This document shows positions 1 to 50,031 of a stretch of 50,031 nt of DNA, in pieces. This DNA is from Flavobacteriales bacterium. Lineage in GTDB: Bacteria; Bacteroidota; Bacteroidia; Flavobacteriales_E; Vicingaceae. Position 1 is the stretch's first letter. Each line of letters begins with the position of its first letter. Below the pieces are notes generated by a model. The model was not told the origin of the DNA and ran no database searches. It worked only from the letters and a program-made list of their open reading frames with translations. Both the position numbers and the translations under genes were made by a program. The stretch covers positions 1-50,031 of the forward strand of contig JAJCYO010000078.1 in assembly GCA_029262875.1 (NCBI GenBank), written 5' to 3'.

Positions 1-678
1 TTCATACAATTTCTCTGCTTTTTGCATCGATTGCCCCTGTTTATTTTCTAATAACATATTCATATAACCAGCAGTAACCTCTCTTGACTGTTGAGCATAA
101 TCCAACAACCCATATTTCACACTGTACCTTTTCATCTGAGCTTCTAACGTATCAATGAGCATTTTCTTATTATCAACCTCGTCTCTTCGGATAACAACAA
201 GTTCTTTTGCTTTTTCTTGGTGAAGTAATTTTATTTTAGTGTTCACCTGATTAATTAGTTCTATAGCAATATCCTTTGCTTTTACCGGATCAGTATCTAT
301 AACTTCAATATTAACAGATTCGTATTTTGTCTTTTTAATAGAAATATTACCGTTGTATTCCTTATGTAAATTGAACAAATAACCTGCCGAAGAAGTATCA
401 ACGTCATAATGCGCTATTAAATCATATTTGGCAATAATACTATCCCTTATATCATTTCCGTAAAACAACTGTAGTAATTGCTCGGTAGGCGTCTCATCAC
501 TATATTTCATTAAGTTGGATGGGTATAGAGCAGCCTCCGTCTTATACTCCGGTGGAATAAAAAATGGAGAAGAAAAAATAACGGACATTACAATCGAAAT
601 AAGACTAACAACAACAAACAGTTTTATCTTTTTTAGTATCAAAGTAAAAAGGTTAGAATATGTATTGTCTATACTCAT
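1..678 (-). CDS. Wzz-family chain-length determinant, C-terminus beyond window
   Basis: About 226 residues are visible and the reading frame runs off the left edge. The start at 678 gives an N-terminus MSIDNTYSNLFTLILKK followed by a hydrophobic segment (about residues 18-38). Next comes PPEYKTEAALYPS, the 'Y-K-(S/T)-x-A' strand that follows TM1 in Wzz/Wzc-type polysaccharide co-polymerases. The rest is a long, charged, probably coiled-coil periplasmic region. In this family, inner-membrane oligomers set polysaccharide chain length or form the export platform. The gene begins two bases after the stop of a related Wzz-like gene, so the two are almost certainly cotranscribed. The second membrane segment, and any kinase domain, lie outside the window, so Wzz (short) versus Wzc (kinase-bearing) cannot be decided. 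Confidence 0.8.
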   Translation of the reverse strand, partial: MSIDNTYSNLFTLILKKIKLFVVVSLISIVMSVIFSSPFFIPPEYKTEAALYPSNLMKYSDETPTEQLLQLFYGNDIRDSIIAKYDLIAHYDVDTSSAGYLFNLHKEYNGNISIKKTKYESVNIEVIDTDPVKAKDIAIELINQVNTKIKLLHQEKAKELVVIRRDEVDNKKMLIDTLEAQMKRYSVKYGLLDYAQQSREVTAGYMNMLLENKQGQSMQKAEKLYE

Positions 679-680
679 TG

Positions 681-1697
681 TTATTTAAAATCAGCTGATT
701 TAATACTTTCAATAAATAAGAGAAAAACCAACGTTAATAAAAATGATGAGAAGGTAGAAACCACAACAATTAACCATCTTATTGGATATGATTTTTTCTC
801 TGCTGGATAAGCATTGTTTACAATAAATTTGTGCTGAAGACTTTTTTGAACATCCACTTTAGTTTCTCTATGTTTATTTCTAAGAACAACTAACCTCTTC
901 TTTTCAGTCCAAATCTCATTATTTAAATCAGTATAGGTACCTGCATGCTCTCCTAATAATTCTAGTTTTTTATTTAATTCCTCAGCAGCATTTTTCTTAC
1001 CTTGTAAAATGGCCGTAGCCAGTTGCTCTGTAATTCTTTCTGTTTGTACACCAACGTCAATTATCCCCATACCTCTTAACACCTTTAAAGAATCTTCTAA
1101 AACTTTTATATAGGCTCTTTCATCATATAGTTCTGCTCCAATTATATGAAGTGCTTGTATCGCTACTTCTCTTCTCATTCTATTATTCACAGTATCCAGC
1201 AATGCTGCTATATCATTAGCTATTGCAGCAGCTGTATCAGCATTATGGTCAAGTACATTAATTTCAACAGACATAAATTTTGTTCGCTCAAAAGAAACGT
1301 TATTCTCATATTCTTTTTGAAGCTTTGTGTTTTTATATTCATCATCATCATCGATATCATAATGGTGCTGAAGGTTGTACTTCTCTATAATTTTATTTCT
1401 AATTTCATCTGAATTTAAAATTTGAAGCATTTGCTCCGCTTCTTCTTCTTCCCCAAGCCTTAGTATATCAATTTTATTACCAACGTCTTCAGATAATAAC
1501 GCTTTTGATATAGAACTAGTTGTAGACGGGAAAAGCACTACCGTAGATTTGTATTTATTTTGAATAAGTAACGACACTACAATTGAGCATATTGCTGCAA
1601 TTACTGTCACCATAATTAAAGGCTTCCTCCATTTATAAAAAAACACGATTAAACTCCCTGAATTTAAATCTGCGTTATTTTCAATCTTACTTCCCAT
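681..1697 (-). CDS. Wzz-family polysaccharide chain-length determinant
   Basis: 338 residues with the standard Wzz layout. TM1 lies at about 26-46 and is followed by NKYKSTVVLFPS. A long helical periplasmic part follows, then a proline-containing segment (AYPAEKKSYPIRW) leading into a C-terminal TM at about 308-330. There is no kinase domain after TM2, so this is a short Wzz-type protein rather than a Wzc tyrosine kinase. It follows the flippase gene by 77 bases and precedes a second Wzz-like gene by two bases. The two share the same opening pattern (for example EQMLQILNSDEIRNKIIEKY here, EQLLQLFYGNDIRDSIIAKY there), so they are paralogues. Its role in surface polysaccharide assembly is inferred from family and neighbours. 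Confidence 0.85.
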   Translation of the reverse strand: MGSKIENNADLNSGSLIVFFYKWRKPLIMVTVIAAICSIVVSLLIQNKYKSTVVLFPSTTSSISKALLSEDVGNKIDILRLGEEEEAEQMLQILNSDEIRNKIIEKYNLQHHYDIDDDDEYKNTKLQKEYENNVSFERTKFMSVEINVLDHNADTAAAIANDIAALLDTVNNRMRREVAIQALHIIGAELYDERAYIKVLEDSLKVLRGMGIIDVGVQTERITEQLATAILQGKKNAAEELNKKLELLGEHAGTYTDLNNEIWTEKKRLVVLRNKHRETKVDVQKSLQHKFIVNNAYPAEKKSYPIRWLIVVVSTFSSFLLTLVFLLFIESIKSADFK

Positions 1698-1774
1698 CTT
1701 GTAATACTATATTTAGTGCTTAATTAGTCTCTAATTTTAGAGAACGGTAAAAATACCTAATTTTATTGAAATGC

Positions 1775-3220
1775 TTATAGTTCCCTGTTAACAAGGATTT
1801 GATACATCTTTTTAAGGTTAATTATTCTCATTATAATTCCAAGTAAGGCTGATATTAATATAAATACCAAAAACTGCAACATAAACCCTGTAACATAGAG
1901 ATTTACCCCATTAATTAAGATCACTATCATACCAACATACAAAGCCACAGCGCCAATGTATTTGTAGTTCATGTTAAAATTAAATACGCTCTTGGCAATA
2001 ATCACTTGCAATACAACAATTGAGAATTGAGTAATCAAACTTGCTATAGCAGAACCTTCTGCTTGAAACCTTGGAATCAAAAGAATATTTAAGATAAAAT
2101 TCAATAGCATCCCTCCTATTGCTAATTGATTGAGTATTTTCAAATTTCCATTCGCTGTCAATAAAGTTCCAAAAATATATGTAGATGCTATTGCAACAAA
2201 ACAAGCCATTAACACACTCAGCACCTGTGCTGATTCTGAAGTATCTGAATCATATAAGATATTCATTATTTCTTTTGAAAAGGAATACGAAAAAATGGCG
2301 ATAACAATGGCAGGGACAAACAATAAGCTGAATGAAAGTTTTACCAGTTCATCCAATTTTTTATTATGCTTAATCATATTTGCAAACATGGGTAGTAGCA
2401 ATACCGCAAATAAAACGCCTATTTGACTCGATGCATCCATTAACCGATAAGCCTGTGCATAAATTGAGGCCTGTCTTTCTCCATCCTCTAACATCATATC
2501 CAGCATAATAGCGTCTAAACGATAATAGAAAGTCATTGTTAATACGAGTAAGGCATAAGGGAATGTCTGTTTCAATATTAAAAGTGAGAACGATTTATTC
2601 AGTTTAAACTTAAATTGCTTTGATTTAACTAAAACAACACTAAATACAATAGCCAGAGTTATTGAATAAGCCAACGTTTGAGCGTAAACAAAGTGCATCA
2701 ATTGGAATTCAGTATTAAAAATATTCCCCCATATTAACACTGCACAAAAACCGATCATTAAGGTTTTATCCAATACAGATAGCAAGCTATCCAAAGTAAA
2801 CAGTTGCAATCCAGCTATATTTGATCTCAAATATTGAATAAATGAGATTAAAAATTGGTTGATAGATAAGAACAACAACATGTAAAACCTATTGGAGTCG
2901 TATCCTATAGCATAACCCACAATAAATGTGACAACAAAATAAGCCACTGCCAATAAGAATTTAAACACCACTATCCCTGAAAAATATTTCGACAACAACT
3001 GTTTATTCTGTGCTATGTTTCTATTGTTAAAATTGGTTATTCCAACATCCAATAAGATATTAAACAACATGGAGAAATTGAATAATGCGAAATAAATTCC
3101 ATATTCTTCTGCAGAAACTATGTTTTGGACCTTTCTGTCTATTCCAAATATCCAAAAAGGCTTAATTAAAAAATTAAGAAATAAGAGTAACGCTAAATTG
3201 GTTATGAATTTTCTTTGCAC
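1775..3220 (-). CDS. Wzx/PST-type polysaccharide flippase (MATE-like)
   Basis: 481 residues, almost entirely hydrophobic, with about 12-14 predicted membrane helices and short basic loops. This fits the polysaccharide transporter branch of the MOP exporter superfamily. The N-terminus (KPFWIFGIDRKVQNIVSAEEYGIYF) matches the helix-1/loop pattern of Bacteroidota lipopolysaccharide and O-antigen flippases. Members move lipid-linked sugar repeat units across the inner membrane. The best start is GTG at 3220 (MQRKFITN). It is the first gene of the minus-strand operon leading into the two Wzz-like genes. It is divergent from the glycosyltransferase at 3290, with only 69 bases for both promoters. The substrate cannot be told from sequence. 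Confidence 0.85.
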   Translation of the reverse strand: MQRKFITNLALLLFLNFLIKPFWIFGIDRKVQNIVSAEEYGIYFALFNFSMLFNILLDVGITNFNNRNIAQNKQLLSKYFSGIVVFKFLLAVAYFVVTFIVGYAIGYDSNRFYMLLFLSINQFLISFIQYLRSNIAGLQLFTLDSLLSVLDKTLMIGFCAVLIWGNIFNTEFQLMHFVYAQTLAYSITLAIVFSVVLVKSKQFKFKLNKSFSLLILKQTFPYALLVLTMTFYYRLDAIMLDMMLEDGERQASIYAQAYRLMDASSQIGVLFAVLLLPMFANMIKHNKKLDELVKLSFSLLFVPAIVIAIFSYSFSKEIMNILYDSDTSESAQVLSVLMACFVAIASTYIFGTLLTANGNLKILNQLAIGGMLLNFILNILLIPRFQAEGSAIASLITQFSIVVLQVIIAKSVFNFNMNYKYIGAVALYVGMIVILINGVNLYVTGFMLQFLVFILISALLGIIMRIINLKKMYQILVNREL

Positions 3221-3289
3221 TAAGAATTGATTTGGAACAAAAATAACTTATCTTATTCAATATTATTACTTTCGCTGTAAAATTAGCCA

Positions 3290-4417
3290 TTGAAAATTGC
3301 CGTAAATACCAGACTTCTTATAAAAGATCAAATGGATGGAATTGGTCTTTTCACCTACGAATCATTTAGGCATATTGTAGCTAAAAACCCTAATGTAGAA
3401 TTTGTATTCATTTTTGATCGTGAACCGCACCCTGATTTTATTTTTGCAAGCAACATTAAATCAGAAGTTATTGGTCCTCAAGCCAGGCATCCATTTTTAT
3501 ATAAAATTTGGTATCAGTATTCCTTAAATAGATTGCTGAAAAGAGTTAGTCCAGATATTTTTGTTGGAACCGATGGCATGCTTCCTCTAAAAACAAGAAG
3601 CAAAACACTAAATGTTATTCATGATTTAAATTTTGAACATCACCCAGAACATTTGCCTCCTATCCTCAGAAATTATTACTGTAGATATTTTCCAAAATTT
3701 ACGAACAAAGCAAATAGAATAGCAACCGTTTCAGAATTCTCTAAAAAAGATATTATTGAAACCTACAAAATTGATGCAGCTAAAATTGATGTGGTCTATA
3801 ATGGTCCTAATGAAAACTTTAAGCCAATTGTTAAAGAAGAAAAAGAAGCTATTCAAAGCAAGTATTCAGAAGGAAACGCTTTCTTTTTATTTGTTGGAAC
3901 ATTACACCCTCGAAAAAATCTCATCAACCTTTTTAAGGCATTCGACCAATTTAAATCACAAACAGGTTCAGATTTTAAATTGTTAATTGTTGGCAAAAAA
4001 ATGTGGTGGACAACTGCAACGGAGAAGGTTTACAACCAACTAAAATTTAAACATGATATTATATTTACTGGTAGAGTAAATGAGAATGAGTTGTACAAAA
4101 TCACGGCTTCCGCTTATGCATTAACGTATGTCCCAATTTTTGAAGGCTTTGGAATCCCCTTAGTTGAAGCGATGAGCTGCGAAACACCAGTTATCACATC
4201 CAATATAACTTCAATGCCAGAGGTAGTTGAAGATGCAGGGATCTTAGTAGACCCTTTCTCTATTGATGATATTAGCAATGCCATGGTAAAAATTGTCTCT
4301 GATGAAGATCTTAGAAATGAATTGGTAGAGAAAAGTAAAATTCAGGCCAAAAAATTTAGTTGGGAAAAAACAGCCAATTTACTTTGGAATTCTATTTTAA
4401 AGACAATAGATGCTTAA
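3290..4417 (+). CDS. GT4-family glycosyltransferase (GT-B fold)
   Basis: 375 residues. The N-terminal half has the Rossmann-like acceptor domain, with NVIHDLNF at about 108-115. The C-terminal half has the nucleotide-sugar domain, with [10 protein letters not shown] (201-210) and the family EX7E signature, E285 and E293 in [27 protein letters not shown] follows, as in GT4 mannosyl/glucosyltransferases. It has no signal peptide or membrane helix, so it is probably a peripheral cytoplasmic enzyme acting on a lipid-linked sugar. The start is TTG at 3290 (MKIAVNTR), since no ATG fits the conserved N-terminus. It overlaps the RNase HII start by eight bases. Being divergent from the flippase operon suggests a shared role in surface glycan synthesis; donor and acceptor are unknown. 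Confidence 0.88.
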
Positions 4418-5009
4418 AAGCTATTTCCATAAAAAAGGAATTGAGGCAGGTTGTGATGAAGCAGGAAGAGGGTGTTTAGCTGGTCCTGTTTACGCTGCAG
4501 CTGTCATCTTACCAAAAGACTACAAAAACAAAATCTTAAACGACTCCAAGCAAATCTCAGAAAAGAAAAGAGAAGCACTTAGAGTAGAAATTGAAAAAGA
4601 AGCAATTGCATTTGGCGTTGGGATAGTTGACAACCATGAAATTGATGAAATAAACATTTTAAATGCCTCCTTTTTAGCAATGCACAGAGCAGTTGATCAA
4701 TTAAAAAAAACACCGGAACTTTTAATCATTGACGGAAATCGATTTAATCCCTACCCTAATATTCCGCATGAATGTATTATAAAAGGAGATGCTAAATTTT
4801 TATCCATAGCCGCGGCTTCTATTTTAGCTAAAACTTACCGTGATTATTTTATGTTTAAAATACATCAAGAGTATCCCAATTATGATTGGAATAAAAACAA
4901 AGGATATCCAACAAAAAAACATAGAGAAAGCATTAAATCAGGTGGGTCTACTAAGTACCACCGATTATCGTTTAAACTATTACCAGAACAATTAGCATTG
5001 GATTTGTAA
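4410..5009 (+). CDS. rnhB: Ribonuclease HII
   Basis: 199 residues, the usual RNase HII length. The enzyme cuts RNA in RNA/DNA hybrids and removes single ribonucleotides from DNA. The catalytic DEDD set is visible: D16 and E17 in [10 protein letters not shown]108 in LIIDGNRF, and D127 in [20 protein letters not shown]. The downstream GYPTKKH motif carries the tyrosine that reads the RNA-DNA junction in this family. LNDSKQIS at 43-50 is also typical. The start codon lies inside the last codons of the glycosyltransferase, so translation is probably coupled, although the two functions are unrelated. Confidence 0.97.
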
Positions 5010-5035
5010 GCTTATCTATTTTTCGACTTTTAAAC

Positions 5036-5068
5036 TTTGTAACTTACAGACTTAGTTCTGTATATTTA
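5036..5068 (+). promoter_or_regulatory. Bacteroidota-type promoter of the kyn operon with embedded palindrome
   Basis: TTTG (5036-5039) and TATATTTA (5061-5068) are 21 bp apart, close to the Bacteroidota consensus TTTG / TAnnTTTG. Between and touching them lies an imperfect 16-bp palindrome with arms ACAGA (5046-5050) and TCTGT (5057-5061). Kynureninase starts 22 bases downstream. This is a sequence match only; the palindrome is a candidate operator. Confidence 0.5.
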
Positions 5069-5090
5069 CATCCCTTTTAAAAGCAATTAA

Positions 5091-6368
5091 ATGACGTACG
5101 AAAATAGTTTGGAGTTTGCCCTCCAACTGGATCAACAAGATGAAATAGCTGGATATAGAAACAAATTTCATATCCCAGTTATTGATGGGAAAGAAACCAT
5201 TTATTTTACTGGAAATTCTTTGGGATTACAACCAAAGTCTACCATAGATTATATCAACACAGAATTACAAGATTGGGCCAAATGGGGTGTAGAAGGTCAT
5301 TTCCATGCTAAAAATCCATGGTTTGCATACCATGAGATGTTCGCTGAACCAATTGCAAAGATAGTTGGAGCACAGCCAAGAGAAGTGGTGGTAATGAACA
5401 ACTTAACAGTGAACCTAAACCTGTTATTGGTTTCATTTTATCGGCCAACAAAAGAACGTTATAAAATTATTTGTGAAGCGAAGGCTTTTCCTTCAGATCA
5501 ATATGCATTAGAAATGCAAGTGAAAAATGCAGGATTTAATCCTGATGAAGCCATCGTTGAAATTGCTCCAAGAGAAGGAAATAGAACCATTCATCATAAT
5601 GACATTATAACCGCAATTAAAGAAGCTGGTGATTCATTAGCATGTGTAATGATTGGCGGTGTAAATTATTTTACCGGACAAGTTTTTGACATGAAATCAA
5701 TAACTACTGCAGCTCATGAAGTTGGAGCAAACTGTGGCTTTGATTTGGCCCATGCAGCGGGAAACATAAAGCTACAACTGCATGAATGGAATGTTGACTT
5801 TGCATGTTGGTGCTCTTATAAATATTTAAATTCTGGTCCAGGTGGTGTTTCTGGAATTTATGTTCATGAGCGTCATTGTGACAATACAGATTTACCACGA
5901 TTTGCAGGTTGGTGGGGACAAGAAAAAGAAACTCGATTTTTGATGGAAAAAGGGTTTAAACCAATGAAATCTGCAGAAGCATGGCAAATGAGTAACGCTC
6001 CTGTTTTAACAATGGCTGCACACAAAGCCGCCATCGATATTTTTGATGAAGTAGGAATGGTCAAATTACTCGAAAAACAAAAACAGCTGTCTGGTTATTT
6101 AGAATTTATCATTGATGATATTAATGCTTCATTAGCCTCTTCAGATAAGTCACTCGAAATAATTACACCAAGGGATTGGAAAGAAAGGGGTTGTCAAGTT
6201 TCAGTTATCGCTCACGGCTACGGGAAAGATTTATTTGATAAACTTACGACCGAAGGTGTCATTACAGACTGGAGAGAACCTAATGCTATCCGAATAGCAC
6301 CAGTTCCATTGTATAACTCCTTCAATGACATTTTTCGTTTTGGAGAAATCTTAAAAAAATCACTTTAA
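5091..6368 (+). CDS. kynU: Kynureninase
   Basis: 425 residues, full length for this PLP-dependent fold-type I enzyme. It hydrolyses kynurenine or 3-hydroxykynurenine to anthranilate or 3-hydroxyanthranilate plus alanine. Visible features are TGNSLGLQPK near the N-terminus, NNLTVNLNLLLVSFY (phosphate-binding and aromatic region, 103-117), FDLAHAAGN (217-225) with the PLP-contacting aspartate, and WCSYKYLNSGPGG with the Schiff-base lysine K244. RFAGWWGQ and the C-terminal RIAPVPLYNS also fit the family. It is the first gene of a run with a TPR-SpoIIE phosphatase (1 base away) and kynurenine 3-monooxygenase. This is two steps of tryptophan degradation or NAD synthesis, with the first (tryptophan dioxygenase) and later steps absent here. 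Confidence 0.97.
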   Translation: MTYENSLEFALQLDQQDEIAGYRNKFHIPVIDGKETIYFTGNSLGLQPKSTIDYINTELQDWAKWGVEGHFHAKNPWFAYHEMFAEPIAKIVGAQPREVVVMNNLTVNLNLLLVSFYRPTKERYKIICEAKAFPSDQYALEMQVKNAGFNPDEAIVEIAPREGNRTIHHNDIITAIKEAGDSLACVMIGGVNYFTGQVFDMKSITTAAHEVGANCGFDLAHAAGNIKLQLHEWNVDFACWCSYKYLNSGPGGVSGIYVHERHCDNTDLPRFAGWWGQEKETRFLMEKGFKPMKSAEAWQMSNAPVLTMAAHKAAIDIFDEVGMVKLLEKQKQLSGYLEFIIDDINASLASSDKSLEIITPRDWKERGCQVSVIAHGYGKDLFDKLTTEGVITDWREPNAIRIAPVPLYNSFNDIFRFGEILKKSL

Positions 6369-6369
6369 G

Positions 6370-8352
6370 TTGAGAAGCATTCTTAAAATAATATGCCTTA
6401 CCTCAGTACTATTTCTTTTTGCTAATCAAAAAGTTCAGAGTCAAACCTTACTTGATAGCTTATATGAAAAATTAAATTCTAACGAACAGGTTCAAGTAAA
6501 ATTGGACTTTTTAAAAAATGCTTCCTACAAGTTACTATACTCAAACCCTGATACAGTTGTTTATTATGCTAACTATGCGCTTAGGTTATGTGAAAAAACC
6601 GAGAACCGACAAGATAAAGCAGATTTTTTAGGCATATTAGGAGAAGCTCACCAACGTTTATCTAATTATTCTGAAGCACTAAAACATACGTTTGAGGCAT
6701 GTAAAATTTGTGAACAAATCAATGACTCAAGCTCTCTTGCTTATAATTACAACACCATTGGTAGTATTTACAGGGTCAGTAATAAATTAGATGAAGGAGC
6801 AGCTTATTATAGAAAAGCACTCAAAATAAGAGAAGAAATGAAAGATTCCAATGGAATTGCTTCTTGCTTCAATAACATTGGTATTGTATACATGATAAAA
6901 GCAGAATACGATACTGGGATGACCATGTGGGGAAATTCACTTAGAATTAAATTAGCCATTGGTGATTCTATTGGAGCATCAACTACAATGAATAACATGG
7001 CCATGTATTACCGTGATATCGGTGAAACTGAAAAAGCACTCAACTATTTTAGTAGCGTGCTTAGAATTAAAAAACGAATTAACGATTATTCAGGAATTAG
7101 TATGGCTTACCATAACTTAGGAGAGCTTTACATTAAACAAGATGAATTTCAAAAGGGCGTTGATTATTACAACAAATCGTTAGAACAAGCCAAAATTTCA
7201 AAATCAAAACAACTCATTAGCTTCCTATACCTCACCTTAGCTGAAACGCACTACAAGCATAATGATTTTAAATTAGCATACGACAACTATGTATTGCACG
7301 ATAACATTCAAGATTCCATTTTCTCTGAAAAAACAGTAAAAAATCTTGATGAAATAGAATCCAAATACGAAAATGAAAAAAAAGCGATTTTGATAGAAAG
7401 TTTGGAAAATGAAAAAGTTGCTCAAAACGAAAAACAAAATTTAATTATTATTTCTTCTGGTTTAGGTTTTTTAGCAATGCTCATCATCATCATCATTGTT
7501 TCAAAAAACTACCGTCAAAAGAAAAAAGATCATACGATTATATCTAATCAGAAAAACATTCTTTCAGAAAAAAATAGAGAAATAACTGACTCCATAACCT
7601 ATGCTAAAAGACTGCAGGAAGCAATTCTTCCTCCACCTCAATTAATTGATGAAAAACTCCCCAACTCCTTTATTGTTTTTCAACCAAAGGATGTAGTAAG
7701 CGGAGATTTTTACTGGTTAGAGTCTGTAGGAGATAACGTCATATTTGCTGTAGCAGACTGTACTGGTCATGGAGTTCCTGGAGCAATGGTTAGTGTTGTT
7801 TGCTCAAATGCTATGAATCGGGCTGTTAAAGAATTTAAGCTAACAGAACCGGCAAAAATATTAGATAAGGTAAGGGAATTGGTGATGGAAACCTTCCGTT
7901 CTGGAGAGCAAGTTGGAGAAATAAACATTGAAGACATTAAAGATGGCATGGACATATCACTCTGCTTATTGAACACAAAAACCAACGAGTTAGAGTATTC
8001 AGGAGCAAATAACCCATTGTGGATATTAAGGAAGGATGGTGAAGAAATGGAGGAGATTAAGGCAGACAAGCAACCGATTGGAGTATACCATGATGCGAAC
8101 AAGCCTTTTACCAATCATACTGTTAAGCTGAACAAAGAGGATTCCATTTATTTATTCTCTGATGGTTTTGCGGATCAATTTGGAGGCGAAAAAGGAAAAA
8201 AATTAAAATACAAACCATTTAAAAACATGCTCATTTCACTACGAGACAAAAGTTTAGGTGAACAAAAAATCATTTTGACCGCTGAATTTAAAAAATGGAA
8301 AGGAGAAATGGAGCAAATTGACGATGTTTGTATCATGAGTGTAAAAATTTAA
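6370..8352 (+). CDS. Membrane TPR-SpoIIE/PP2C phosphatase (kyn operon)
   Basis: 660 residues, starting at TTG 6370 one base after kynU. A signal peptide (1-24, ending VQSQ) is followed by about seven TPR units (about 30-330) placed in the periplasm, one TM (357-376), a helical linker with ITDSITYAKRLQEAILPP (404-422), and a SpoIIE-type PP2C domain (about 425-660). The metal and catalytic motifs are intact: SGDFYW, VADCTGHGVPGAM (D463), KDGMDISL, LFSDGFADQFGG and QIDDVC. The likely role is a sensor phosphatase that dephosphorylates a cytoplasmic STAS-type partner. It overlaps the frame of the downstream monooxygenase region without a gap, so it is almost certainly cotranscribed with the kynurenine enzymes. 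Ligand and substrate are unknown. Confidence 0.9.
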   Translation: MRSILKIICLTSVLFLFANQKVQSQTLLDSLYEKLNSNEQVQVKLDFLKNASYKLLYSNPDTVVYYANYALRLCEKTENRQDKADFLGILGEAHQRLSNYSEALKHTFEACKICEQINDSSSLAYNYNTIGSIYRVSNKLDEGAAYYRKALKIREEMKDSNGIASCFNNIGIVYMIKAEYDTGMTMWGNSLRIKLAIGDSIGASTTMNNMAMYYRDIGETEKALNYFSSVLRIKKRINDYSGISMAYHNLGELYIKQDEFQKGVDYYNKSLEQAKISKSKQLISFLYLTLAETHYKHNDFKLAYDNYVLHDNIQDSIFSEKTVKNLDEIESKYENEKKAILIESLENEKVAQNEKQNLIIISSGLGFLAMLIIIIIVSKNYRQKKKDHTIISNQKNILSEKNREITDSITYAKRLQEAILPPPQLIDEKLPNSFIVFQPKDVVSGDFYWLESVGDNVIFAVADCTGHGVPGAMVSVVCSNAMNRAVKEFKLTEPAKILDKVRELVMETFRSGEQVGEINIEDIKDGMDISLCLLNTKTNELEYSGANNPLWILRKDGEEMEEIKADKQPIGVYHDANKPFTNHTVKLNKEDSIYLFSDGFADQFGGEKGKKLKYKPFKNMLISLRDKSLGEQKIILTAEFKKWKGEMEQIDDVCIMSVKI

Positions 8353-8357
8353 ATCAA

Positions 8358-9695
8358 ATGAAAACAGCAACAATTGTAGGTGCAGGATTAGTAGGCTCTT
8401 TATGGGCAGTATATTTATCTAAAGCAGGATATAAAGTAAAAATATTTGAAGCAAGACCAGATATTCGTAAAGCAGATATTTCTGCAGGAAAGTCTATCAA
8501 TTTAGCACTATCTGATAGAGGATGGAAAGCGTTAGATGCTGTTAATGTTGGTGATGAAATTAGAAAAATTGCCATTCCCATGTCGGGCAGAATTATGCAC
8601 GATTTAGAAGGAAATTTATCTTATCAACCCTATGGAAAAGAAGGTCAAGCCATTTACTCTGTTTCTCGTGGAGGCGTAAATGCAAAGATGATGGACATCG
8701 CAGAAGAAAATGGCAATGCTGAAATATTTTACAATGAAAGATGTACTGGTGCTGATTTAGAAAATGGAATTGTCTACTTAAAAAATACTGAAACCGGATT
8801 GACATCTGAAGTCCAGTCTGATTTGGTGTTTGGAACCGATGGTGCATTTTCTGCCATTCGATACAATGCCATGCAAAAATTAGATCGTTTCGACTATAGC
8901 CAGAAATACATTGAAGATGGATACAGAGAAATTTTATTACCAGCCAACGAAGATGGTTCTTACAAATTGGATAAAAATGCATTACACATTTGGCCAAGAG
9001 GCCGGTTTATGCTTATCGCATTAGCCAATGAAGACGGTTCATTTACATGCACATTGTTTATGCCTTTTAAAGGAGAGAATTCTTTTGAGACATTAACCAC
9101 AAAAGATGCTGTAGACAATTTCTTTAAAACCACATTTACCGATTTTCATGAAATGATGCCCAACATTGCAGATGCCTGGGAAGACCATCCTCTATCGTCC
9201 TTAGCCATTGTACGTTGTTATCCGTGGACACATGGTAAAACTGCTTTAATGGGAGATGCAGCACATGCAACAGTTCCATTTTACGGACAAGGAATGAATT
9301 GTGGTTTTGAAGATTGTACCGTAATGTGGGACATGATGCAAAAATATGGTGATGACATGGATAAAGTGTTTGATGAATACCAAAAATCAAGAAAACCAGA
9401 TGGAGATGGTGTTCAAGATTTATCCCTTCACAACTATCATGTCATGAGAGATTTTGTAGGTGATCCGAAGTTCTTGTTGCAAAAGAAAATCGAAGCTCAT
9501 TTTTCTGAAAAACATCCTGATAAATGGATGCCTTTATACAGTCAAGTAACATTTAGTCATATTCGTTACTCGGATGCGCTAAAAGTAGGCGAAAAACAAG
9601 ATGCCATTATCAAAAATGTGATGGCGAAATTTAATGATATTGAAAACATTTGGGACAGTGAAGAAGTTGAACAGGCTATACTTTCTGAAATTTAA
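8358..9695 (+). CDS. kmo: Kynurenine 3-monooxygenase
   Basis: 445 residues from ATG 8358, where MKTATIVGAGLVGS begins. An upstream in-frame ATG at 8328 would only add ten residues inside the previous gene. This is an FAD-dependent aromatic hydroxylase that converts kynurenine to 3-hydroxykynurenine with NADPH and O2. It has the dinucleotide motif VGAGLVGSLWAV (7-18), DLVFGTDGAFSAIR (the DG motif region), and GDAAHATVPFYGQGMNCGFE (about 299-318), the FAD ribityl-binding GD motif with the conserved Kmo PFYGQGMN. No obvious C-terminal membrane helix is visible. With kynU it supplies 3-hydroxyanthranilate. The spacing from the phosphatase gene is five bases. Confidence 0.96.
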   Translation: MKTATIVGAGLVGSLWAVYLSKAGYKVKIFEARPDIRKADISAGKSINLALSDRGWKALDAVNVGDEIRKIAIPMSGRIMHDLEGNLSYQPYGKEGQAIYSVSRGGVNAKMMDIAEENGNAEIFYNERCTGADLENGIVYLKNTETGLTSEVQSDLVFGTDGAFSAIRYNAMQKLDRFDYSQKYIEDGYREILLPANEDGSYKLDKNALHIWPRGRFMLIALANEDGSFTCTLFMPFKGENSFETLTTKDAVDNFFKTTFTDFHEMMPNIADAWEDHPLSSLAIVRCYPWTHGKTALMGDAAHATVPFYGQGMNCGFEDCTVMWDMMQKYGDDMDKVFDEYQKSRKPDGDGVQDLSLHNYHVMRDFVGDPKFLLQKKIEAHFSEKHPDKWMPLYSQVTFSHIRYSDALKVGEKQDAIIKNVMAKFNDIENIWDSEEVEQAILSEI

Positions 9696-9710
9696 ACTCG
9701 TTTATTAATT

Positions 9711-10586
9711 ATGCAGTATTTAAAGTATTCTTTCATTTTATTTATTCTAATTCCTTTTATGGCTTTTAGCCAAACCTATAAACCAGGAAAAAAAGGTGGT
9801 TTGTACAATACTGGTCAAAACTCAATTGATAAGGGATGGTATTTTGGTTTAGGGATAACATACATGATGCCCTATTCACCTGTTACTGAAAACATAGAAA
9901 GCGCAGACAGTTTAGGGAATACGTTTAGAACAAGACACTTTGCCACACCGAAAACTACCGTTATGAAAAGTTTTACTTCTCAAATAGGTCCATTTGTTGA
10001 GATTGGTAAATTTAGAATGAACGATAAACGAATAATCAATTACATGGATTATGGGTTATCATATAAATGGTTTAGAGGTGGAGAAAAATACCAGCAACAG
10101 TCATTTGTAAACGAAGTTTTTATTCCTGCTTCAGAAATCAAGCAAGAAGGTTCATTCAGCGACCATAATATTTCTGCACATTTTAATTTAGGTTATCGTT
10201 TTGATAAAACGGACAAGATGTTTTACGTAAATGGATTGGGTCTAAACTTAGATTATTCTTTTATTAAAGGAAGAACGGGAACAACTCCAATCCCTAATAA
10301 TGAATACAACGCAGATGGACCGGGTTCTATTATAGGGGAATTGCATTACTTTTTTGGAATGGGGTTTAAAACAGGTAAACGTTTAATCATTATGCCAATC
10401 GTAGAAACTCCAATTTTTGCCATTTTCCCATTTAACCACATTTATTCAACACACGATTATTACAATACAAGGCATCGACCATGGTTAATCCGTGTACGTT
10501 TTATGTTCTTAAAGAAAGGCTCTAAATCTTGTCCTGCGGTATATAATCCTATGGGAATAGATCCAAATGGAAATGGGCCAAAATAA
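9711..10586 (+). CDS. Secreted or outer-membrane protein of unknown function
   Basis: 291 residues with a clear signal peptide (about 1-21, ending AFSQ). The mature part is rich in aromatic, alternating segments such as GWYFGLGITYMMPYSP, IGPFVEIGKFRM, ISAHFNLGYRFD and LHYFFGMGFKTGKRL, typical of short transmembrane beta strands. It ends with a non-barrel tail. An outer-membrane barrel of about 8-10 strands is the most likely reading. I do not recognise a named family. It lies 15 bases after kmo and 9 bases before a TPR lipoprotein, so it may belong to the same transcript; a link to tryptophan breakdown is only positional. Confidence 0.7.
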   Translation: MQYLKYSFILFILIPFMAFSQTYKPGKKGGLYNTGQNSIDKGWYFGLGITYMMPYSPVTENIESADSLGNTFRTRHFATPKTTVMKSFTSQIGPFVEIGKFRMNDKRIINYMDYGLSYKWFRGGEKYQQQSFVNEVFIPASEIKQEGSFSDHNISAHFNLGYRFDKTDKMFYVNGLGLNLDYSFIKGRTGTTPIPNNEYNADGPGSIIGELHYFFGMGFKTGKRLIIMPIVETPIFAIFPFNHIYSTHDYYNTRHRPWLIRVRFMFLKKGSKSCPAVYNPMGIDPNGNGPK

Positions 10587-10595
10587 ATTAAAATT

Positions 10596-11237
10596 ATGAT
10601 AATCAGAAGTTTAATCTCCTTAGGCTTAATTCTAATGCTTGCTTCTTGCGGTGAGCAAGCTTCAAAAACTCCAGAAGGATTAACCGTAGTAGAATCAGGA
10701 CAAGGAAATAATGTGATTGTTAATGAAAACCCAACCAGTATTACAGATTCTTTATGTTCAAAACTTTACAATGAAGGGAATCAACTTTGCCGAGAAGGAG
10801 ATTTTATGAAAGCATATGACCTTTTTATTAAATGTAATGATTTAGAATCAAATCATCCAACTATCCTTTCTTCGTTAGGCACCACTTCACATAGTATGGG
10901 GAAGCATGATCAAGCAATGAAGTTTTTTCAAGAAGCAATAAAAGTTGATAGCTCATACATAGAAGCTTACGCTTCTGCAGGTGTATGCCTGGAAATGCAA
11001 GAAAAATATGCAGAATCCATCGAAATATTAAAACTAGGATTATCGAAAGGCAATCAAAATCAATTTACCTACTTCAATATCTGTTATAATCTATCTATTT
11101 CTTATTCAAAAATAAACGAATGTCAACTTGCCTTAAATTTTTTGAATGAAGCAAAAAAAAATGGTTTTAAAATAAAACAATTCGATGATGAGATTGTTCT
11201 CTTTGAGAATTATTTAAAGGAGAATTGCCAACCTTAA
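10596..11237 (+). CDS. TPR lipoprotein
   Basis: 213 residues. The signal peptide ends in a lipobox, LMLASC, so Cys18 is the likely lipidated residue. After a short linker, TPR-like units run from about residue 55 to 205 (SKLYNEGNQLCREGDFMKAYDLFIKCNDLE, HDQAMKFFQEAIKVDSS, KYAESIEILKLGLSKG, CQLALNFLNEAKKNG). Such lipoproteins act as protein-protein scaffolds at the outer or inner membrane of Bacteroidota. The last four bases overlap the convergent methyltransferase gene. It follows the barrel-like protein gene by nine bases. The partner is unknown. Confidence 0.8.
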   Translation: MIIRSLISLGLILMLASCGEQASKTPEGLTVVESGQGNNVIVNENPTSITDSLCSKLYNEGNQLCREGDFMKAYDLFIKCNDLESNHPTILSSLGTTSHSMGKHDQAMKFFQEAIKVDSSYIEAYASAGVCLEMQEKYAESIEILKLGLSKGNQNQFTYFNICYNLSISYSKINECQLALNFLNEAKKNGFKIKQFDDEIVLFENYLKENCQP

Positions 11238-12019
11238 AACTTCAACAAAAATTCTTCTTTACTCAAGTCAGGGTTAAAAAATACAATTCCCATAAAGTAC
11301 AGATCAATAGTAGACGTAACTTTAGGGTGTTTTTTAATTGTTTCCCACGCAGCTGTCATTCCTTCGCTCCAATGAATGTCATCAAAGATAAAGATGCTTT
11401 CGCTGTGTGCTTTTTCTACGCATAAATTAAAATAATTGATGGTTGCTTCTTCTTGATGATTTCCATCAAAGAATACGACATCCAACCTATCAGTTTTGGC
11501 TAAATAGCCAGGTAAAAAATGATCAAAAGTATCGTTGATTAATTCAATGTTGTTGAAGCCTATTTTATCAAAATTAATTTTAGCCACCTTAGCTGTACTT
11601 GGGCAACCCTCTACCGTTGTCACCTTAACTTTTTTACTCGATCCAGCCAAATACAACGTGCTTACCCCTAATGAAGTTCCCAACTCTAATACATTATCAG
11701 GTTTAAATCGATTAATCAACCTGAACAACAACTGTCCATATTTTTTAGGCTTCAGGGTATTCCTGGCAATGTCCTTTATCTTCCTGGTATTGGACTTATT
11801 TACTTTAGATCCAGCTCCATGATCCTCAATTGTAATTTCCATTTCCGTTAAAAGCAATTTTGCCCTTATGGACTCTATGTCTTCGTAAATGTAAAAAGGT
11901 GTCTCATCACAAATCACATCATTGTAAAACTCATACAGGTAAGGTGAATGAATATCGTGTTCGTTATCCGATTTGAAACGATATTTTGTATAATTTAGAA
12001 GAAATTTAAGCTTACTCAC
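11234..12019 (-). CDS. Class I SAM-dependent (O-)methyltransferase
   Basis: 261 residues, minus strand. The SAM-binding motif I is VLELGTSLGVSTLYLA (110-125). A later acidic motif, VEGCPSTAKVA, follows at the end of strand beta-2. VVFFDGNHQEEAT (182-194) and FIFDDIHWSEGM (211-222) match the Methyltransf_24/O-methyltransferase group common in Bacteroidota. The N-terminus DIHSPYLYEFYNDVI is also typical of that group. No membrane segment is seen, so it should be cytoplasmic. It converges on, and overlaps by four bases, the TPR lipoprotein gene, and is divergent from the peptidase at 12049 with only 29 bases between. The substrate cannot be predicted. Confidence 0.85.
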   Translation of the reverse strand: MSKLKFLLNYTKYRFKSDNEHDIHSPYLYEFYNDVICDETPFYIYEDIESIRAKLLLTEMEITIEDHGAGSKVNKSNTRKIKDIARNTLKPKKYGQLLFRLINRFKPDNVLELGTSLGVSTLYLAGSSKKVKVTTVEGCPSTAKVAKINFDKIGFNNIELINDTFDHFLPGYLAKTDRLDVVFFDGNHQEEATINYFNLCVEKAHSESIFIFDDIHWSEGMTAAWETIKKHPKVTSTIDLYFMGIVFFNPDLSKEEFLLKF

Positions 12020-12048
12020 AAGGTAAAATTAATAGAATCTTTCAAATC

Positions 12049-13089
12049 ATGGTAAAAGTCGCTACACTATTATTATTTACTGCTCTAAGCATTCAAATCT
12101 TTGCTCAAAACGATACTATTATGGAACAAAAATTCGCCATTGTCATTCATGGAGGTGCAGGAACCATCATTAAAAAGAACCTTACCGATGAAGTAGAAAA
12201 AAAATACCAAGATAAACTAACAGAAGCATTAAACACAGGGTATCAAATTTTGGAGAAAGGTGGTTCTTCAACAGATGCCGTTGAAGCTGCCATCAAGATT
12301 ATGGAAGACTCTCCCCTATTTAATGCTGGAAAAGGAGCCGTTTTCACCAATGCTGGAACCAATGAAATGGATGCCTCCATTATGGAAGGTGAAACACTTA
12401 ATGCTGGTGCTGTCGGTGGTATAAGCACCGTTAAAAACCCTATTACCGCTGCTCGATTGGTTATGGAAAAATCGCAGCATGTCATGCTAACAGGAGAAGG
12501 TGCCAATGCATTTGCAAAAAAAAATGGATTGGAAATGGCCGATTCCAGTTATTTTTTCAATCAAAAACGATACGATCAGCTTCAAAAAATAAAAAAGACA
12601 GAAAAGGTTCAATTGGACCATATTGAAGATGATGAAGGCTATCTAATAGATCCAGAAGCATTAAAAGACAGTAAATTTGGAACTGTTGGTGCCGTTGCGC
12701 TTGATAAAGAGGGTAACATTACAGCTGCTACCTCAACCGGTGGCATGACAAATAAAAAGTACGGAAGAGTTGGTGATTCTCCAATTATAGGAGCAGGAAC
12801 TTATGCCAATAATGAGACTTGTGGTGTTTCCTGTACGGGGCATGGTGAGTACTTTATCCGTAAAGTAGTGGCTTATGATGTATCAGCAATGATGGAGTAT
12901 AAGGGAATGAGTTTACAAGAAGCAGCCAATCACATCATTAACGAGAAGATGGTAAAATTTGGTGGTTCTGGTGGTTTAATTGCGTTAGATAAAAATGGAA
13001 ATGTTGCCATGCCATTTAATACAAAAGGAATGTATAGAGGTTATAAAAAATCTACTGGCGAAACAGTTGTTAAGATTTTTAAGGAATAG
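12049..13089 (+). CDS. Secreted isoaspartyl peptidase / L-asparaginase (Ntn-hydrolase, family T2)
   Basis: 346 residues with a signal peptide (about 1-19, ending FAQ), so the enzyme is periplasmic. The family precursor cleaves itself to expose a catalytic threonine. The cleavage site here is SKF-G211/T212-VGAVALD, giving alpha (about 20-211) and beta (212-346) chains. Other family motifs are IHGGAGT near the N-terminus, FNAGKGAVFTNAGTNEMDAS, ATSTGGMTNKKYGRVGDSP (substrate pocket) and CTGHGEYFIR. It hydrolyses beta-aspartyl dipeptides and asparagine. The neighbouring genes are unrelated, and it seems to be transcribed alone. Confidence 0.95.
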   Translation: MVKVATLLLFTALSIQIFAQNDTIMEQKFAIVIHGGAGTIIKKNLTDEVEKKYQDKLTEALNTGYQILEKGGSSTDAVEAAIKIMEDSPLFNAGKGAVFTNAGTNEMDASIMEGETLNAGAVGGISTVKNPITAARLVMEKSQHVMLTGEGANAFAKKNGLEMADSSYFFNQKRYDQLQKIKKTEKVQLDHIEDDEGYLIDPEALKDSKFGTVGAVALDKEGNITAATSTGGMTNKKYGRVGDSPIIGAGTYANNETCGVSCTGHGEYFIRKVVAYDVSAMMEYKGMSLQEAANHIINEKMVKFGGSGGLIALDKNGNVAMPFNTKGMYRGYKKSTGETVVKIFKE

Positions 13090-13135
13090 ATTAAATTGTT
13101 GATTACATTTGCCTTATAATTAGTTACGCTAAAGA

Positions 13136-14476
13136 ATGAGAATAGTTATTGCTGGTGCTGGGGAAGTAGGATTTCACTTGGCAAAAATGATGTCTAACGA
13201 AGCTCAAAACATCTATATTATAGATGATAATGAGGACAGGTTAAGCTACGTTCAATCTCACCTTGACGTCTACGGAGTGCGAGGAAACGCCAAAGACATC
13301 AACATCCTTAAAGAAGTTAAAGTAGACAATTGCGACCTCTTAATTGCAGCAACCTCTTCAGAAGAAACCAATCTTTTAGTTTGCATCAACGGAAAAAAAT
13401 TAGGAGCAAAAAGAACCATTGCAAGAATTAGCAATTACGAAGGAATTGGCTCTGAAATGCGTGACCTGTATAGCAATTTAGGAGTAGATAGCATCATTTC
13501 TCCCGTAGAATTAGCCTCTAAAGAAATTCAACGACTAATAGGTCAATCTGCTTTTACCAATGACTATGAATTTGAAGGCGGAAAGCTTTCAGTTTTTGGA
13601 ATTACAATTTCAGGAAAATCTCCTCTAAAAGATAAATCTATTATAGAGACACAGCATTTAAATCCTAACCGTTCTTTTAAACCAATTGCTTTATTAAGAG
13701 ACGATAAAACAATTATGGTTCAGGCCAATACAACCTTACTTGAAAATGACATTGTTTATTTTATTTCTACACCAGAAAGTATTGATCCAATTACCACCAT
13801 TTGTGGTCAAGAATGTTATGAGATAAAAAACATAATGATTTTAGGTGGAAGTAGAATTGGGGTACTTACTGCCGAATTGTTAGAGAAAAAATACAAGGTT
13901 ATCCTCATTGAAAAAGACAAAAGGAAAGCCGAATTAATAGCTGAAAAACTAAAAAAGACATTAGTTATTAATACAGATGGTACGGATGTTCAAGCCTTAG
14001 AAGAAGAAAGTATTGAAGACATGGATGCTTTTATTTCTGTAACTGGAAATTCGGAAACCAACATCATTTCTTCATTGGTAGCAAAATCTCACGGGGTTAA
14101 AAAGACCATTGCTGGTGTAGAAAACATTGACTACATCAACCTTTCTCACAACATTGGTATCGACACCTTAATCAATAAAAAAATGATTGCTGCAAGTAAC
14201 ATTTTTAAATTCATAAGAAAAGGTGAAGTAGAAGAAATCGCCAATTTACATGGAGTTGATGGGGAGATTATTGAGTTTAATGTAAAAGCAGGAACAAAAA
14301 TCACTTCTAAACCAATAAGAGAATTAAAAATTCCGGAAGCCACAAACATTGCAGGTGTTATTAGAGGAAATGAAGGCTTTATTCCGTTTGGAGGTTTCCA
14401 AATGCAAGAAGGTGATAAGGTTGTTGTCTTTACCCATACCGATTCAATACATGAAATAGAGAAGTTTTTCCATTAA
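13136..14476 (+). CDS. trkA: Trk potassium uptake regulator TrkA
   Basis: 446 residues arranged as two RCK units. The first Rossmann motif is IAGAGEVGFHLAK (5-17) with acidic IIDDNEDR after strand 2. A first TrkA_C domain follows at about 145-215. The second Rossmann domain begins ILGGSRIGVLTAELL (235-249), and the second TrkA_C domain covers about 370-446. This is the soluble NAD(H)/ATP-sensing gating ring that binds TrkH. The stop lies three bases before trkH, so the two form an operon. A weak promoter-like pair, TTG with TAGTTACG about 19 bp later, precedes the start. Confidence 0.96.
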   Translation: MRIVIAGAGEVGFHLAKMMSNEAQNIYIIDDNEDRLSYVQSHLDVYGVRGNAKDINILKEVKVDNCDLLIAATSSEETNLLVCINGKKLGAKRTIARISNYEGIGSEMRDLYSNLGVDSIISPVELASKEIQRLIGQSAFTNDYEFEGGKLSVFGITISGKSPLKDKSIIETQHLNPNRSFKPIALLRDDKTIMVQANTTLLENDIVYFISTPESIDPITTICGQECYEIKNIMILGGSRIGVLTAELLEKKYKVILIEKDKRKAELIAEKLKKTLVINTDGTDVQALEEESIEDMDAFISVTGNSETNIISSLVAKSHGVKKTIAGVENIDYINLSHNIGIDTLINKKMIAASNIFKFIRKGEVEEIANLHGVDGEIIEFNVKAGTKITSKPIRELKIPEATNIAGVIRGNEGFIPFGGFQMQEGDKVVVFTHTDSIHEIEKFFH

Positions 14477-14479
14477 GAA

Positions 14480-15937
14480 ATGCCAAAGAGTATCATTAAT
14501 ATTAAAGTTGTTACCAATATCGTTGGTAGCTTAATCATAATATCTGGAGCATTGATGTCGCTCTCCATCCCTGTTTCGCTTTACTATAAAAGTGATGATT
14601 TATATGCGTTAATCCTATCATCGATTATCACTTTGGTGGCCGGTTTAGGCATCAAATTTTCTACACGTCATCATAAAAATGATGAAGTAAAAAAACGTGA
14701 CGGATACCTCATTGTTGCATTAGGATGGGTAACCATGACACTTTTTGGAACCTTACCCTATGTGCTTTCTGGAGCTATACCTGATTATACCAATGCTTAT
14801 TTTGAAACCATTTCTGGTCTAACCACAACAGGAGCCTCCATCTTAAATGACATTGAAAGTTTACCTAAAGGAGTGCTGTTTTGGAGAAGCATGACACAGT
14901 GGATAGGTGGTATGGGAATCATTGTGTTAACCATTGCCATTTTACCACTTTTGGGTGTGGGTGGAATGGAACTTTTTGCTTCAGAATCTCCAGGACCTAC
15001 AAAAGATAAAATACATCCTCGAATTAAAGAAACAGCCAAACGTTTGTGGTTTATCTATTTTTCGTTAACCGTTGTACAGTGTATCTTGCTCATGTTTGCT
15101 GGAATGGATTTTTACGATGCCATCAACCACTCATTAACAACAATGTCAACAGGAGGTTTTTCTACCAAACAAGAGAGTATTGCTTATTTCGATTCGCCAG
15201 CAATTCATTACATCATTATTGTGTTTATGTTCCTTGCTGGAACCAACTTCACCTTACTTTATTTTGGATTCAAATTCAGGTTGAAAAAATTCTGGGAAAA
15301 CGATGAATTTAAATGGTATGTAGCAGCCATTATTGCCTTATGTGCCGTTATTATTCCCATCGTTTACAATGATCACTTTGAAGAATCATTTAGAAGCGTT
15401 TTATTTCAAGTAGTTAGTATTCTTACCACTACTGGATATGCCACTACCGATTTTACAACTTGGGGCTCATTTATTTCTTTCCTTTTCTTCTTGTTACTTT
15501 TTACGGGAGCAAGTGCAGGATCTACGAGTGGTGGAATGAAAATAGTGCGTATTGTATTGCTCATGAAAAATGGTTTTTTAGAATTTAAAAGAAGGCTACA
15601 CCCCAATGCTATTGTACCTGTAAACCTTAATAGTCAAGTGGTTTCTTCTAAAATCATATACAATTTATTGGCATTTGTTTTCTTCTACCTTTTCATGTTT
15701 GTCTTGGGGTCTATCGTTATGACTTTTTTAGGTGTAGATTTCATGGAAGCAATTAGTGCTGTTGCTACATCTATTGGTAATGTTGGTCCAGGCATTGGTC
15801 AATTAGGTCCGTCAGGGAACTTTTACAATTTACCAGATGCCGCAAAATGGGTGTTGGCATTCCTAATGCTTTTAGGTAGATTAGAGCTTTTTACCATTGC
15901 CATTTTGTTTACGCCATACTTCTGGAAAAGGAACTAA
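14480..15937 (+). CDS. trkH: Trk potassium transporter membrane subunit TrkH
   Basis: 485 residues with about ten membrane helices. Four pore-loop segments can be recognised: ISGLTTTGASIL, TTMSTGGFSTK, LTTTGYATTDF and ATSIGNVGPGIG. These correspond to the four selectivity-filter loops of the Trk/Ktr/HKT superfamily, each with the key glycine. A glycine-rich segment, FTGASAGSTSGGMKIVR, between the third and fourth repeats is the intramembrane gating loop known in TrkH. It imports K+ across the inner membrane together with TrkA, which is encoded immediately upstream. Confidence 0.96.
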   Translation: MPKSIINIKVVTNIVGSLIIISGALMSLSIPVSLYYKSDDLYALILSSIITLVAGLGIKFSTRHHKNDEVKKRDGYLIVALGWVTMTLFGTLPYVLSGAIPDYTNAYFETISGLTTTGASILNDIESLPKGVLFWRSMTQWIGGMGIIVLTIAILPLLGVGGMELFASESPGPTKDKIHPRIKETAKRLWFIYFSLTVVQCILLMFAGMDFYDAINHSLTTMSTGGFSTKQESIAYFDSPAIHYIIIVFMFLAGTNFTLLYFGFKFRLKKFWENDEFKWYVAAIIALCAVIIPIVYNDHFEESFRSVLFQVVSILTTTGYATTDFTTWGSFISFLFFLLLFTGASAGSTSGGMKIVRIVLLMKNGFLEFKRRLHPNAIVPVNLNSQVVSSKIIYNLLAFVFFYLFMFVLGSIVMTFLGVDFMEAISAVATSIGNVGPGIGQLGPSGNFYNLPDAAKWVLAFLMLLGRLELFTIAILFTPYFWKRN

Positions 15938-16032
15938 TTAGCTTTCCAATAAGCCTGTATAATATCATATTTTATGTGCAACCAATGTATTAGTATTGCC
16001 GTATTAGTTTTAACTTGCACTGAACCCCCATT

Positions 16033-18522
16033 ATGAAAAAAGCTTTACTAACTATATTAGTAGTATTAACGGCAAGCATTTCCGCTTTTTCTCAAGAATT
16101 TCTTGGACTCAGGCAAAGTAATTATGCTGGAATAATGGGTTCTGATTTAAACCCAGCATCCATAGCAGATAGCAGATTTAAATTCGATTTATTGATTTTT
16201 GGAGGATATGCAGGTGCTTATAACAATCACATGCAATTTAACACCAAGAAAATGCCGCATTGGTGGTATAAATCATTGAATGATGATTATGCAGATTCTG
16301 ATGCATGGTTGAATGATGGTGATTTAGATAAATTGGTTTCTGTAGATTCAACAGCATCATTTAAATCAAGAGGGTTAGGACAATTATTTGAAATTGACAA
16401 TGGGAATGTAGAAAGAGCAGCTTTCATGAATGCTGAATTCGATATTCTTAACTTCATGATTACCCTCAATAGAAAAAGAGCCATAGGATTTCAAATAAGA
16501 AGCAGGAGTCTTTTAAACATGGATGATGTTTCTCCTGAACTTATCAGGTTAGCGACTAACGACTTTGAATTTCCGAATGTTTTTAATTTAAATGTTTCTG
16601 ATGAAGATTTTAACCTTGCCATGAATTCATGGATAGAGTACAACTTGAGCTATGCACAGATTCTGTCAGATCAAAACGAAAACTTTTTTAAGATTGGTGG
16701 TAAATTAAAATTCTTACAAGGTGTTGCATCAGGTTATTTACATTCATCTGATTTAAATTTCAACATCCAAAACGATACCACTTCCAATTCGATATCTGGA
16801 AATTTTGATTACGGTTATTCCGAAAATTTTGGTGGATTTGTTGAGCCCAATGAAAGCTTAGGTGATGCTGAAGAATTTAGTGGTTCTAACCTAACTGATT
16901 TTGCATCTAACCTTGGGTTAGGAATTGATATTGGAATTATTTACGAATGGAGGCCTGATTGGCAGAAGTATAAATACGACATGGATGGAGAGACTGATTT
17001 ATGGATGCGGGATCAAAATAAATACAAATTAAAAGTCGGTTTAGCCCTCAATGATTTAGGAGGTATGCGCTATGATAAAGGAGGGGCCAGTAACAACTTT
17101 AACATTAATGTTGGCATTTTTGATTTACAAAGATTCGACAATACACAAGGATTCAGGTCGTTAGATTCTACCCTACAAAATTTTGCTGATTCTGGTTTTG
17201 TAACCTTTGACAACAATGATGACAAAGAGTTTTACATGAACCTTCCAACCCACATTAATTTTGATGTAGATTACCATATCGTTAAAAACTTCTACGCCAA
17301 TTTTTACACGCGCATCAACATGAAATTTGGTAACGATGAAAACACGGTGAGGTACCCAACAAGTTTCGCATTAACACCAAGGTTTGATCATAGAAGATGG
17401 GGCGTTTCTCTGCCATTATCTTACAACAAAGTTGCAGGTTTTAGAACTGGGTTGGCTTTACGCTTAGGAGGTTATTTTAGCATAGGAACAGGGGATTTAA
17501 AACCATTAATTGCACCTGGAAGAGACATGAATGTTAGAGGTTTAGATGTCTTTGTGGCACTTAGAGCTCCCATCTTGTTTAAAGCACCTAAAGACAGAGA
17601 TAAGGATAAAGTATCTGACAAGTTAGACGAATGCATTGACATTCCTGGAACTTGGGCATTAAGAGGTTGTTCGGATATAGACAACGATGGCATATTGGAT
17701 CAAAATGACAGTTGTGTTACCGATTCAGGATTAGTTGAATTTAATGGTTGTCCAGATAGAGATGGAGATGGCATTATTGATAAAGAAGACGATTGTCCAG
17801 ATACACCAGGAATTCCAGCATTTAAAGGTTGCCCAGATACCGATGGAGATGGCTTAATGGACAAAGAAGATGATTGTCCTGATTTCCCTGGCCCGATAGA
17901 AAACAAAGGTTGTCCTTACAAGTTATTGCATACCATTGATTCGTTAGGGCACATCATGGAAACCGACACTATGTTTAGCGATGAAAAGTATTATCATTTC
18001 GACAACCTAAAATCAGACAATAGTCAATTGTTTATGTTAGGAGAAGATGATGGCAGTGAATTTATTAGGGTTATTTTAGGAAATGACACCATTACAGCAA
18101 TGAAAAATGACAAAGGGTACTATTATTATCAATACCTTCCTCCTGCTCCGATAGAAATTGAATTGATGGAAGAAGAAGAAGAAATTCTAAAAGCTGCTTT
18201 CGATAACCTTGAATTTGAAACGGGCAAAGCCATTATCAAACAAAGTTCTTATGCTTCTTTAGAAGAGCTGGCTAAGCTCTTGCTGAAGAAACCTGAGTGG
18301 AGAATTAAAGTGTCTGGACATACCGATAGTCAAGGAAAAGCATCAAGTAACCTGAGGCTATCTAAAAGACGTTCTAAAGCTGTAGCCAACTTCCTAATCA
18401 TAAATGATGTTTACAAGGAAAGAATTGATGTAGAATGGCACGGAGAAACGAAGCCTATCGCAGACAACAAAACAAAAGCGGGTAGACAGAAAAACAGAAG
18501 AGTGGAAATGGAGATCTTATAG
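16033..18522 (+). CDS. DUF5723 outer-membrane protein with TSP3 repeats and OmpA domain
   Basis: 829 residues. The signal peptide (1-20, ending AFSQ) is followed by EFLGLRQSNYAGIMGSDLNPASIADSR..., the usual opening of the DUF5723 family, a barrel-like region to about residue 500. Thrombospondin type-3 calcium-binding repeats follow (about 517-630; several DxDxDGxxDxxDxCPD units). The C-terminus (about 723-829) is an OmpA peptidoglycan-binding domain with FETGKAI, SGHTDSQGKASSNL and LSKRRSKAV. The layout suggests an outer-membrane barrel tethered to peptidoglycan through a calcium-stiffened stalk. It stands alone, with a 95-base spacer in front and a strong terminator behind. Confidence 0.9.
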   Translation: MKKALLTILVVLTASISAFSQEFLGLRQSNYAGIMGSDLNPASIADSRFKFDLLIFGGYAGAYNNHMQFNTKKMPHWWYKSLNDDYADSDAWLNDGDLDKLVSVDSTASFKSRGLGQLFEIDNGNVERAAFMNAEFDILNFMITLNRKRAIGFQIRSRSLLNMDDVSPELIRLATNDFEFPNVFNLNVSDEDFNLAMNSWIEYNLSYAQILSDQNENFFKIGGKLKFLQGVASGYLHSSDLNFNIQNDTTSNSISGNFDYGYSENFGGFVEPNESLGDAEEFSGSNLTDFASNLGLGIDIGIIYEWRPDWQKYKYDMDGETDLWMRDQNKYKLKVGLALNDLGGMRYDKGGASNNFNINVGIFDLQRFDNTQGFRSLDSTLQNFADSGFVTFDNNDDKEFYMNLPTHINFDVDYHIVKNFYANFYTRINMKFGNDENTVRYPTSFALTPRFDHRRWGVSLPLSYNKVAGFRTGLALRLGGYFSIGTGDLKPLIAPGRDMNVRGLDVFVALRAPILFKAPKDRDKDKVSDKLDECIDIPGTWALRGCSDIDNDGILDQNDSCVTDSGLVEFNGCPDRDGDGIIDKEDDCPDTPGIPAFKGCPDTDGDGLMDKEDDCPDFPGPIENKGCPYKLLHTIDSLGHIMETDTMFSDEKYYHFDNLKSDNSQLFMLGEDDGSEFIRVILGNDTITAMKNDKGYYYYQYLPPAPIEIELMEEEEEILKAAFDNLEFETGKAIIKQSSYASLEELAKLLLKKPEWRIKVSGHTDSQGKASSNLRLSKRRSKAVANFLIINDVYKERIDVEWHGETKPIADNKTKAGRQKNRRVEMEIL

Positions 18523-18525
18523 CAT

Positions 18526-18559
18526 AAAAAAAGCGATTAAAATTTTAATCGCTTTTTTT
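18526..18559. terminator. Rho-independent terminator, bidirectional
   Basis: A perfect 17-bp inverted repeat (arm AAAAAAAGCGATTAAAA, 18526-18542; complement 18543-18559) begins four bases after the stop of the OmpA-like gene. It has a T-run on the 3' side in both directions. It can serve the plus-strand gene and the small minus-strand frame ending at 18558. Confidence 0.9.
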
Positions 18560-18677
18560 ATTCCTCAATGTAGTAGTTATCTACTCGATGTTGTTTGTTC
18601 CCATTTGCAAAGAAAAATGCCATGTAGTTATTTAAAAATTGCTCTGCTTTTTTAACTTTAGTGTACAATGCTTTCAT
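18558..18677 (-). CDS. Possible small protein (39 residues)
   Basis: An ATG at 18677 opens a 39-residue frame beginning MKALYTKVKKAEQFLNN and ending in NYYIEE, with the stop inside the bidirectional terminator. The product is basic and amphipathic in its first half, with a central YMAFFFANG. The frame fills the gap between the OmpA-like gene terminator and the STAS-like genes, and its stop sits exactly where a terminator would be expected for a minus-strand gene. A 6-bp inverted repeat (AACGGA/TCCGTT, about 18681-18710) lies just upstream of the start. I recognise no family. It could be chance, and transcription from the genes at 18779-19959 is possible. Confidence 0.35.
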   Translation of the reverse strand: MKALYTKVKKAEQFLNNYMAFFFANGNKQHRVDNYYIEE

Positions 18678-18778
18678 AATAACGGAATATTAGTAATGAG
18701 TTTCTCCGTTAAATTTACCCTGAAAAACAACCGAAATCACATCAGGGTCAGGAAGTTATAAACAAATGGATTGTTAAT

Positions 18779-19165
18779 TTAATTAAAAGTAGCCAGCCAT
18801 TTTAACGCTTTTGTTTTTGATTTAAACAACTTAATCGGATAAGGTGGTTTGTTAAATTGAATGAAGAAATTACCTAACATTTTTACGGTTAACGAATTAC
18901 CCGTTACAATGGCTTTGGCTAAATTTAATTTAGCAACTTCAGTATTTGCGCCAAATTTTCTTGCTTCTTTGGACACTTGCCATACTTTTCTGGCATCCAT
19001 TAAAACGAGCATTTTCTCTTCTTTTTGAAGTTTCTTTCGAGCTTCAAACGTCTCTTCTGCGGCTTCTAAAGTTATGATCGCATCTTCTTTTATGTCAATG
19101 CGAAAAATACCGTCTTGGATATAAGTGACTGCTGTAGGTGTTTCTAATTTTTCGATTACTGACAT
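18779..19165 (-). CDS. Small STAS/SpoIIAA-like protein, copy 1 of 3
   Basis: 128 residues, no signal peptide or TM, so cytoplasmic. The pattern is: beta hairpin (VTYIQDGIFRIDIKED), helix (ITLEAAEETFEARKKL), strand ending in an acidic residue (MLVLMDARKVWQVSKEARKF), helix rich in Ala/Leu, then a hydrophobic strand-helix with FFIQFNKP and a C-terminal KALKWL helix. This resembles the SpoIIAA-like/STAS-SEC14 group (DUF7793-type in Bacteroidota), read from pattern only. In STAS anti-sigma antagonists a serine near the LxxD strand is phosphorylated; here the nearest candidate is the serine in WQVSKEAR. It is the last gene of a three-copy tandem set, 24 bases after copy 2. Function is unknown. Confidence 0.7.
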   Translation of the reverse strand: MSVIEKLETPTAVTYIQDGIFRIDIKEDAIITLEAAEETFEARKKLQKEEKMLVLMDARKVWQVSKEARKFGANTEVAKLNLAKAIVTGNSLTVKMLGNFFIQFNKPPYPIKLFKSKTKALKWLATFN

Positions 19166-19189
19166 AGTGAGCTAAAGTAACTAATATTA

Positions 19190-19573
19190 TTAAAAAGTGT
19201 CCAACCAAGCCAATGCCTTCTCTTTAGAGTTAAACATTTTAGTTGGACTAGCGGGTTTATTAAATTTCATAAAAAAATTGGCCAATATTTTACTCGTTAG
19301 CGAATTGGTAATTAGAGCCATGGCAATGTTCAAATCTGTTACCTGTTTCGTTGCGAAAAAAGCCCTCGCATCTTTGGAAACTTGCCAGACCAAACTAACA
19401 TCAGACAGCACCTTTACTTTGGCTTCTTTTTGAAAAGACTTTCTTGCCTTCAAATTATCTTGAGCGTGCTCCAACTTCACATCAGCATCCTGTTTAAAGT
19501 TAATATTTAACACATCATCCTCATAATAAAACACTACCGTTTCAGTCTCTATTTTATCCATTACCGGAACCAT
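19190..19573 (-). CDS. Small STAS/SpoIIAA-like protein, copy 2 of 3
   Basis: 127 residues, the same fold pattern as its neighbours: VVFYYEDDVLNINFKQD, LEHAQDNLKARKSF, VKVLSDVSLVWQVSKDARAF, FFMKFNKPASPTKMFNSKEKALAWL. The serine in WQVSKDAR is kept. The start chosen at 19573 overlaps the stop of copy 3 in a TAATG arrangement, a classic sign of translational coupling; an internal ATG at 19561 is a possible alternative. The copies are well diverged outside the core, so the duplication is old. Retention of all three suggests different partners. Confidence 0.7.
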   Translation of the reverse strand: MVPVMDKIETETVVFYYEDDVLNINFKQDADVKLEHAQDNLKARKSFQKEAKVKVLSDVSLVWQVSKDARAFFATKQVTDLNIAMALITNSLTSKILANFFMKFNKPASPTKMFNSKEKALAWLDTF

Positions 19574-19959
19574 TAACGATGTGTCTTCAACCAGGTTAAA
19601 GCGCGCTCCTCCGTTTTGAATAACTTTGTAGGCGTATTGGGTTTGTTGAATTTAATGTAGAAATTACCAATGATTCTTGCTGCCAATGATTTTCCTGTTA
19701 CCATACCCATCGCTTTATTCATTTCGTCAATTTCCTTCTTGGCAGCATATGCTCGCGCGTCCCGATGAACTTGTCCTACTTTTCTTAAATCCACTAACAA
19801 CAAAACCTTTTCACCTTGTTGCATTTGTTTTCTAACCGCAGCACCTTCTATTGCCGCTTCAAGTGTAATATCGGCACCCTCTTTTACTCGCATATAAAGA
19901 ATACCATCCTCCAATTGATAGGTTGATGTAGTACTCTCTTTTAATACAATTGTTTCCAT
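19573..19959 (-). CDS. Small STAS/SpoIIAA-like protein, copy 3 of 3 (first in operon)
   Basis: 128 residues, promoter-proximal member of the tandem set. It keeps the core pattern (TYQLEDGILYMRVKEG, LEAAIEGAAVRKQM, VLLLVDLRKVGQVHRDARAY, FYIKFNKPNTPTKLF, ERALTWLKTH). The serine seen in the other two copies is replaced by histidine (GQVHRDAR), which would prevent serine phosphorylation at that spot if that site is used. It is soluble. Four TPR-SpoIIE phosphatases are encoded elsewhere in the window and are possible partners, but no physical linkage supports this. Family function is not established. Confidence 0.7.
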   Translation of the reverse strand: METIVLKESTTSTYQLEDGILYMRVKEGADITLEAAIEGAAVRKQMQQGEKVLLLVDLRKVGQVHRDARAYAAKKEIDEMNKAMGMVTGKSLAARIIGNFYIKFNKPNTPTKLFKTEERALTWLKTHR

Positions 19960-20059
19960 TGGTCGACTAAAATAAACATTTAATCGAAATTAATGCGAAT
20001 TAATCAACAAAAACGACCATCTAAACTGATTTAGAAGACAAATACATGAAAAAAAAAGA

Positions 20060-20530
20060 TTATTTTAGATTTTTACGAATCGTACCCAACACGAAAGAAA
20101 CGCAACCCGCATAAGTAGCATCCTTCACTTCATACTTAATAAGCATTCTTGTTTTAGGTGCTACAAAACTAACATCAAAAGTGGCATTCTCTGTCATTTT
20201 ATCTTCACTTGAAGCGTACAATAACTTAGGTTCAGTTGGGTTCTTTTTATCCCCCAAATCATATAATTTTACAACTACACCTTCTGACTTGTCGGTCATA
20301 TCGAATACCAATTTGTATTCATAATTTTTCAATAAATCTACCTGAAACTCTATGTCATAAGGGTCTTTAGAGTATTTAATCTCTGTTCTCCTAAAATTAT
20401 CATAAGAAGCTTCGCCTAATAAAGTCTTAATGCGTTCAGAATTCATATCTGTACACTGAGCAGTAAGCTGTTGAGCACCACTAATTAACACCATTAAAAG
20501 GATTCCTATGGTAAATAACTTGCTTTTCAT
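20060..20530 (-). CDS. Secreted protein of unknown function
   Basis: 156 residues from ATG 20530, where MKSKLFTIGILLMVLISG begins a standard signal peptide ending QLTAQ. A longer in-frame start at 20593 would bury this peptide and is unlikely. The mature part is compact and beta-rich (YDIEFQVDLLKNYEYKLVFDMTDKSEGVVVKLYDLGDKK, MLIKYEVKDATYAGCVSFVLGTIRK). It has one cysteine near the mature N-terminus and one near the C-terminus, which could pair. It is divergent from icmF. I do not recognise the family; a small periplasmic beta-sandwich is the best description. Confidence 0.72.
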   Translation of the reverse strand: MKSKLFTIGILLMVLISGAQQLTAQCTDMNSERIKTLLGEASYDNFRRTEIKYSKDPYDIEFQVDLLKNYEYKLVFDMTDKSEGVVVKLYDLGDKKNPTEPKLLYASSEDKMTENATFDVSFVAPKTRMLIKYEVKDATYAGCVSFVLGTIRKNLK

Positions 20531-20608
20531 AGTCCCAATATACGCTTTTTTAAATTTGCCTCTAAAGAATATCGACAAACTATGGGGAAACATCGATTAA
20601 TTGATTAA

Positions 20609-20649
20609 TTGTAAAAAGGGAGTAAAATGCTTAACTTCGCTCCGCGAAG
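20609..20649 (+). promoter_or_regulatory. icmF promoter with palindrome over the -7 box
   Basis: TTG (20609-20611), 20 bp, TAACTTCG (20632-20639) is one base from the Bacteroidota TTG/TAnnTTTG pattern. It lies 24 bases before the icmF ATG. The -7 box overlaps a 6-bp inverted repeat CTTCGC-TCC-GCGAAG (20635-20649) that would span the transcription start. It may be an operator or a 5' hairpin. Confidence 0.5.
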
Positions 20650-20663
20650 AATAAAGAGATTTA

Positions 20664-23600
20664 ATGGAACAAGTAGAAAAATACACCCCTAAGAACAAAG
20701 TAAGAATCGTTACTGCAGCCAGTCTTTTTGATGGACATGATGCTGCCATTAACATCATGCGAAGAATAATCCAGGCAACTGGAGTGGAAGTGATACACTT
20801 AGGCCACGATAGAAGTGTAGAAGAGGTGGTCAACTGTGCCATTGAAGAAGATGCCAATGCCATTGCGATGACATCTTACCAAGGAGGACATGTAGAATAT
20901 TTCAAATACATGTATGACCTACTGAAAGAAAAAGGATCGGAACACATCAAAATATTTGGTGGAGGTGGTGGAACCATCCTTCCAGAAGAAATAAAAGAAT
21001 TACAAGAGTACGGCATCACCCGCATTTATCATCCAGATGATGGAAGAGAGATGGGCTTACAAGGGATGATTAACGACATGATAGAGAAAGCTGATTATCC
21101 AACAGGGGCCAACCTCAACGGAGAAGTCAAGCACCTAAAAGAAAAGAATGTAAAAGCCATTGCGCGGTTAATCTCTGCAGCAGAGAACTTTCCCGCAGAA
21201 AGCAAAACAGATTTAGATGAGGTACACGAAATGGCCACCAAAGTTGCTACTCCAGTATTGGGGATTACAGGAACAGGTGGAGCAGGAAAATCATCTTTAG
21301 TAGATGAATTGGTCAGAAGATTTTTAATCGATTTTCCAGATAAAACAATTGCCATTGTATCGGTAGACCCATCTAAACGAAAAACAGGTGGAGCGTTATT
21401 GGGCGATCGAATTCGTATGAACTCCATCAAAAATGATCGAGTTTACATGCGTTCATTGGCGACACGCCAAAGTAACTTAGCATTATCACAACACGTATCA
21501 GAAGCCTTAGAAATTTTAAAAGCAGCTGAATACGATTTAGTGATTTTAGAAACTTCCGGTATCGGACAATCAGATACTGAGATTATGGATCACTCAGATG
21601 TTTCCTTGTATGTGATGACCCCAGAATTTGGTGCAGCAACACAATTGGAAAAAATTGACATGCTCGATTTTGCTGATGTGGTTGCTGTAAATAAGTTTGA
21701 TAAACGTGGTGCTTTAGATGCCATTAGAGATGTAAAAAAACAATACAAGCGCAATCACAATGCCTTTGATTTAGCAGATGCCGATGTCCCAGTTTATGGA
21801 ACCATTGCTTCTCAGTTTAACGATCCAGGCATGAACTCCCTCTACAAAGTGGTGATGGATAAAATGGTAGAGAAAACGAAAGCCGACCTCAACACTACTT
21901 TTGAGATTACCGAAGAGATGTCTGAAAAGATATTTGTAATTCCTCCAAAACGTAACCGTTACCTATCAGAAATATCTGAAAACAACCGAGGATATGATGA
22001 ATGGGTTAATGCACAAGTGGCGTTAGCTGATAAATTGTTTGCCATTGATAGCACCATTAAAACATTGGCTGACGAACCTGATACAGTTAAAGTACTGCAA
22101 GCTCAATACGACAAATTGAAATTGGATTTCGACCCAAAGAACATGTTGATTATTGAAGGATGGGAAGAAAAAGTACAGAAATACAAAGACCCTGTTTACA
22201 CGTTTAAAGTGCGTGACAAAGAATTGTCCATCGAAACACATTCAGAAAGTTTATCGCACATCCAAATACCTAAAGTGGCCTTACCAAAATACAAAGGTTG
22301 GGGAGATGTCTTAAGATGGAGCCTACAAGAAAATGTACCAGGTGAATTTCCTTATACCGCTGGACTGTTTCCTTTTAAAAGAGAAGGTGAAGACCCAACC
22401 CGAATGTTTGCCGGTGAAGGTGGACCAGAACGAACCAACAAACGTTTCCACTATGTAAGTTTAGGCATGCCAGCCAAACGGTTATCTACTGCTTTTGATT
22501 CGGTCACCTTATACGGTAACGATCCAGATCTACGACCAGACATTTACGGTAAAATTGGTAATGCAGGAGTTTCTATTGCCTGCTTAGATGATTTAAAGAA
22601 ACTCTATTCTGGTTTTGACTTATCACACAACATGACTTCGGTAAGCATGACCATTAATGGACCAGCTCCAATGATGCTCGCTTATTTTATGAATGCTGCT
22701 ACGGATCAAAACTGTGAGAAATACATCAAAGAGAACAACTTAGAAAAGGAAGTTGATGCTAAAATTGCTGACATCTATAAAGCCAAAGGCGTAAAACGAC
22801 CTGAATACCAAGGTGATTTACCTGAAGGAAACGATGGTTTAGGATTGTATTTATTGGGACTAACTGGAGACCAAGTGTTACCAGCAGATGTTTATGAAAA
22901 AATTAAAGCACAAACCTTAGCAACCGTTAGAGGAACCGTGCAAGCAGATATTTTAAAAGAAGACCAAGCACAAAACACGTGCATTTTCTCTACCGAATTT
23001 GCCTTGCGTTTAATGGGCGATGTACAAGAATATTTCATCCAAAAAGAAGTGCGTAACTTCTACTCGGTATCCATTTCTGGTTACCACATTGCCGAAGCTG
23101 GTGCCAACCCGATCACTCAATTGGCCTTAACATTAAGTAACGGATTTACCTATGTAGAATACTACTTAAGTAGAGGTATGGACATTAACAAGTTTGGACC
23201 TAACCTATCCTTTTTCTTTAGCAATGGTATTGACCCAGAATATGCTGTAATTGGACGCGTAGCGCGTAGAATTTGGGCCAAAGCATTGGCTAAAAAATAC
23301 GGTGCCAACCCAAGAGCACAAATGTTAAAGTACCACATCCAAACATCTGGACGAAGCTTACACGCGCAAGAGATCGACTTTAACGACATTAGAACTACTT
23401 TACAAGCATTGTATGCGATTTACGACAATTGTAACTCTTTACATACCAATGCTTACGATGAAGCCATTACCACACCAACTGAAGAATCGGTAAGAAGAGC
23501 TATGGCGATACAGCTCATCATTAACCGAGAGTTAGGCTTGGCTAAAAATGAAAACCCTATACAAGGGGCGTTTATCATTGAAGAGCTCACCGACTTGGTA

Positions 23601-24029
23601 GAAGAAGCAGTACTTACCGAATTTGACAGAATTACAGAACGTGGTGGCGTATTAGGTGCCATGGAAACGATGTACCAACGTTCTAAAATACAAGAGGAAA
23701 GCTTGTATTACGAAACACTCAAACACAATGGTGAGTTTCCTATTATTGGGGTAAACACCTTTTTAAGTTCTAAAGGCTCCCCTACGGTGCTTCCGAAAGA
23801 GGTGATTAGAGCAACCGAAGATGAAAAGCAATACCAAATCAGTATGCTCAATGAATTGCACAAAGGCAACGAAGATCGCGTAGCTGAAGAACTGAATAAA
23901 GTGCAGAAAGCAGCCATCCAAAACCAAAACATTTTTGAGCAACTGATGGAAGCTTCTAAATATTGCAGCTTAGGACAAATTACAGATGCACTTTTCGAAG
24001 TGGGTGGTCAATATAGACGTAATATGTGA
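20664..24029 (+). CDS. icmF: Fused isobutyryl-CoA mutase IcmF
   Basis: 1121 residues with the three-part IcmF order. An N-terminal B12-binding domain (about 10-145) has [15 protein letters not shown]25 is the cobalt ligand. A MeaB-like G-protein chaperone domain (about 190-420) has Walker [10 protein letters not shown] (203-211), [19 protein letters not shown] and NKFD (343-346). The catalytic TIM-barrel covers about 545-1121. At the substrate pocket, F569 (GLFPFKREG) and Q770 ([11 protein letters not shown]) replace the Tyr and Arg of methylmalonyl-CoA mutase, the known signature for isobutyryl-CoA/butyryl-CoA. The active-site [14 protein letters not shown] is present. The role is interconversion of branched and linear C4-CoA in valine or fatty-acid metabolism. 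A lipoprotein gene overlaps its stop codon. Confidence 0.96.
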
Positions 24030-24616
24030 TGAATAAGTTATTTATTGGAATATTAGTTACCGTAGTTTTAGCTTCTTGTGGAGAACGTGTTCAGAACACA
24101 AAAGTTCTTGATTACTATGGCTCCATTGAATCTGAGAATCAAGCGTTGTTGAACTACATCATCGATTCTACTCTACAACCATTGCTTGATCAAATTGTAG
24201 AAGATAATGTAATTATTTTAGAGAATGGGAATCACACTCTTTTATTAAGTCAGGAAGATTCTTTACAATTGGTACAAAACTATCAAGCTTGTTTAACCAT
24301 AATTGCCTCTACAAAAACTAATATTCAAAAAATACCACCATACAAAGGTGCCGAATATTATAAAGTAGCATACATGAAAGTACTTGATGCCATGGAAAGT
24401 TTAATGCGCAATGAATATCAAGAAATAATAGAGGTATTAGTATATCGGACAAAAACAGAGGATGATTCAAAATTCTTCCTTTCTACAATGGAGTTATCTG
24501 AAAAGATTGAGGCTTGTGATGATGAATACGAGGAAGCTACCCAAAAATTGATGGATGATTTTGATATTGGCTATGATGAGGATGACAAGTATTTAGAGGA
24601 GAAATTTGGGATATAA
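24029..24616 (+). CDS. Lipoprotein of unknown function
   Basis: 195 residues from ATG 24029, whose A is the last base of the icmF stop (TGATG). A GTG three bases earlier is less likely. The signal peptide ends in VVLASCGE, so Cys17 is the lipidated residue. The mature chain is strongly acidic and mostly helical, with heptad-like spacing (LLDQIVEDNVIILENGNHTLLL, YMKVLDAMESLMRNEYQEII) and an acidic tail ending DDKYLEEKFGI. No family is recognised. It lies between icmF and a detached copy of the icmF 3' end, so it may have arrived by recombination at the icmF terminus. Its function need not relate to the mutase. Confidence 0.72.
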   Translation: MNKLFIGILVTVVLASCGERVQNTKVLDYYGSIESENQALLNYIIDSTLQPLLDQIVEDNVIILENGNHTLLLSQEDSLQLVQNYQACLTIIASTKTNIQKIPPYKGAEYYKVAYMKVLDAMESLMRNEYQEIIEVLVYRTKTEDDSKFFLSTMELSEKIEACDDEYEEATQKLMDDFDIGYDEDDKYLEEKFGI

Positions 24617-24617
24617 A

Positions 24618-24662
24618 AATGCCTTGTTTGAGGTTGATGGACAGTACAGAAGAAACATGTAA
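24618..24662 (+). pseudogene. Detached remnant of an IcmF C-terminus (14 codons)
   Basis: Translating from 24618 gives NALFEVDGQYRRNM and a TAA stop. The real IcmF ends [14 protein letters not shown], so 12 of 14 residues match, the two differences being N/D and D/G. The DNA is far less alike: most matching codons use a different synonymous base. Homology stops abruptly at the 5' end, where the lipoprotein stop lies. This is the orphan tail of a second, diverged icmF allele. Confidence 0.8.
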
Positions 24663-24719
24663 TGGCGTGTCGCCACTGACAATTATTGATGTTGTCACTG
24701 AAATGTCATTCTGATTAAG

Positions 24720-25499
24720 ATGATGAAAAAAATTATCTCCATACTAATCATTGTTTTTTTTGGTCAGTGTATCATGGCACAAAGTGTCGTCCATTTAGAA
24801 GGTAAGTTTCAAGGCCCAAATTTGTACATGCAAAATCCCCTAAATGGTGATAATTGGTGTGTAGATAGCATTAAAGTTAACCGTAAGAAATTAACAGCTG
24901 ACCTTTCAATGGCAGCAGTTGAAATAAAGTTAAAAGATCTTGACCTCAATTTAGGTGATGAAGTGATGATTGACATTTATCACCAAAAAGATTGCAAGCC
25001 AAAAATACTCAACAACAACACCACTCCAAAAAAACCATTTACACTTAACGTTATTGAACTTAGCTCAGATGGTTACCTCAGCTGGGAGGCCATTAGTGAA
25101 GATAGTTTAAGGTTTGAGATTGAGCAATTCAGGTGGAACAAATGGATTAAAGTAGGCAGTTTAAATGCCAAAGGTTTAGGCAAAAGTTATCACTACAAAT
25201 ACAAGGTTAGCTATCACAGTGGACTCAATAAATTTAGAATCAAACAAATCGATGCCTTTGGAAAACCTCATTATTCTAAAGGAATTAGAATAACCCCCAA
25301 TGTTAAAGAAAATTCCATGGTTTGTACAAGACATAAAAATGACATCACTTTTGTAAATGAAACCACTTATGAAATTTACGATGCCGAGGGTAAAAAAGTG
25401 CTATCAGGACATGCTAAAATAGTAGATTTAAAGACCCTCAAAAAAGGAATTTATTACATCAATTACGACAATAAAACGGACACTTTTATTAAACGTTAA
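24720..25499 (+). CDS. Secreted protein with T9SS-type C-terminal sorting domain
   Basis: 259 residues. The signal peptide (about 1-21) ends IMAQ; the start may be 24720 or the next ATG at 24723. A beta-rich central domain follows, with LSSDGYLSWEAISEDSLRFEIEQFRWNKWIKVG (fibronectin-like). The last 75 residues read VCTRHKNDITFVNETTYEIYDAEGKKVL, DLKTLKKGIYYINYDNKTDTFIKR. This is the 'Y-x-(I/V)-x-D-x-x-G-K... L-x-x-G-x-Y' layout of the type A Por secretion domain, recognised by the type IX secretion system. It is therefore probably exported across the outer membrane and anchored or released. Its own activity is unknown. Confidence 0.75.
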   Translation: MMKKIISILIIVFFGQCIMAQSVVHLEGKFQGPNLYMQNPLNGDNWCVDSIKVNRKKLTADLSMAAVEIKLKDLDLNLGDEVMIDIYHQKDCKPKILNNNTTPKKPFTLNVIELSSDGYLSWEAISEDSLRFEIEQFRWNKWIKVGSLNAKGLGKSYHYKYKVSYHSGLNKFRIKQIDAFGKPHYSKGIRITPNVKENSMVCTRHKNDITFVNETTYEIYDAEGKKVLSGHAKIVDLKTLKKGIYYINYDNKTDTFIKR

Positions 25500-25617
25500 T
25501 CCTTCTATCTCCTATCACTCCATTGCATTTACATGTAATGTTATTTTACTCTAAACAACTTACCTACAGCTATTTAAATCAACTCAAGAATCTTTAATCG
25601 CGTAATGATAGTGATAA

Positions 25618-25639
25618 TTTGGTATTTTTGAATACCAAA
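25618..25639. other. Inverted repeat (hairpin) upstream of TonB_C-TPR gene
   Basis: A perfect 9-bp inverted repeat TTTGGTATT / AATACCAAA with a four-base TTTG loop. No T-run follows, so it is not a standard terminator. It lies about 100 bases before the next start and could be an operator. Confidence 0.55.
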
Positions 25640-25738
25640 ATTAGGACTACACTTACAAAATCAGTGAGAATCATTTTAAAGATTATAAAAAATGTTAGAA
25701 CAAAAATGAAATCGAATTATTAATAAAATAAAAAAAAC

Positions 25739-26506
25739 ATGATCAACAAACAATTAGGTAGACTCATTCATAAATATACATTACTTTTTTTGTTTTCCTG
25801 TTCTATGCTATTCGGATTTTCTCAAACAATACCATCTAATTCTGATTCTGTATTGATTGATGGTATTAAGTATAAAACCCATAAGGTTGGAAAGGCAACC
25901 TTTATTATAAAAAATAGTGGTGACACACTCTATTTAATAGTTGAAACAATGCCTAAATTTCCAGGAGGAGAAAAAGCCATGTTTGAGTTTCTTGGTGCAA
26001 ATGTAAAATATCCACCAGAAGCAAAAGCCAATAACATTAATGGCAAAATATACATCAGCTTCGTTATAAGTAAGGAGGGAAATATAGAGGGCATTAAAGT
26101 CCTTAGAGGAGTTCACTCTATATTGGACAATGAAGCTATCCGAGTTGTCAAAGCGATGCCAAAGTGGATTCCCGGTACTCAAGAGGGTAAACCCGTTAAT
26201 GTAAGTTATAATTTGCCAATAAACTTTGTTTTAAGAGGGGTTAGTGCTCCAAACGGTCCAAATCCTCGTTCAAGTAAAAGTCAATCCAAGGGTAACAAAT
26301 TTTTCGCAAAAAAAGATTTCTCAAAGGCAATTACTCATTATACTGAAGCAATTAAATGGTATCCAAATTATAAAAATGCCTTTTACCAAAGAGCAATGTG
26401 TTACGCTCAATTAAAAGACATGGATAAAGCATGTAAGGACTGGAAAAAATGTACTGAATTAGGAGATCCAAGAGTATTAGATTCTATTAATAAATATTGT
26501 AATTAA
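25739..26506 (+). CDS. Secreted TonB C-terminal-like domain plus TPR protein
   Basis: 255 residues. The signal peptide (about 1-28) ends FGFSQ. A TonB_C-type domain follows (about 68-166): ETMPKFPGGEKAMFEFLGANVKYPPEAKANNINGKIYISFVISKEGNIEGIKVLRG ... LDNEAIRVVKAMPKWIPGTQEGKPV..., ending NLPINFVL (shown here in parts). A TPR pair closes the protein (about 184-250: NKFFAKKDFSKAITHYTEAI). This order differs from true TonB, which has an N-terminal TM anchor and proline-rich spacer. It is probably a periplasmic binding or scaffold protein rather than an energy transducer. A second protein with the same order is at 29801-31162. Confidence 0.8.
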   Translation: MINKQLGRLIHKYTLLFLFSCSMLFGFSQTIPSNSDSVLIDGIKYKTHKVGKATFIIKNSGDTLYLIVETMPKFPGGEKAMFEFLGANVKYPPEAKANNINGKIYISFVISKEGNIEGIKVLRGVHSILDNEAIRVVKAMPKWIPGTQEGKPVNVSYNLPINFVLRGVSAPNGPNPRSSKSQSKGNKFFAKKDFSKAITHYTEAIKWYPNYKNAFYQRAMCYAQLKDMDKACKDWKKCTELGDPRVLDSINKYCN

Positions 26507-26635
26507 AACTATCTTTATTAAATCAATGCCTCGCCAACAATATAGGTAGAACTTGTCATTAATCTTCAGCATTAAAAACCTCCTTTAACATCTCTTTAAC
26601 AAACTCCCCCTCCCTTTTTGATTAGTTTTGAAAAG

Positions 26636-27160
26636 GTGAAAAAACTAAGCATCATTATCACTTTTCTTTTTCTTGTTGTCGGAGCAATGGCCCAACATTG
26701 TCCTTACGATTTTTCGAGCATCATTGTATTAAACGTTCATGCCAAAAATGATACTACCGTCATTCCAAATTTAAAAATTGTGATGTACGATACGGCAGGA
26801 AACCTGGCCACCAGAAACAAGTATCAGAACAATAAATGGGAGAAAGTAATCGATTACTTTTGGCAAAACCCAGCTAAAACCACCTTTAAAGGATACATCG
26901 ATAACAATAACCCAGCAGAAAATGAAAAGATTCGTTTCCCTTTTGCCAAACGCAATTATGTCTTGGTGGTCTCAGACTATATGGATTTTACAGGCTACAA
27001 AATTGCCATTGAAGACCCTTCAGGAAAATACAACACAAAATACATTGACATCACCAATAAAGGCACCTATTCCTTATGTGGAACTTACCATAGAGAAGAC
27101 TATAAAGACCGTTCGGGGTCAGAAGTCATTTACCAACCCATTGATGTACTATTAAAATAA
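26636..27160 (+). CDS. Secreted protein of unknown function, first of a three-gene operon
   Basis: 174 residues from GTG 26636, which gives a compact signal peptide (KKLSIIITFLFLVVGAMAQ). An upstream in-frame TTG at 26618 would add six residues and cannot be excluded. The mature part is beta-rich: SSIIVLNVHAKNDTTVIPNLKIVMYD resembles the opening of a carboxypeptidase-regulatory-like/Ig-like fold. It includes YVLVVSDYMDFTGYKIAIEDPSG and ends in a segment with YRDxSG-like character. Stop and next start are one base apart (27160/27162), so it is in an operon with two membrane proteins. I recognise no specific family. Confidence 0.65.
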   Translation: MKKLSIIITFLFLVVGAMAQHCPYDFSSIIVLNVHAKNDTTVIPNLKIVMYDTAGNLATRNKYQNNKWEKVIDYFWQNPAKTTFKGYIDNNNPAENEKIRFPFAKRNYVLVVSDYMDFTGYKIAIEDPSGKYNTKYIDITNKGTYSLCGTYHREDYKDRSGSEVIYQPIDVLLK

Positions 27161-27161
27161 T

Positions 27162-27662
27162 ATGAAAGCCATCGATTTTACTTCTTCTAAAAGCAAGCAA
27201 ACAGTACCTTTAATAATGACTGCTTCCTTTACCGTTATCGGAATATTATTGGTTCTATTTACAGAATTATACTTTTTAGGAGGTGCAATAGCGATAGGTG
27301 GTGGCTTTGGTTTCTTTTCCATTAACAAAGTTAGAAACGCTCCAAGTGCAATGCTAAGCATTGATGTAACTGGAGTTAAAATTAATACCCCCGAGTTAAA
27401 AATTGATTTATTTTGGAATGAAATAATTCAATGTAAGGGTGCTAAAATTGTGGGTCACGAACATATTTTCATTTATATTAAAGACCCCAAAGAAAAATTA
27501 GCCAAGATGGATTTTAGCAAAGTGAAAAAGAAATTATATTTGGAAAACATTAAAATCTATGATACCTTCATTTTTTTTTCAACCTCACTATTGGACATGG
27601 ATGCCATAGAAGTGTTGAAGTTAATGGAACGTTATAGAAAAACAGTAAATAAAATCGACTAA
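27162..27662 (+). CDS. Small membrane protein, STM3941-like
   Basis: 166 residues. A short basic N-terminus precedes two adjacent membrane helices (about 17-34 and 36-50, glycine-rich: GGAIAIGGGFGFFSI). A soluble domain then begins NAPSAMLSIDVTGVKINTPELKIDLFWNEIIQCKGAKIVGHEHIFIYIKDP. The C-terminus, TSLLDMDAIEVLKLMERYRK, matches the layout of STM3941-type proteins, in which a PH-like domain follows two helices. That assignment rests on overall pattern only. It sits between the secreted protein and a degenerate zinc-ribbon-like membrane protein, one and two bases from each. Confidence 0.62.
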   Translation: MKAIDFTSSKSKQTVPLIMTASFTVIGILLVLFTELYFLGGAIAIGGGFGFFSINKVRNAPSAMLSIDVTGVKINTPELKIDLFWNEIIQCKGAKIVGHEHIFIYIKDPKEKLAKMDFSKVKKKLYLENIKIYDTFIFFSTSLLDMDAIEVLKLMERYRKTVNKID

Positions 27663-27664
27663 CT

Positions 27665-28381
27665 ATGGTAATTGTATTTGGAACAGACGCTAAACTATTG
27701 GGAACTTTTGAAGCGCCTGATGCAACATGTGAAATTAGCGGCACTAAAGGCAAAACCTATAGTGTTTACAGCAAATATTTTTCCTTGATGTTTATTCCTT
27801 TTATTCCATTAGGAAAGAGAGTATATTCTATAAGTACTGAGGGTCACGAATATGAAGAAGACATTGACAATCCTGAAGTTCAACAATATATAAATGCCAC
27901 TGACATAAAAGTTAAAACACCTTTTTACCATTACTCAGGATTAATATTGGCGTTATTAATTACCCTATTGGTTATTTTAACAAAATATGAAGTTATTGAT
28001 CCGATGGAAATTCTTTTTAGTTCAGGATCAAGTACGGAAGGGGGAATGTTTCCTAATACAGTAGATCACCTTGAAGATCCTGAAGTTGGAGATGCTTATT
28101 TGATGAATTTTATTGAGTACAAGGAACCGTATTCTATTTACGAAATAGTAGAACTTACTGATGACTCCGTTTATTTTAATGAAGCCGGACAATATTTTAC
28201 TGCTTGGGATGCAGCAGCTATGACCATTATGGCTGGAGATTATACCTTCCCAGAAAATCCTAAAAAAATTGCTTGGAGTTATGATGAGTTGTTATATTTC
28301 TATGATTTAACAGAAGAAACAGCAGATCGTTATATCCAAGGAAAAGGAATGATTAGTGATGTCTGTAGAGATGAATATTAA
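27665..28381 (+). CDS. Membrane protein with a cysteine-poor zinc-ribbon-like N-terminus
   Basis: 238 residues. The N-terminal 70 (VIVFGTDAKLLGTF...YSVYSKYFSLMFIPFIPLGKRVYSISTEGHEYE) follow the plan of small membrane proteins in which two CxxC pairs flank an FxxFFIPLFPLGK segment. Only one cysteine (in ATCEISG) remains here, so metal binding is unlikely. One TM follows (about 93-113: LILALLITLLVILTKY). A soluble C-terminal domain has YLMNFIEYKEPYSIYEIVELTDDSVYFNEAGQYFTAW. It is the last of three tightly packed genes. Function is unknown; the zinc-ribbon relation is my inference from the pattern. Confidence 0.6.
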   Translation: MVIVFGTDAKLLGTFEAPDATCEISGTKGKTYSVYSKYFSLMFIPFIPLGKRVYSISTEGHEYEEDIDNPEVQQYINATDIKVKTPFYHYSGLILALLITLLVILTKYEVIDPMEILFSSGSSTEGGMFPNTVDHLEDPEVGDAYLMNFIEYKEPYSIYEIVELTDDSVYFNEAGQYFTAWDAAAMTIMAGDYTFPENPKKIAWSYDELLYFYDLTEETADRYIQGKGMISDVCRDEY

Positions 28382-28531
28382 TCTCGTCTAAAAGAATCAC
28401 TATGAAAAAATAATTCGTGAGCAAATAATCCCGAAAAACTTCCCTAACTCAAGCTGCCTGTTTGTGCTTTATCTCTTTTTTGCACAGGATGTATTTTATA
28501 GTTATCCGTGTTGAAATTATGACATCAGTCA

Positions 28532-28562
28532 TTGTTTGTTGCTTTAATACAACCTAACTTTA
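28532..28562 (+). promoter_or_regulatory. Promoter of the universal stress protein gene
   Basis: TTG (28532-28534), 20 bp, TAACTTTA (28555-28562) fits the Bacteroidota pattern and lies 32 bases before the start codon. The stretch CCTAACTTTAT and the TTGTTT of the upstream box recur exactly in the promoter at 41207-41237. Confidence 0.55.
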
Positions 28563-28594
28563 TTTTAGTGTTTAACTTATAATTAAAAAAGGTT

Positions 28595-29725
28595 ATGGAA
28601 TTACTTAAAAAGATATTATTCCCTACAGATTTCGGTGAAAGTATGGAGGTTGCATTAGAAAGTGCAATAGGTGTTGCTAAAAAATTTGAAAGCCAATTGA
28701 TATTGCTTCATGTGCTTCCTGAAAACAATACTAACGAACGTTTAAAAACTCTTGTAGGTGAAAAATTGGAAGAATTTGTTACTCAAATTAAAGCACAAGG
28801 AGTTAACTGTTATTATGAGTTAATTTCTGGTAATCAGTTAGATGTTATCTGCGAAACTGCTGAAAGGAAAAGTGCAAACCTCGTTTTACTTGGTGCTGGA
28901 AGAGGTGGAACCTTAGATTATAAATTGGGTCGTAATTCTGAAGAGATTATTAGAAACGTATCTATGCCTGTATGGGTAATTGAGAAAGATAAACCACTCC
29001 TCTTTAATACTATTTTATGTCCAGTTGATTTCTCTGAAGAATCGAAAATTGCTTTAGACAATGCCATTCACCTCTGCAGACGTTTTGAAGCCAATCTTAA
29101 CATATTGCATGTAGTAAAATCTCATGGTGAAGAATATTCGAAATTCAACCTCAGTTTAACAGGTCTGGAAGCTGAAACATTAGAAAAAACGGCTGCAAGT
29201 TTTGATGAATTTTTAAAAGGTGTAAATCTAACCGGAGTAAGTTGGGACAAAGAAGTGATATTTGGTGATGCTGCTACTGAAATTGTAAACGTTGTTTCAG
29301 CGAATAACATTGGCCTTCTGGTAATGGGGTCTGCTGGAAAAACAGGTTTAAAACGCTTTTTTGTTGGAAGTGTAACGCAAAAGGTTTCTCGAAAAGTACC
29401 TTGCTCATTTATTATTAGTAAGTCAGAGAAATTGATTCATCTTCAGCTTAACAACAACTTAGATGATATTGATGCTATTTTTCAAGAAGGGGTACAATTA
29501 GCCAAAGATGGTTATACCGAAGAAGCCATCGCTGCATGGAAAAGATGTACAGCAATTAATGAATTGTATTTAAAAGCTTGGAGTGCAATTGCTTCGGCTT
29601 ATGAAAGTATGGATTGTAAGGAAGATGCTAAAAGATATAACGATACCAAAAATAGAATTCAACAATCCATTTGGGATCAACAAATAGAAGCTGATTTAAG
29701 AAGTAAACATCGTCTTTTTAAGTAG
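28595..29725 (+). CDS. Tandem universal stress protein with C-terminal TPR extension
   Basis: 376 residues made of two UspA domains (about 1-140 and 143-282) and a third helical part (about 285-376). Both Usp domains open with the expected strand (KKILFPTDFGES and NTILCPVDFSEES). The second ends with the ATP-binding loop GSAGKTGLKRFFVGSVTQKV, matching Gx2Gx9G(S/T). The first has GAGRGGTLDYKLGRNSEEII. The tail (FQEGVQLAKDGYTEEAIAAWKRCTAINELYLKAWSA... in shorter terms, about two TPR motifs) is unusual for Usp proteins. It is cytoplasmic. It has its own promoter and a terminator hairpin behind it, so it is probably a single-gene unit in general stress survival. Confidence 0.9.
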   Translation: MELLKKILFPTDFGESMEVALESAIGVAKKFESQLILLHVLPENNTNERLKTLVGEKLEEFVTQIKAQGVNCYYELISGNQLDVICETAERKSANLVLLGAGRGGTLDYKLGRNSEEIIRNVSMPVWVIEKDKPLLFNTILCPVDFSEESKIALDNAIHLCRRFEANLNILHVVKSHGEEYSKFNLSLTGLEAETLEKTAASFDEFLKGVNLTGVSWDKEVIFGDAATEIVNVVSANNIGLLVMGSAGKTGLKRFFVGSVTQKVSRKVPCSFIISKSEKLIHLQLNNNLDDIDAIFQEGVQLAKDGYTEEAIAAWKRCTAINELYLKAWSAIASAYESMDCKEDAKRYNDTKNRIQQSIWDQQIEADLRSKHRLFK

Positions 29726-29745
29726 AAAAAAGATTCTTTTGTTTC

Positions 29746-29780
29746 TCACATACCCTAATAATAATTAGGGTAGCCTGTGA
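29746..29780. terminator. Hairpin terminator between convergent genes
   Basis: A perfect 9-bp stem TACCCTAAT / ATTAGGGTA with a four-base loop (29751-29772), extended by TCACA / TGTGA after a three-base bulge. It sits between the convergent Usp and TonB_C-TPR genes. T-rich stretches are weak, so efficiency is uncertain. Confidence 0.65.
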
Positions 29781-29800
29781 ACAAAAATTCACTGTCAATA

Positions 29801-31162
29801 TTATTTAGCCGTTGTTGACATAATAAAAAAAGGATGGTGTTCATTGTATTTCTTTAAATAGATAAACATCATGTCCCTTTTCTTTTTCTCTCCCTTTATC
29901 TTTATGAAATCAGCATACAGCATTTTATCCCGTTTCAAAATCTTCTTGAAGTTCTCCAAGTTATACAGTCCTATTTCCCCAGTCTCAGCATCTACTATCC
30001 TGAGCTTAATTTTTCGGGTAGTGTAGCCAGCGTGTACTGCCGCTCCAACACCAGCACTAACACCTCCAGTACCAACAGCAATTACAGCACCAGGAGTTAC
30101 GCCTCCCTTATATACTTTTATATCATTTGAAGTTAACAGCATTCCTCCAAACTTATCAAGTTTCATAAATTCATTTTTTAAACCAAACTCATCATAGGAT
30201 AACACATACACCTCTCCATCTTTACTATAACCCCATACACCTTTTCTTCTTAGTTTGTTTACCAAGTTTGCTTCAATTCCATACAAAACAACATTGGTAT
30301 CCTTTTCTATGTGAAGATTTAACTCATCCTTCTTTTCTTCTGATCGGTACCTATATTTAATCGAAGGAGAATTAAATCTAAATTCATCATAGGTTTTATA
30401 AGCACCATCTTTAAAATGATATGTTTTATTGTAAATAATAGAATCAACCGCAGTTAATTCTATTACTTTGGGTAACATATTGTTAAGGGATTCATCTTTT
30501 TCACAATATTCCTGCAATTGATATTTTTTACTGTTGACAAGTCCTAAGTCAATGCTTTTTCCCCATGCAATACAGGCTTCTGGCTTTCTTCTTAAATTAA
30601 AAAGACAATTGCCACTATAAAAATGAGCATCAATATATTGGGGAGATAATTCTATAGCTGTTTTAAAAAACGTTAGTGCATTTGCATATTTTTTATTGTT
30701 GTATATTTTGAGTCCTTGCTGATAAAAAGACTTTGCCTTTTCATTTAACCCATCCTGTTGAGGCTTAAATTGAATTATCAAAGAGAGCTTCACGGCAACT
30801 TTCTTTCCCCATTTTTTTCCAGAAATCCATTTCCCAGAAGTTTTATTAATTATTTTTACACCTTCCTCATCACACCCATAACCCAAGCTTTTTAAAACTT
30901 TCGTTTGAATTACATTCCCGTTGGTGTCTACCGCGATTTCTATTTCTACATCTCCATAAATTCGATTTTGTTTTGCATACAATGGGAGTTTTCCATTTGA
31001 GATTAGTTTAAACAATTCACTTTCACCATTTTTAAATTTTGGCATTACCTCAGCTACAGAATAAATAGTATCTGGTAATTGAATATTTTTTCCATTAGTA
31101 TCTTGTCCAATAAGAATATTAGACATACTAAGAAATGATATAACTATAATTATGGTTTTCAT
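29801..31162 (-). CDS. Secreted TonB_C-like plus TPR protein with unique C-terminal domain
   Basis: 453 residues from ATG 31162 (MKTIIIVISFLSMSNILIGQ is a signal peptide); a start at 31207 would add 15 residues ahead of it. The TonB_C-like domain covers about 25-135 (AEVMPKFKNGESELFKLIS, YGDVEIEIAVDTNGNVIQTKVLKS, SGKWISGKKWGKKV). TPRs follow at about 140-215 (NNKKYANALTFFKTAIELSP). The remaining 235 residues are unique, with a glycine/valine-rich stretch (GVTPGAVIAVGTGGVSAG) and a basic beta-rich end. It shares the reversed TonB_C-TPR order with the protein at 25739. Likely periplasmic; role unknown. Confidence 0.75.
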   Translation of the reverse strand: MKTIIIVISFLSMSNILIGQDTNGKNIQLPDTIYSVAEVMPKFKNGESELFKLISNGKLPLYAKQNRIYGDVEIEIAVDTNGNVIQTKVLKSLGYGCDEEGVKIINKTSGKWISGKKWGKKVAVKLSLIIQFKPQQDGLNEKAKSFYQQGLKIYNNKKYANALTFFKTAIELSPQYIDAHFYSGNCLFNLRRKPEACIAWGKSIDLGLVNSKKYQLQEYCEKDESLNNMLPKVIELTAVDSIIYNKTYHFKDGAYKTYDEFRFNSPSIKYRYRSEEKKDELNLHIEKDTNVVLYGIEANLVNKLRRKGVWGYSKDGEVYVLSYDEFGLKNEFMKLDKFGGMLLTSNDIKVYKGGVTPGAVIAVGTGGVSAGVGAAVHAGYTTRKIKLRIVDAETGEIGLYNLENFKKILKRDKMLYADFIKIKGEKKKRDMMFIYLKKYNEHHPFFIMSTTAK

Positions 31163-31297
31163 ATTCGCTAAGTAAAAGTAGTCAAAAGCAGGGATATTGG
31201 TATTCATTTATATTAAATCAATAAAACTGATTCCCATCAAAAAAAAACATCCAACTATGAAAATGAGGAATCTTAACTCACTTGTCGGCACCTTAAA

Positions 31298-32599
31298 TTA
31301 ATCAGAATCAATCGTTGTACCTTGCCATTGATTAAACACCACACATGCGGTCAAGTCGCCTGTAACATTTATGGCAGTCCTGAACATTCCTAAAATACGT
31401 TCTACTCCAATAATAATGACAATGCCCTCTGTTGGTATGCCCACACTTTGCAACACACTTGCTAAAATAACCACTCCACCACCAGGTATAGAAGGTGTTC
31501 CAATAGAAGCAGCAACAACCGTTACCATTACCAATAACACATTTACTATGCTCATCTCTATACCATAAATCTGTGCAATAAACAAGGTAGAAATAGCCTG
31601 GTAAACTGCCGTTCCATCCATGTTTACCGTAGCACCGATGGGTATTAAAAAATTACTAACCGATGGGTTAATGCCTAACTTTTCTTTGGCTGTTTTTAAC
31701 GACAAGGGCATAACAGCAGCAGAACTGGTGGTTGAAAAAGCCAACAACTGAACGTCTTTTATTTTTTTCAGAAACTGAAAAGGGTTTGTTTTTCCAATGA
31801 TGCCCACCATGATTAAATAGACCACCAATAAAAGCAGTAACCCAATTAGTACAACAGCTACGTAAAAACCTATTCCTTTTAAACTATCTATTCCCACACT
31901 TAAGGTTAGCTGAGCCATTAAACCAAACACAGCAATGGGCACCAATCGCATGGCCCATTTCACAACAGTCATACAAATTTCTTGAATGGCAGAAAGCAAT
32001 TTTAAAATGGGGCTTTTGGCTTTATCCGATAACTGCGTAATGGCAACTCCAATGATAATGGTAAAGATGACAATGCTTAGCATTTCACCTGAGACCATAG
32101 AAGCCAACGGATTGGCCGGTAATAAATCTGAAATGGCACCAGGGATATCAGCAAACACCGAAGATGAACCATTGGTTGCAATGGATCTGTCCCCAACCAG
32201 TGAATTGTTCAATTTCAAATACTTGCCAGGCTGAAGCAACAATGCCAATCCAACACCAATGGCTATGGATATGACGGTGGTAATGATAAAATAAACACCA
32301 ACACCTATTCCTAATTTCTTTAGCTGTTCACCCGAATTGCTTACTATTCCACTAATGATGGAAGAAAAAATTAACGGAATCATGATCATCTGCACCAGCT
32401 TCAAAAACAACTTCCCCGGCAATGCCAACCAATTTCCAATGGAGGTGGCAACATCTTCACTTACAATATTTACAGATGGGCTCAAGAGCAATCCCAACCC
32501 TACTCCAAGAATTAACGCCAACACTACTTTTATCCACAACTTAGATTGAACTAAGGACTGTAAGTAGTGCTCTAAAGATATTAAGGGTTTAAATTCCAT
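31298..32599 (-). CDS. Dicarboxylate/amino acid:cation symporter (DAACS family)
   Basis: 433 residues from ATG 32599 (MEFKPLISLEHYL); the in-frame ATG at 32665 adds 22 residues unlike the family. Eight membrane helices and two re-entrant loops are expected. The signatures are present: serine-rich HP1 loop FSTTSSAAVMPLSL, NMDGTAVYQAI on TM7, and SIGTPSIPGGGVVIL in HP2. These motifs bind substrate and sodium or protons in GltP/GltT/DctA. The N-terminal IMIPLIFSSIISGI is also typical. It imports glutamate/aspartate or C4-dicarboxylates across the inner membrane; which one cannot be told safely. The divergent neighbour at 32706 is another sodium symporter. Confidence 0.93.
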   Translation of the reverse strand: MEFKPLISLEHYLQSLVQSKLWIKVVLALILGVGLGLLLSPSVNIVSEDVATSIGNWLALPGKLFLKLVQMIMIPLIFSSIISGIVSNSGEQLKKLGIGVGVYFIITTVISIAIGVGLALLLQPGKYLKLNNSLVGDRSIATNGSSSVFADIPGAISDLLPANPLASMVSGEMLSIVIFTIIIGVAITQLSDKAKSPILKLLSAIQEICMTVVKWAMRLVPIAVFGLMAQLTLSVGIDSLKGIGFYVAVVLIGLLLLLVVYLIMVGIIGKTNPFQFLKKIKDVQLLAFSTTSSAAVMPLSLKTAKEKLGINPSVSNFLIPIGATVNMDGTAVYQAISTLFIAQIYGIEMSIVNVLLVMVTVVAASIGTPSIPGGGVVILASVLQSVGIPTEGIVIIIGVERILGMFRTAINVTGDLTACVVFNQWQGTTIDSD

Positions 32600-32705
32600 T
32601 GTTTTTTTTAACTGCTGCAAAGTTAAACATAATATGACCGAACCAGTCATCTTAGTCATTTTCATCTAAAGAAAAAATGGTAATTTCATCAAAAAATTAG
32701 AATTA

Positions 32706-34193
32706 ATGCTAACCAAATACTTCATCCTTTTTTTCTATTTCGGAATCCTTTTTTTGATTGGCTATTTCGCTTCTAAGAAAGTTAAAAACATCAAGGATTA
32801 TTACGTTGGTGGGAAAAAATTAGGTTTTTGGGCTGTAGCTTTTTCATCAAGAGCAACAGGCGAATCAGCATGGCTATTGTTGGGCCTCACAGGGCTTGGC
32901 GCCATGGTAGGCGCTTCTGCTTTTTGGGTGGTATTGGGGGAAGTATTGGGGGTATCCATTGCTTGGTTTTTTATGGCCGAACGGTTTAAAGAACTCTCCG
33001 ATAAATACAACTCCATTACCATTCCCGACTATTTAGTCAGCAGGTTCCAGGCTTCTGGAAATACCCTTAGGATAATAGCGGCTACCGCATTGTCGGTATT
33101 CGTTATCATTTACGTAAGCGCACAAATAGATGCGACAGGATCAGCATTCGAATCCTTTTTAGGATGGAACTATTTTACAGGAGCGATATTGGGTTTCTTT
33201 ATTGTCCTCACCTATATTTTTACGGGTGGTTTTGTGGCCGTAGTTTGGTCCGATTTGTTTCAAGGAATAGTGATGCTATTGGGCTTAGTTTTATTACCAA
33301 TAGTTGCCTATTACGCCATTGAACCGACCATTTCAGTTTCTCAAGAATTGGTAGCATTAGACCCTTCCTTTTTAGACATTTGGGGAGAAGGTGGATTCAA
33401 TGCCATTAACTTTTTTACCATTTTGGGTTACGCATTTATTGGACTAGGCTTTATGGGCTCACCTCAATTGTTCATCCGCTTTATGTCCATTAAAGACCGG
33501 TCTGAAATTAAAAAAGGAAGATGGGTAGCCGTTGTATTTACCATCATAACAGACTCTTGTGCCGTATTAATAGGGATCTATGGCCGCTACCTTTTAACCT
33601 CTATTGGAGAAACGCCAGAAAGTATTTTAGGAAATGGAGCACAAAATGTTTTACCTCTTTTAGTGGAAAAAGTAATGCCCTTATCGCTCATAGGAATTTA
33701 CATTGCTGCAGTTCTTTCGGCCATCATGTCTACCATCGATTCACTTTTAATTGTTGCTTCTAGCGCGATTTCCAGGGATTTTTACCAGCAGATTTTTAAG
33801 CCAAATAAAACGGAAAAAGAAATGGCTGAAATTTCCAGGTTCATTACGTTATCATTGGCGCTATTGGCCTTAGGGGTTGCTTTAGTCATTGCAGTTACTT
33901 CTCCCGAAAGAACGATATTCTGGTTCGCTATATTTGGCTGGTCGGGTATTGCCGCTACTTTTTGTCCCACGATAATTCTATCCATTTTTTGGAAAAAATT
34001 CTCTGAAAAAGGAGCCATTGCCTCTATGATAACGGGATTTATTTCCGTACCACTTTTTAAATTCGGGTTTACTGCTATTGATGGAATGGGTATTTATTTC
34101 GAAAAGTTAGGTGAGCTGGGGCCAGCTTTTATCTTGGCAGCTGTTGTTGGCATAGCAACAACCCACATGACGGCTAAGAAAGAAAGAAATTAG
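32706..34193 (+). CDS. Sodium:solute symporter (SSF, PutP-like)
   Basis: 495 residues, about 13 membrane helices, the normal SSS family size. Conserved parts are YYVGGKKLGFWAVAFSSRATGESAWLLLG in TM1-2 region (shown by key residues YYVGG and SSRATGES), TGGFVAVVWSDLFQGIVMLLG, LSAIMSTIDSLLIVASSAISRD (TM8, with the sodium-site serines) and KERN at the C-terminus. The closest well-known member by these motifs is the sodium/proline symporter PutP. It imports proline or a similar solute using the sodium gradient. It is divergent from the DAACS symporter with 106 bases between the chosen starts. Confidence 0.9.
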   Translation: MLTKYFILFFYFGILFLIGYFASKKVKNIKDYYVGGKKLGFWAVAFSSRATGESAWLLLGLTGLGAMVGASAFWVVLGEVLGVSIAWFFMAERFKELSDKYNSITIPDYLVSRFQASGNTLRIIAATALSVFVIIYVSAQIDATGSAFESFLGWNYFTGAILGFFIVLTYIFTGGFVAVVWSDLFQGIVMLLGLVLLPIVAYYAIEPTISVSQELVALDPSFLDIWGEGGFNAINFFTILGYAFIGLGFMGSPQLFIRFMSIKDRSEIKKGRWVAVVFTIITDSCAVLIGIYGRYLLTSIGETPESILGNGAQNVLPLLVEKVMPLSLIGIYIAAVLSAIMSTIDSLLIVASSAISRDFYQQIFKPNKTEKEMAEISRFITLSLALLALGVALVIAVTSPERTIFWFAIFGWSGIAATFCPTIILSIFWKKFSEKGAIASMITGFISVPLFKFGFTAIDGMGIYFEKLGELGPAFILAAVVGIATTHMTAKKERN

Positions 34194-34317
34194 TTTTTCT
34201 TTTATTTATCATGCACCTAAGACACTTAAAATTTGGTGTATTCTTATAGAAGTGTAGTGGCCCGTTAGAAATGTAAAAAGGTCGATCGCTTAAAAGATAA
34301 AATCGTACCTTAGTTTG

Positions 34318-35019
34318 ATGTTATTTTTCAAAAAACTTAGAATAGAATCCATGAGTGCCTCTAAAATTTTTAAATACCTGGCGTATGCCGTGGGAGAAAT
34401 TGTATTGATTGTGATTGGTATAAATGTAGCCCTTCACTTTGACAACGAAAATAAAGTAGAACAAACACAAGAGGAATTACAGAAAGTGTACAGCATTATT
34501 TCCCACGATTTGGCCTTGGATACAGCCATCATGGGAGAACAAATCGCTTTTTTTGAAAACTTAATTCCAATATACGATAAGGTATTGGCACAAGAAGTTA
34601 CAGCTGAAGAAATGGAAAATTCATCCATTTATCAATACCCTGCCATTGTTTACCGCAACCTTACTTTTTATGACAGGGGTTACAATTTGCTGATCAGCAA
34701 TGCCGATTTTAATTCATCCAATAACGACTCTTTACATGTTAGCTTAACCCAGTATTACGATTTTGTAACGAACCGTTTAGAAAACATTACCCAAAGACAA
34801 ATCCGAACAGATTCTGAAACGAATATAGAGCACTGGAAATTTAATTACGATTGGTACCATAACATGGAAAGCAATCCCGATTTCGTCACCTATGCATTAA
34901 CCGATAAAGAGTATTTAAACATGGTTAAAAAACACCAGTTTTTAGTCATCAGAAATTACCTGCCCGACTTAATCAGGTGCAAAAAAAATGCAACTGATTT
35001 ATTAAGAAAATTGCAATAG
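34318..35019 (+). CDS. DUF6090 family membrane protein
   Basis: 233 residues from ATG 34318; a TTG three bases earlier is also in frame. The N-terminus is diagnostic: FFKKLRIES... SKIFKYLAYAVGEIVLIVIGINVAL, the single TM with 'YxxGEIxLVxIGIxxAL' that marks the DUF6090 family of Bacteroidota. The rest is an acidic, helical extracytoplasmic domain (FDNENKVEQTQEELQKVYSIISHDLALD) with aromatic patches. The function of the family is unknown. It follows the symporter with a 124-base gap and is probably transcribed alone. Confidence 0.82.
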   Translation: MLFFKKLRIESMSASKIFKYLAYAVGEIVLIVIGINVALHFDNENKVEQTQEELQKVYSIISHDLALDTAIMGEQIAFFENLIPIYDKVLAQEVTAEEMENSSIYQYPAIVYRNLTFYDRGYNLLISNADFNSSNNDSLHVSLTQYYDFVTNRLENITQRQIRTDSETNIEHWKFNYDWYHNMESNPDFVTYALTDKEYLNMVKKHQFLVIRNYLPDLIRCKKNATDLLRKLQ

Positions 35020-35108
35020 TTCTATATTTTAAAGGAGCAGCAGGAGCAAATTTCTGAAGTAATTTTTTTGTCGTAAATTTACTGTTGCAAACTAAAAAAT
35101 GAAACCCC

Positions 35109-35795
35109 ATGAAAAAATTACTATTTGGATTTATCATCCTAACAACCTGTTCTCTTCTTATTTCATCTTGTAACAAAGAAGATTCTGCAGATGTGAACCA
35201 AGATACTATTTATACTGTATATGAACTTTTTTACAATGCCAATTCCGATAAAACGGTTGCCATTGCCCGCTTACGATTTGGAAGCATTACTGGAACTTTA
35301 TTAGAAGCCAATGCTCCTGCTGGAGTTACTTTTAACGGAGACGCGTTACCTTATAGTGCACTTTACAGTGGTCATGCAAAGGAATATGCTGGAAAGCTAA
35401 CTGGCGGTACTTTTGTTTACACCAACACGCAATCAGTCGTTTATACGAATGCCGTACCTTCAATGGATACTATAGGACATCCTGCTACATTTGATACCAT
35501 TTTTAAATCACAAGCGAATGTTTATGCATGGAATGGTAGTGCCTTAAGTACAGGAGAAAGAGCCAATTTATTTGTTGGAAGCTGGACATGGGGACAAGAT
35601 GCTATCTTTTTTGCTGGAGCAGGTCAATCTGATATTGTAATGGGAGTTACACAACTCTCTAATCTTGCTTTAGGGACCTCAACAATTTATGCTGACAGAG
35701 TTCATGAAGTAGGATTGGCTCAACCAACACCGGAAGGAGGAACAATCAGAACACGCTACCGACCTGTTAATGCAACGGTGCAAGTTGTTCCTTAA
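35109..35795 (+). CDS. Lipoprotein of unknown function
   Basis: 228 residues. The signal peptide ends in LLISSCNK, so Cys21 is the likely lipidation site. The mature domain is beta-rich with repeated threonine/tyrosine strands (TIYTVYELFYNANSDKTVAIARLRFG, GKLTGGTFVYTNTQSVVYTN, NVYAWNGSALSTGERANLFVG). This kind of mature sequence is common for surface lipoproteins in Bacteroidota. I recognise no named family. A short stem (CCTTA/TAAGG) overlapping the stop codon and followed by TTTT may be a weak terminator. Confidence 0.75.
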   Translation: MKKLLFGFIILTTCSLLISSCNKEDSADVNQDTIYTVYELFYNANSDKTVAIARLRFGSITGTLLEANAPAGVTFNGDALPYSALYSGHAKEYAGKLTGGTFVYTNTQSVVYTNAVPSMDTIGHPATFDTIFKSQANVYAWNGSALSTGERANLFVGSWTWGQDAIFFAGAGQSDIVMGVTQLSNLALGTSTIYADRVHEVGLAQPTPEGGTIRTRYRPVNATVQVVP

Positions 35796-35903
35796 AATAA
35801 GGTTTTAAAAACATAGCAAAAATAGATGCGAAATAACCTTAAAGTGCTGCTCTTCGAAGCTACTGAATTAGATTATAAAAGATAAAAATGTAATTTAGTA
35901 AGC

Positions 35904-37787
35904 ATGAAAAATATGTTATTTATCTCGTTTTTAGTGCTCAGTTTTGGAGTTCTTGGACAAACGACAAAGGATAAATTAACATATGCCAATCAGCTTTATT
36001 ACTCAAATCCAGATTCTTCTTTTATCATATGTGATGAAATTGCAGAAAAATTAAAAGGGAAAAACTACAATGAATTAGCTGAAGCCAAGCTGTGTAAAGC
36101 ACGCTATCTTTTATTAAAAACCAACTTCGATAAAGCAGCAAAACTGCTTAATGAGGCCAGTGACATTTTTGAAAAAGAACACAATTTACCTCGATTAGCA
36201 AAATGCCATTCACTAAAAAGCATCCTGTTTGGGCGTATTTCAGAACATCAAAAAGCATTACTCCACCAGCGAAAAGCGTTGGAGCTTTACACTGAGGCAA
36301 AAGACATCAAAGGACAAATAGCTTCGCTGACCAACATTTCTTTGGACTTTATTGAAGCTACTCAAAACGATTCCACCTTCTATTACTTATCAAAACTCAA
36401 AAGGTTTATGGATGTAATGGAAGAAACCGACAAATACTTTATGCATCAAAATTTTGGAACCTATTATTACAATGTCTCCAATTTTGATGCTTCGATAGAA
36501 GCCTACAATAAAGCCTTAACAATAGCTGAAAAATTTGAGATGGTCGATAGTAAATCAACCGTTTTGATGCTGATGGCTCACCCTTATATAGCTCAGAAGA
36601 AATACAAACTTGCTGAGCAAAACCTAACTAAAAGTATAGCCATTGCATCCGAAAACAACCTGTTACATGAAAGCAATGAAGCCTATATCCAACTCATTAA
36701 ACTATACGAAATTTTAGGTGATTTTAAACAGGCTTATAAAATTGAAAAGTTGAACGATAAGATTGAAAAGGAAATTTACAACCTGGATAAAATCAATAAG
36801 ATAAATGAGATTGAAACGCAATTAAAGCTCACAGAAAAAGAAAATATTATCACTCAAAAAGAATTAGAACTTAAGAATGAGCAATTGAATACCATTGAGG
36901 CAGAATCAAGAATTACACAGCTAATTTTCATTGTTGCGTTAAGTATTCTCATTATCATTTTTATTGTCATCATATTGTTTAGAGTGAAAAAATTAAACAA
37001 CAAAATTCAAATCCATAAAAAAATGCTGGAAGAAAAGAATACTGAAATTACAGACAGTATTACTTATGCTAAACGAATCCAATCTGCTATTCTGCCTTCA
37101 ATAAGTTCTTTTAAAGCTCATTTGCCCAATTCCTTTATTCTTTACAAACCAAAAGACATTGTTGCAGGTGATTTTTACTGGATGAAAACCGTTGGAGACA
37201 ATATTCTTTATGCAGCCGCAGACTGTACAGGACATGGTGTACCTGGTGCCATGGTTAGTGTTGTTTGCTCTAATTCCTTAAACCAAAGCGTAAAAGAGCT
37301 TCAATCTAAACAACCTTCAGAACTGTTAGAAATGACCCGTAACCTGGTAAAAGAAAGTCTATTTTCTGAGAAGGGGAGCATCAATGATGGCATGGACATT
37401 GCTTTGTGCTCTATTAACTTAAAAGAAAATGTACTCCATTTTTCTGGCGCGAATAATCCGCTTTATATTATTAGAAATGGGGAACTCATAGAGTTAAAAG
37501 GAGACAAACAACCTATAGGCAGTTACTTTAATGAATACCCCTTTAACCAGCATACTTTTGAATTGAAAAAAGGTGATACCATATACTCTTTTACCGATGG
37601 CTATGCTGATCAGTTTGGTGGCCCAAAGGGCAAAAAAATTATGTACAAACAGTTTAAAAAATTGCTCACAAGTATTGTAAATGAGTCTATAGAAAAGCAA
37701 AAAGAAATAATAGATCAAACTTTTGAAAATTGGAAAGGAGAGTTAGAACAAATTGATGACGTTTGCGTAATAGGAGTAAGAATTTGA
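35904..37787 (+). CDS. Membrane TPR-SpoIIE/PP2C phosphatase
   Basis: 627 residues. Signal peptide 1-19 (ending GVLGQ), TPR-like periplasmic region about 25-290, coiled coil about 290-335 (IETQLKLTEKENIITQKELE), TM 339-360, linker ITDSITYAKRIQSAILPS, PP2C domain about 403-627. The metal motifs are intact: AGDFYW, AADCTGHGVPGAM (D440), NDGMDIAL, FTDGYADQFGGPKGKK and QIDDVC. It is closely related in its catalytic half to the proteins at 6370, 39186 and 46163, whereas the TPR halves differ. Four bases separate it from the DUF6370 gene. A -7-like box TAATTTAG ends five bases before the ATG. Target and signal are unknown. Confidence 0.9.
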   Translation: MKNMLFISFLVLSFGVLGQTTKDKLTYANQLYYSNPDSSFIICDEIAEKLKGKNYNELAEAKLCKARYLLLKTNFDKAAKLLNEASDIFEKEHNLPRLAKCHSLKSILFGRISEHQKALLHQRKALELYTEAKDIKGQIASLTNISLDFIEATQNDSTFYYLSKLKRFMDVMEETDKYFMHQNFGTYYYNVSNFDASIEAYNKALTIAEKFEMVDSKSTVLMLMAHPYIAQKKYKLAEQNLTKSIAIASENNLLHESNEAYIQLIKLYEILGDFKQAYKIEKLNDKIEKEIYNLDKINKINEIETQLKLTEKENIITQKELELKNEQLNTIEAESRITQLIFIVALSILIIIFIVIILFRVKKLNNKIQIHKKMLEEKNTEITDSITYAKRIQSAILPSISSFKAHLPNSFILYKPKDIVAGDFYWMKTVGDNILYAAADCTGHGVPGAMVSVVCSNSLNQSVKELQSKQPSELLEMTRNLVKESLFSEKGSINDGMDIALCSINLKENVLHFSGANNPLYIIRNGELIELKGDKQPIGSYFNEYPFNQHTFELKKGDTIYSFTDGYADQFGGPKGKKIMYKQFKKLLTSIVNESIEKQKEIIDQTFENWKGELEQIDDVCVIGVRI

Positions 37788-37791
37788 AATT

Positions 37792-38127
37792 ATGAAAAGA
37801 ACAATTCTCATTATAAGTATCCTACTATTCACAGTAGCTACTCATGCACAGAAAAAAGTAAAGACCTACAAAGTATTAGCGGCATGTGGACAGTGCCAAC
37901 TGGACATGAACTCACCCAATGGTTGTGCGTTGGCCATTCAGTTAGCAGGTAAAAAGTATTGGGTGAATGGTAGCACCATTTCTGACCATGGTGATGAACA
38001 CGGGCCTGATGGCATGTGTAAAACCATTAGAAAAGCCGAAGTGCAAGGAAATATTAAAGGAGATAGAATAAACGCAAGCTCATTTGTGCTCCTTCCTGAA
38101 AAAAAGAAAAGAAAGAAGAAAAAGTAA
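37792..38127 (+). CDS. DUF6370 family secreted protein
   Basis: 111 residues. Signal peptide 1-20 (ending THAQ), then the family pattern VLAACGQCQLDM (C32, C35), GCALAIQLAGKKYWVNGSTISDHGDEHG (C45, H66, H70) and GMCKTIRKAEVQGNI (C76). The four cysteines and two histidines suggest a metal site or two disulfides; family function is not known. The chain ends in a run of lysines (KKKRKKKK) encoded by an A-rich stretch that directly precedes a phased T-tract array. It is probably cotranscribed with the phosphatase four bases upstream. Confidence 0.82.
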   Translation: MKRTILIISILLFTVATHAQKKVKTYKVLAACGQCQLDMNSPNGCALAIQLAGKKYWVNGSTISDHGDEHGPDGMCKTIRKAEVQGNIKGDRINASSFVLLPEKKKRKKKK

Positions 38128-38213
38128 TTTTTTGATCATTCCTGGCTATTTTTTGTCATTTTTGATCATTTTTTGACCATTTTATTGATTTTTTTACCAT
38201 TTTTCAACATTTT
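38128..38213 (+). repeat. Phased T-tract array A
   Basis: Eight T-runs (4-7 T) begin at 38128, 38149, 38159, 38169, 38180, 38189, 38200 and 38210; apart from one missing turn, the step is 9-11 bp. Centre-to-centre spacing averages about 10.2 bp. The array starts directly after the DUF6370 stop codon. Spacer words between tracts (GATCA, GTCA, GACCA) vary. This should be intrinsically curved DNA. Confidence 0.85.
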
Positions 38214-38235
38214 GCAATAAAACATTATCCATCAT

Positions 38236-38760
38236 ATGAAATATAACTTAACCGAAGCCACTGACATTTTAAAGAGAACACCTAAAGTATTAAATGAGCT
38301 ACTAAAGCACCTTCCTGAGAATTGGGCAACGAACAATGAAGGTGAAAACACATGGAGTCCCTTTGATGTTGTTGGACATTTAGTACATGGAGAAAAAACG
38401 GATTGGATCGCCCGAGCCAATATTATTTTAAACAACAACACAGAAAAAACCTTTACTCCTTTTGATCGTTTTGCTCAAGAAAAAGATAGTGTAGGAAAAT
38501 CGCTAAATGAGCTGTTAGCCGAATTTGAAACATTGCGGGCTCAAAATTTAAAAGCACTTTCGTCCCTAAACATCCAACCAGAAGATTATACTAAAGAAGG
38601 TATCCATCCAGACTTTGGGACAGTAACTTTAGAACAATTATTATCGGTATGGGTAGCCCATGATTTAGGTCATATAGCTCAAATATCTCGAGTAATGGCT
38701 AAACAATACAAGACAAATATTGGCCCTTGGAAACAATATTTAAGGGTAGTCAACGATTAA
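38236..38760 (+). CDS. DinB-family protein
   Basis: 174 residues, a four-helix bundle of the DinB/YfiT type. The three histidines of the metal site are visible: H48 in VVGHLVHGE (H51 is the alternative), and H142 and H146 in VAHDLGHIAQISRVMAKQY. In this family a bound divalent metal supports thiol-dependent transfer reactions, but many members lack a known substrate. It is cytoplasmic with no signal. It starts 22 bases after T-tract array A and eight bases before a small membrane protein gene, so these two are probably cotranscribed. Confidence 0.88.
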   Translation: MKYNLTEATDILKRTPKVLNELLKHLPENWATNNEGENTWSPFDVVGHLVHGEKTDWIARANIILNNNTEKTFTPFDRFAQEKDSVGKSLNELLAEFETLRAQNLKALSSLNIQPEDYTKEGIHPDFGTVTLEQLLSVWVAHDLGHIAQISRVMAKQYKTNIGPWKQYLRVVND

Positions 38761-38767
38761 TTAGAAG

Positions 38768-39046
38768 ATGGAACAAGATTTTGGATATCACATATTTTCG
38801 TTGGGCGATACAGAACTCTACTTGTTTATGTTTTTTGCCGTTATGGGTTTAACCGTTTCTCTTCTAATGAGAAAACAAGGAAAAAACCCTATTGTTCCTG
38901 CTTACCTACTTTTTGGCGCATCGGCTATTTTTTTATTGGCAGGTTTATTTACGCCTCCTGATTTAATTTCAAATTTTATATTTTCCATTCCTTCCATACT
39001 TGTTTACGCCATAATTATTGCAGTAAGATTTAATTTAAGAAAATAA
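38768..39046 (+). CDS. Small membrane protein of unknown function
   Basis: 92 residues with three membrane helices (about 14-33 ELYLFMFFAVMGLTVSLL, 43-61 VPAYLLFGASAIFLLAGLF, 68-87 LISNFIFSIPSILVYAIIIA). It has basic ends (RKQGKNP between helices 1 and 2, FNLRK at the C-terminus). No family is recognised. It follows the DinB gene by seven bases and is followed immediately by T-tract array B. Confidence 0.7.
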   Translation: MEQDFGYHIFSLGDTELYLFMFFAVMGLTVSLLMRKQGKNPIVPAYLLFGASAIFLLAGLFTPPDLISNFIFSIPSILVYAIIIAVRFNLRK

Positions 39047-39048
39047 GC

Positions 39049-39123
39049 TTTTTTGCCATTTTTTTGACAATTTCAGCCATTTTTTGATGATTTTAATTGT
39101 TTTTTGTGCCTTTTTATGTTTTT
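39049..39123 (+). repeat. Phased T-tract array B
   Basis: Eight T-runs (3-7 T) begin at 39049, 39059, 39071, 39080, 39091, 39100, 39111 and 39119. Tract centres are 10-10.5 bp apart except for the last step of 8. The array begins two bases after the stop codon of the small membrane protein. All runs are T on the plus strand, as in arrays A, C and D. Confidence 0.85.
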
Positions 39124-39185
39124 ATCAATCTTATTGGCTGGAGACTTAAAAGTTAAAAACAATTATTATCTTCGTTAGCACTTCA

Positions 39186-41015
39186 ATGAAAAATCCAATT
39201 GACATATTAAATCAGCTATTAGCTAAAGCAGAACATACACCTGAAGAATTAGAAATTATACTCTCACAATATTCAAATGCAATAGCAGCCGGTAGCCCTA
39301 ATTTTATAGATAACTATCACCCTAAATTAAAACAACTTTTTTCAAATTATGAGAGTAAAATTGAAATAGCGCCTGGACTAAAAAATTTACTGGAAGCCAT
39401 TACATGCTATTATCAAACCAAATTCGATGATGCTATAGCACCAGCAAAAAAAGCCATTACTTTTTTTACAGCATTAGGACATAATGATTTATTAGGAATG
39501 AGCCATTGGGCTTTTGGAGCTAATTGCCGAAGTTTTGGAGAAATAGATGAAGCAGTAAAACACTTATACAATGGAGTAGAATACATTAATGATAAAGGAA
39601 ATATAGCCTTATATAAATGTTACTGTTATTACCAATTGGCTGAAATAAATGTGAGCATAAAGGACAACCAAGCAGCTCGAAGCAATTATTTAAAAGCAGC
39701 CGAGATGGCTGAAAAATTAAATAATTCTACTGGTATATTTAGAGCTTATAATGGTTTAGGCAATTTATTCATTGTAGAAAAAAACTATCCTGAAGCCTTA
39801 ATTTACCTCAACAAAACATTAGCCATTGAAGGAATAACAAATTCTGAACGTTCCAGGACTTTTTGTGATTTAGGTGATTATTATGCCAAAACCAATGACT
39901 TAGCACAATCTAAAAATTACTACGAACAAAGTGTTGGCATTAGAAAAGAAGCTAACTTAATAAATGCCACCTCTACAGCATTAATTGGATTAGGAAACAC
40001 ATTATTAGCATTAGGATTGATTGATGAAGCAATTGAAAAACTAAATGAAGCATTGATTATTTGTCAAGAATTTAAATCCAAACAAAAACTAATGAACTGT
40101 TACCACTTGCTGGCTCAAGCTTATCAAAAAAATAGCGAGTGGGAATCTTCTGTCCAAGCTTATGAGCAATACGACATCATCCAACAAGAAGTAAGTTCCA
40201 CACAATTGCAAAAAATTTATAAGTTCAAAAACAACAAAATTGAGCAACAAAAAAAACAAATAGAAACAATCCTCACCGAAGTCCATGACAGCATTAATTA
40301 TGCACAAGGGATTCAACAAGCCATCTTGCCATCTAATGGATTGGTAAACTCAAAACTCCCAGACAGTTTTATCCTGTATAAGCCTAAAGATGTGGTTAGT
40401 GGTGACTTCTTTTTTTTAGAGCCAATTGATGACATTGTGATTTATGCCGCAGCCGATTGCACAGGGCATGGTGTTCCTGGAGCGTTAGTTAGTGTTGTTT
40501 GCGTAAATGCCCTGAACCGGAGTGTTCGTGAATTTGGATTAATCAATCCGGCAAAAATTTTAGAAAAAACACGTGAAATCGTTATTCAAACATTTAATAA
40601 AAGTGAGCATGAAGTGAAGGACGGAATGGACATTGCTTTATGTACACTACATGGAAACACATTGAAGTATGCAGGCGCACACAATCCACTTTGGATAATT
40701 AGAAATGGAGAAATAATGGAAATTAAAGCAGACAAGCAACCTGTGGGAAATCACACTGAATTAAATCCATTTACTACACATACTACTGAACTTCTAAAAG
40801 GAGATGTCGTTTATACTTTTACTGACGGATACGTAGATCAATTTGGAGGACCTAAAGGCAAAAAATTCAAGGCCAAAGCTTTTAGAACATTGTTATTATC
40901 TATTCAAGGTAAATCTATGGAGAATCAAAAATCTATACTTGAAAAAACCTTTGATCAATGGAAAGGAGATTTAGAACAGGTGGATGATGTTTGTGTAATT
41001 GGAGTAAAAGTGTAA
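39186..41015 (+). CDS. Cytoplasmic TPR-SpoIIE/PP2C phosphatase
   Basis: 609 residues with no signal peptide and no TM, so unlike the other three it should be fully cytoplasmic. TPR units span about 60-330 (for example YPEALIYLNKTLAIEG, LIDEAIEKLNEALIIC), then a coiled-coil linker (KFKNNKIEQQKKQIETILTE) and VHDSINYAQGIQQAILPS lead into the PP2C domain (about 390-609). Motifs are SGDFFF, AADCTGHGVPGAL (D424), KDGMDIAL, FTDGYVDQFGGPKGKK and QVDDVC. The first metal motif has Phe-Phe where the others have Tyr-Trp. It lies between T-tract arrays B and C. The start ATG 39186 is preceded by a -7-like TATCTTCG at 39167. Confidence 0.9.
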   Translation: MKNPIDILNQLLAKAEHTPEELEIILSQYSNAIAAGSPNFIDNYHPKLKQLFSNYESKIEIAPGLKNLLEAITCYYQTKFDDAIAPAKKAITFFTALGHNDLLGMSHWAFGANCRSFGEIDEAVKHLYNGVEYINDKGNIALYKCYCYYQLAEINVSIKDNQAARSNYLKAAEMAEKLNNSTGIFRAYNGLGNLFIVEKNYPEALIYLNKTLAIEGITNSERSRTFCDLGDYYAKTNDLAQSKNYYEQSVGIRKEANLINATSTALIGLGNTLLALGLIDEAIEKLNEALIICQEFKSKQKLMNCYHLLAQAYQKNSEWESSVQAYEQYDIIQQEVSSTQLQKIYKFKNNKIEQQKKQIETILTEVHDSINYAQGIQQAILPSNGLVNSKLPDSFILYKPKDVVSGDFFFLEPIDDIVIYAAADCTGHGVPGALVSVVCVNALNRSVREFGLINPAKILEKTREIVIQTFNKSEHEVKDGMDIALCTLHGNTLKYAGAHNPLWIIRNGEIMEIKADKQPVGNHTELNPFTTHTTELLKGDVVYTFTDGYVDQFGGPKGKKFKAKAFRTLLLSIQGKSMENQKSILEKTFDQWKGDLEQVDDVCVIGVKV

Positions 41016-41021
41016 ACCTCA

Positions 41022-41098
41022 TTTTTTTAATCATTTTTGGTCATTTATTGTTATTTTTTGGTGTTTTTTGTCATTTTTTGGCAATTTTTACTCATTTT
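41022..41098 (+). repeat. Phased T-tract array C
   Basis: Eight T-runs begin at 41022, 41034, 41044, 41054, 41064, 41074, 41085 and 41095; steps after the first are 10, 10, 10, 10, 11 and 10 bp. Unit words include TTTTTTGGTG, TTTTTTGTCA and TTTTTTGGCA. The array starts six bases after the phosphatase stop codon and precedes a hairpin at 41111. Confidence 0.88.
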
Positions 41099-41110
41099 CA
41101 AAAAACAGGC

Positions 41111-41132
41111 TACTCGGTATAAGTACCGAGTA
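41111..41132. terminator. Hairpin, possible terminator
   Basis: A perfect 9-bp stem TACTCGGTA / TACCGAGTA with loop TAAG lies 96 bases after the phosphatase stop. A T-rich stretch (TTTTCTCTTTTT) begins about 10 bases later rather than directly behind the stem, so termination is plausible but not typical. Confidence 0.5.
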
Positions 41133-41206
41133 AGCTCATTAGTTTTCTCTTTTTATATTTTAGCTTATCAGTAGATTCACTGCCAAAAATTCGGGTAGTA
41201 TCACTC

Positions 41207-41237
41207 TTGTTTCGACTTGTTTCACAGCCTAACTTTA
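41207..41237 (+). promoter_or_regulatory. Promoter of the gene at 41262
   Basis: TTG (41207-41209), 20 bp, TAACTTTA (41230-41237), 24 bases before the ATG. Spacing and both boxes equal those of the Usp promoter at 28532, including the shared CCTAACTTTAT. Confidence 0.55.
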
Positions 41238-41261
41238 TATAGAAATTAATCTTCTATTAAA

Positions 41262-41783
41262 ATGAAATACTTTATTCTTTTCTCACTTGTAGCGTTAATA
41301 AGTATTAACGGCTTCTCCAGACAAAAAATCAAGAAACAACACTTAACGTATTTAGAATACATTAATGAATATGGCAATGACAAAACAAGCATTACCATCA
41401 TTAATATTTTCTTTCAAAAACGAGAATACGCTGGAATTGGAAAAATGTCTTTTCTACCATTAAGCGCATCTGTTACAGCAGTAGCTCCACCGATTGGCAT
41501 TGGATTAATGGCCGTTTCATCTCCTTTATTTGTAAGTGGAATAATTACACGCAACAAATACAGCCATAAAAATTTATTAAAAGCACTAAACGAATACCGA
41601 TCCAATAAAAGTTTATCCAAGAATTTAAAAAAGAAGGTTATCCGAATCCATATTATAGAAGAAGAGATCCATCAAATAGAATTAAGAGAAGCCAGACTCA
41701 TTTCATTAAAAGAAATTAAAAACAAACACATTACAGATGAAAAAAATCGTAAGAAAGACATACTTAGTCATGTATCAAAATGA
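41262..41783 (+). CDS. Membrane-associated protein of unknown function
   Basis: 173 residues. A signal peptide or N-terminal anchor (about 1-18: MKYFILFSLVALISINGFS) precedes a basic segment and a hydrophobic, proline/glycine-rich stretch (about 64-95: MSFLPLSASVTAVAPPIGIGLMAVSSPLFVSGI) that may cross the membrane. The C-terminal third is a highly charged helix (KKKVIRIHIIEEEIHQIELREARL). No family is recognised. It is flanked by arrays C and D, and uses a promoter resembling that of the universal stress protein gene, which hints at stress-linked expression. Confidence 0.65.
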   Translation: MKYFILFSLVALISINGFSRQKIKKQHLTYLEYINEYGNDKTSITIINIFFQKREYAGIGKMSFLPLSASVTAVAPPIGIGLMAVSSPLFVSGIITRNKYSHKNLLKALNEYRSNKSLSKNLKKKVIRIHIIEEEIHQIELREARLISLKEIKNKHITDEKNRKKDILSHVSK

Positions 41784-41838
41784 CAACATTACATTCAATG
41801 AAAAGCTTTTTGCGACCATTAGTAGTTTCTCCATCATC

Positions 41839-41943
41839 TTTTTAGTGATTATTTGTAGTTTTTTGATTGTTTTTGACGTTTTTTAGTCATTTTTATTACT
41901 TTTTGAGCAATTTATTGACATTTTTTGTCTTTTTTGTTAATTT
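41839..41943 (+). repeat. Phased T-tract array D
   Basis: Eleven T-runs (3-6 T) begin at 41839, 41852, 41859, 41870, 41879, 41890, 41900, 41911, 41921, 41930 and 41941. Centre spacing averages about 10.1 bp over ten turns. It ends 20 bases before the -7 box (41964-41971) of the Kir channel gene, so it abuts or forms the upstream part of that promoter. Confidence 0.88.
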
Positions 41944-41963
41944 ACAAAAGAAAAGAATTTCAG

Positions 41964-41971
41964 TATTTTTG
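41964..41971 (+). promoter_or_regulatory. -7 promoter box of the Kir channel gene
   Basis: TATTTTTG matches TAnnTTTG exactly and ends four bases before ATG 41976. At the -33 distance (20 bp upstream) there is TTT, the last tract of array D, in place of TTG. The short distance predicts a leaderless mRNA. Confidence 0.5.
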
Positions 41972-41975
41972 AAGC

Positions 41976-42903
41976 ATGGTATTTAAAAAAATCAAAGAAT
42001 TAACCAACAGTGGTTTTGGTTCAAACATAGACAATGAAGGCGAGCGGTTAATTACTAAAAACGGCAAATTCAACGTAAAGAAAGAAGGAGTAAGCTTTTT
42101 ACAGCGGTTCAATCTATTTCACTACTTAATTAACATGTCTGCCGTTTCTTTCTTTCTATGTTTATTAGGTGGTTTTTTAACCATCAACTTACTCTTTACC
42201 CTTACTTATTTACTAATAGGCTTAGAAGGTTTGCAAGGAAACTACCTCTGGCAACAATTTTTACGATGCCTTTTTCTTTAGCTCCCAAACGTTAACAACT
42301 GTGGGCTATGGGGGATTACATCCTACAGGCAAAATAATTAGTTTAATTGCGAGCTTTGAAGCCTTTATTGGCCTCTTAAGCTTTGCAGTTTCTACAGGAT
42401 TACTCTATGGTAGGTTCTCTAAACCAAAGCCAAAAATCATGTTCAGTAAAAACGCCTTGATTTCTCCTTATCGAGAGATAACAGGCTTAATGGCAAGAGT
42501 AGCCAATCCGAAAAACAACCAATTAATTAATGTAAAAGCAAGTATGATTTTTTCTCAAGTGGAAGACATTGACGGTGCAAAAAAGAGAAAGTTTTACACC
42601 TTAGATTTGGAGATGAGAAAAATTAGCCTTTTTGTTACCAGCTGGACCATCGTTCATCCTATTAGCATAGATAGCCCTTTATTTAATTTAAGTCACAATG
42701 ATTTAAAAGAGAGAAATGCAGAAATGATTCTCTTGTTAAGTGGTTTTGACGAATCATATAATCAAGATATGCACGCGAGAACTTCATACAAATCGGAAGA
42801 AATAATAACAGACGCAAAGTTTGTTTCTGCCATAGGGTTTGGCGAAGGTCAACAATCCGTTATTCGATTGGATAAGTTAAATGACTTTGAAATGATCAAT
42901 TGA
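41976..42903 (+). pseudogene. KirBac-type inward-rectifier K+ channel, split by a 1-base frameshift
   Basis: Frame 1 (41976-42281) gives the N-terminal slide helix and TM1 (LFHYLINMSAVSFFLCLLGGFLT) up to GLEGLQGNYLWQQF, then a premature TAG. One frame over, without any break in homology, comes YDAFFFSSQTLTTVGYGGLHPTG (pore helix and TVGYG filter, in parts), TM2 (IISLIASFEAFIGLLSFAVSTGLLYG) and the cytoplasmic Ig-like domain to 42903. Removing one T from the T5 run at 42258-42262 rejoins both as one protein of about 308 residues. The second frame has no start of its own: its first start-like codon is the valine of the filter. It is either a recent pseudogene, programmed slippage, or a sequence error. 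Confidence 0.88.
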
Positions 42904-42914
42904 AAGTTTGCGAC

Positions 42915-43241
42915 CTATCCTTCTTTGTTATCCAAATAGTCAACTAATCCTTTAATGCTACCATCCCAAAATTGCTCGTAAAACTGAAGCCATTCGCTTA
43001 CTGTTTTTAATGAACTTGGATTGGCAAAAACAATACGCTCCCTACCCTTTTTCGTAATTTCTACGAGCTCTGCCTCCTCTAATATCCGAATGTGCTTGGT
43101 TACCCCCTGCCTGGAAATGTCAAATTTAGCAGAAATATCAGTTATGGGGAGAGCGACACTGGCCACCACAAGAGCGTGTAAAATTTCACGTCTTGTAGGG
43201 TCAGCAATTGCTTTAAAAATTTTATCAATTTTATCCTGCAT
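42915..43241 (-). CDS. ArsR/SmtB-type winged-helix repressor
   Basis: 108 residues. KIFKAIADPTRREILHALVVASVALPITDISAKFDISRQGVTKHIRILEEAELV is the ArsR fold in order: dimer helix, 'DPTRREIL', and the recognition helix ISRQGVTKHIRIL (given here by key parts). EITKKGRERIVFANP forms the beta wing. There is no cysteine metal site (no CxCxxC-like ELCVCDL), so it belongs to the non-metal group that is often paired with SRPBCC genes. It overlaps the upstream SRPBCC gene by 11 bases. Two palindromes upstream of the operon are the likely binding sites, giving self-repression. Confidence 0.9.
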   Translation of the reverse strand: MQDKIDKIFKAIADPTRREILHALVVASVALPITDISAKFDISRQGVTKHIRILEEAELVEITKKGRERIVFANPSSLKTVSEWLQFYEQFWDGSIKGLVDYLDNKEG

Positions 43242-43659
43242 GAATGGCTTTCGTTAAATACGACTGTAACTGATCTACACATTGAGCCCATCCTCCACTG
43301 AAACTTTCAAACATTTTAACGGCCGATTCACCAGGGTAATTGGCAATACCAGAATGTTCCAAATAGAGTTTAGTATTTTCTCCTTCAGCTTCCAATCTCC
43401 ACTTAACCGTTGTTTCTACATCTGTATTTTCTACAATCCAGGTGTACACCAACGTGTAAGGATTTGCCTCTTTTACCACTCCGGTAATTTTCATGCACCC
43501 CTTATCTTCACTTGCTGTAAAAGTATAAGGTGTACCAACTTCTGCTTTAAAATCTGCCTGGATAAACCAAGTAGAAATTTCTTCTGCTTTAGATATCGCA
43601 TTCCATACTTTGTCAACCGGATGGTTAATCATTTCTTCTTTTGTGATCATGTCTTTCAT
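43231..43659 (-). CDS. SRPBCC/AHSA1 domain protein
   Basis: 142 residues. The START-like AHSA1 pattern is clear: EEMINHPVDKVWNAISKAEEISTWFIQADFKAEVGTPYTF at the start, LVYTWIVENTDVETTVKWRLEAEGENTKLYLEHSGI in the middle and GGWAQCVDQLQSYL helix at the end (given as segments). Members bind hydrophobic ligands in a helix-grip cavity. It is the first gene of the pair with the ArsR-type regulator, an arrangement common in Bacteroidota. It may bind a ligand related to the regulator's signal, but none is known. Confidence 0.9.
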   Translation of the reverse strand: MKDMITKEEMINHPVDKVWNAISKAEEISTWFIQADFKAEVGTPYTFTASEDKGCMKITGVVKEANPYTLVYTWIVENTDVETTVKWRLEAEGENTKLYLEHSGIANYPGESAVKMFESFSGGWAQCVDQLQSYLTKAIHAG

Positions 43660-43691
43660 AATAATAAAATTAAAGTTTATAATTTATTTAC

Positions 43692-43747
43692 GCAACTAAT
43701 TGGTTGCAAATATATGTATTTATTTTAATACGCAACCATTTAGTTGC
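43692..43747. promoter_or_regulatory. Twin operator palindromes in divergent promoter region
   Basis: GCAACTAATTGGTTGC (43692-43707) and GCAACCATTTAGTTGC (43732-43747) are two copies of one 16-bp near-palindrome, centres exactly 40 bp apart. On the minus strand a TTG in the second copy and TATATTTG (43714-43707) abutting the first form a promoter with 18-bp spacing. On the plus strand the TTG of the second copy (43744-43746) is 21 bp from TATTTTTA (43768-43775), just before ATG 43780. Both divergent units could thus be repressed together, probably by the ArsR-type protein. Confidence 0.75.
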
Positions 43748-43779
43748 TTTTTATTTTTAAATAACCGTATTTTTACATC

Positions 43780-44139
43780 ATGAACATTGAATCGTATCGA
43801 AATTATTGCTTGTCTAAAAAGGGCGTCACTGAGTCCACCCCATTTCCGAAATTACAAGATGTACTCGTATTTAAGGTAAAGGGAAAAATGTTTACAGCTA
43901 CAGAGATTAGTACCTTTGAAGCTTTTAGTATTAAATGCCATCCAACAACCATAGAAGAATTGCGATCTCAACATGATGCCTTACAAGAACCGTCTTACTT
44001 TAGCAAAAAACATTGGTGCAAAGTAATCATGGATGATTCTGTTTCAGATGCCCTACTCTTTGAATGGATAGATACTTCTTATGATTTAGTTGTTAAGAAC
44101 CTTACCAAAAAGCAACGTTTAGAGCTTGAAACACCCTAA
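43780..44139 (+). CDS. MmcQ/YjbR-family protein
   Basis: 119 residues, typical size. MNIESYRNYCLSKKGVTESTPF with PFPKLQDVLVFKVKGKMFTA, FSIKCHPTTIEELRSQHDALQEPSYFSKKHWCKVIMDD and the C-terminal LIxxSYDLVVKNLTKK pattern (here IDTSYDLVVKNLTKKQR) identify the MmcQ/YjbR family (CyaY-like fold, named as DNA-binding). No biochemical role is well established. A -7-like box ends four bases before the ATG, so the mRNA may be leaderless. It shares the palindromic operator region with the divergent SRPBCC-ArsR pair, suggesting joint control. Confidence 0.9.
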   Translation: MNIESYRNYCLSKKGVTESTPFPKLQDVLVFKVKGKMFTATEISTFEAFSIKCHPTTIEELRSQHDALQEPSYFSKKHWCKVIMDDSVSDALLFEWIDTSYDLVVKNLTKKQRLELETP

Positions 44140-44146
44140 CAAAAAA

Positions 44147-44166
44147 GCCCCAACCGAAGTTGGAGC
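44147..44166 (+). terminator. Probable terminator after the MmcQ/YjbR gene
   Basis: GCCCCAAC-CGAA-GTTGGAGC forms an 8-bp stem with one C/A mismatch and a CGAA tetraloop, seven bases after the stop codon. It is preceded by A6 and followed by CATTTTGTT, so it could work in both directions. Confidence 0.65.
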
Positions 44167-44344
44167 CATTTTGTTATCCTAATAGATAATTACTTAAACC
44201 ATGTTATAAAGTTATGGCATCAATTAAACATAAAGTATGATCCATATCAACATGCCAACTGTTATTTTCATTATTAAGAACCTACCGTTTACAGCCTTTA
44301 TGTGCACATTATCATCGAAAAATCAACCAAAACTGTTTTTTTAG

Positions 44345-44375
44345 TTGTATAACTAAATATTTAGTTATACATTTG
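44345..44375 (+). promoter_or_regulatory. blaI promoter with perfect palindromic operator
   Basis: TTG (44345-44347), 20 bp, TACATTTG (44368-44375) is an exact Bacteroidota promoter. A perfect 24-bp palindrome (half-site GTATAACTAAAT, 44347-44358; mirror 44359-44370) fills the space between and overlaps both boxes. The -7 box ends four bases before ATG 44380. The layout is what is expected for an autorepressed BlaI gene. Confidence 0.85.
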
Positions 44376-44379
44376 TAGC

Positions 44380-44736
44380 ATGCAAGAATTAACTAAAGCT
44401 GAAGAACAAATAATGCTCATCATCTGGCAAAAGGAAAAGTGTTTTGTAAAAGAAGTACTTGCTGAATTACCAGAACCTAAACCAGCATACAATACTGTAT
44501 CTACCATTGTAAGAATTTTGGAGAAAAAGAGTTTTGTAGGATACCAAGCGTTTGGTAAAACACATCAATACTATCCCCTCATCTCTAAAGAAGAATATAA
44601 GGGGCTTAAGACGGATAACTTAGTCTCCAATTTTTTTGGTGGATCTACGGAATCCATGCTTTCCTTTTTTATGAAAGAAAAAAAGATGGATGTAAAAGAA
44701 ATTGATGAACTCTTAAAAGAACTAAAAAAGAAATAA
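44380..44736 (+). CDS. BlaI/MecI/CopY-family repressor
   Basis: 118 residues. The winged helix is visible as LTKAEEQIMLIIWQKEKCFVKEVLAELPEPKPAYNTVSTIVRILEKKSFVGYQAFGKTHQYYPLISKEEY (shown in the order recognition helix YNTVSTIVRILEKK, wing FGKTHQYYP). The C-terminal helices form the dimer and contain the site usually cut by the partner protease (NLVSNFFGGSTESMLSFFMKE). The M56 protease gene follows one base later. It represses its own operon through the palindrome just upstream. No beta-lactamase gene is nearby, so the signal need not be an antibiotic. Confidence 0.95.
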   Translation: MQELTKAEEQIMLIIWQKEKCFVKEVLAELPEPKPAYNTVSTIVRILEKKSFVGYQAFGKTHQYYPLISKEEYKGLKTDNLVSNFFGGSTESMLSFFMKEKKMDVKEIDELLKELKKK

Positions 44737-44737
44737 T

Positions 44738-46069
44738 ATGGAAGCCCTACTCTATTTAGCAAAAGCTGGTGTAATCTATTCGGTGTTGTACCTGATATAC
44801 TTTATGCTTTTTCGAAACAATACTAATTTTGAGGCAAACCGTATTTATTTACTTGTTATAATCCCCATTGCTTTTATTCTACCTTTTATCAATACTAGTG
44901 TTGATGTTGCAACGGAATATCAAGTTGTTTTACCAACTGTTGTAATTGGTAACCTTACTGAAACAAATACAACTTTAGATTGGAGTAGCATACTCCTTTC
45001 TAGCTATGTTGTTATTTCTGGAGCCCTATTATTGATATTGTGCATAAATGTATTTAAAACACTACAGACCATTTCTAAAATTAAACAAGGAAAGAGCGAT
45101 GATGTACAGCCGTTCTCCTTCTTTTCCTTTATTCATGCTCCTACCTACATTGAGAAAGAAGATAGAATGGCTATCATTCACCATGAAAAGGTGCATTCAA
45201 CTCAACTACATTCAATAGATATTATTATTTACGAAATCAGTAAAGTATTGCTTTGGTGGAATCCTTTTTTATGGATGGGGTTAAAATCAGTAAAAAGCAA
45301 TCACGAATTTATTGCGGATAAGTTGGCTTCCGAAAAAGCCGACAAGTATTCATCAGTTCTTGTTGCTCAACTGCTTGGTGTGAATTGCAGTGTGTTAGCA
45401 AACAATTTTAATTATGAACCATTAATAAAAAAGAGAATTATGATGATGAAAATGAAAAAATCAAATCGAATAAGCGTATTAAAATATGCTTTAGTAGTGC
45501 CAATAATAGCATTAGCCATTGTTGCCACTGCACAAAAAGAGCCAACTCCCCCTATAGCAGATGAACCTAAGGCTCCTATAGTAGATGAACCTAAGGTTCC
45601 TATAGTAGATGAGCCCAATGCTCCATCCGCTCTATCTATAAAGGAAAAAGCAAAATATATTGAAGAAAAAGCGCAGTTCGGAAAGGAAAAGGCGAAATAC
45701 GCAGAAGAAAAAGCAAAGTTTGAGCAAGAAAAAGTAAAATTTGGAGATGATAAAGTCTACGACAAAGTAGATGTTATGCCAGAATATAGAGGAGGTATGG
45801 AGGCCCTAATGTATTACTTAGGAAGCAATATTAAATATCCTGATGCCGCAAAAAAAAGTGAGATTGAGGGGATGGTATATGTAAATTTTGTAATTGACGC
45901 CAAAGGGCATGTTAAAGATGTGAGCGTGGCAAAGTCTTTGGACCCATTATTAGACGCAGAAGCGATGAGGGTAATTAAAACAATGAACAAGTGGAAACCT
46001 GGAGAAAAAGACGGCAAAAAAGTGAGTGTTAAGTTTACAATTCCTATAAAATTTAAGCTTCAAGAATAA
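44738..46069 (+). CDS. BlaR1-like M56 metallopeptidase fused to a TonB C-terminal domain
   Basis: 443 residues. Four TM segments (about 12-25, 37-52, 83-105, 250-266) frame an M56 protease domain with the zinc motif H149-E150-x-x-H153 (IHHEKVHS) and the third ligand region E190 in SNHEFIADK. After TM4 comes a periplasmic spacer with three copies of APIVDEPK-like octapeptides (268-295), a charged EKAKYAEEKAKF repeat region (301-340), and a TonB_C domain (342-443: DVMPEYRGGMEALMYYLG, IEGMVYVNFVIDAKGHVKDV, NKWKPGEKDGKKVSVKF). It has no penicillin-binding sensor domain; TonB_C takes its place. It probably cleaves the upstream BlaI-type repressor in response to an envelope signal. Confidence 0.93.
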   Translation: MEALLYLAKAGVIYSVLYLIYFMLFRNNTNFEANRIYLLVIIPIAFILPFINTSVDVATEYQVVLPTVVIGNLTETNTTLDWSSILLSSYVVISGALLLILCINVFKTLQTISKIKQGKSDDVQPFSFFSFIHAPTYIEKEDRMAIIHHEKVHSTQLHSIDIIIYEISKVLLWWNPFLWMGLKSVKSNHEFIADKLASEKADKYSSVLVAQLLGVNCSVLANNFNYEPLIKKRIMMMKMKKSNRISVLKYALVVPIIALAIVATAQKEPTPPIADEPKAPIVDEPKVPIVDEPNAPSALSIKEKAKYIEEKAQFGKEKAKYAEEKAKFEQEKVKFGDDKVYDKVDVMPEYRGGMEALMYYLGSNIKYPDAAKKSEIEGMVYVNFVIDAKGHVKDVSVAKSLDPLLDAEAMRVIKTMNKWKPGEKDGKKVSVKFTIPIKFKLQE

Positions 46070-46100
46070 TTCACACCAAGCATTTAGTGCTCGGACTATA

Positions 46101-46134
46101 AAGGAAGCTCTTTCATTAGGGCTTCCTTTTTTTT
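46101..46134 (+). terminator. Rho-independent terminator
   Basis: AAGGAAGCTC / GGGCTTCCTT forms a 10-bp stem with one G-T pair and an eight-base loop, followed directly by T-runs (eight or more T). It lies 31 bases after the M56-TonB stop codon. Confidence 0.88.
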
Positions 46135-46162
46135 ATAGGATTAAATAGGCTATTTTAGTCAT

Positions 46163-48268
46163 ATGAAAAAAATACTTTTTTCTGTATTATTCCTCTTCAG
46201 TTTATTGCATGCTAATGCAGTTGAACGATTTCCTAATGATTCCATTAATAGTATTGTTCTTCAAAAAAAAATAAGTGTTGATGAATTCTTAAAAGAAGCA
46301 AGTAGTCTTAGTCATACTGAAAACAAAAACTTCAGGCAACTCATACAAGAACTATTCAATCATGCTAAAAAAACGAAGAATGAAAAATTGAGGGGGCATG
46401 CTTACCATCTATATGCCAGTTATTACGAGAATAACTTACAAATGGATTCTTCTCTTATCTGTATGGAAAAAGCCCTTTCAATCCAAACCGCTATTGGTGA
46501 TTCTGCTGGGTTAATCTCTACTTACTTCGGATTTGGTAATCGCTATGATATACAAGGTGTTGCCGACTCGTCTTTGCACTACTATTTTAAAGCATTAGAT
46601 ATTGCTGAAAAAACAACTGACTCTTTACGAATTGGTTATGCCATGATGGGAATTGGAAACGTATATTCTGAAAACAAACAACCGGAAAATGCAAAAGACG
46701 TTTACAGACAATCGTTGATTTATTTTAGCAAAACCTCAGAAATAGCGATGTCATGGATATACAATAACTTAGGAGAAGTCTATGTATCACAAGACAGTAT
46801 AAATTTAGCCTTAGCACTTTTTGAAGAATCACTAACCATTAAGAAAAAGAACAACGATTGGTACGGTGTCTTATTTACCAACAATAACATTGGAGACATA
46901 TTGTTAAATAAGGGGGAAGACCCTGAAAAAGCATTGGATTATTATTTCCAATCGCTGAGGGCTGGTCAAAAAGCTGGAGTTGAAAAAGAGCAAATAAGTG
47001 TTCCTTACGTGAGCATAGGTGAAGCGTATTTGTTTATGAAAAAGTATGATTTGGCCTTAAACTACCAAGATTCCTCACTACAAATTGCTATAGAATTAAA
47101 TTCTTTGGATCTCATTGCTCGAAATTATTTATTACAAGCTAAAATCTACACAGGTAAAAAAGAATATAAAAAAGCCAATGAAGCTCTGAACATATATGTA
47201 TTATACAATGATTCCTTATTGAGTGAAAAGAGCCTTGAGCAAGTTAATCAACTCTCTGCTCGATATGAAAATGAAAAAAAAGAATTAGAAATAAGTAACT
47301 TAGAAAAAGATAAAAAAGCCCAACGAGCAGAAATAAAACAACAAGAAGCTGAAAACCTCATTTATATTTTAGGGCTTGGCTTAGCTAGCCTCCTCATCTT
47401 TTTTGTAACCATTGCTTTTTTACAAAAAAGAAAAGCCAATATCTTAATTCAAAAACAGAAAGATGAAATTGAAATTCAAAAAGATTTAGTTGAAGAAAAA
47501 AATAGCGAAATATTAGATAGTATTTCTTATGCTCAACGCATACAACAATCTATTCTTCCTCCAAAGAAAGTAGTTAAAGCATATTTACCAGAATCTTTTA
47601 TTCTTTATTTGCCTAAAGACATAGTGAGTGGTGACTTTTATTGGATGGATTCTATTTCCATTAAAAATGATGACATTATATTGTTTGCTGCGGTAGATTG
47701 TACAGGACATGGGGTTCCTGGTGCAATGGTAAGTGTTATCTGCCATAATGCATTAAATAAAGCAGTACAAGAATTCAAACTTACTTCTCCAGCAGATATT
47801 CTGAATAAAGTAGAAGAAATGGTAAAAGAATCATTCTCAGATAAAGACAACAATGTTAATGATGGGATGGATATTGCCTTATGTTCTTTAAATTATAACA
47901 GCAAGGAACTGCAATATGCTGGAGCAAATAACCCCCTATGGATCATTAGAAACAATACTAAAGAAATTGAAGCAATCCATGCAAACAAACAAGGAATAGG
48001 TGGTATTAGAGAAAAAACACCTTTCATTAACCATACAGTTCAACTCCAAAAAGGAGATTCGCTGTATATCTTTAGTGATGGTTATGCGGATCAATTTGGA
48101 GGACCAAAAGGGAAGAAAATAATGCGAAAGCAATTTAAAAAAATACTAATTGATGGTGTAGAAAAAAATGCCAACGAACAACGGGAAACACTAAAGGACA
48201 CCTTTGTAAAATGGAAAGGCAATTTAGAACAAATAGATGATGTTTGTGTAATTGGGGTTAAACTTTAA
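46163..48268 (+). CDS. Membrane TPR-SpoIIE/PP2C phosphatase
   Basis: 701 residues. Signal peptide 1-19 (ending HANA), TPR region about 60-350, coiled coil about 355-395 (SARYENEKKELEISNLEKDKK), TM 400-420, second coiled coil (QKDEIEIQKDLVEEKNSEI) with LDSISYAQRIQQSILPP, then PP2C about 470-701. Motifs: SGDFYW, AVDCTGHGVPGAM (D512), NDGMDIAL, FSDGYADQFGGPKGKK, QIDDVC. It differs from the others in one conserved loop: the others read DKQPIG or DKQPVG, here NKQGIG. It is the longest of the four. Its last bases overlap the convergent gene by four bases. A -7-like TATTTTAG ends four bases before the ATG. Confidence 0.9.
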   Translation: MKKILFSVLFLFSLLHANAVERFPNDSINSIVLQKKISVDEFLKEASSLSHTENKNFRQLIQELFNHAKKTKNEKLRGHAYHLYASYYENNLQMDSSLICMEKALSIQTAIGDSAGLISTYFGFGNRYDIQGVADSSLHYYFKALDIAEKTTDSLRIGYAMMGIGNVYSENKQPENAKDVYRQSLIYFSKTSEIAMSWIYNNLGEVYVSQDSINLALALFEESLTIKKKNNDWYGVLFTNNNIGDILLNKGEDPEKALDYYFQSLRAGQKAGVEKEQISVPYVSIGEAYLFMKKYDLALNYQDSSLQIAIELNSLDLIARNYLLQAKIYTGKKEYKKANEALNIYVLYNDSLLSEKSLEQVNQLSARYENEKKELEISNLEKDKKAQRAEIKQQEAENLIYILGLGLASLLIFFVTIAFLQKRKANILIQKQKDEIEIQKDLVEEKNSEILDSISYAQRIQQSILPPKKVVKAYLPESFILYLPKDIVSGDFYWMDSISIKNDDIILFAAVDCTGHGVPGAMVSVICHNALNKAVQEFKLTSPADILNKVEEMVKESFSDKDNNVNDGMDIALCSLNYNSKELQYAGANNPLWIIRNNTKEIEAIHANKQGIGGIREKTPFINHTVQLQKGDSLYIFSDGYADQFGGPKGKKIMRKQFKKILIDGVEKNANEQRETLKDTFVKWKGNLEQIDDVCVIGVKL

Positions 48269-48795
48269 AAAGTATATCGAATAGATAAACCTACTGCAAA
48301 CTCAAACCCAGAATAATATTCTACAAAATTAAACATGGGCCTAGAATCTACACTTGCCGTAAAAGGTAAGTCTAAGACTTCTCCAAAATCATACTCTATT
48401 CCCACATGTCCGCCAACTGCACCTCCTAAAGCACTACTCTTACTTACTAAAGCGCCATTACTATTTATATGTAAGTTACCATTCCCACCACCATTAAATG
48501 AATACAGCCAACCTTGAACGGCAGGTCCAGCATACCAGCTAAAGCCACTCTCAACTGGTACCACCCAATGGAATGCACCTGTAATTCCAAAACGATCAAA
48601 ATTATTGTCCAGTCCTATCCCTAAACCAACTTCAGCTCTATTTACATCACCTAATCCATGCTGGTAAGATAACTCTGGTCCTATCCCATAATTACCTACA
48701 CTGGCTCTTAACCCTACCGTACTTGGATAAACTTGTGCACTGGCGGTAAATACAACCATTGAAAGAAACAATATGGCTAAACTATATTTTTTCAT
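48265..48795 (-). CDS. Secreted outer-membrane beta-barrel-like protein
   Basis: 176 residues from ATG 48795, which begins a standard signal peptide (MKKYSLAILFLSMVVFTASAQ). A start at 48843 would add 16 residues in front and is unlikely. The mature chain alternates glycine and aromatic residues in strand-like pieces (VGLRASVGNYGIGPELSYQHG, NRAEVGLGIGLDNNFDRFGITGAFHW, FSWYAGPAVQGWLYSF, GAVGGHVGIEYDFG) and ends VGLSIRYTF with the terminal phenylalanine used by the Bam complex. It is probably an eight-stranded outer-membrane barrel. Function is unknown. Confidence 0.8.
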   Translation of the reverse strand: MKKYSLAILFLSMVVFTASAQVYPSTVGLRASVGNYGIGPELSYQHGLGDVNRAEVGLGIGLDNNFDRFGITGAFHWVVPVESGFSWYAGPAVQGWLYSFNGGGNGNLHINSNGALVSKSSALGGAVGGHVGIEYDFGEVLDLPFTASVDSRPMFNFVEYYSGFEFAVGLSIRYTF

Positions 48796-48959
48796 AACAT
48801 CTAATTTTAAGTTTTTATAAAAATACCTCAATTCAAATTTCATACCGAGTTCACTAATTAAATGATATTAACAGTGGATTTAGGATAACATTAACACAAC
48901 TTATTCCATTTATCACACTACTGCATGACAAAAGGCATATGATTAATGCTTTTTTCTTC

Positions 48960-48967
48960 TACTTTTG
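48960..48967 (+). promoter_or_regulatory. -7 promoter box of the flavoprotein gene
   Basis: TACTTTTG matches TAnnTTTG exactly, 21 bases before ATG 48989. No good TTG is seen 19-21 bp upstream, so the match is partial. Confidence 0.35.
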
Positions 48968-48988
48968 TGAAATAGTTTAACCCATTTT

Positions 48989-50031
48989 ATGACAATAGAA
49001 AAAATTGATGTTTTGGTAATCGGTGCTGGCCCTTCTGGGACAATGGCTGCATCAATGGTAAACAAAAATGGATTAAAAGTTAAGATAGTCGAAAAAACAC
49101 TATTTCCTCGATTTGTAATTGGAGAAAGCTTACTCACAAGATGCATGGATCATTTTGAAGAAGCAGGGGTCTTGGATGCGATTAAAGAACAAAATTTTCA
49201 GGTTAAAAATGGGGCCGTTTTTCTAATGGGGGAAGACAGGTGTGAGTTTGATTTTTCTGAACAATTCACCAAAGGATGGGAATGGACCTGGCAAGTACCA
49301 AGGGATGAATTTGATAAAGTAATTGCTGACAAAGTTCAATCGATGGGTGTTGATATTGAATATCAAACAACGGTTACTGACATCCAATTTAATGGTTCAG
49401 ATTCGATTACGACTGTTACCGATAAAGATGGAAATGAAAAGAAAATTGAAGCTAAATTTATCATTGACTCAAGTGGATATGGCAGGGTAATTCCAAGGTT
49501 GCTAAATTTAAACACACCATCTTCATTACCAACTAGAGACACATTGTTTACACAGTTTAAAGATGTAAATCGACCAGAAGGACATGATAGCAATCGCATT
49601 GTTATTGTTGCACACAAACCCGATGTATGGGTCTGGGTTATTCCATTCTCAAACGGAAATACTTCCGTGGGTTTTGTAGGAAACCCAGATTTCTTTAGTC
49701 AAGTTAAAGGCACACAAGAAGAAAAATTAAGAACACTTATTGCCACTGAACCGCTCATTAAAGAGCGTTTTTCGGATAGCGAAATGCGGTTTGAACCGGT
49801 GAGTATCTCTGGCTATTCAATTGCAGTAAAACAGCTTTATGGTGAAGGATTTGTATTAACAGGCAACTCGACAGAGTTTTTAGACCCCGTATTTTCTGCT
49901 GGTGTAACTTTCGCCACAGAGTCTGGAATAATTGCTGGGAAGTTAGTAAGTAGGAAACTAAAAGAAGAAGCTGTTGATTGGGATAACGAATACGTTAAAC
50001 CTATTTTAGAAGGAGTTGAAACTTTTAGAAC
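48989..50031 (+). CDS. FAD-dependent oxidoreductase, halogenase-like, C-terminus beyond window
   Basis: About 347 residues are visible from ATG 48989; the frame is open at the right edge. The FAD-binding motif is VLVIGAGPSGTMAA (8-21), followed by the acidic strand end KIVEK and PRFVIGESLL, the GES motif of the flavin-dependent halogenase/geranylgeranyl reductase superfamily. Further motifs are GWEWTWQVPRDEFDKVI, VWVWVIPFSNGNTSVGFVG and TGNSTEFLDPVFSAGV, the last being the second FAD contact (usually GDAAxFxDPxxSxG; here GNS replaces GDA). Bacteroidota often carry such enzymes in aryl polyene/flexirubin-type pigment clusters. No such cluster is visible here, so substrate is unknown. Confidence 0.85.
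   Translation, partial: MTIEKIDVLVIGAGPSGTMAASMVNKNGLKVKIVEKTLFPRFVIGESLLTRCMDHFEEAGVLDAIKEQNFQVKNGAVFLMGEDRCEFDFSEQFTKGWEWTWQVPRDEFDKVIADKVQSMGVDIEYQTTVTDIQFNGSDSITTVTDKDGNEKKIEAKFIIDSSGYGRVIPRLLNLNTPSSLPTRDTLFTQFKDVNRPEGHDSNRIVIVAHKPDVWVWVIPFSNGNTSVGFVGNPDFFSQVKGTQEEKLRTLIATEPLIKERFSDSEMRFEPVSISGYSIAVKQLYGEGFVLTGNSTEFLDPVFSAGVTFATESGIIAGKLVSRKLKEEAVDWDNEYVKPILEGVETFR

Follow-up and report, generated by a model that had tools for sequence, protein, structure and literature searches.

Strong natural A-tract bends are textbook physics and have few clear biological jobs. In the phased A-tract bent DNA of the kinetoplast minicircle and of synthetic models, A/T runs of 4-7 follow one another at roughly one per helical turn; all stand on a single strand, and the words between them vary. 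Work by Tolstorukov and colleagues from 2005 is said to have tied A-tract periodicity to nucleoid organisation, and MraZ is an oligomeric regulator that reads boxes spaced by 10 bp. A statistical excess of curved DNA past the ends of coding sequences, spread over many genes, has been described for E. coli and other prokaryotes by Bolshoy and co-workers (PMC516772, PMC4060949). Helically spaced A-tracts have been proposed as a packaging aid together with DNA-bridging proteins in Tong and Mrazek 2014 (PMC3940949), and PMC4081817 has a variable promoter T-tract in H. pylori as its topic. Our literature search, which had most subscription papers outside its reach, found no paper on such arrays in Bacteroidota.

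The locus described here lies in a window of 50,031 nucleotides, which is the whole stretch of DNA analysed. Its T-tract arrays resemble the kinetoplast and synthetic models in run length, helical spacing, use of one strand and varied words. Unlike the kinetoplast bend, they are four separate arrays directly past stop codons in a bacterial chromosome, and their bend is a predicted one. They share intergenic curvature at gene ends with the prokaryotic DNA described in PMC516772 and PMC4060949, but a few extreme arrays in one neighbourhood take the place of an excess over many genes. Likewise, helical A-tract spacing is common to the arrays and to the nucleoid periodicity treated in PMC3940949, whereas the latter is a signal over long chromosome segments and the former are discrete arrays of 8-11 tracts.

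Results

The arrays and their neighbours are listed in order of position.

37792-38127, plus strand: DUF6370 protein gene, upstream of array 1
38128-38213, plus strand: array 1, 8 T-runs with one turn skipped, beginning immediately 3' of the DUF6370 gene stop codon
38236-38760, plus strand: DinB-superfamily gene between arrays 1 and 2, with no match in 13 other same-genus genomes
38768-39046, plus strand: 92-aa ORF upstream of array 2, membrane-like by eye, no Pfam match
39049-39123, plus strand: array 2, 8 T-runs, beginning 2 nt past the 92-aa ORF stop codon, final run off register
39186-41015, plus strand: TPR-SpoIIE phosphatase gene with many paralogues, lying between arrays 2 and 3
41022-41098, plus strand: array 3, 8 T-runs, beginning 6 nt past the TPR-SpoIIE gene stop codon
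41110-41133, unstranded: 10-pair hairpin 11 nt past array 3, rated terminator-like for the minus strand
41262-41783, plus strand: 173-aa ORF without a Pfam match, lying between arrays 3 and 4; looks exported by eye
41770-41886, plus strand: conserved small ORF of 38 aa with a hydrophobic C-terminal half; homologue L223:5412 in a same-genus genome
41839-41943, plus strand: array 4, 11 T-runs, beginning 55 nt past the 173-aa ORF stop codon, first 5 runs within the small ORF and final 6 beyond it

Our recount agreed with the preliminary description in the tract counts (8, 8, 8 and 11), the plus strand, the coordinates and the skipped turn of array 1. Together the arrays hold 35 runs of 3-7 T, 23 of which are 5-6 long, and T and A account for 217 and 55 of their 343 bases. 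All four begin 0-55 nt past a plus-strand stop codon, in keeping with the proximity to stop codons described earlier; the other spacers of the window lack the pattern, as had been stated, with no other chain of at least 6 tracts anywhere in the window. The claim of phasing at about 10 bp held as well: lattice fits gave 10.14, 10.04, 10.24 and 10.09 bp per tract for arrays 1 to 4, with a residual SD of 0.29-0.61 bp. The last tract of array 2, at a spacing of 8 bp, is out of register. Fourier analysis placed the best period at 10.2-10.3 in each of the four, with a power of 14.2-18.5 against maxima of 8.0-13.4 among 500 base-shuffles each. A firm non-integer period of 10.3 bp, hinted at by the Fourier peak, was weakened by the lattice fits (10.01-10.24) and is therefore not relied on. 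The fitted period lies near the integer 10.

It had also been claimed that the words between tracts differ while the spacing is kept. The register is indeed held, and no word common to all arrays was found. Order-specific homology between the four window arrays was not found (P=0.015 for one of six pairs, 0.24-0.67 for the other five). The words are not wholly free, however, as G is the base after a T3+ run in 18/31 cases in the window arrays versus 22/93 for T4+ runs elsewhere in the window's intergenic DNA (P=0.0007). The base before the T-run is A in 22/31. On the other strand, C and T flank the A-run, which we take to resemble the kinetoplast context.

A third-order Markov simulation trained on the window's other spacers produced no chain of at least 7 tracts in 2 Mb. 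Independent, identically distributed bases at the arrays' own T-rich make-up gave about 0.05 chains of at least 7 tracts (one in about 5% of tries) and 0.024 of at least 8 per 86 bp. In the 3.94-Mb genome, all 17 matches to a seven-tract pattern (at most 2 mismatches) lie inside the four spacers, as do 29 of the 30 matches to a six-tract pattern at the same tolerance; the sole outside match (C147:51490) overlaps with an ORF on the opposite strand. A looser four-tract pattern (2-3 mismatches) has matches throughout the genome, 120 forward and 83 reverse in all, and a three-tract pattern was too weak for use, with 207 matches forward and 214 reverse in the arrays' own genome. A 13-bp control pattern had 3 matches in the same genome. 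A genome-wide occurrence of strong arrays was rejected. The T-tract pattern is real, rare and concentrated in one chromosomal patch, and this clustering is compatible with a mark of a chromosomal domain, as had been suggested. An origin or terminus within the window was considered and rejected: the GC skew at third codon positions does not change sign between the window's five blocks, and the window therefore seems to be without either.

Three further species of this genus, which probably belongs to the family Vicingaceae, carry similar and partly weaker arrays; these lie in the corresponding variable neighbourhood of genes but mostly in different spacers. A six-tract search of 13 other same-genus genomes yielded 5 intergenic arrays of at least 7 tracts (G008:C170 left out), 4 of them in this neighbourhood. 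All eight genus arrays, from 4 genomes, lie at a stop codon or up to 55 nt past it, and in each the sense strand of the gene before the array is the one that carries T. Across the seven that were fitted the residual SD is 0.29-0.61 bp; two arrays of G013 are weak, with a Fourier power within the range of shuffles. Orthologous spacers are usually without arrays, and the one downstream of the DUF6370 gene, judged by eye, has none in any of 10 relatives, so that conservation at fixed places is not supported. Absence from close relatives, named beforehand as evidence against the proposal, was therefore found with respect to position; yet three species have arrays elsewhere in the neighbourhood.

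Twenty stretches from the family, chosen irrespective of arrays, had no array of at least 6 tracts in 30,250 intergenic bp, nor did 528,631 bp around symporter relatives elsewhere. Among the spacers that adjoin the cysteine dioxygenase gene in the dioxygenase/symporter cluster of other genera, 3/11 (G015, G047, G065) have a chain of 6-7 tracts and 8/11 have none; a fixed association with the symporter gene was rejected on this count and remains a lead only. In G284, G055 and G306, the sense strand past the stop carries A-tracts, not T-tracts. Similar arrays in other Bacteroidia (G308, G422) have periods of 12.2-12.5 bp, and among class genomes the 13-bp control matched 28/395 versus 9/395 for the 10-bp pattern, with many 13-bp matches coding by eye. 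The class as a whole thus gave no sign of favouring 10 bp over 13 bp, and both results speak against a purely helical rule.

Strong intrinsic curvature, which had been expected from the phasing, was borne out as a prediction. Based on two simple wedge models, the four window arrays rank in the top 0.03-0.88% of 9991 80-bp windows, and in run length, helical spacing and predicted curvature above their surroundings they match phased A-tract DNA. The computed curvature is model-dependent. In the AA-wedge model, each array surpasses the most curved of 200 base-shuffles; under Bolshoy-type parameters, arrays 1-3 are no more curved than the extreme among 200 base-shuffles, and equal curvature was computed for several further stretches of the window. 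Curvature would also arise if the tracts were divided between the two strands, yet every tract is T on the sense strand.

A comparison with degenerate minisatellites gave a mixed picture: arrays 1, 3 and 4 exceed the default TRF score of 50 (72, 71 and 55, with units of 10/20/30 bp), and array 2 scores 39. A difference from minisatellites is that the words of the arrays are so diverged that tandem ancestry is undetectable in array 2 and some others and weak elsewhere. In 5/8 genus arrays the letters of the words show more repetition than they do after shuffling (P<0.05, uncorrected), and TRF scores stand out in only 2/8 when the unit order is shuffled (P<=0.05). Word likeness is greater within than between the eight genus arrays (P 0.02); the four window arrays alone gave no within-array word likeness (P 0.54). 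When the register was compared with permuted tract and word lengths in the five of eight genus arrays that were testable, the P values were 0.136, 0.032, 0.003, 0.011 and 0.064, and 6e-5 combined. A 10-bp tandem unit holds its register unaided if indels are rare, and the register is therefore no proof of selection. In G306, a species from another part of the class, eight perfect GATTGATTTT units have degenerate T-tract units on the flanks, and the corresponding spacer of its relative G055 holds a similar array; because the repeat copies are perfect, they are probably recent.

Discussion

Several readings place the arrays in gene expression. Promoter enhancement, suggested in the preliminary description, is not general because one of the eight genus arrays (in G013, after the symporter gene) sits between converging ORFs. 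Termination by the array itself, suggested likewise, is unlikely because none of the four arrays (38128-41943) has a plus-strand terminator-like hairpin and two genus arrays have a separate hairpin 3' of the array. The same hairpin results weigh against a broader RNA-level element, in which periodic U-tracts at mRNA 3' ends would slow RNA polymerase, cause its release or recruit a protein that binds U-rich RNA. Such an element would agree with the T excess of the window arrays and with T on the sense strand at the gene end in 8/8 genus arrays, but the arrays are not a genome-wide 3'-end feature, G284, G055 and G306 carry A-tracts on that strand, and RNA gives no reason for a register of about 10 bp; we consider it unlikely. 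In RNA folding of 8 stretches, five had z between -0.8 and +0.1, and strong folds were obtained for array 3 (z -3.65, with the hairpin at 41110-41133 included), G002 (z -3.56, with stems at both array ends) and G013 (z -3.24, with the hairpin after the array included). No Rfam model matched the window at the gathering score. An operator array, whose phased repeats an oligomeric regulator would read as MraZ does, is brought to mind by the relative L090, where TTTTTACCAC repeats stand at 10-bp spacing upstream of a gene that reads as mraZ by eye, and by the 7-tract T-arrays in the cysteine dioxygenase/symporter cluster spacers of G047 and G065. The combination of T5 and a 5-base word at 10-bp spacing is like that of the window arrays; the exact repetition of the word ACCAC in L090 is not, as the window arrays have no common word. 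Their neighbour genes are not mraZ, and an array between converging ORFs also argues against an operator, so that this reading is very improbable. The least credible reading, to which we give almost no weight, is that the T-rich periodicity is coding and reflects hydrophobic helices of small membrane peptides. It draws on the conserved small ORF, which takes in the first five T-runs of array 4 and differs from its homologue at third positions in 7/10 differences over the first 14 codons. However, shuffling the units of arrays 1-4 gives open frames as long as the real ones (P 0.58, 0.77, 1.0 and 0.37), and array 4 stays in register past the stop of the small ORF (6 tracts, 10.09 bp); coding was rejected for the arrays with the exception of this ORF. 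An integron-like cassette is a further candidate reading, raised by the position of the arrays past stop codons.

We tentatively favour, at not quite even chances, the explanation that the arrays are eroded T-tract tandem repeats of about 10 bp which, at the 3' ends of genes, make up curved DNA of the phased-A-tract kind, with a fixed bend at gene boundaries. A unit of T3-7 and a short word would have grown by tandem repetition in spacers directly past stop codons of one variable neighbourhood, and the units would then have eroded. With a unit length near one helical turn, the tracts would stack on one helix face and give a predicted bend that we put, very roughly, at 110-160 degrees. Physically, this would most likely amount to a fixed strong bend where one gene borders on the next; the bend would be prone to occupy the tip of a supercoiled loop, or a nucleoid protein with a preference for bends would favour it. 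Such a bend may act in the cell, and selection may keep the register. A possible though doubtful alternative is that the arrays are neutral degenerate minisatellites, in which slippage makes and maintains T-rich repeats of about 10 bp in a gene-turnover hotspot and the phase is a functionless by-product of unit length. The tandem traces in 5/8 genus arrays, the lack of conserved positions, the arrays of non-helical period in G308 and G422 and the perfect copies in G055 and G306 all suit it. Array 2 has nevertheless kept its T-tracts and register with no detectable tandem ancestry, and a reason is needed for four arrays in four spacers, near sense-strand stop codons, within 3.8 kb of a 3.94-Mb genome. 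A more ambitious proposal, which we regard as improbable, is that the arrays are a re-deployable, sequence-independent curved spacer repeatedly placed at gene 3' ends, which would fix the supercoil tip between gained genes and insulate or organise a gene-acquisition hotspot, with selection on tract spacing and not on words.

The locus is compact and carries four extreme predicted bends that are missing in the orthologous spacers of the close relatives read and present nearby in sister species. It is thus a natural experiment on whether intergenic curvature is kept by selection or simply comes with the growth of repeats.

The arrays and their locus

The window, 50,031 bases long, is the entire contig C78 of a draft genome of 3.94 Mb. 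From 37.8 to 42.0 kb there is a row of plus-strand genes, in the order DUF6370, DinB-like, 92-aa ORF, TPR-SpoIIE, 173-aa ORF and a split inward-rectifier potassium-channel gene, and the spacers between them hold arrays of T-runs (tracts), with spacings from lattice fits:

Array 1: 38128-38213, plus strand, 8 T-runs, 10.14 bp per tract, start 0 nt from the stop codon
Array 2: 39049-39123, plus strand, 8 T-runs, 10.04 bp per tract, start 2 nt from the stop codon
Array 3: 41022-41098, plus strand, 8 T-runs, 10.24 bp per tract, start 6 nt from the stop codon
Array 4: 41839-41943, plus strand, 11 T-runs, 10.09 bp per tract, start 55 nt from the stop codon

The counted T-runs are on the plus strand without exception, and mutual alignment of the four arrays revealed no likeness beyond style. 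A G stands directly 3' of the tract in 18/31 cases in these arrays versus 7/36 in the other arrays of the genus (P=0.002).

Other features of the window were noted. The channel gene (41976-42903, IRK_C domain) is divided into two ORFs in different frames, whereas the homologues in genomes G005 and G011 are single ORFs; the split is either a pseudogene or an assembly error. A 38-aa ORF (41770-41886) overlaps the end of the 173-aa gene and is conserved in a same-genus genome (L223:5412) with early differences mostly at third codon positions, which makes it probably a real small membrane protein. The four TPR-SpoIIE phosphatase genes (6370-8352, 35904-37787, 39186-41015 and 46163-48268) belong to a large signalling-phosphatase family, with 48 matches in this genome; of the 13 other same-genus genomes, 12 have 27-50 matches and G012 has 9. 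Three successive minus-strand ORFs of 127-128 aa (18779-19959) may be tandem duplicates, judged by size and position only.

Rarity of the pattern

The four phased arrays of the preliminary description are real and were well described. Their best-period Fourier power was 14.2-18.5, above the shuffle maxima of 8.0-13.4 (500 base-shuffles per array). Simulating 2 Mb with a third-order Markov model fitted to the remaining spacers gave no chain of seven tracts, and i.i.d. bases with the T-richness of the arrays yield such chains at about 0.05 per 86 bp. The arrays are not a product of chance. Their confinement to these spacers, claimed earlier for the window, extended to the whole genome: all 17 matches to a seven-tract pattern (at most two mismatches) fell in the four spacers, as did 29 of 30 six-tract matches (at most two mismatches) and 14 of 15 four-tract matches (at most one). 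The lone outside six-tract match overlaps an ORF; the four-tract one (contig C55) lies in a stretch that, by eye, looks opposite-strand coding and resembles a sequence in G010. Looser patterns gave scattered matches, and a 13-bp control pattern gave three. The 3,367 bp outside ORFs in the window contain four intergenic chains of at least six tracts; 20 stretches of family genomes, selected irrespective of arrays and totalling 378,543 bp with 30,250 bp outside ORFs, contain none.

Arrays in related genomes

Seven-tract matches were found in 10 of 46 family genomes. Clusters in G024, G042, G008, G009 and one of two in G068 were rejected as coding by ORF overlap. Nine intergenic arrays in six genomes were left, four of them in this genome, whose arrays were the starting point of the search, and single ones in G002, G001, G003, G064 and G068. 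Two of the five outside arrays (G002, G001) are in the neighbourhood of this window, taken as contigs with symporter, DUF6370, 173-aa, FAD-oxidoreductase or SpoIIE homologues; the G001 link consists of two contigs, on each of which the SpoIIE gene at 35904 has a partial homologue, and the ORF preceding that array is truncated by the contig end. A looser six-tract search added two arrays, both in G013 and in this neighbourhood (8 and 10 tracts by chaining, Fourier power not above shuffles). Over the 13 other same-genus genomes it gave five intergenic arrays of at least seven tracts (G002, G013 twice, G001, G003), four of them in the neighbourhood; this count leaves out the place G008:C170, whose sequence looks like MraZ boxes, and six-tract matches outside the genus were examined in part. 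In the stretch L090, TTTTTACCAC repeats at 10-bp spacing precede an apparent mraZ gene; the same letters are present in G024, G049 and G008. We take the L090 repeats to be MraZ boxes.

A stop codon precedes all eight arrays of this genome, G002, G001 and G013, with T on the sense strand of that gene. One array starts at the stop codon itself and the rest at most 55 nt downstream; the next ORF is co-directional in seven cases and convergent in one. A fixed position in relatives was not borne out: none of 10 relatives has an array downstream of the DUF6370 gene, and none of five has a strong one upstream of the channel gene, where G005 has a weak six-tract one. Only one spacer, that upstream of the 173-aa gene, bears arrays in more than a single species, namely in G000 and G002. 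In other family genera, chains of 7, 7 and 6 tracts (G047, G065, G015) lie in spacers of a cysteine dioxygenase/PLP decarboxylase/symporter cluster, two such clusters having a seven-tract T array; 8 of 11 such spacers have no chain, though G050 and G066 have shorter phased clusters. Ten further family stretches, most picked for 173-aa or DUF6370 homologues, gave one array, in a G003 stretch picked for it. The adjacency of the window's symporter homologue to cysteine dioxygenase and PLP decarboxylase in other family genera (L402-L408, L410, L412-L414) suggests a taurine or hypotaurine role.

Comparison across Bacteroidia

The seven-tract 10-bp pattern, with at most one mismatch, was searched in 395 genomes of Bacteroidia sampled evenly from a larger group; nine, this one included, matched:

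G055, G306, G304: perfect or nearly perfect tandem repeats
G297, G315: poly-T or TTTTC runs
G423: coding-like by eye
G284, G332: degenerate arrays, that of G332 within a doubtful 116-aa ORF

The 13-bp control pattern matched 28 of the 395, many resembling lysine/alanine-rich coding by eye. Two of these, G308 and G422, have spacer arrays with periods of 12.2-12.5 bp, so T-tract arrays in Bacteroidia are not always helically phased. The G308 array (L376:3214-3400) has 14 tracts of T5-9 at a 12.2-bp period, out of helical phase. The 12-bp register is looser, with a residual SD of 1.1-1.3 bp versus 0.29-0.61 in the eight 10-bp arrays fitted.

Origin and physical meaning of the arrays

TRF found arrays 1, 3 and 4 (scores 72, 71 and 55) and missed array 2 (39) at the default score. 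Repetitiveness exceeded that of shuffled word letters, the words being the bases between tracts, in five of the eight genus arrays (P<0.05, uncorrected), and two of eight stood out against shuffled unit order. When all eight arrays were compared, words resembled each other more inside an array than across arrays (P 0.02), an effect absent from the four window arrays alone (P 0.54). G306 has eight perfect GATTGATTTT units with degenerate T-tract units on either side, and the corresponding spacer of G055 carries a similar array. These scores, likenesses and repeats point to a history in which tandem growth would have come first and erosion of the words afterwards. The matching spacers L380:2596-2680 and L381:2514-2640, with GATTGATTTT/GATTCATTTT repeats, apparently show a T-tract repeat of 10 bp that expanded recently.

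The earlier proposal of curvature gives the best physical reading. Two wedge models predict bends of 110-159 degrees per 80 bp for the window arrays, all of which fall within the most curved 0.03-0.88% of 9991 windows. All four exceed each of 200 base-shuffles under the AA-wedge model, but only array 4 does so with Bolshoy-type parameters, by which other stretches of the window (e.g. near 7.2, 29.2 and 45.9 kb) are equally curved. An A6 tract is reported to bend DNA by 17-21 degrees (PMC8510488), which over eight in-phase tracts is of the same order as the prediction. Of the physical predictions, an intrinsic bend is therefore the most secure. Tested by permuting the lengths of tracts and words, the register gave P 0.003-0.136 (three below 0.05) in five of the eight genus arrays, three being left out for a word longer than eight bases, array 1 included. 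This hints at selection, but a kept register also follows from a fixed unit length and few indels. It is possible, if on the doubtful side, that the arrays are neutral degenerate minisatellites whose phase is a by-product of repeat growth, a reading that gains weight, at the cost of the preferred one given below, from the outcome of base-shuffling under Bolshoy-type parameters and from the low Fourier power of the two arrays in G013.

A role in RNA alone is unlikely. The bias of T to the sense strand and the closeness to stop codons speak for a role in RNA, such as the termination suggested earlier, but hairpin terminators were not found at the window arrays, separate hairpins lie downstream of array 3 and of one G013 array, the arrays have no genome-wide use, and those of G284, G055 and G306 have A on the sense strand.

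Our preferred reading, held tentatively and at somewhat under even likelihood, is that eroded T-tract tandem repeats of about 10 bp form curved DNA with phased A-tracts at gene 3' ends. In the literature, A-tract periodicity is linked to nucleoid compaction with bridging proteins (PMC3940949), and curvature is noted at terminators and downstream of coding sequences (PMC516772, PMC4060949); a cellular effect of the bend in this organism is proposed only. The arrays share with known phased A-tract DNA the spacing of tracts at about one helical turn, and are a striking case of this known kind, probably of tandem-repeat origin.
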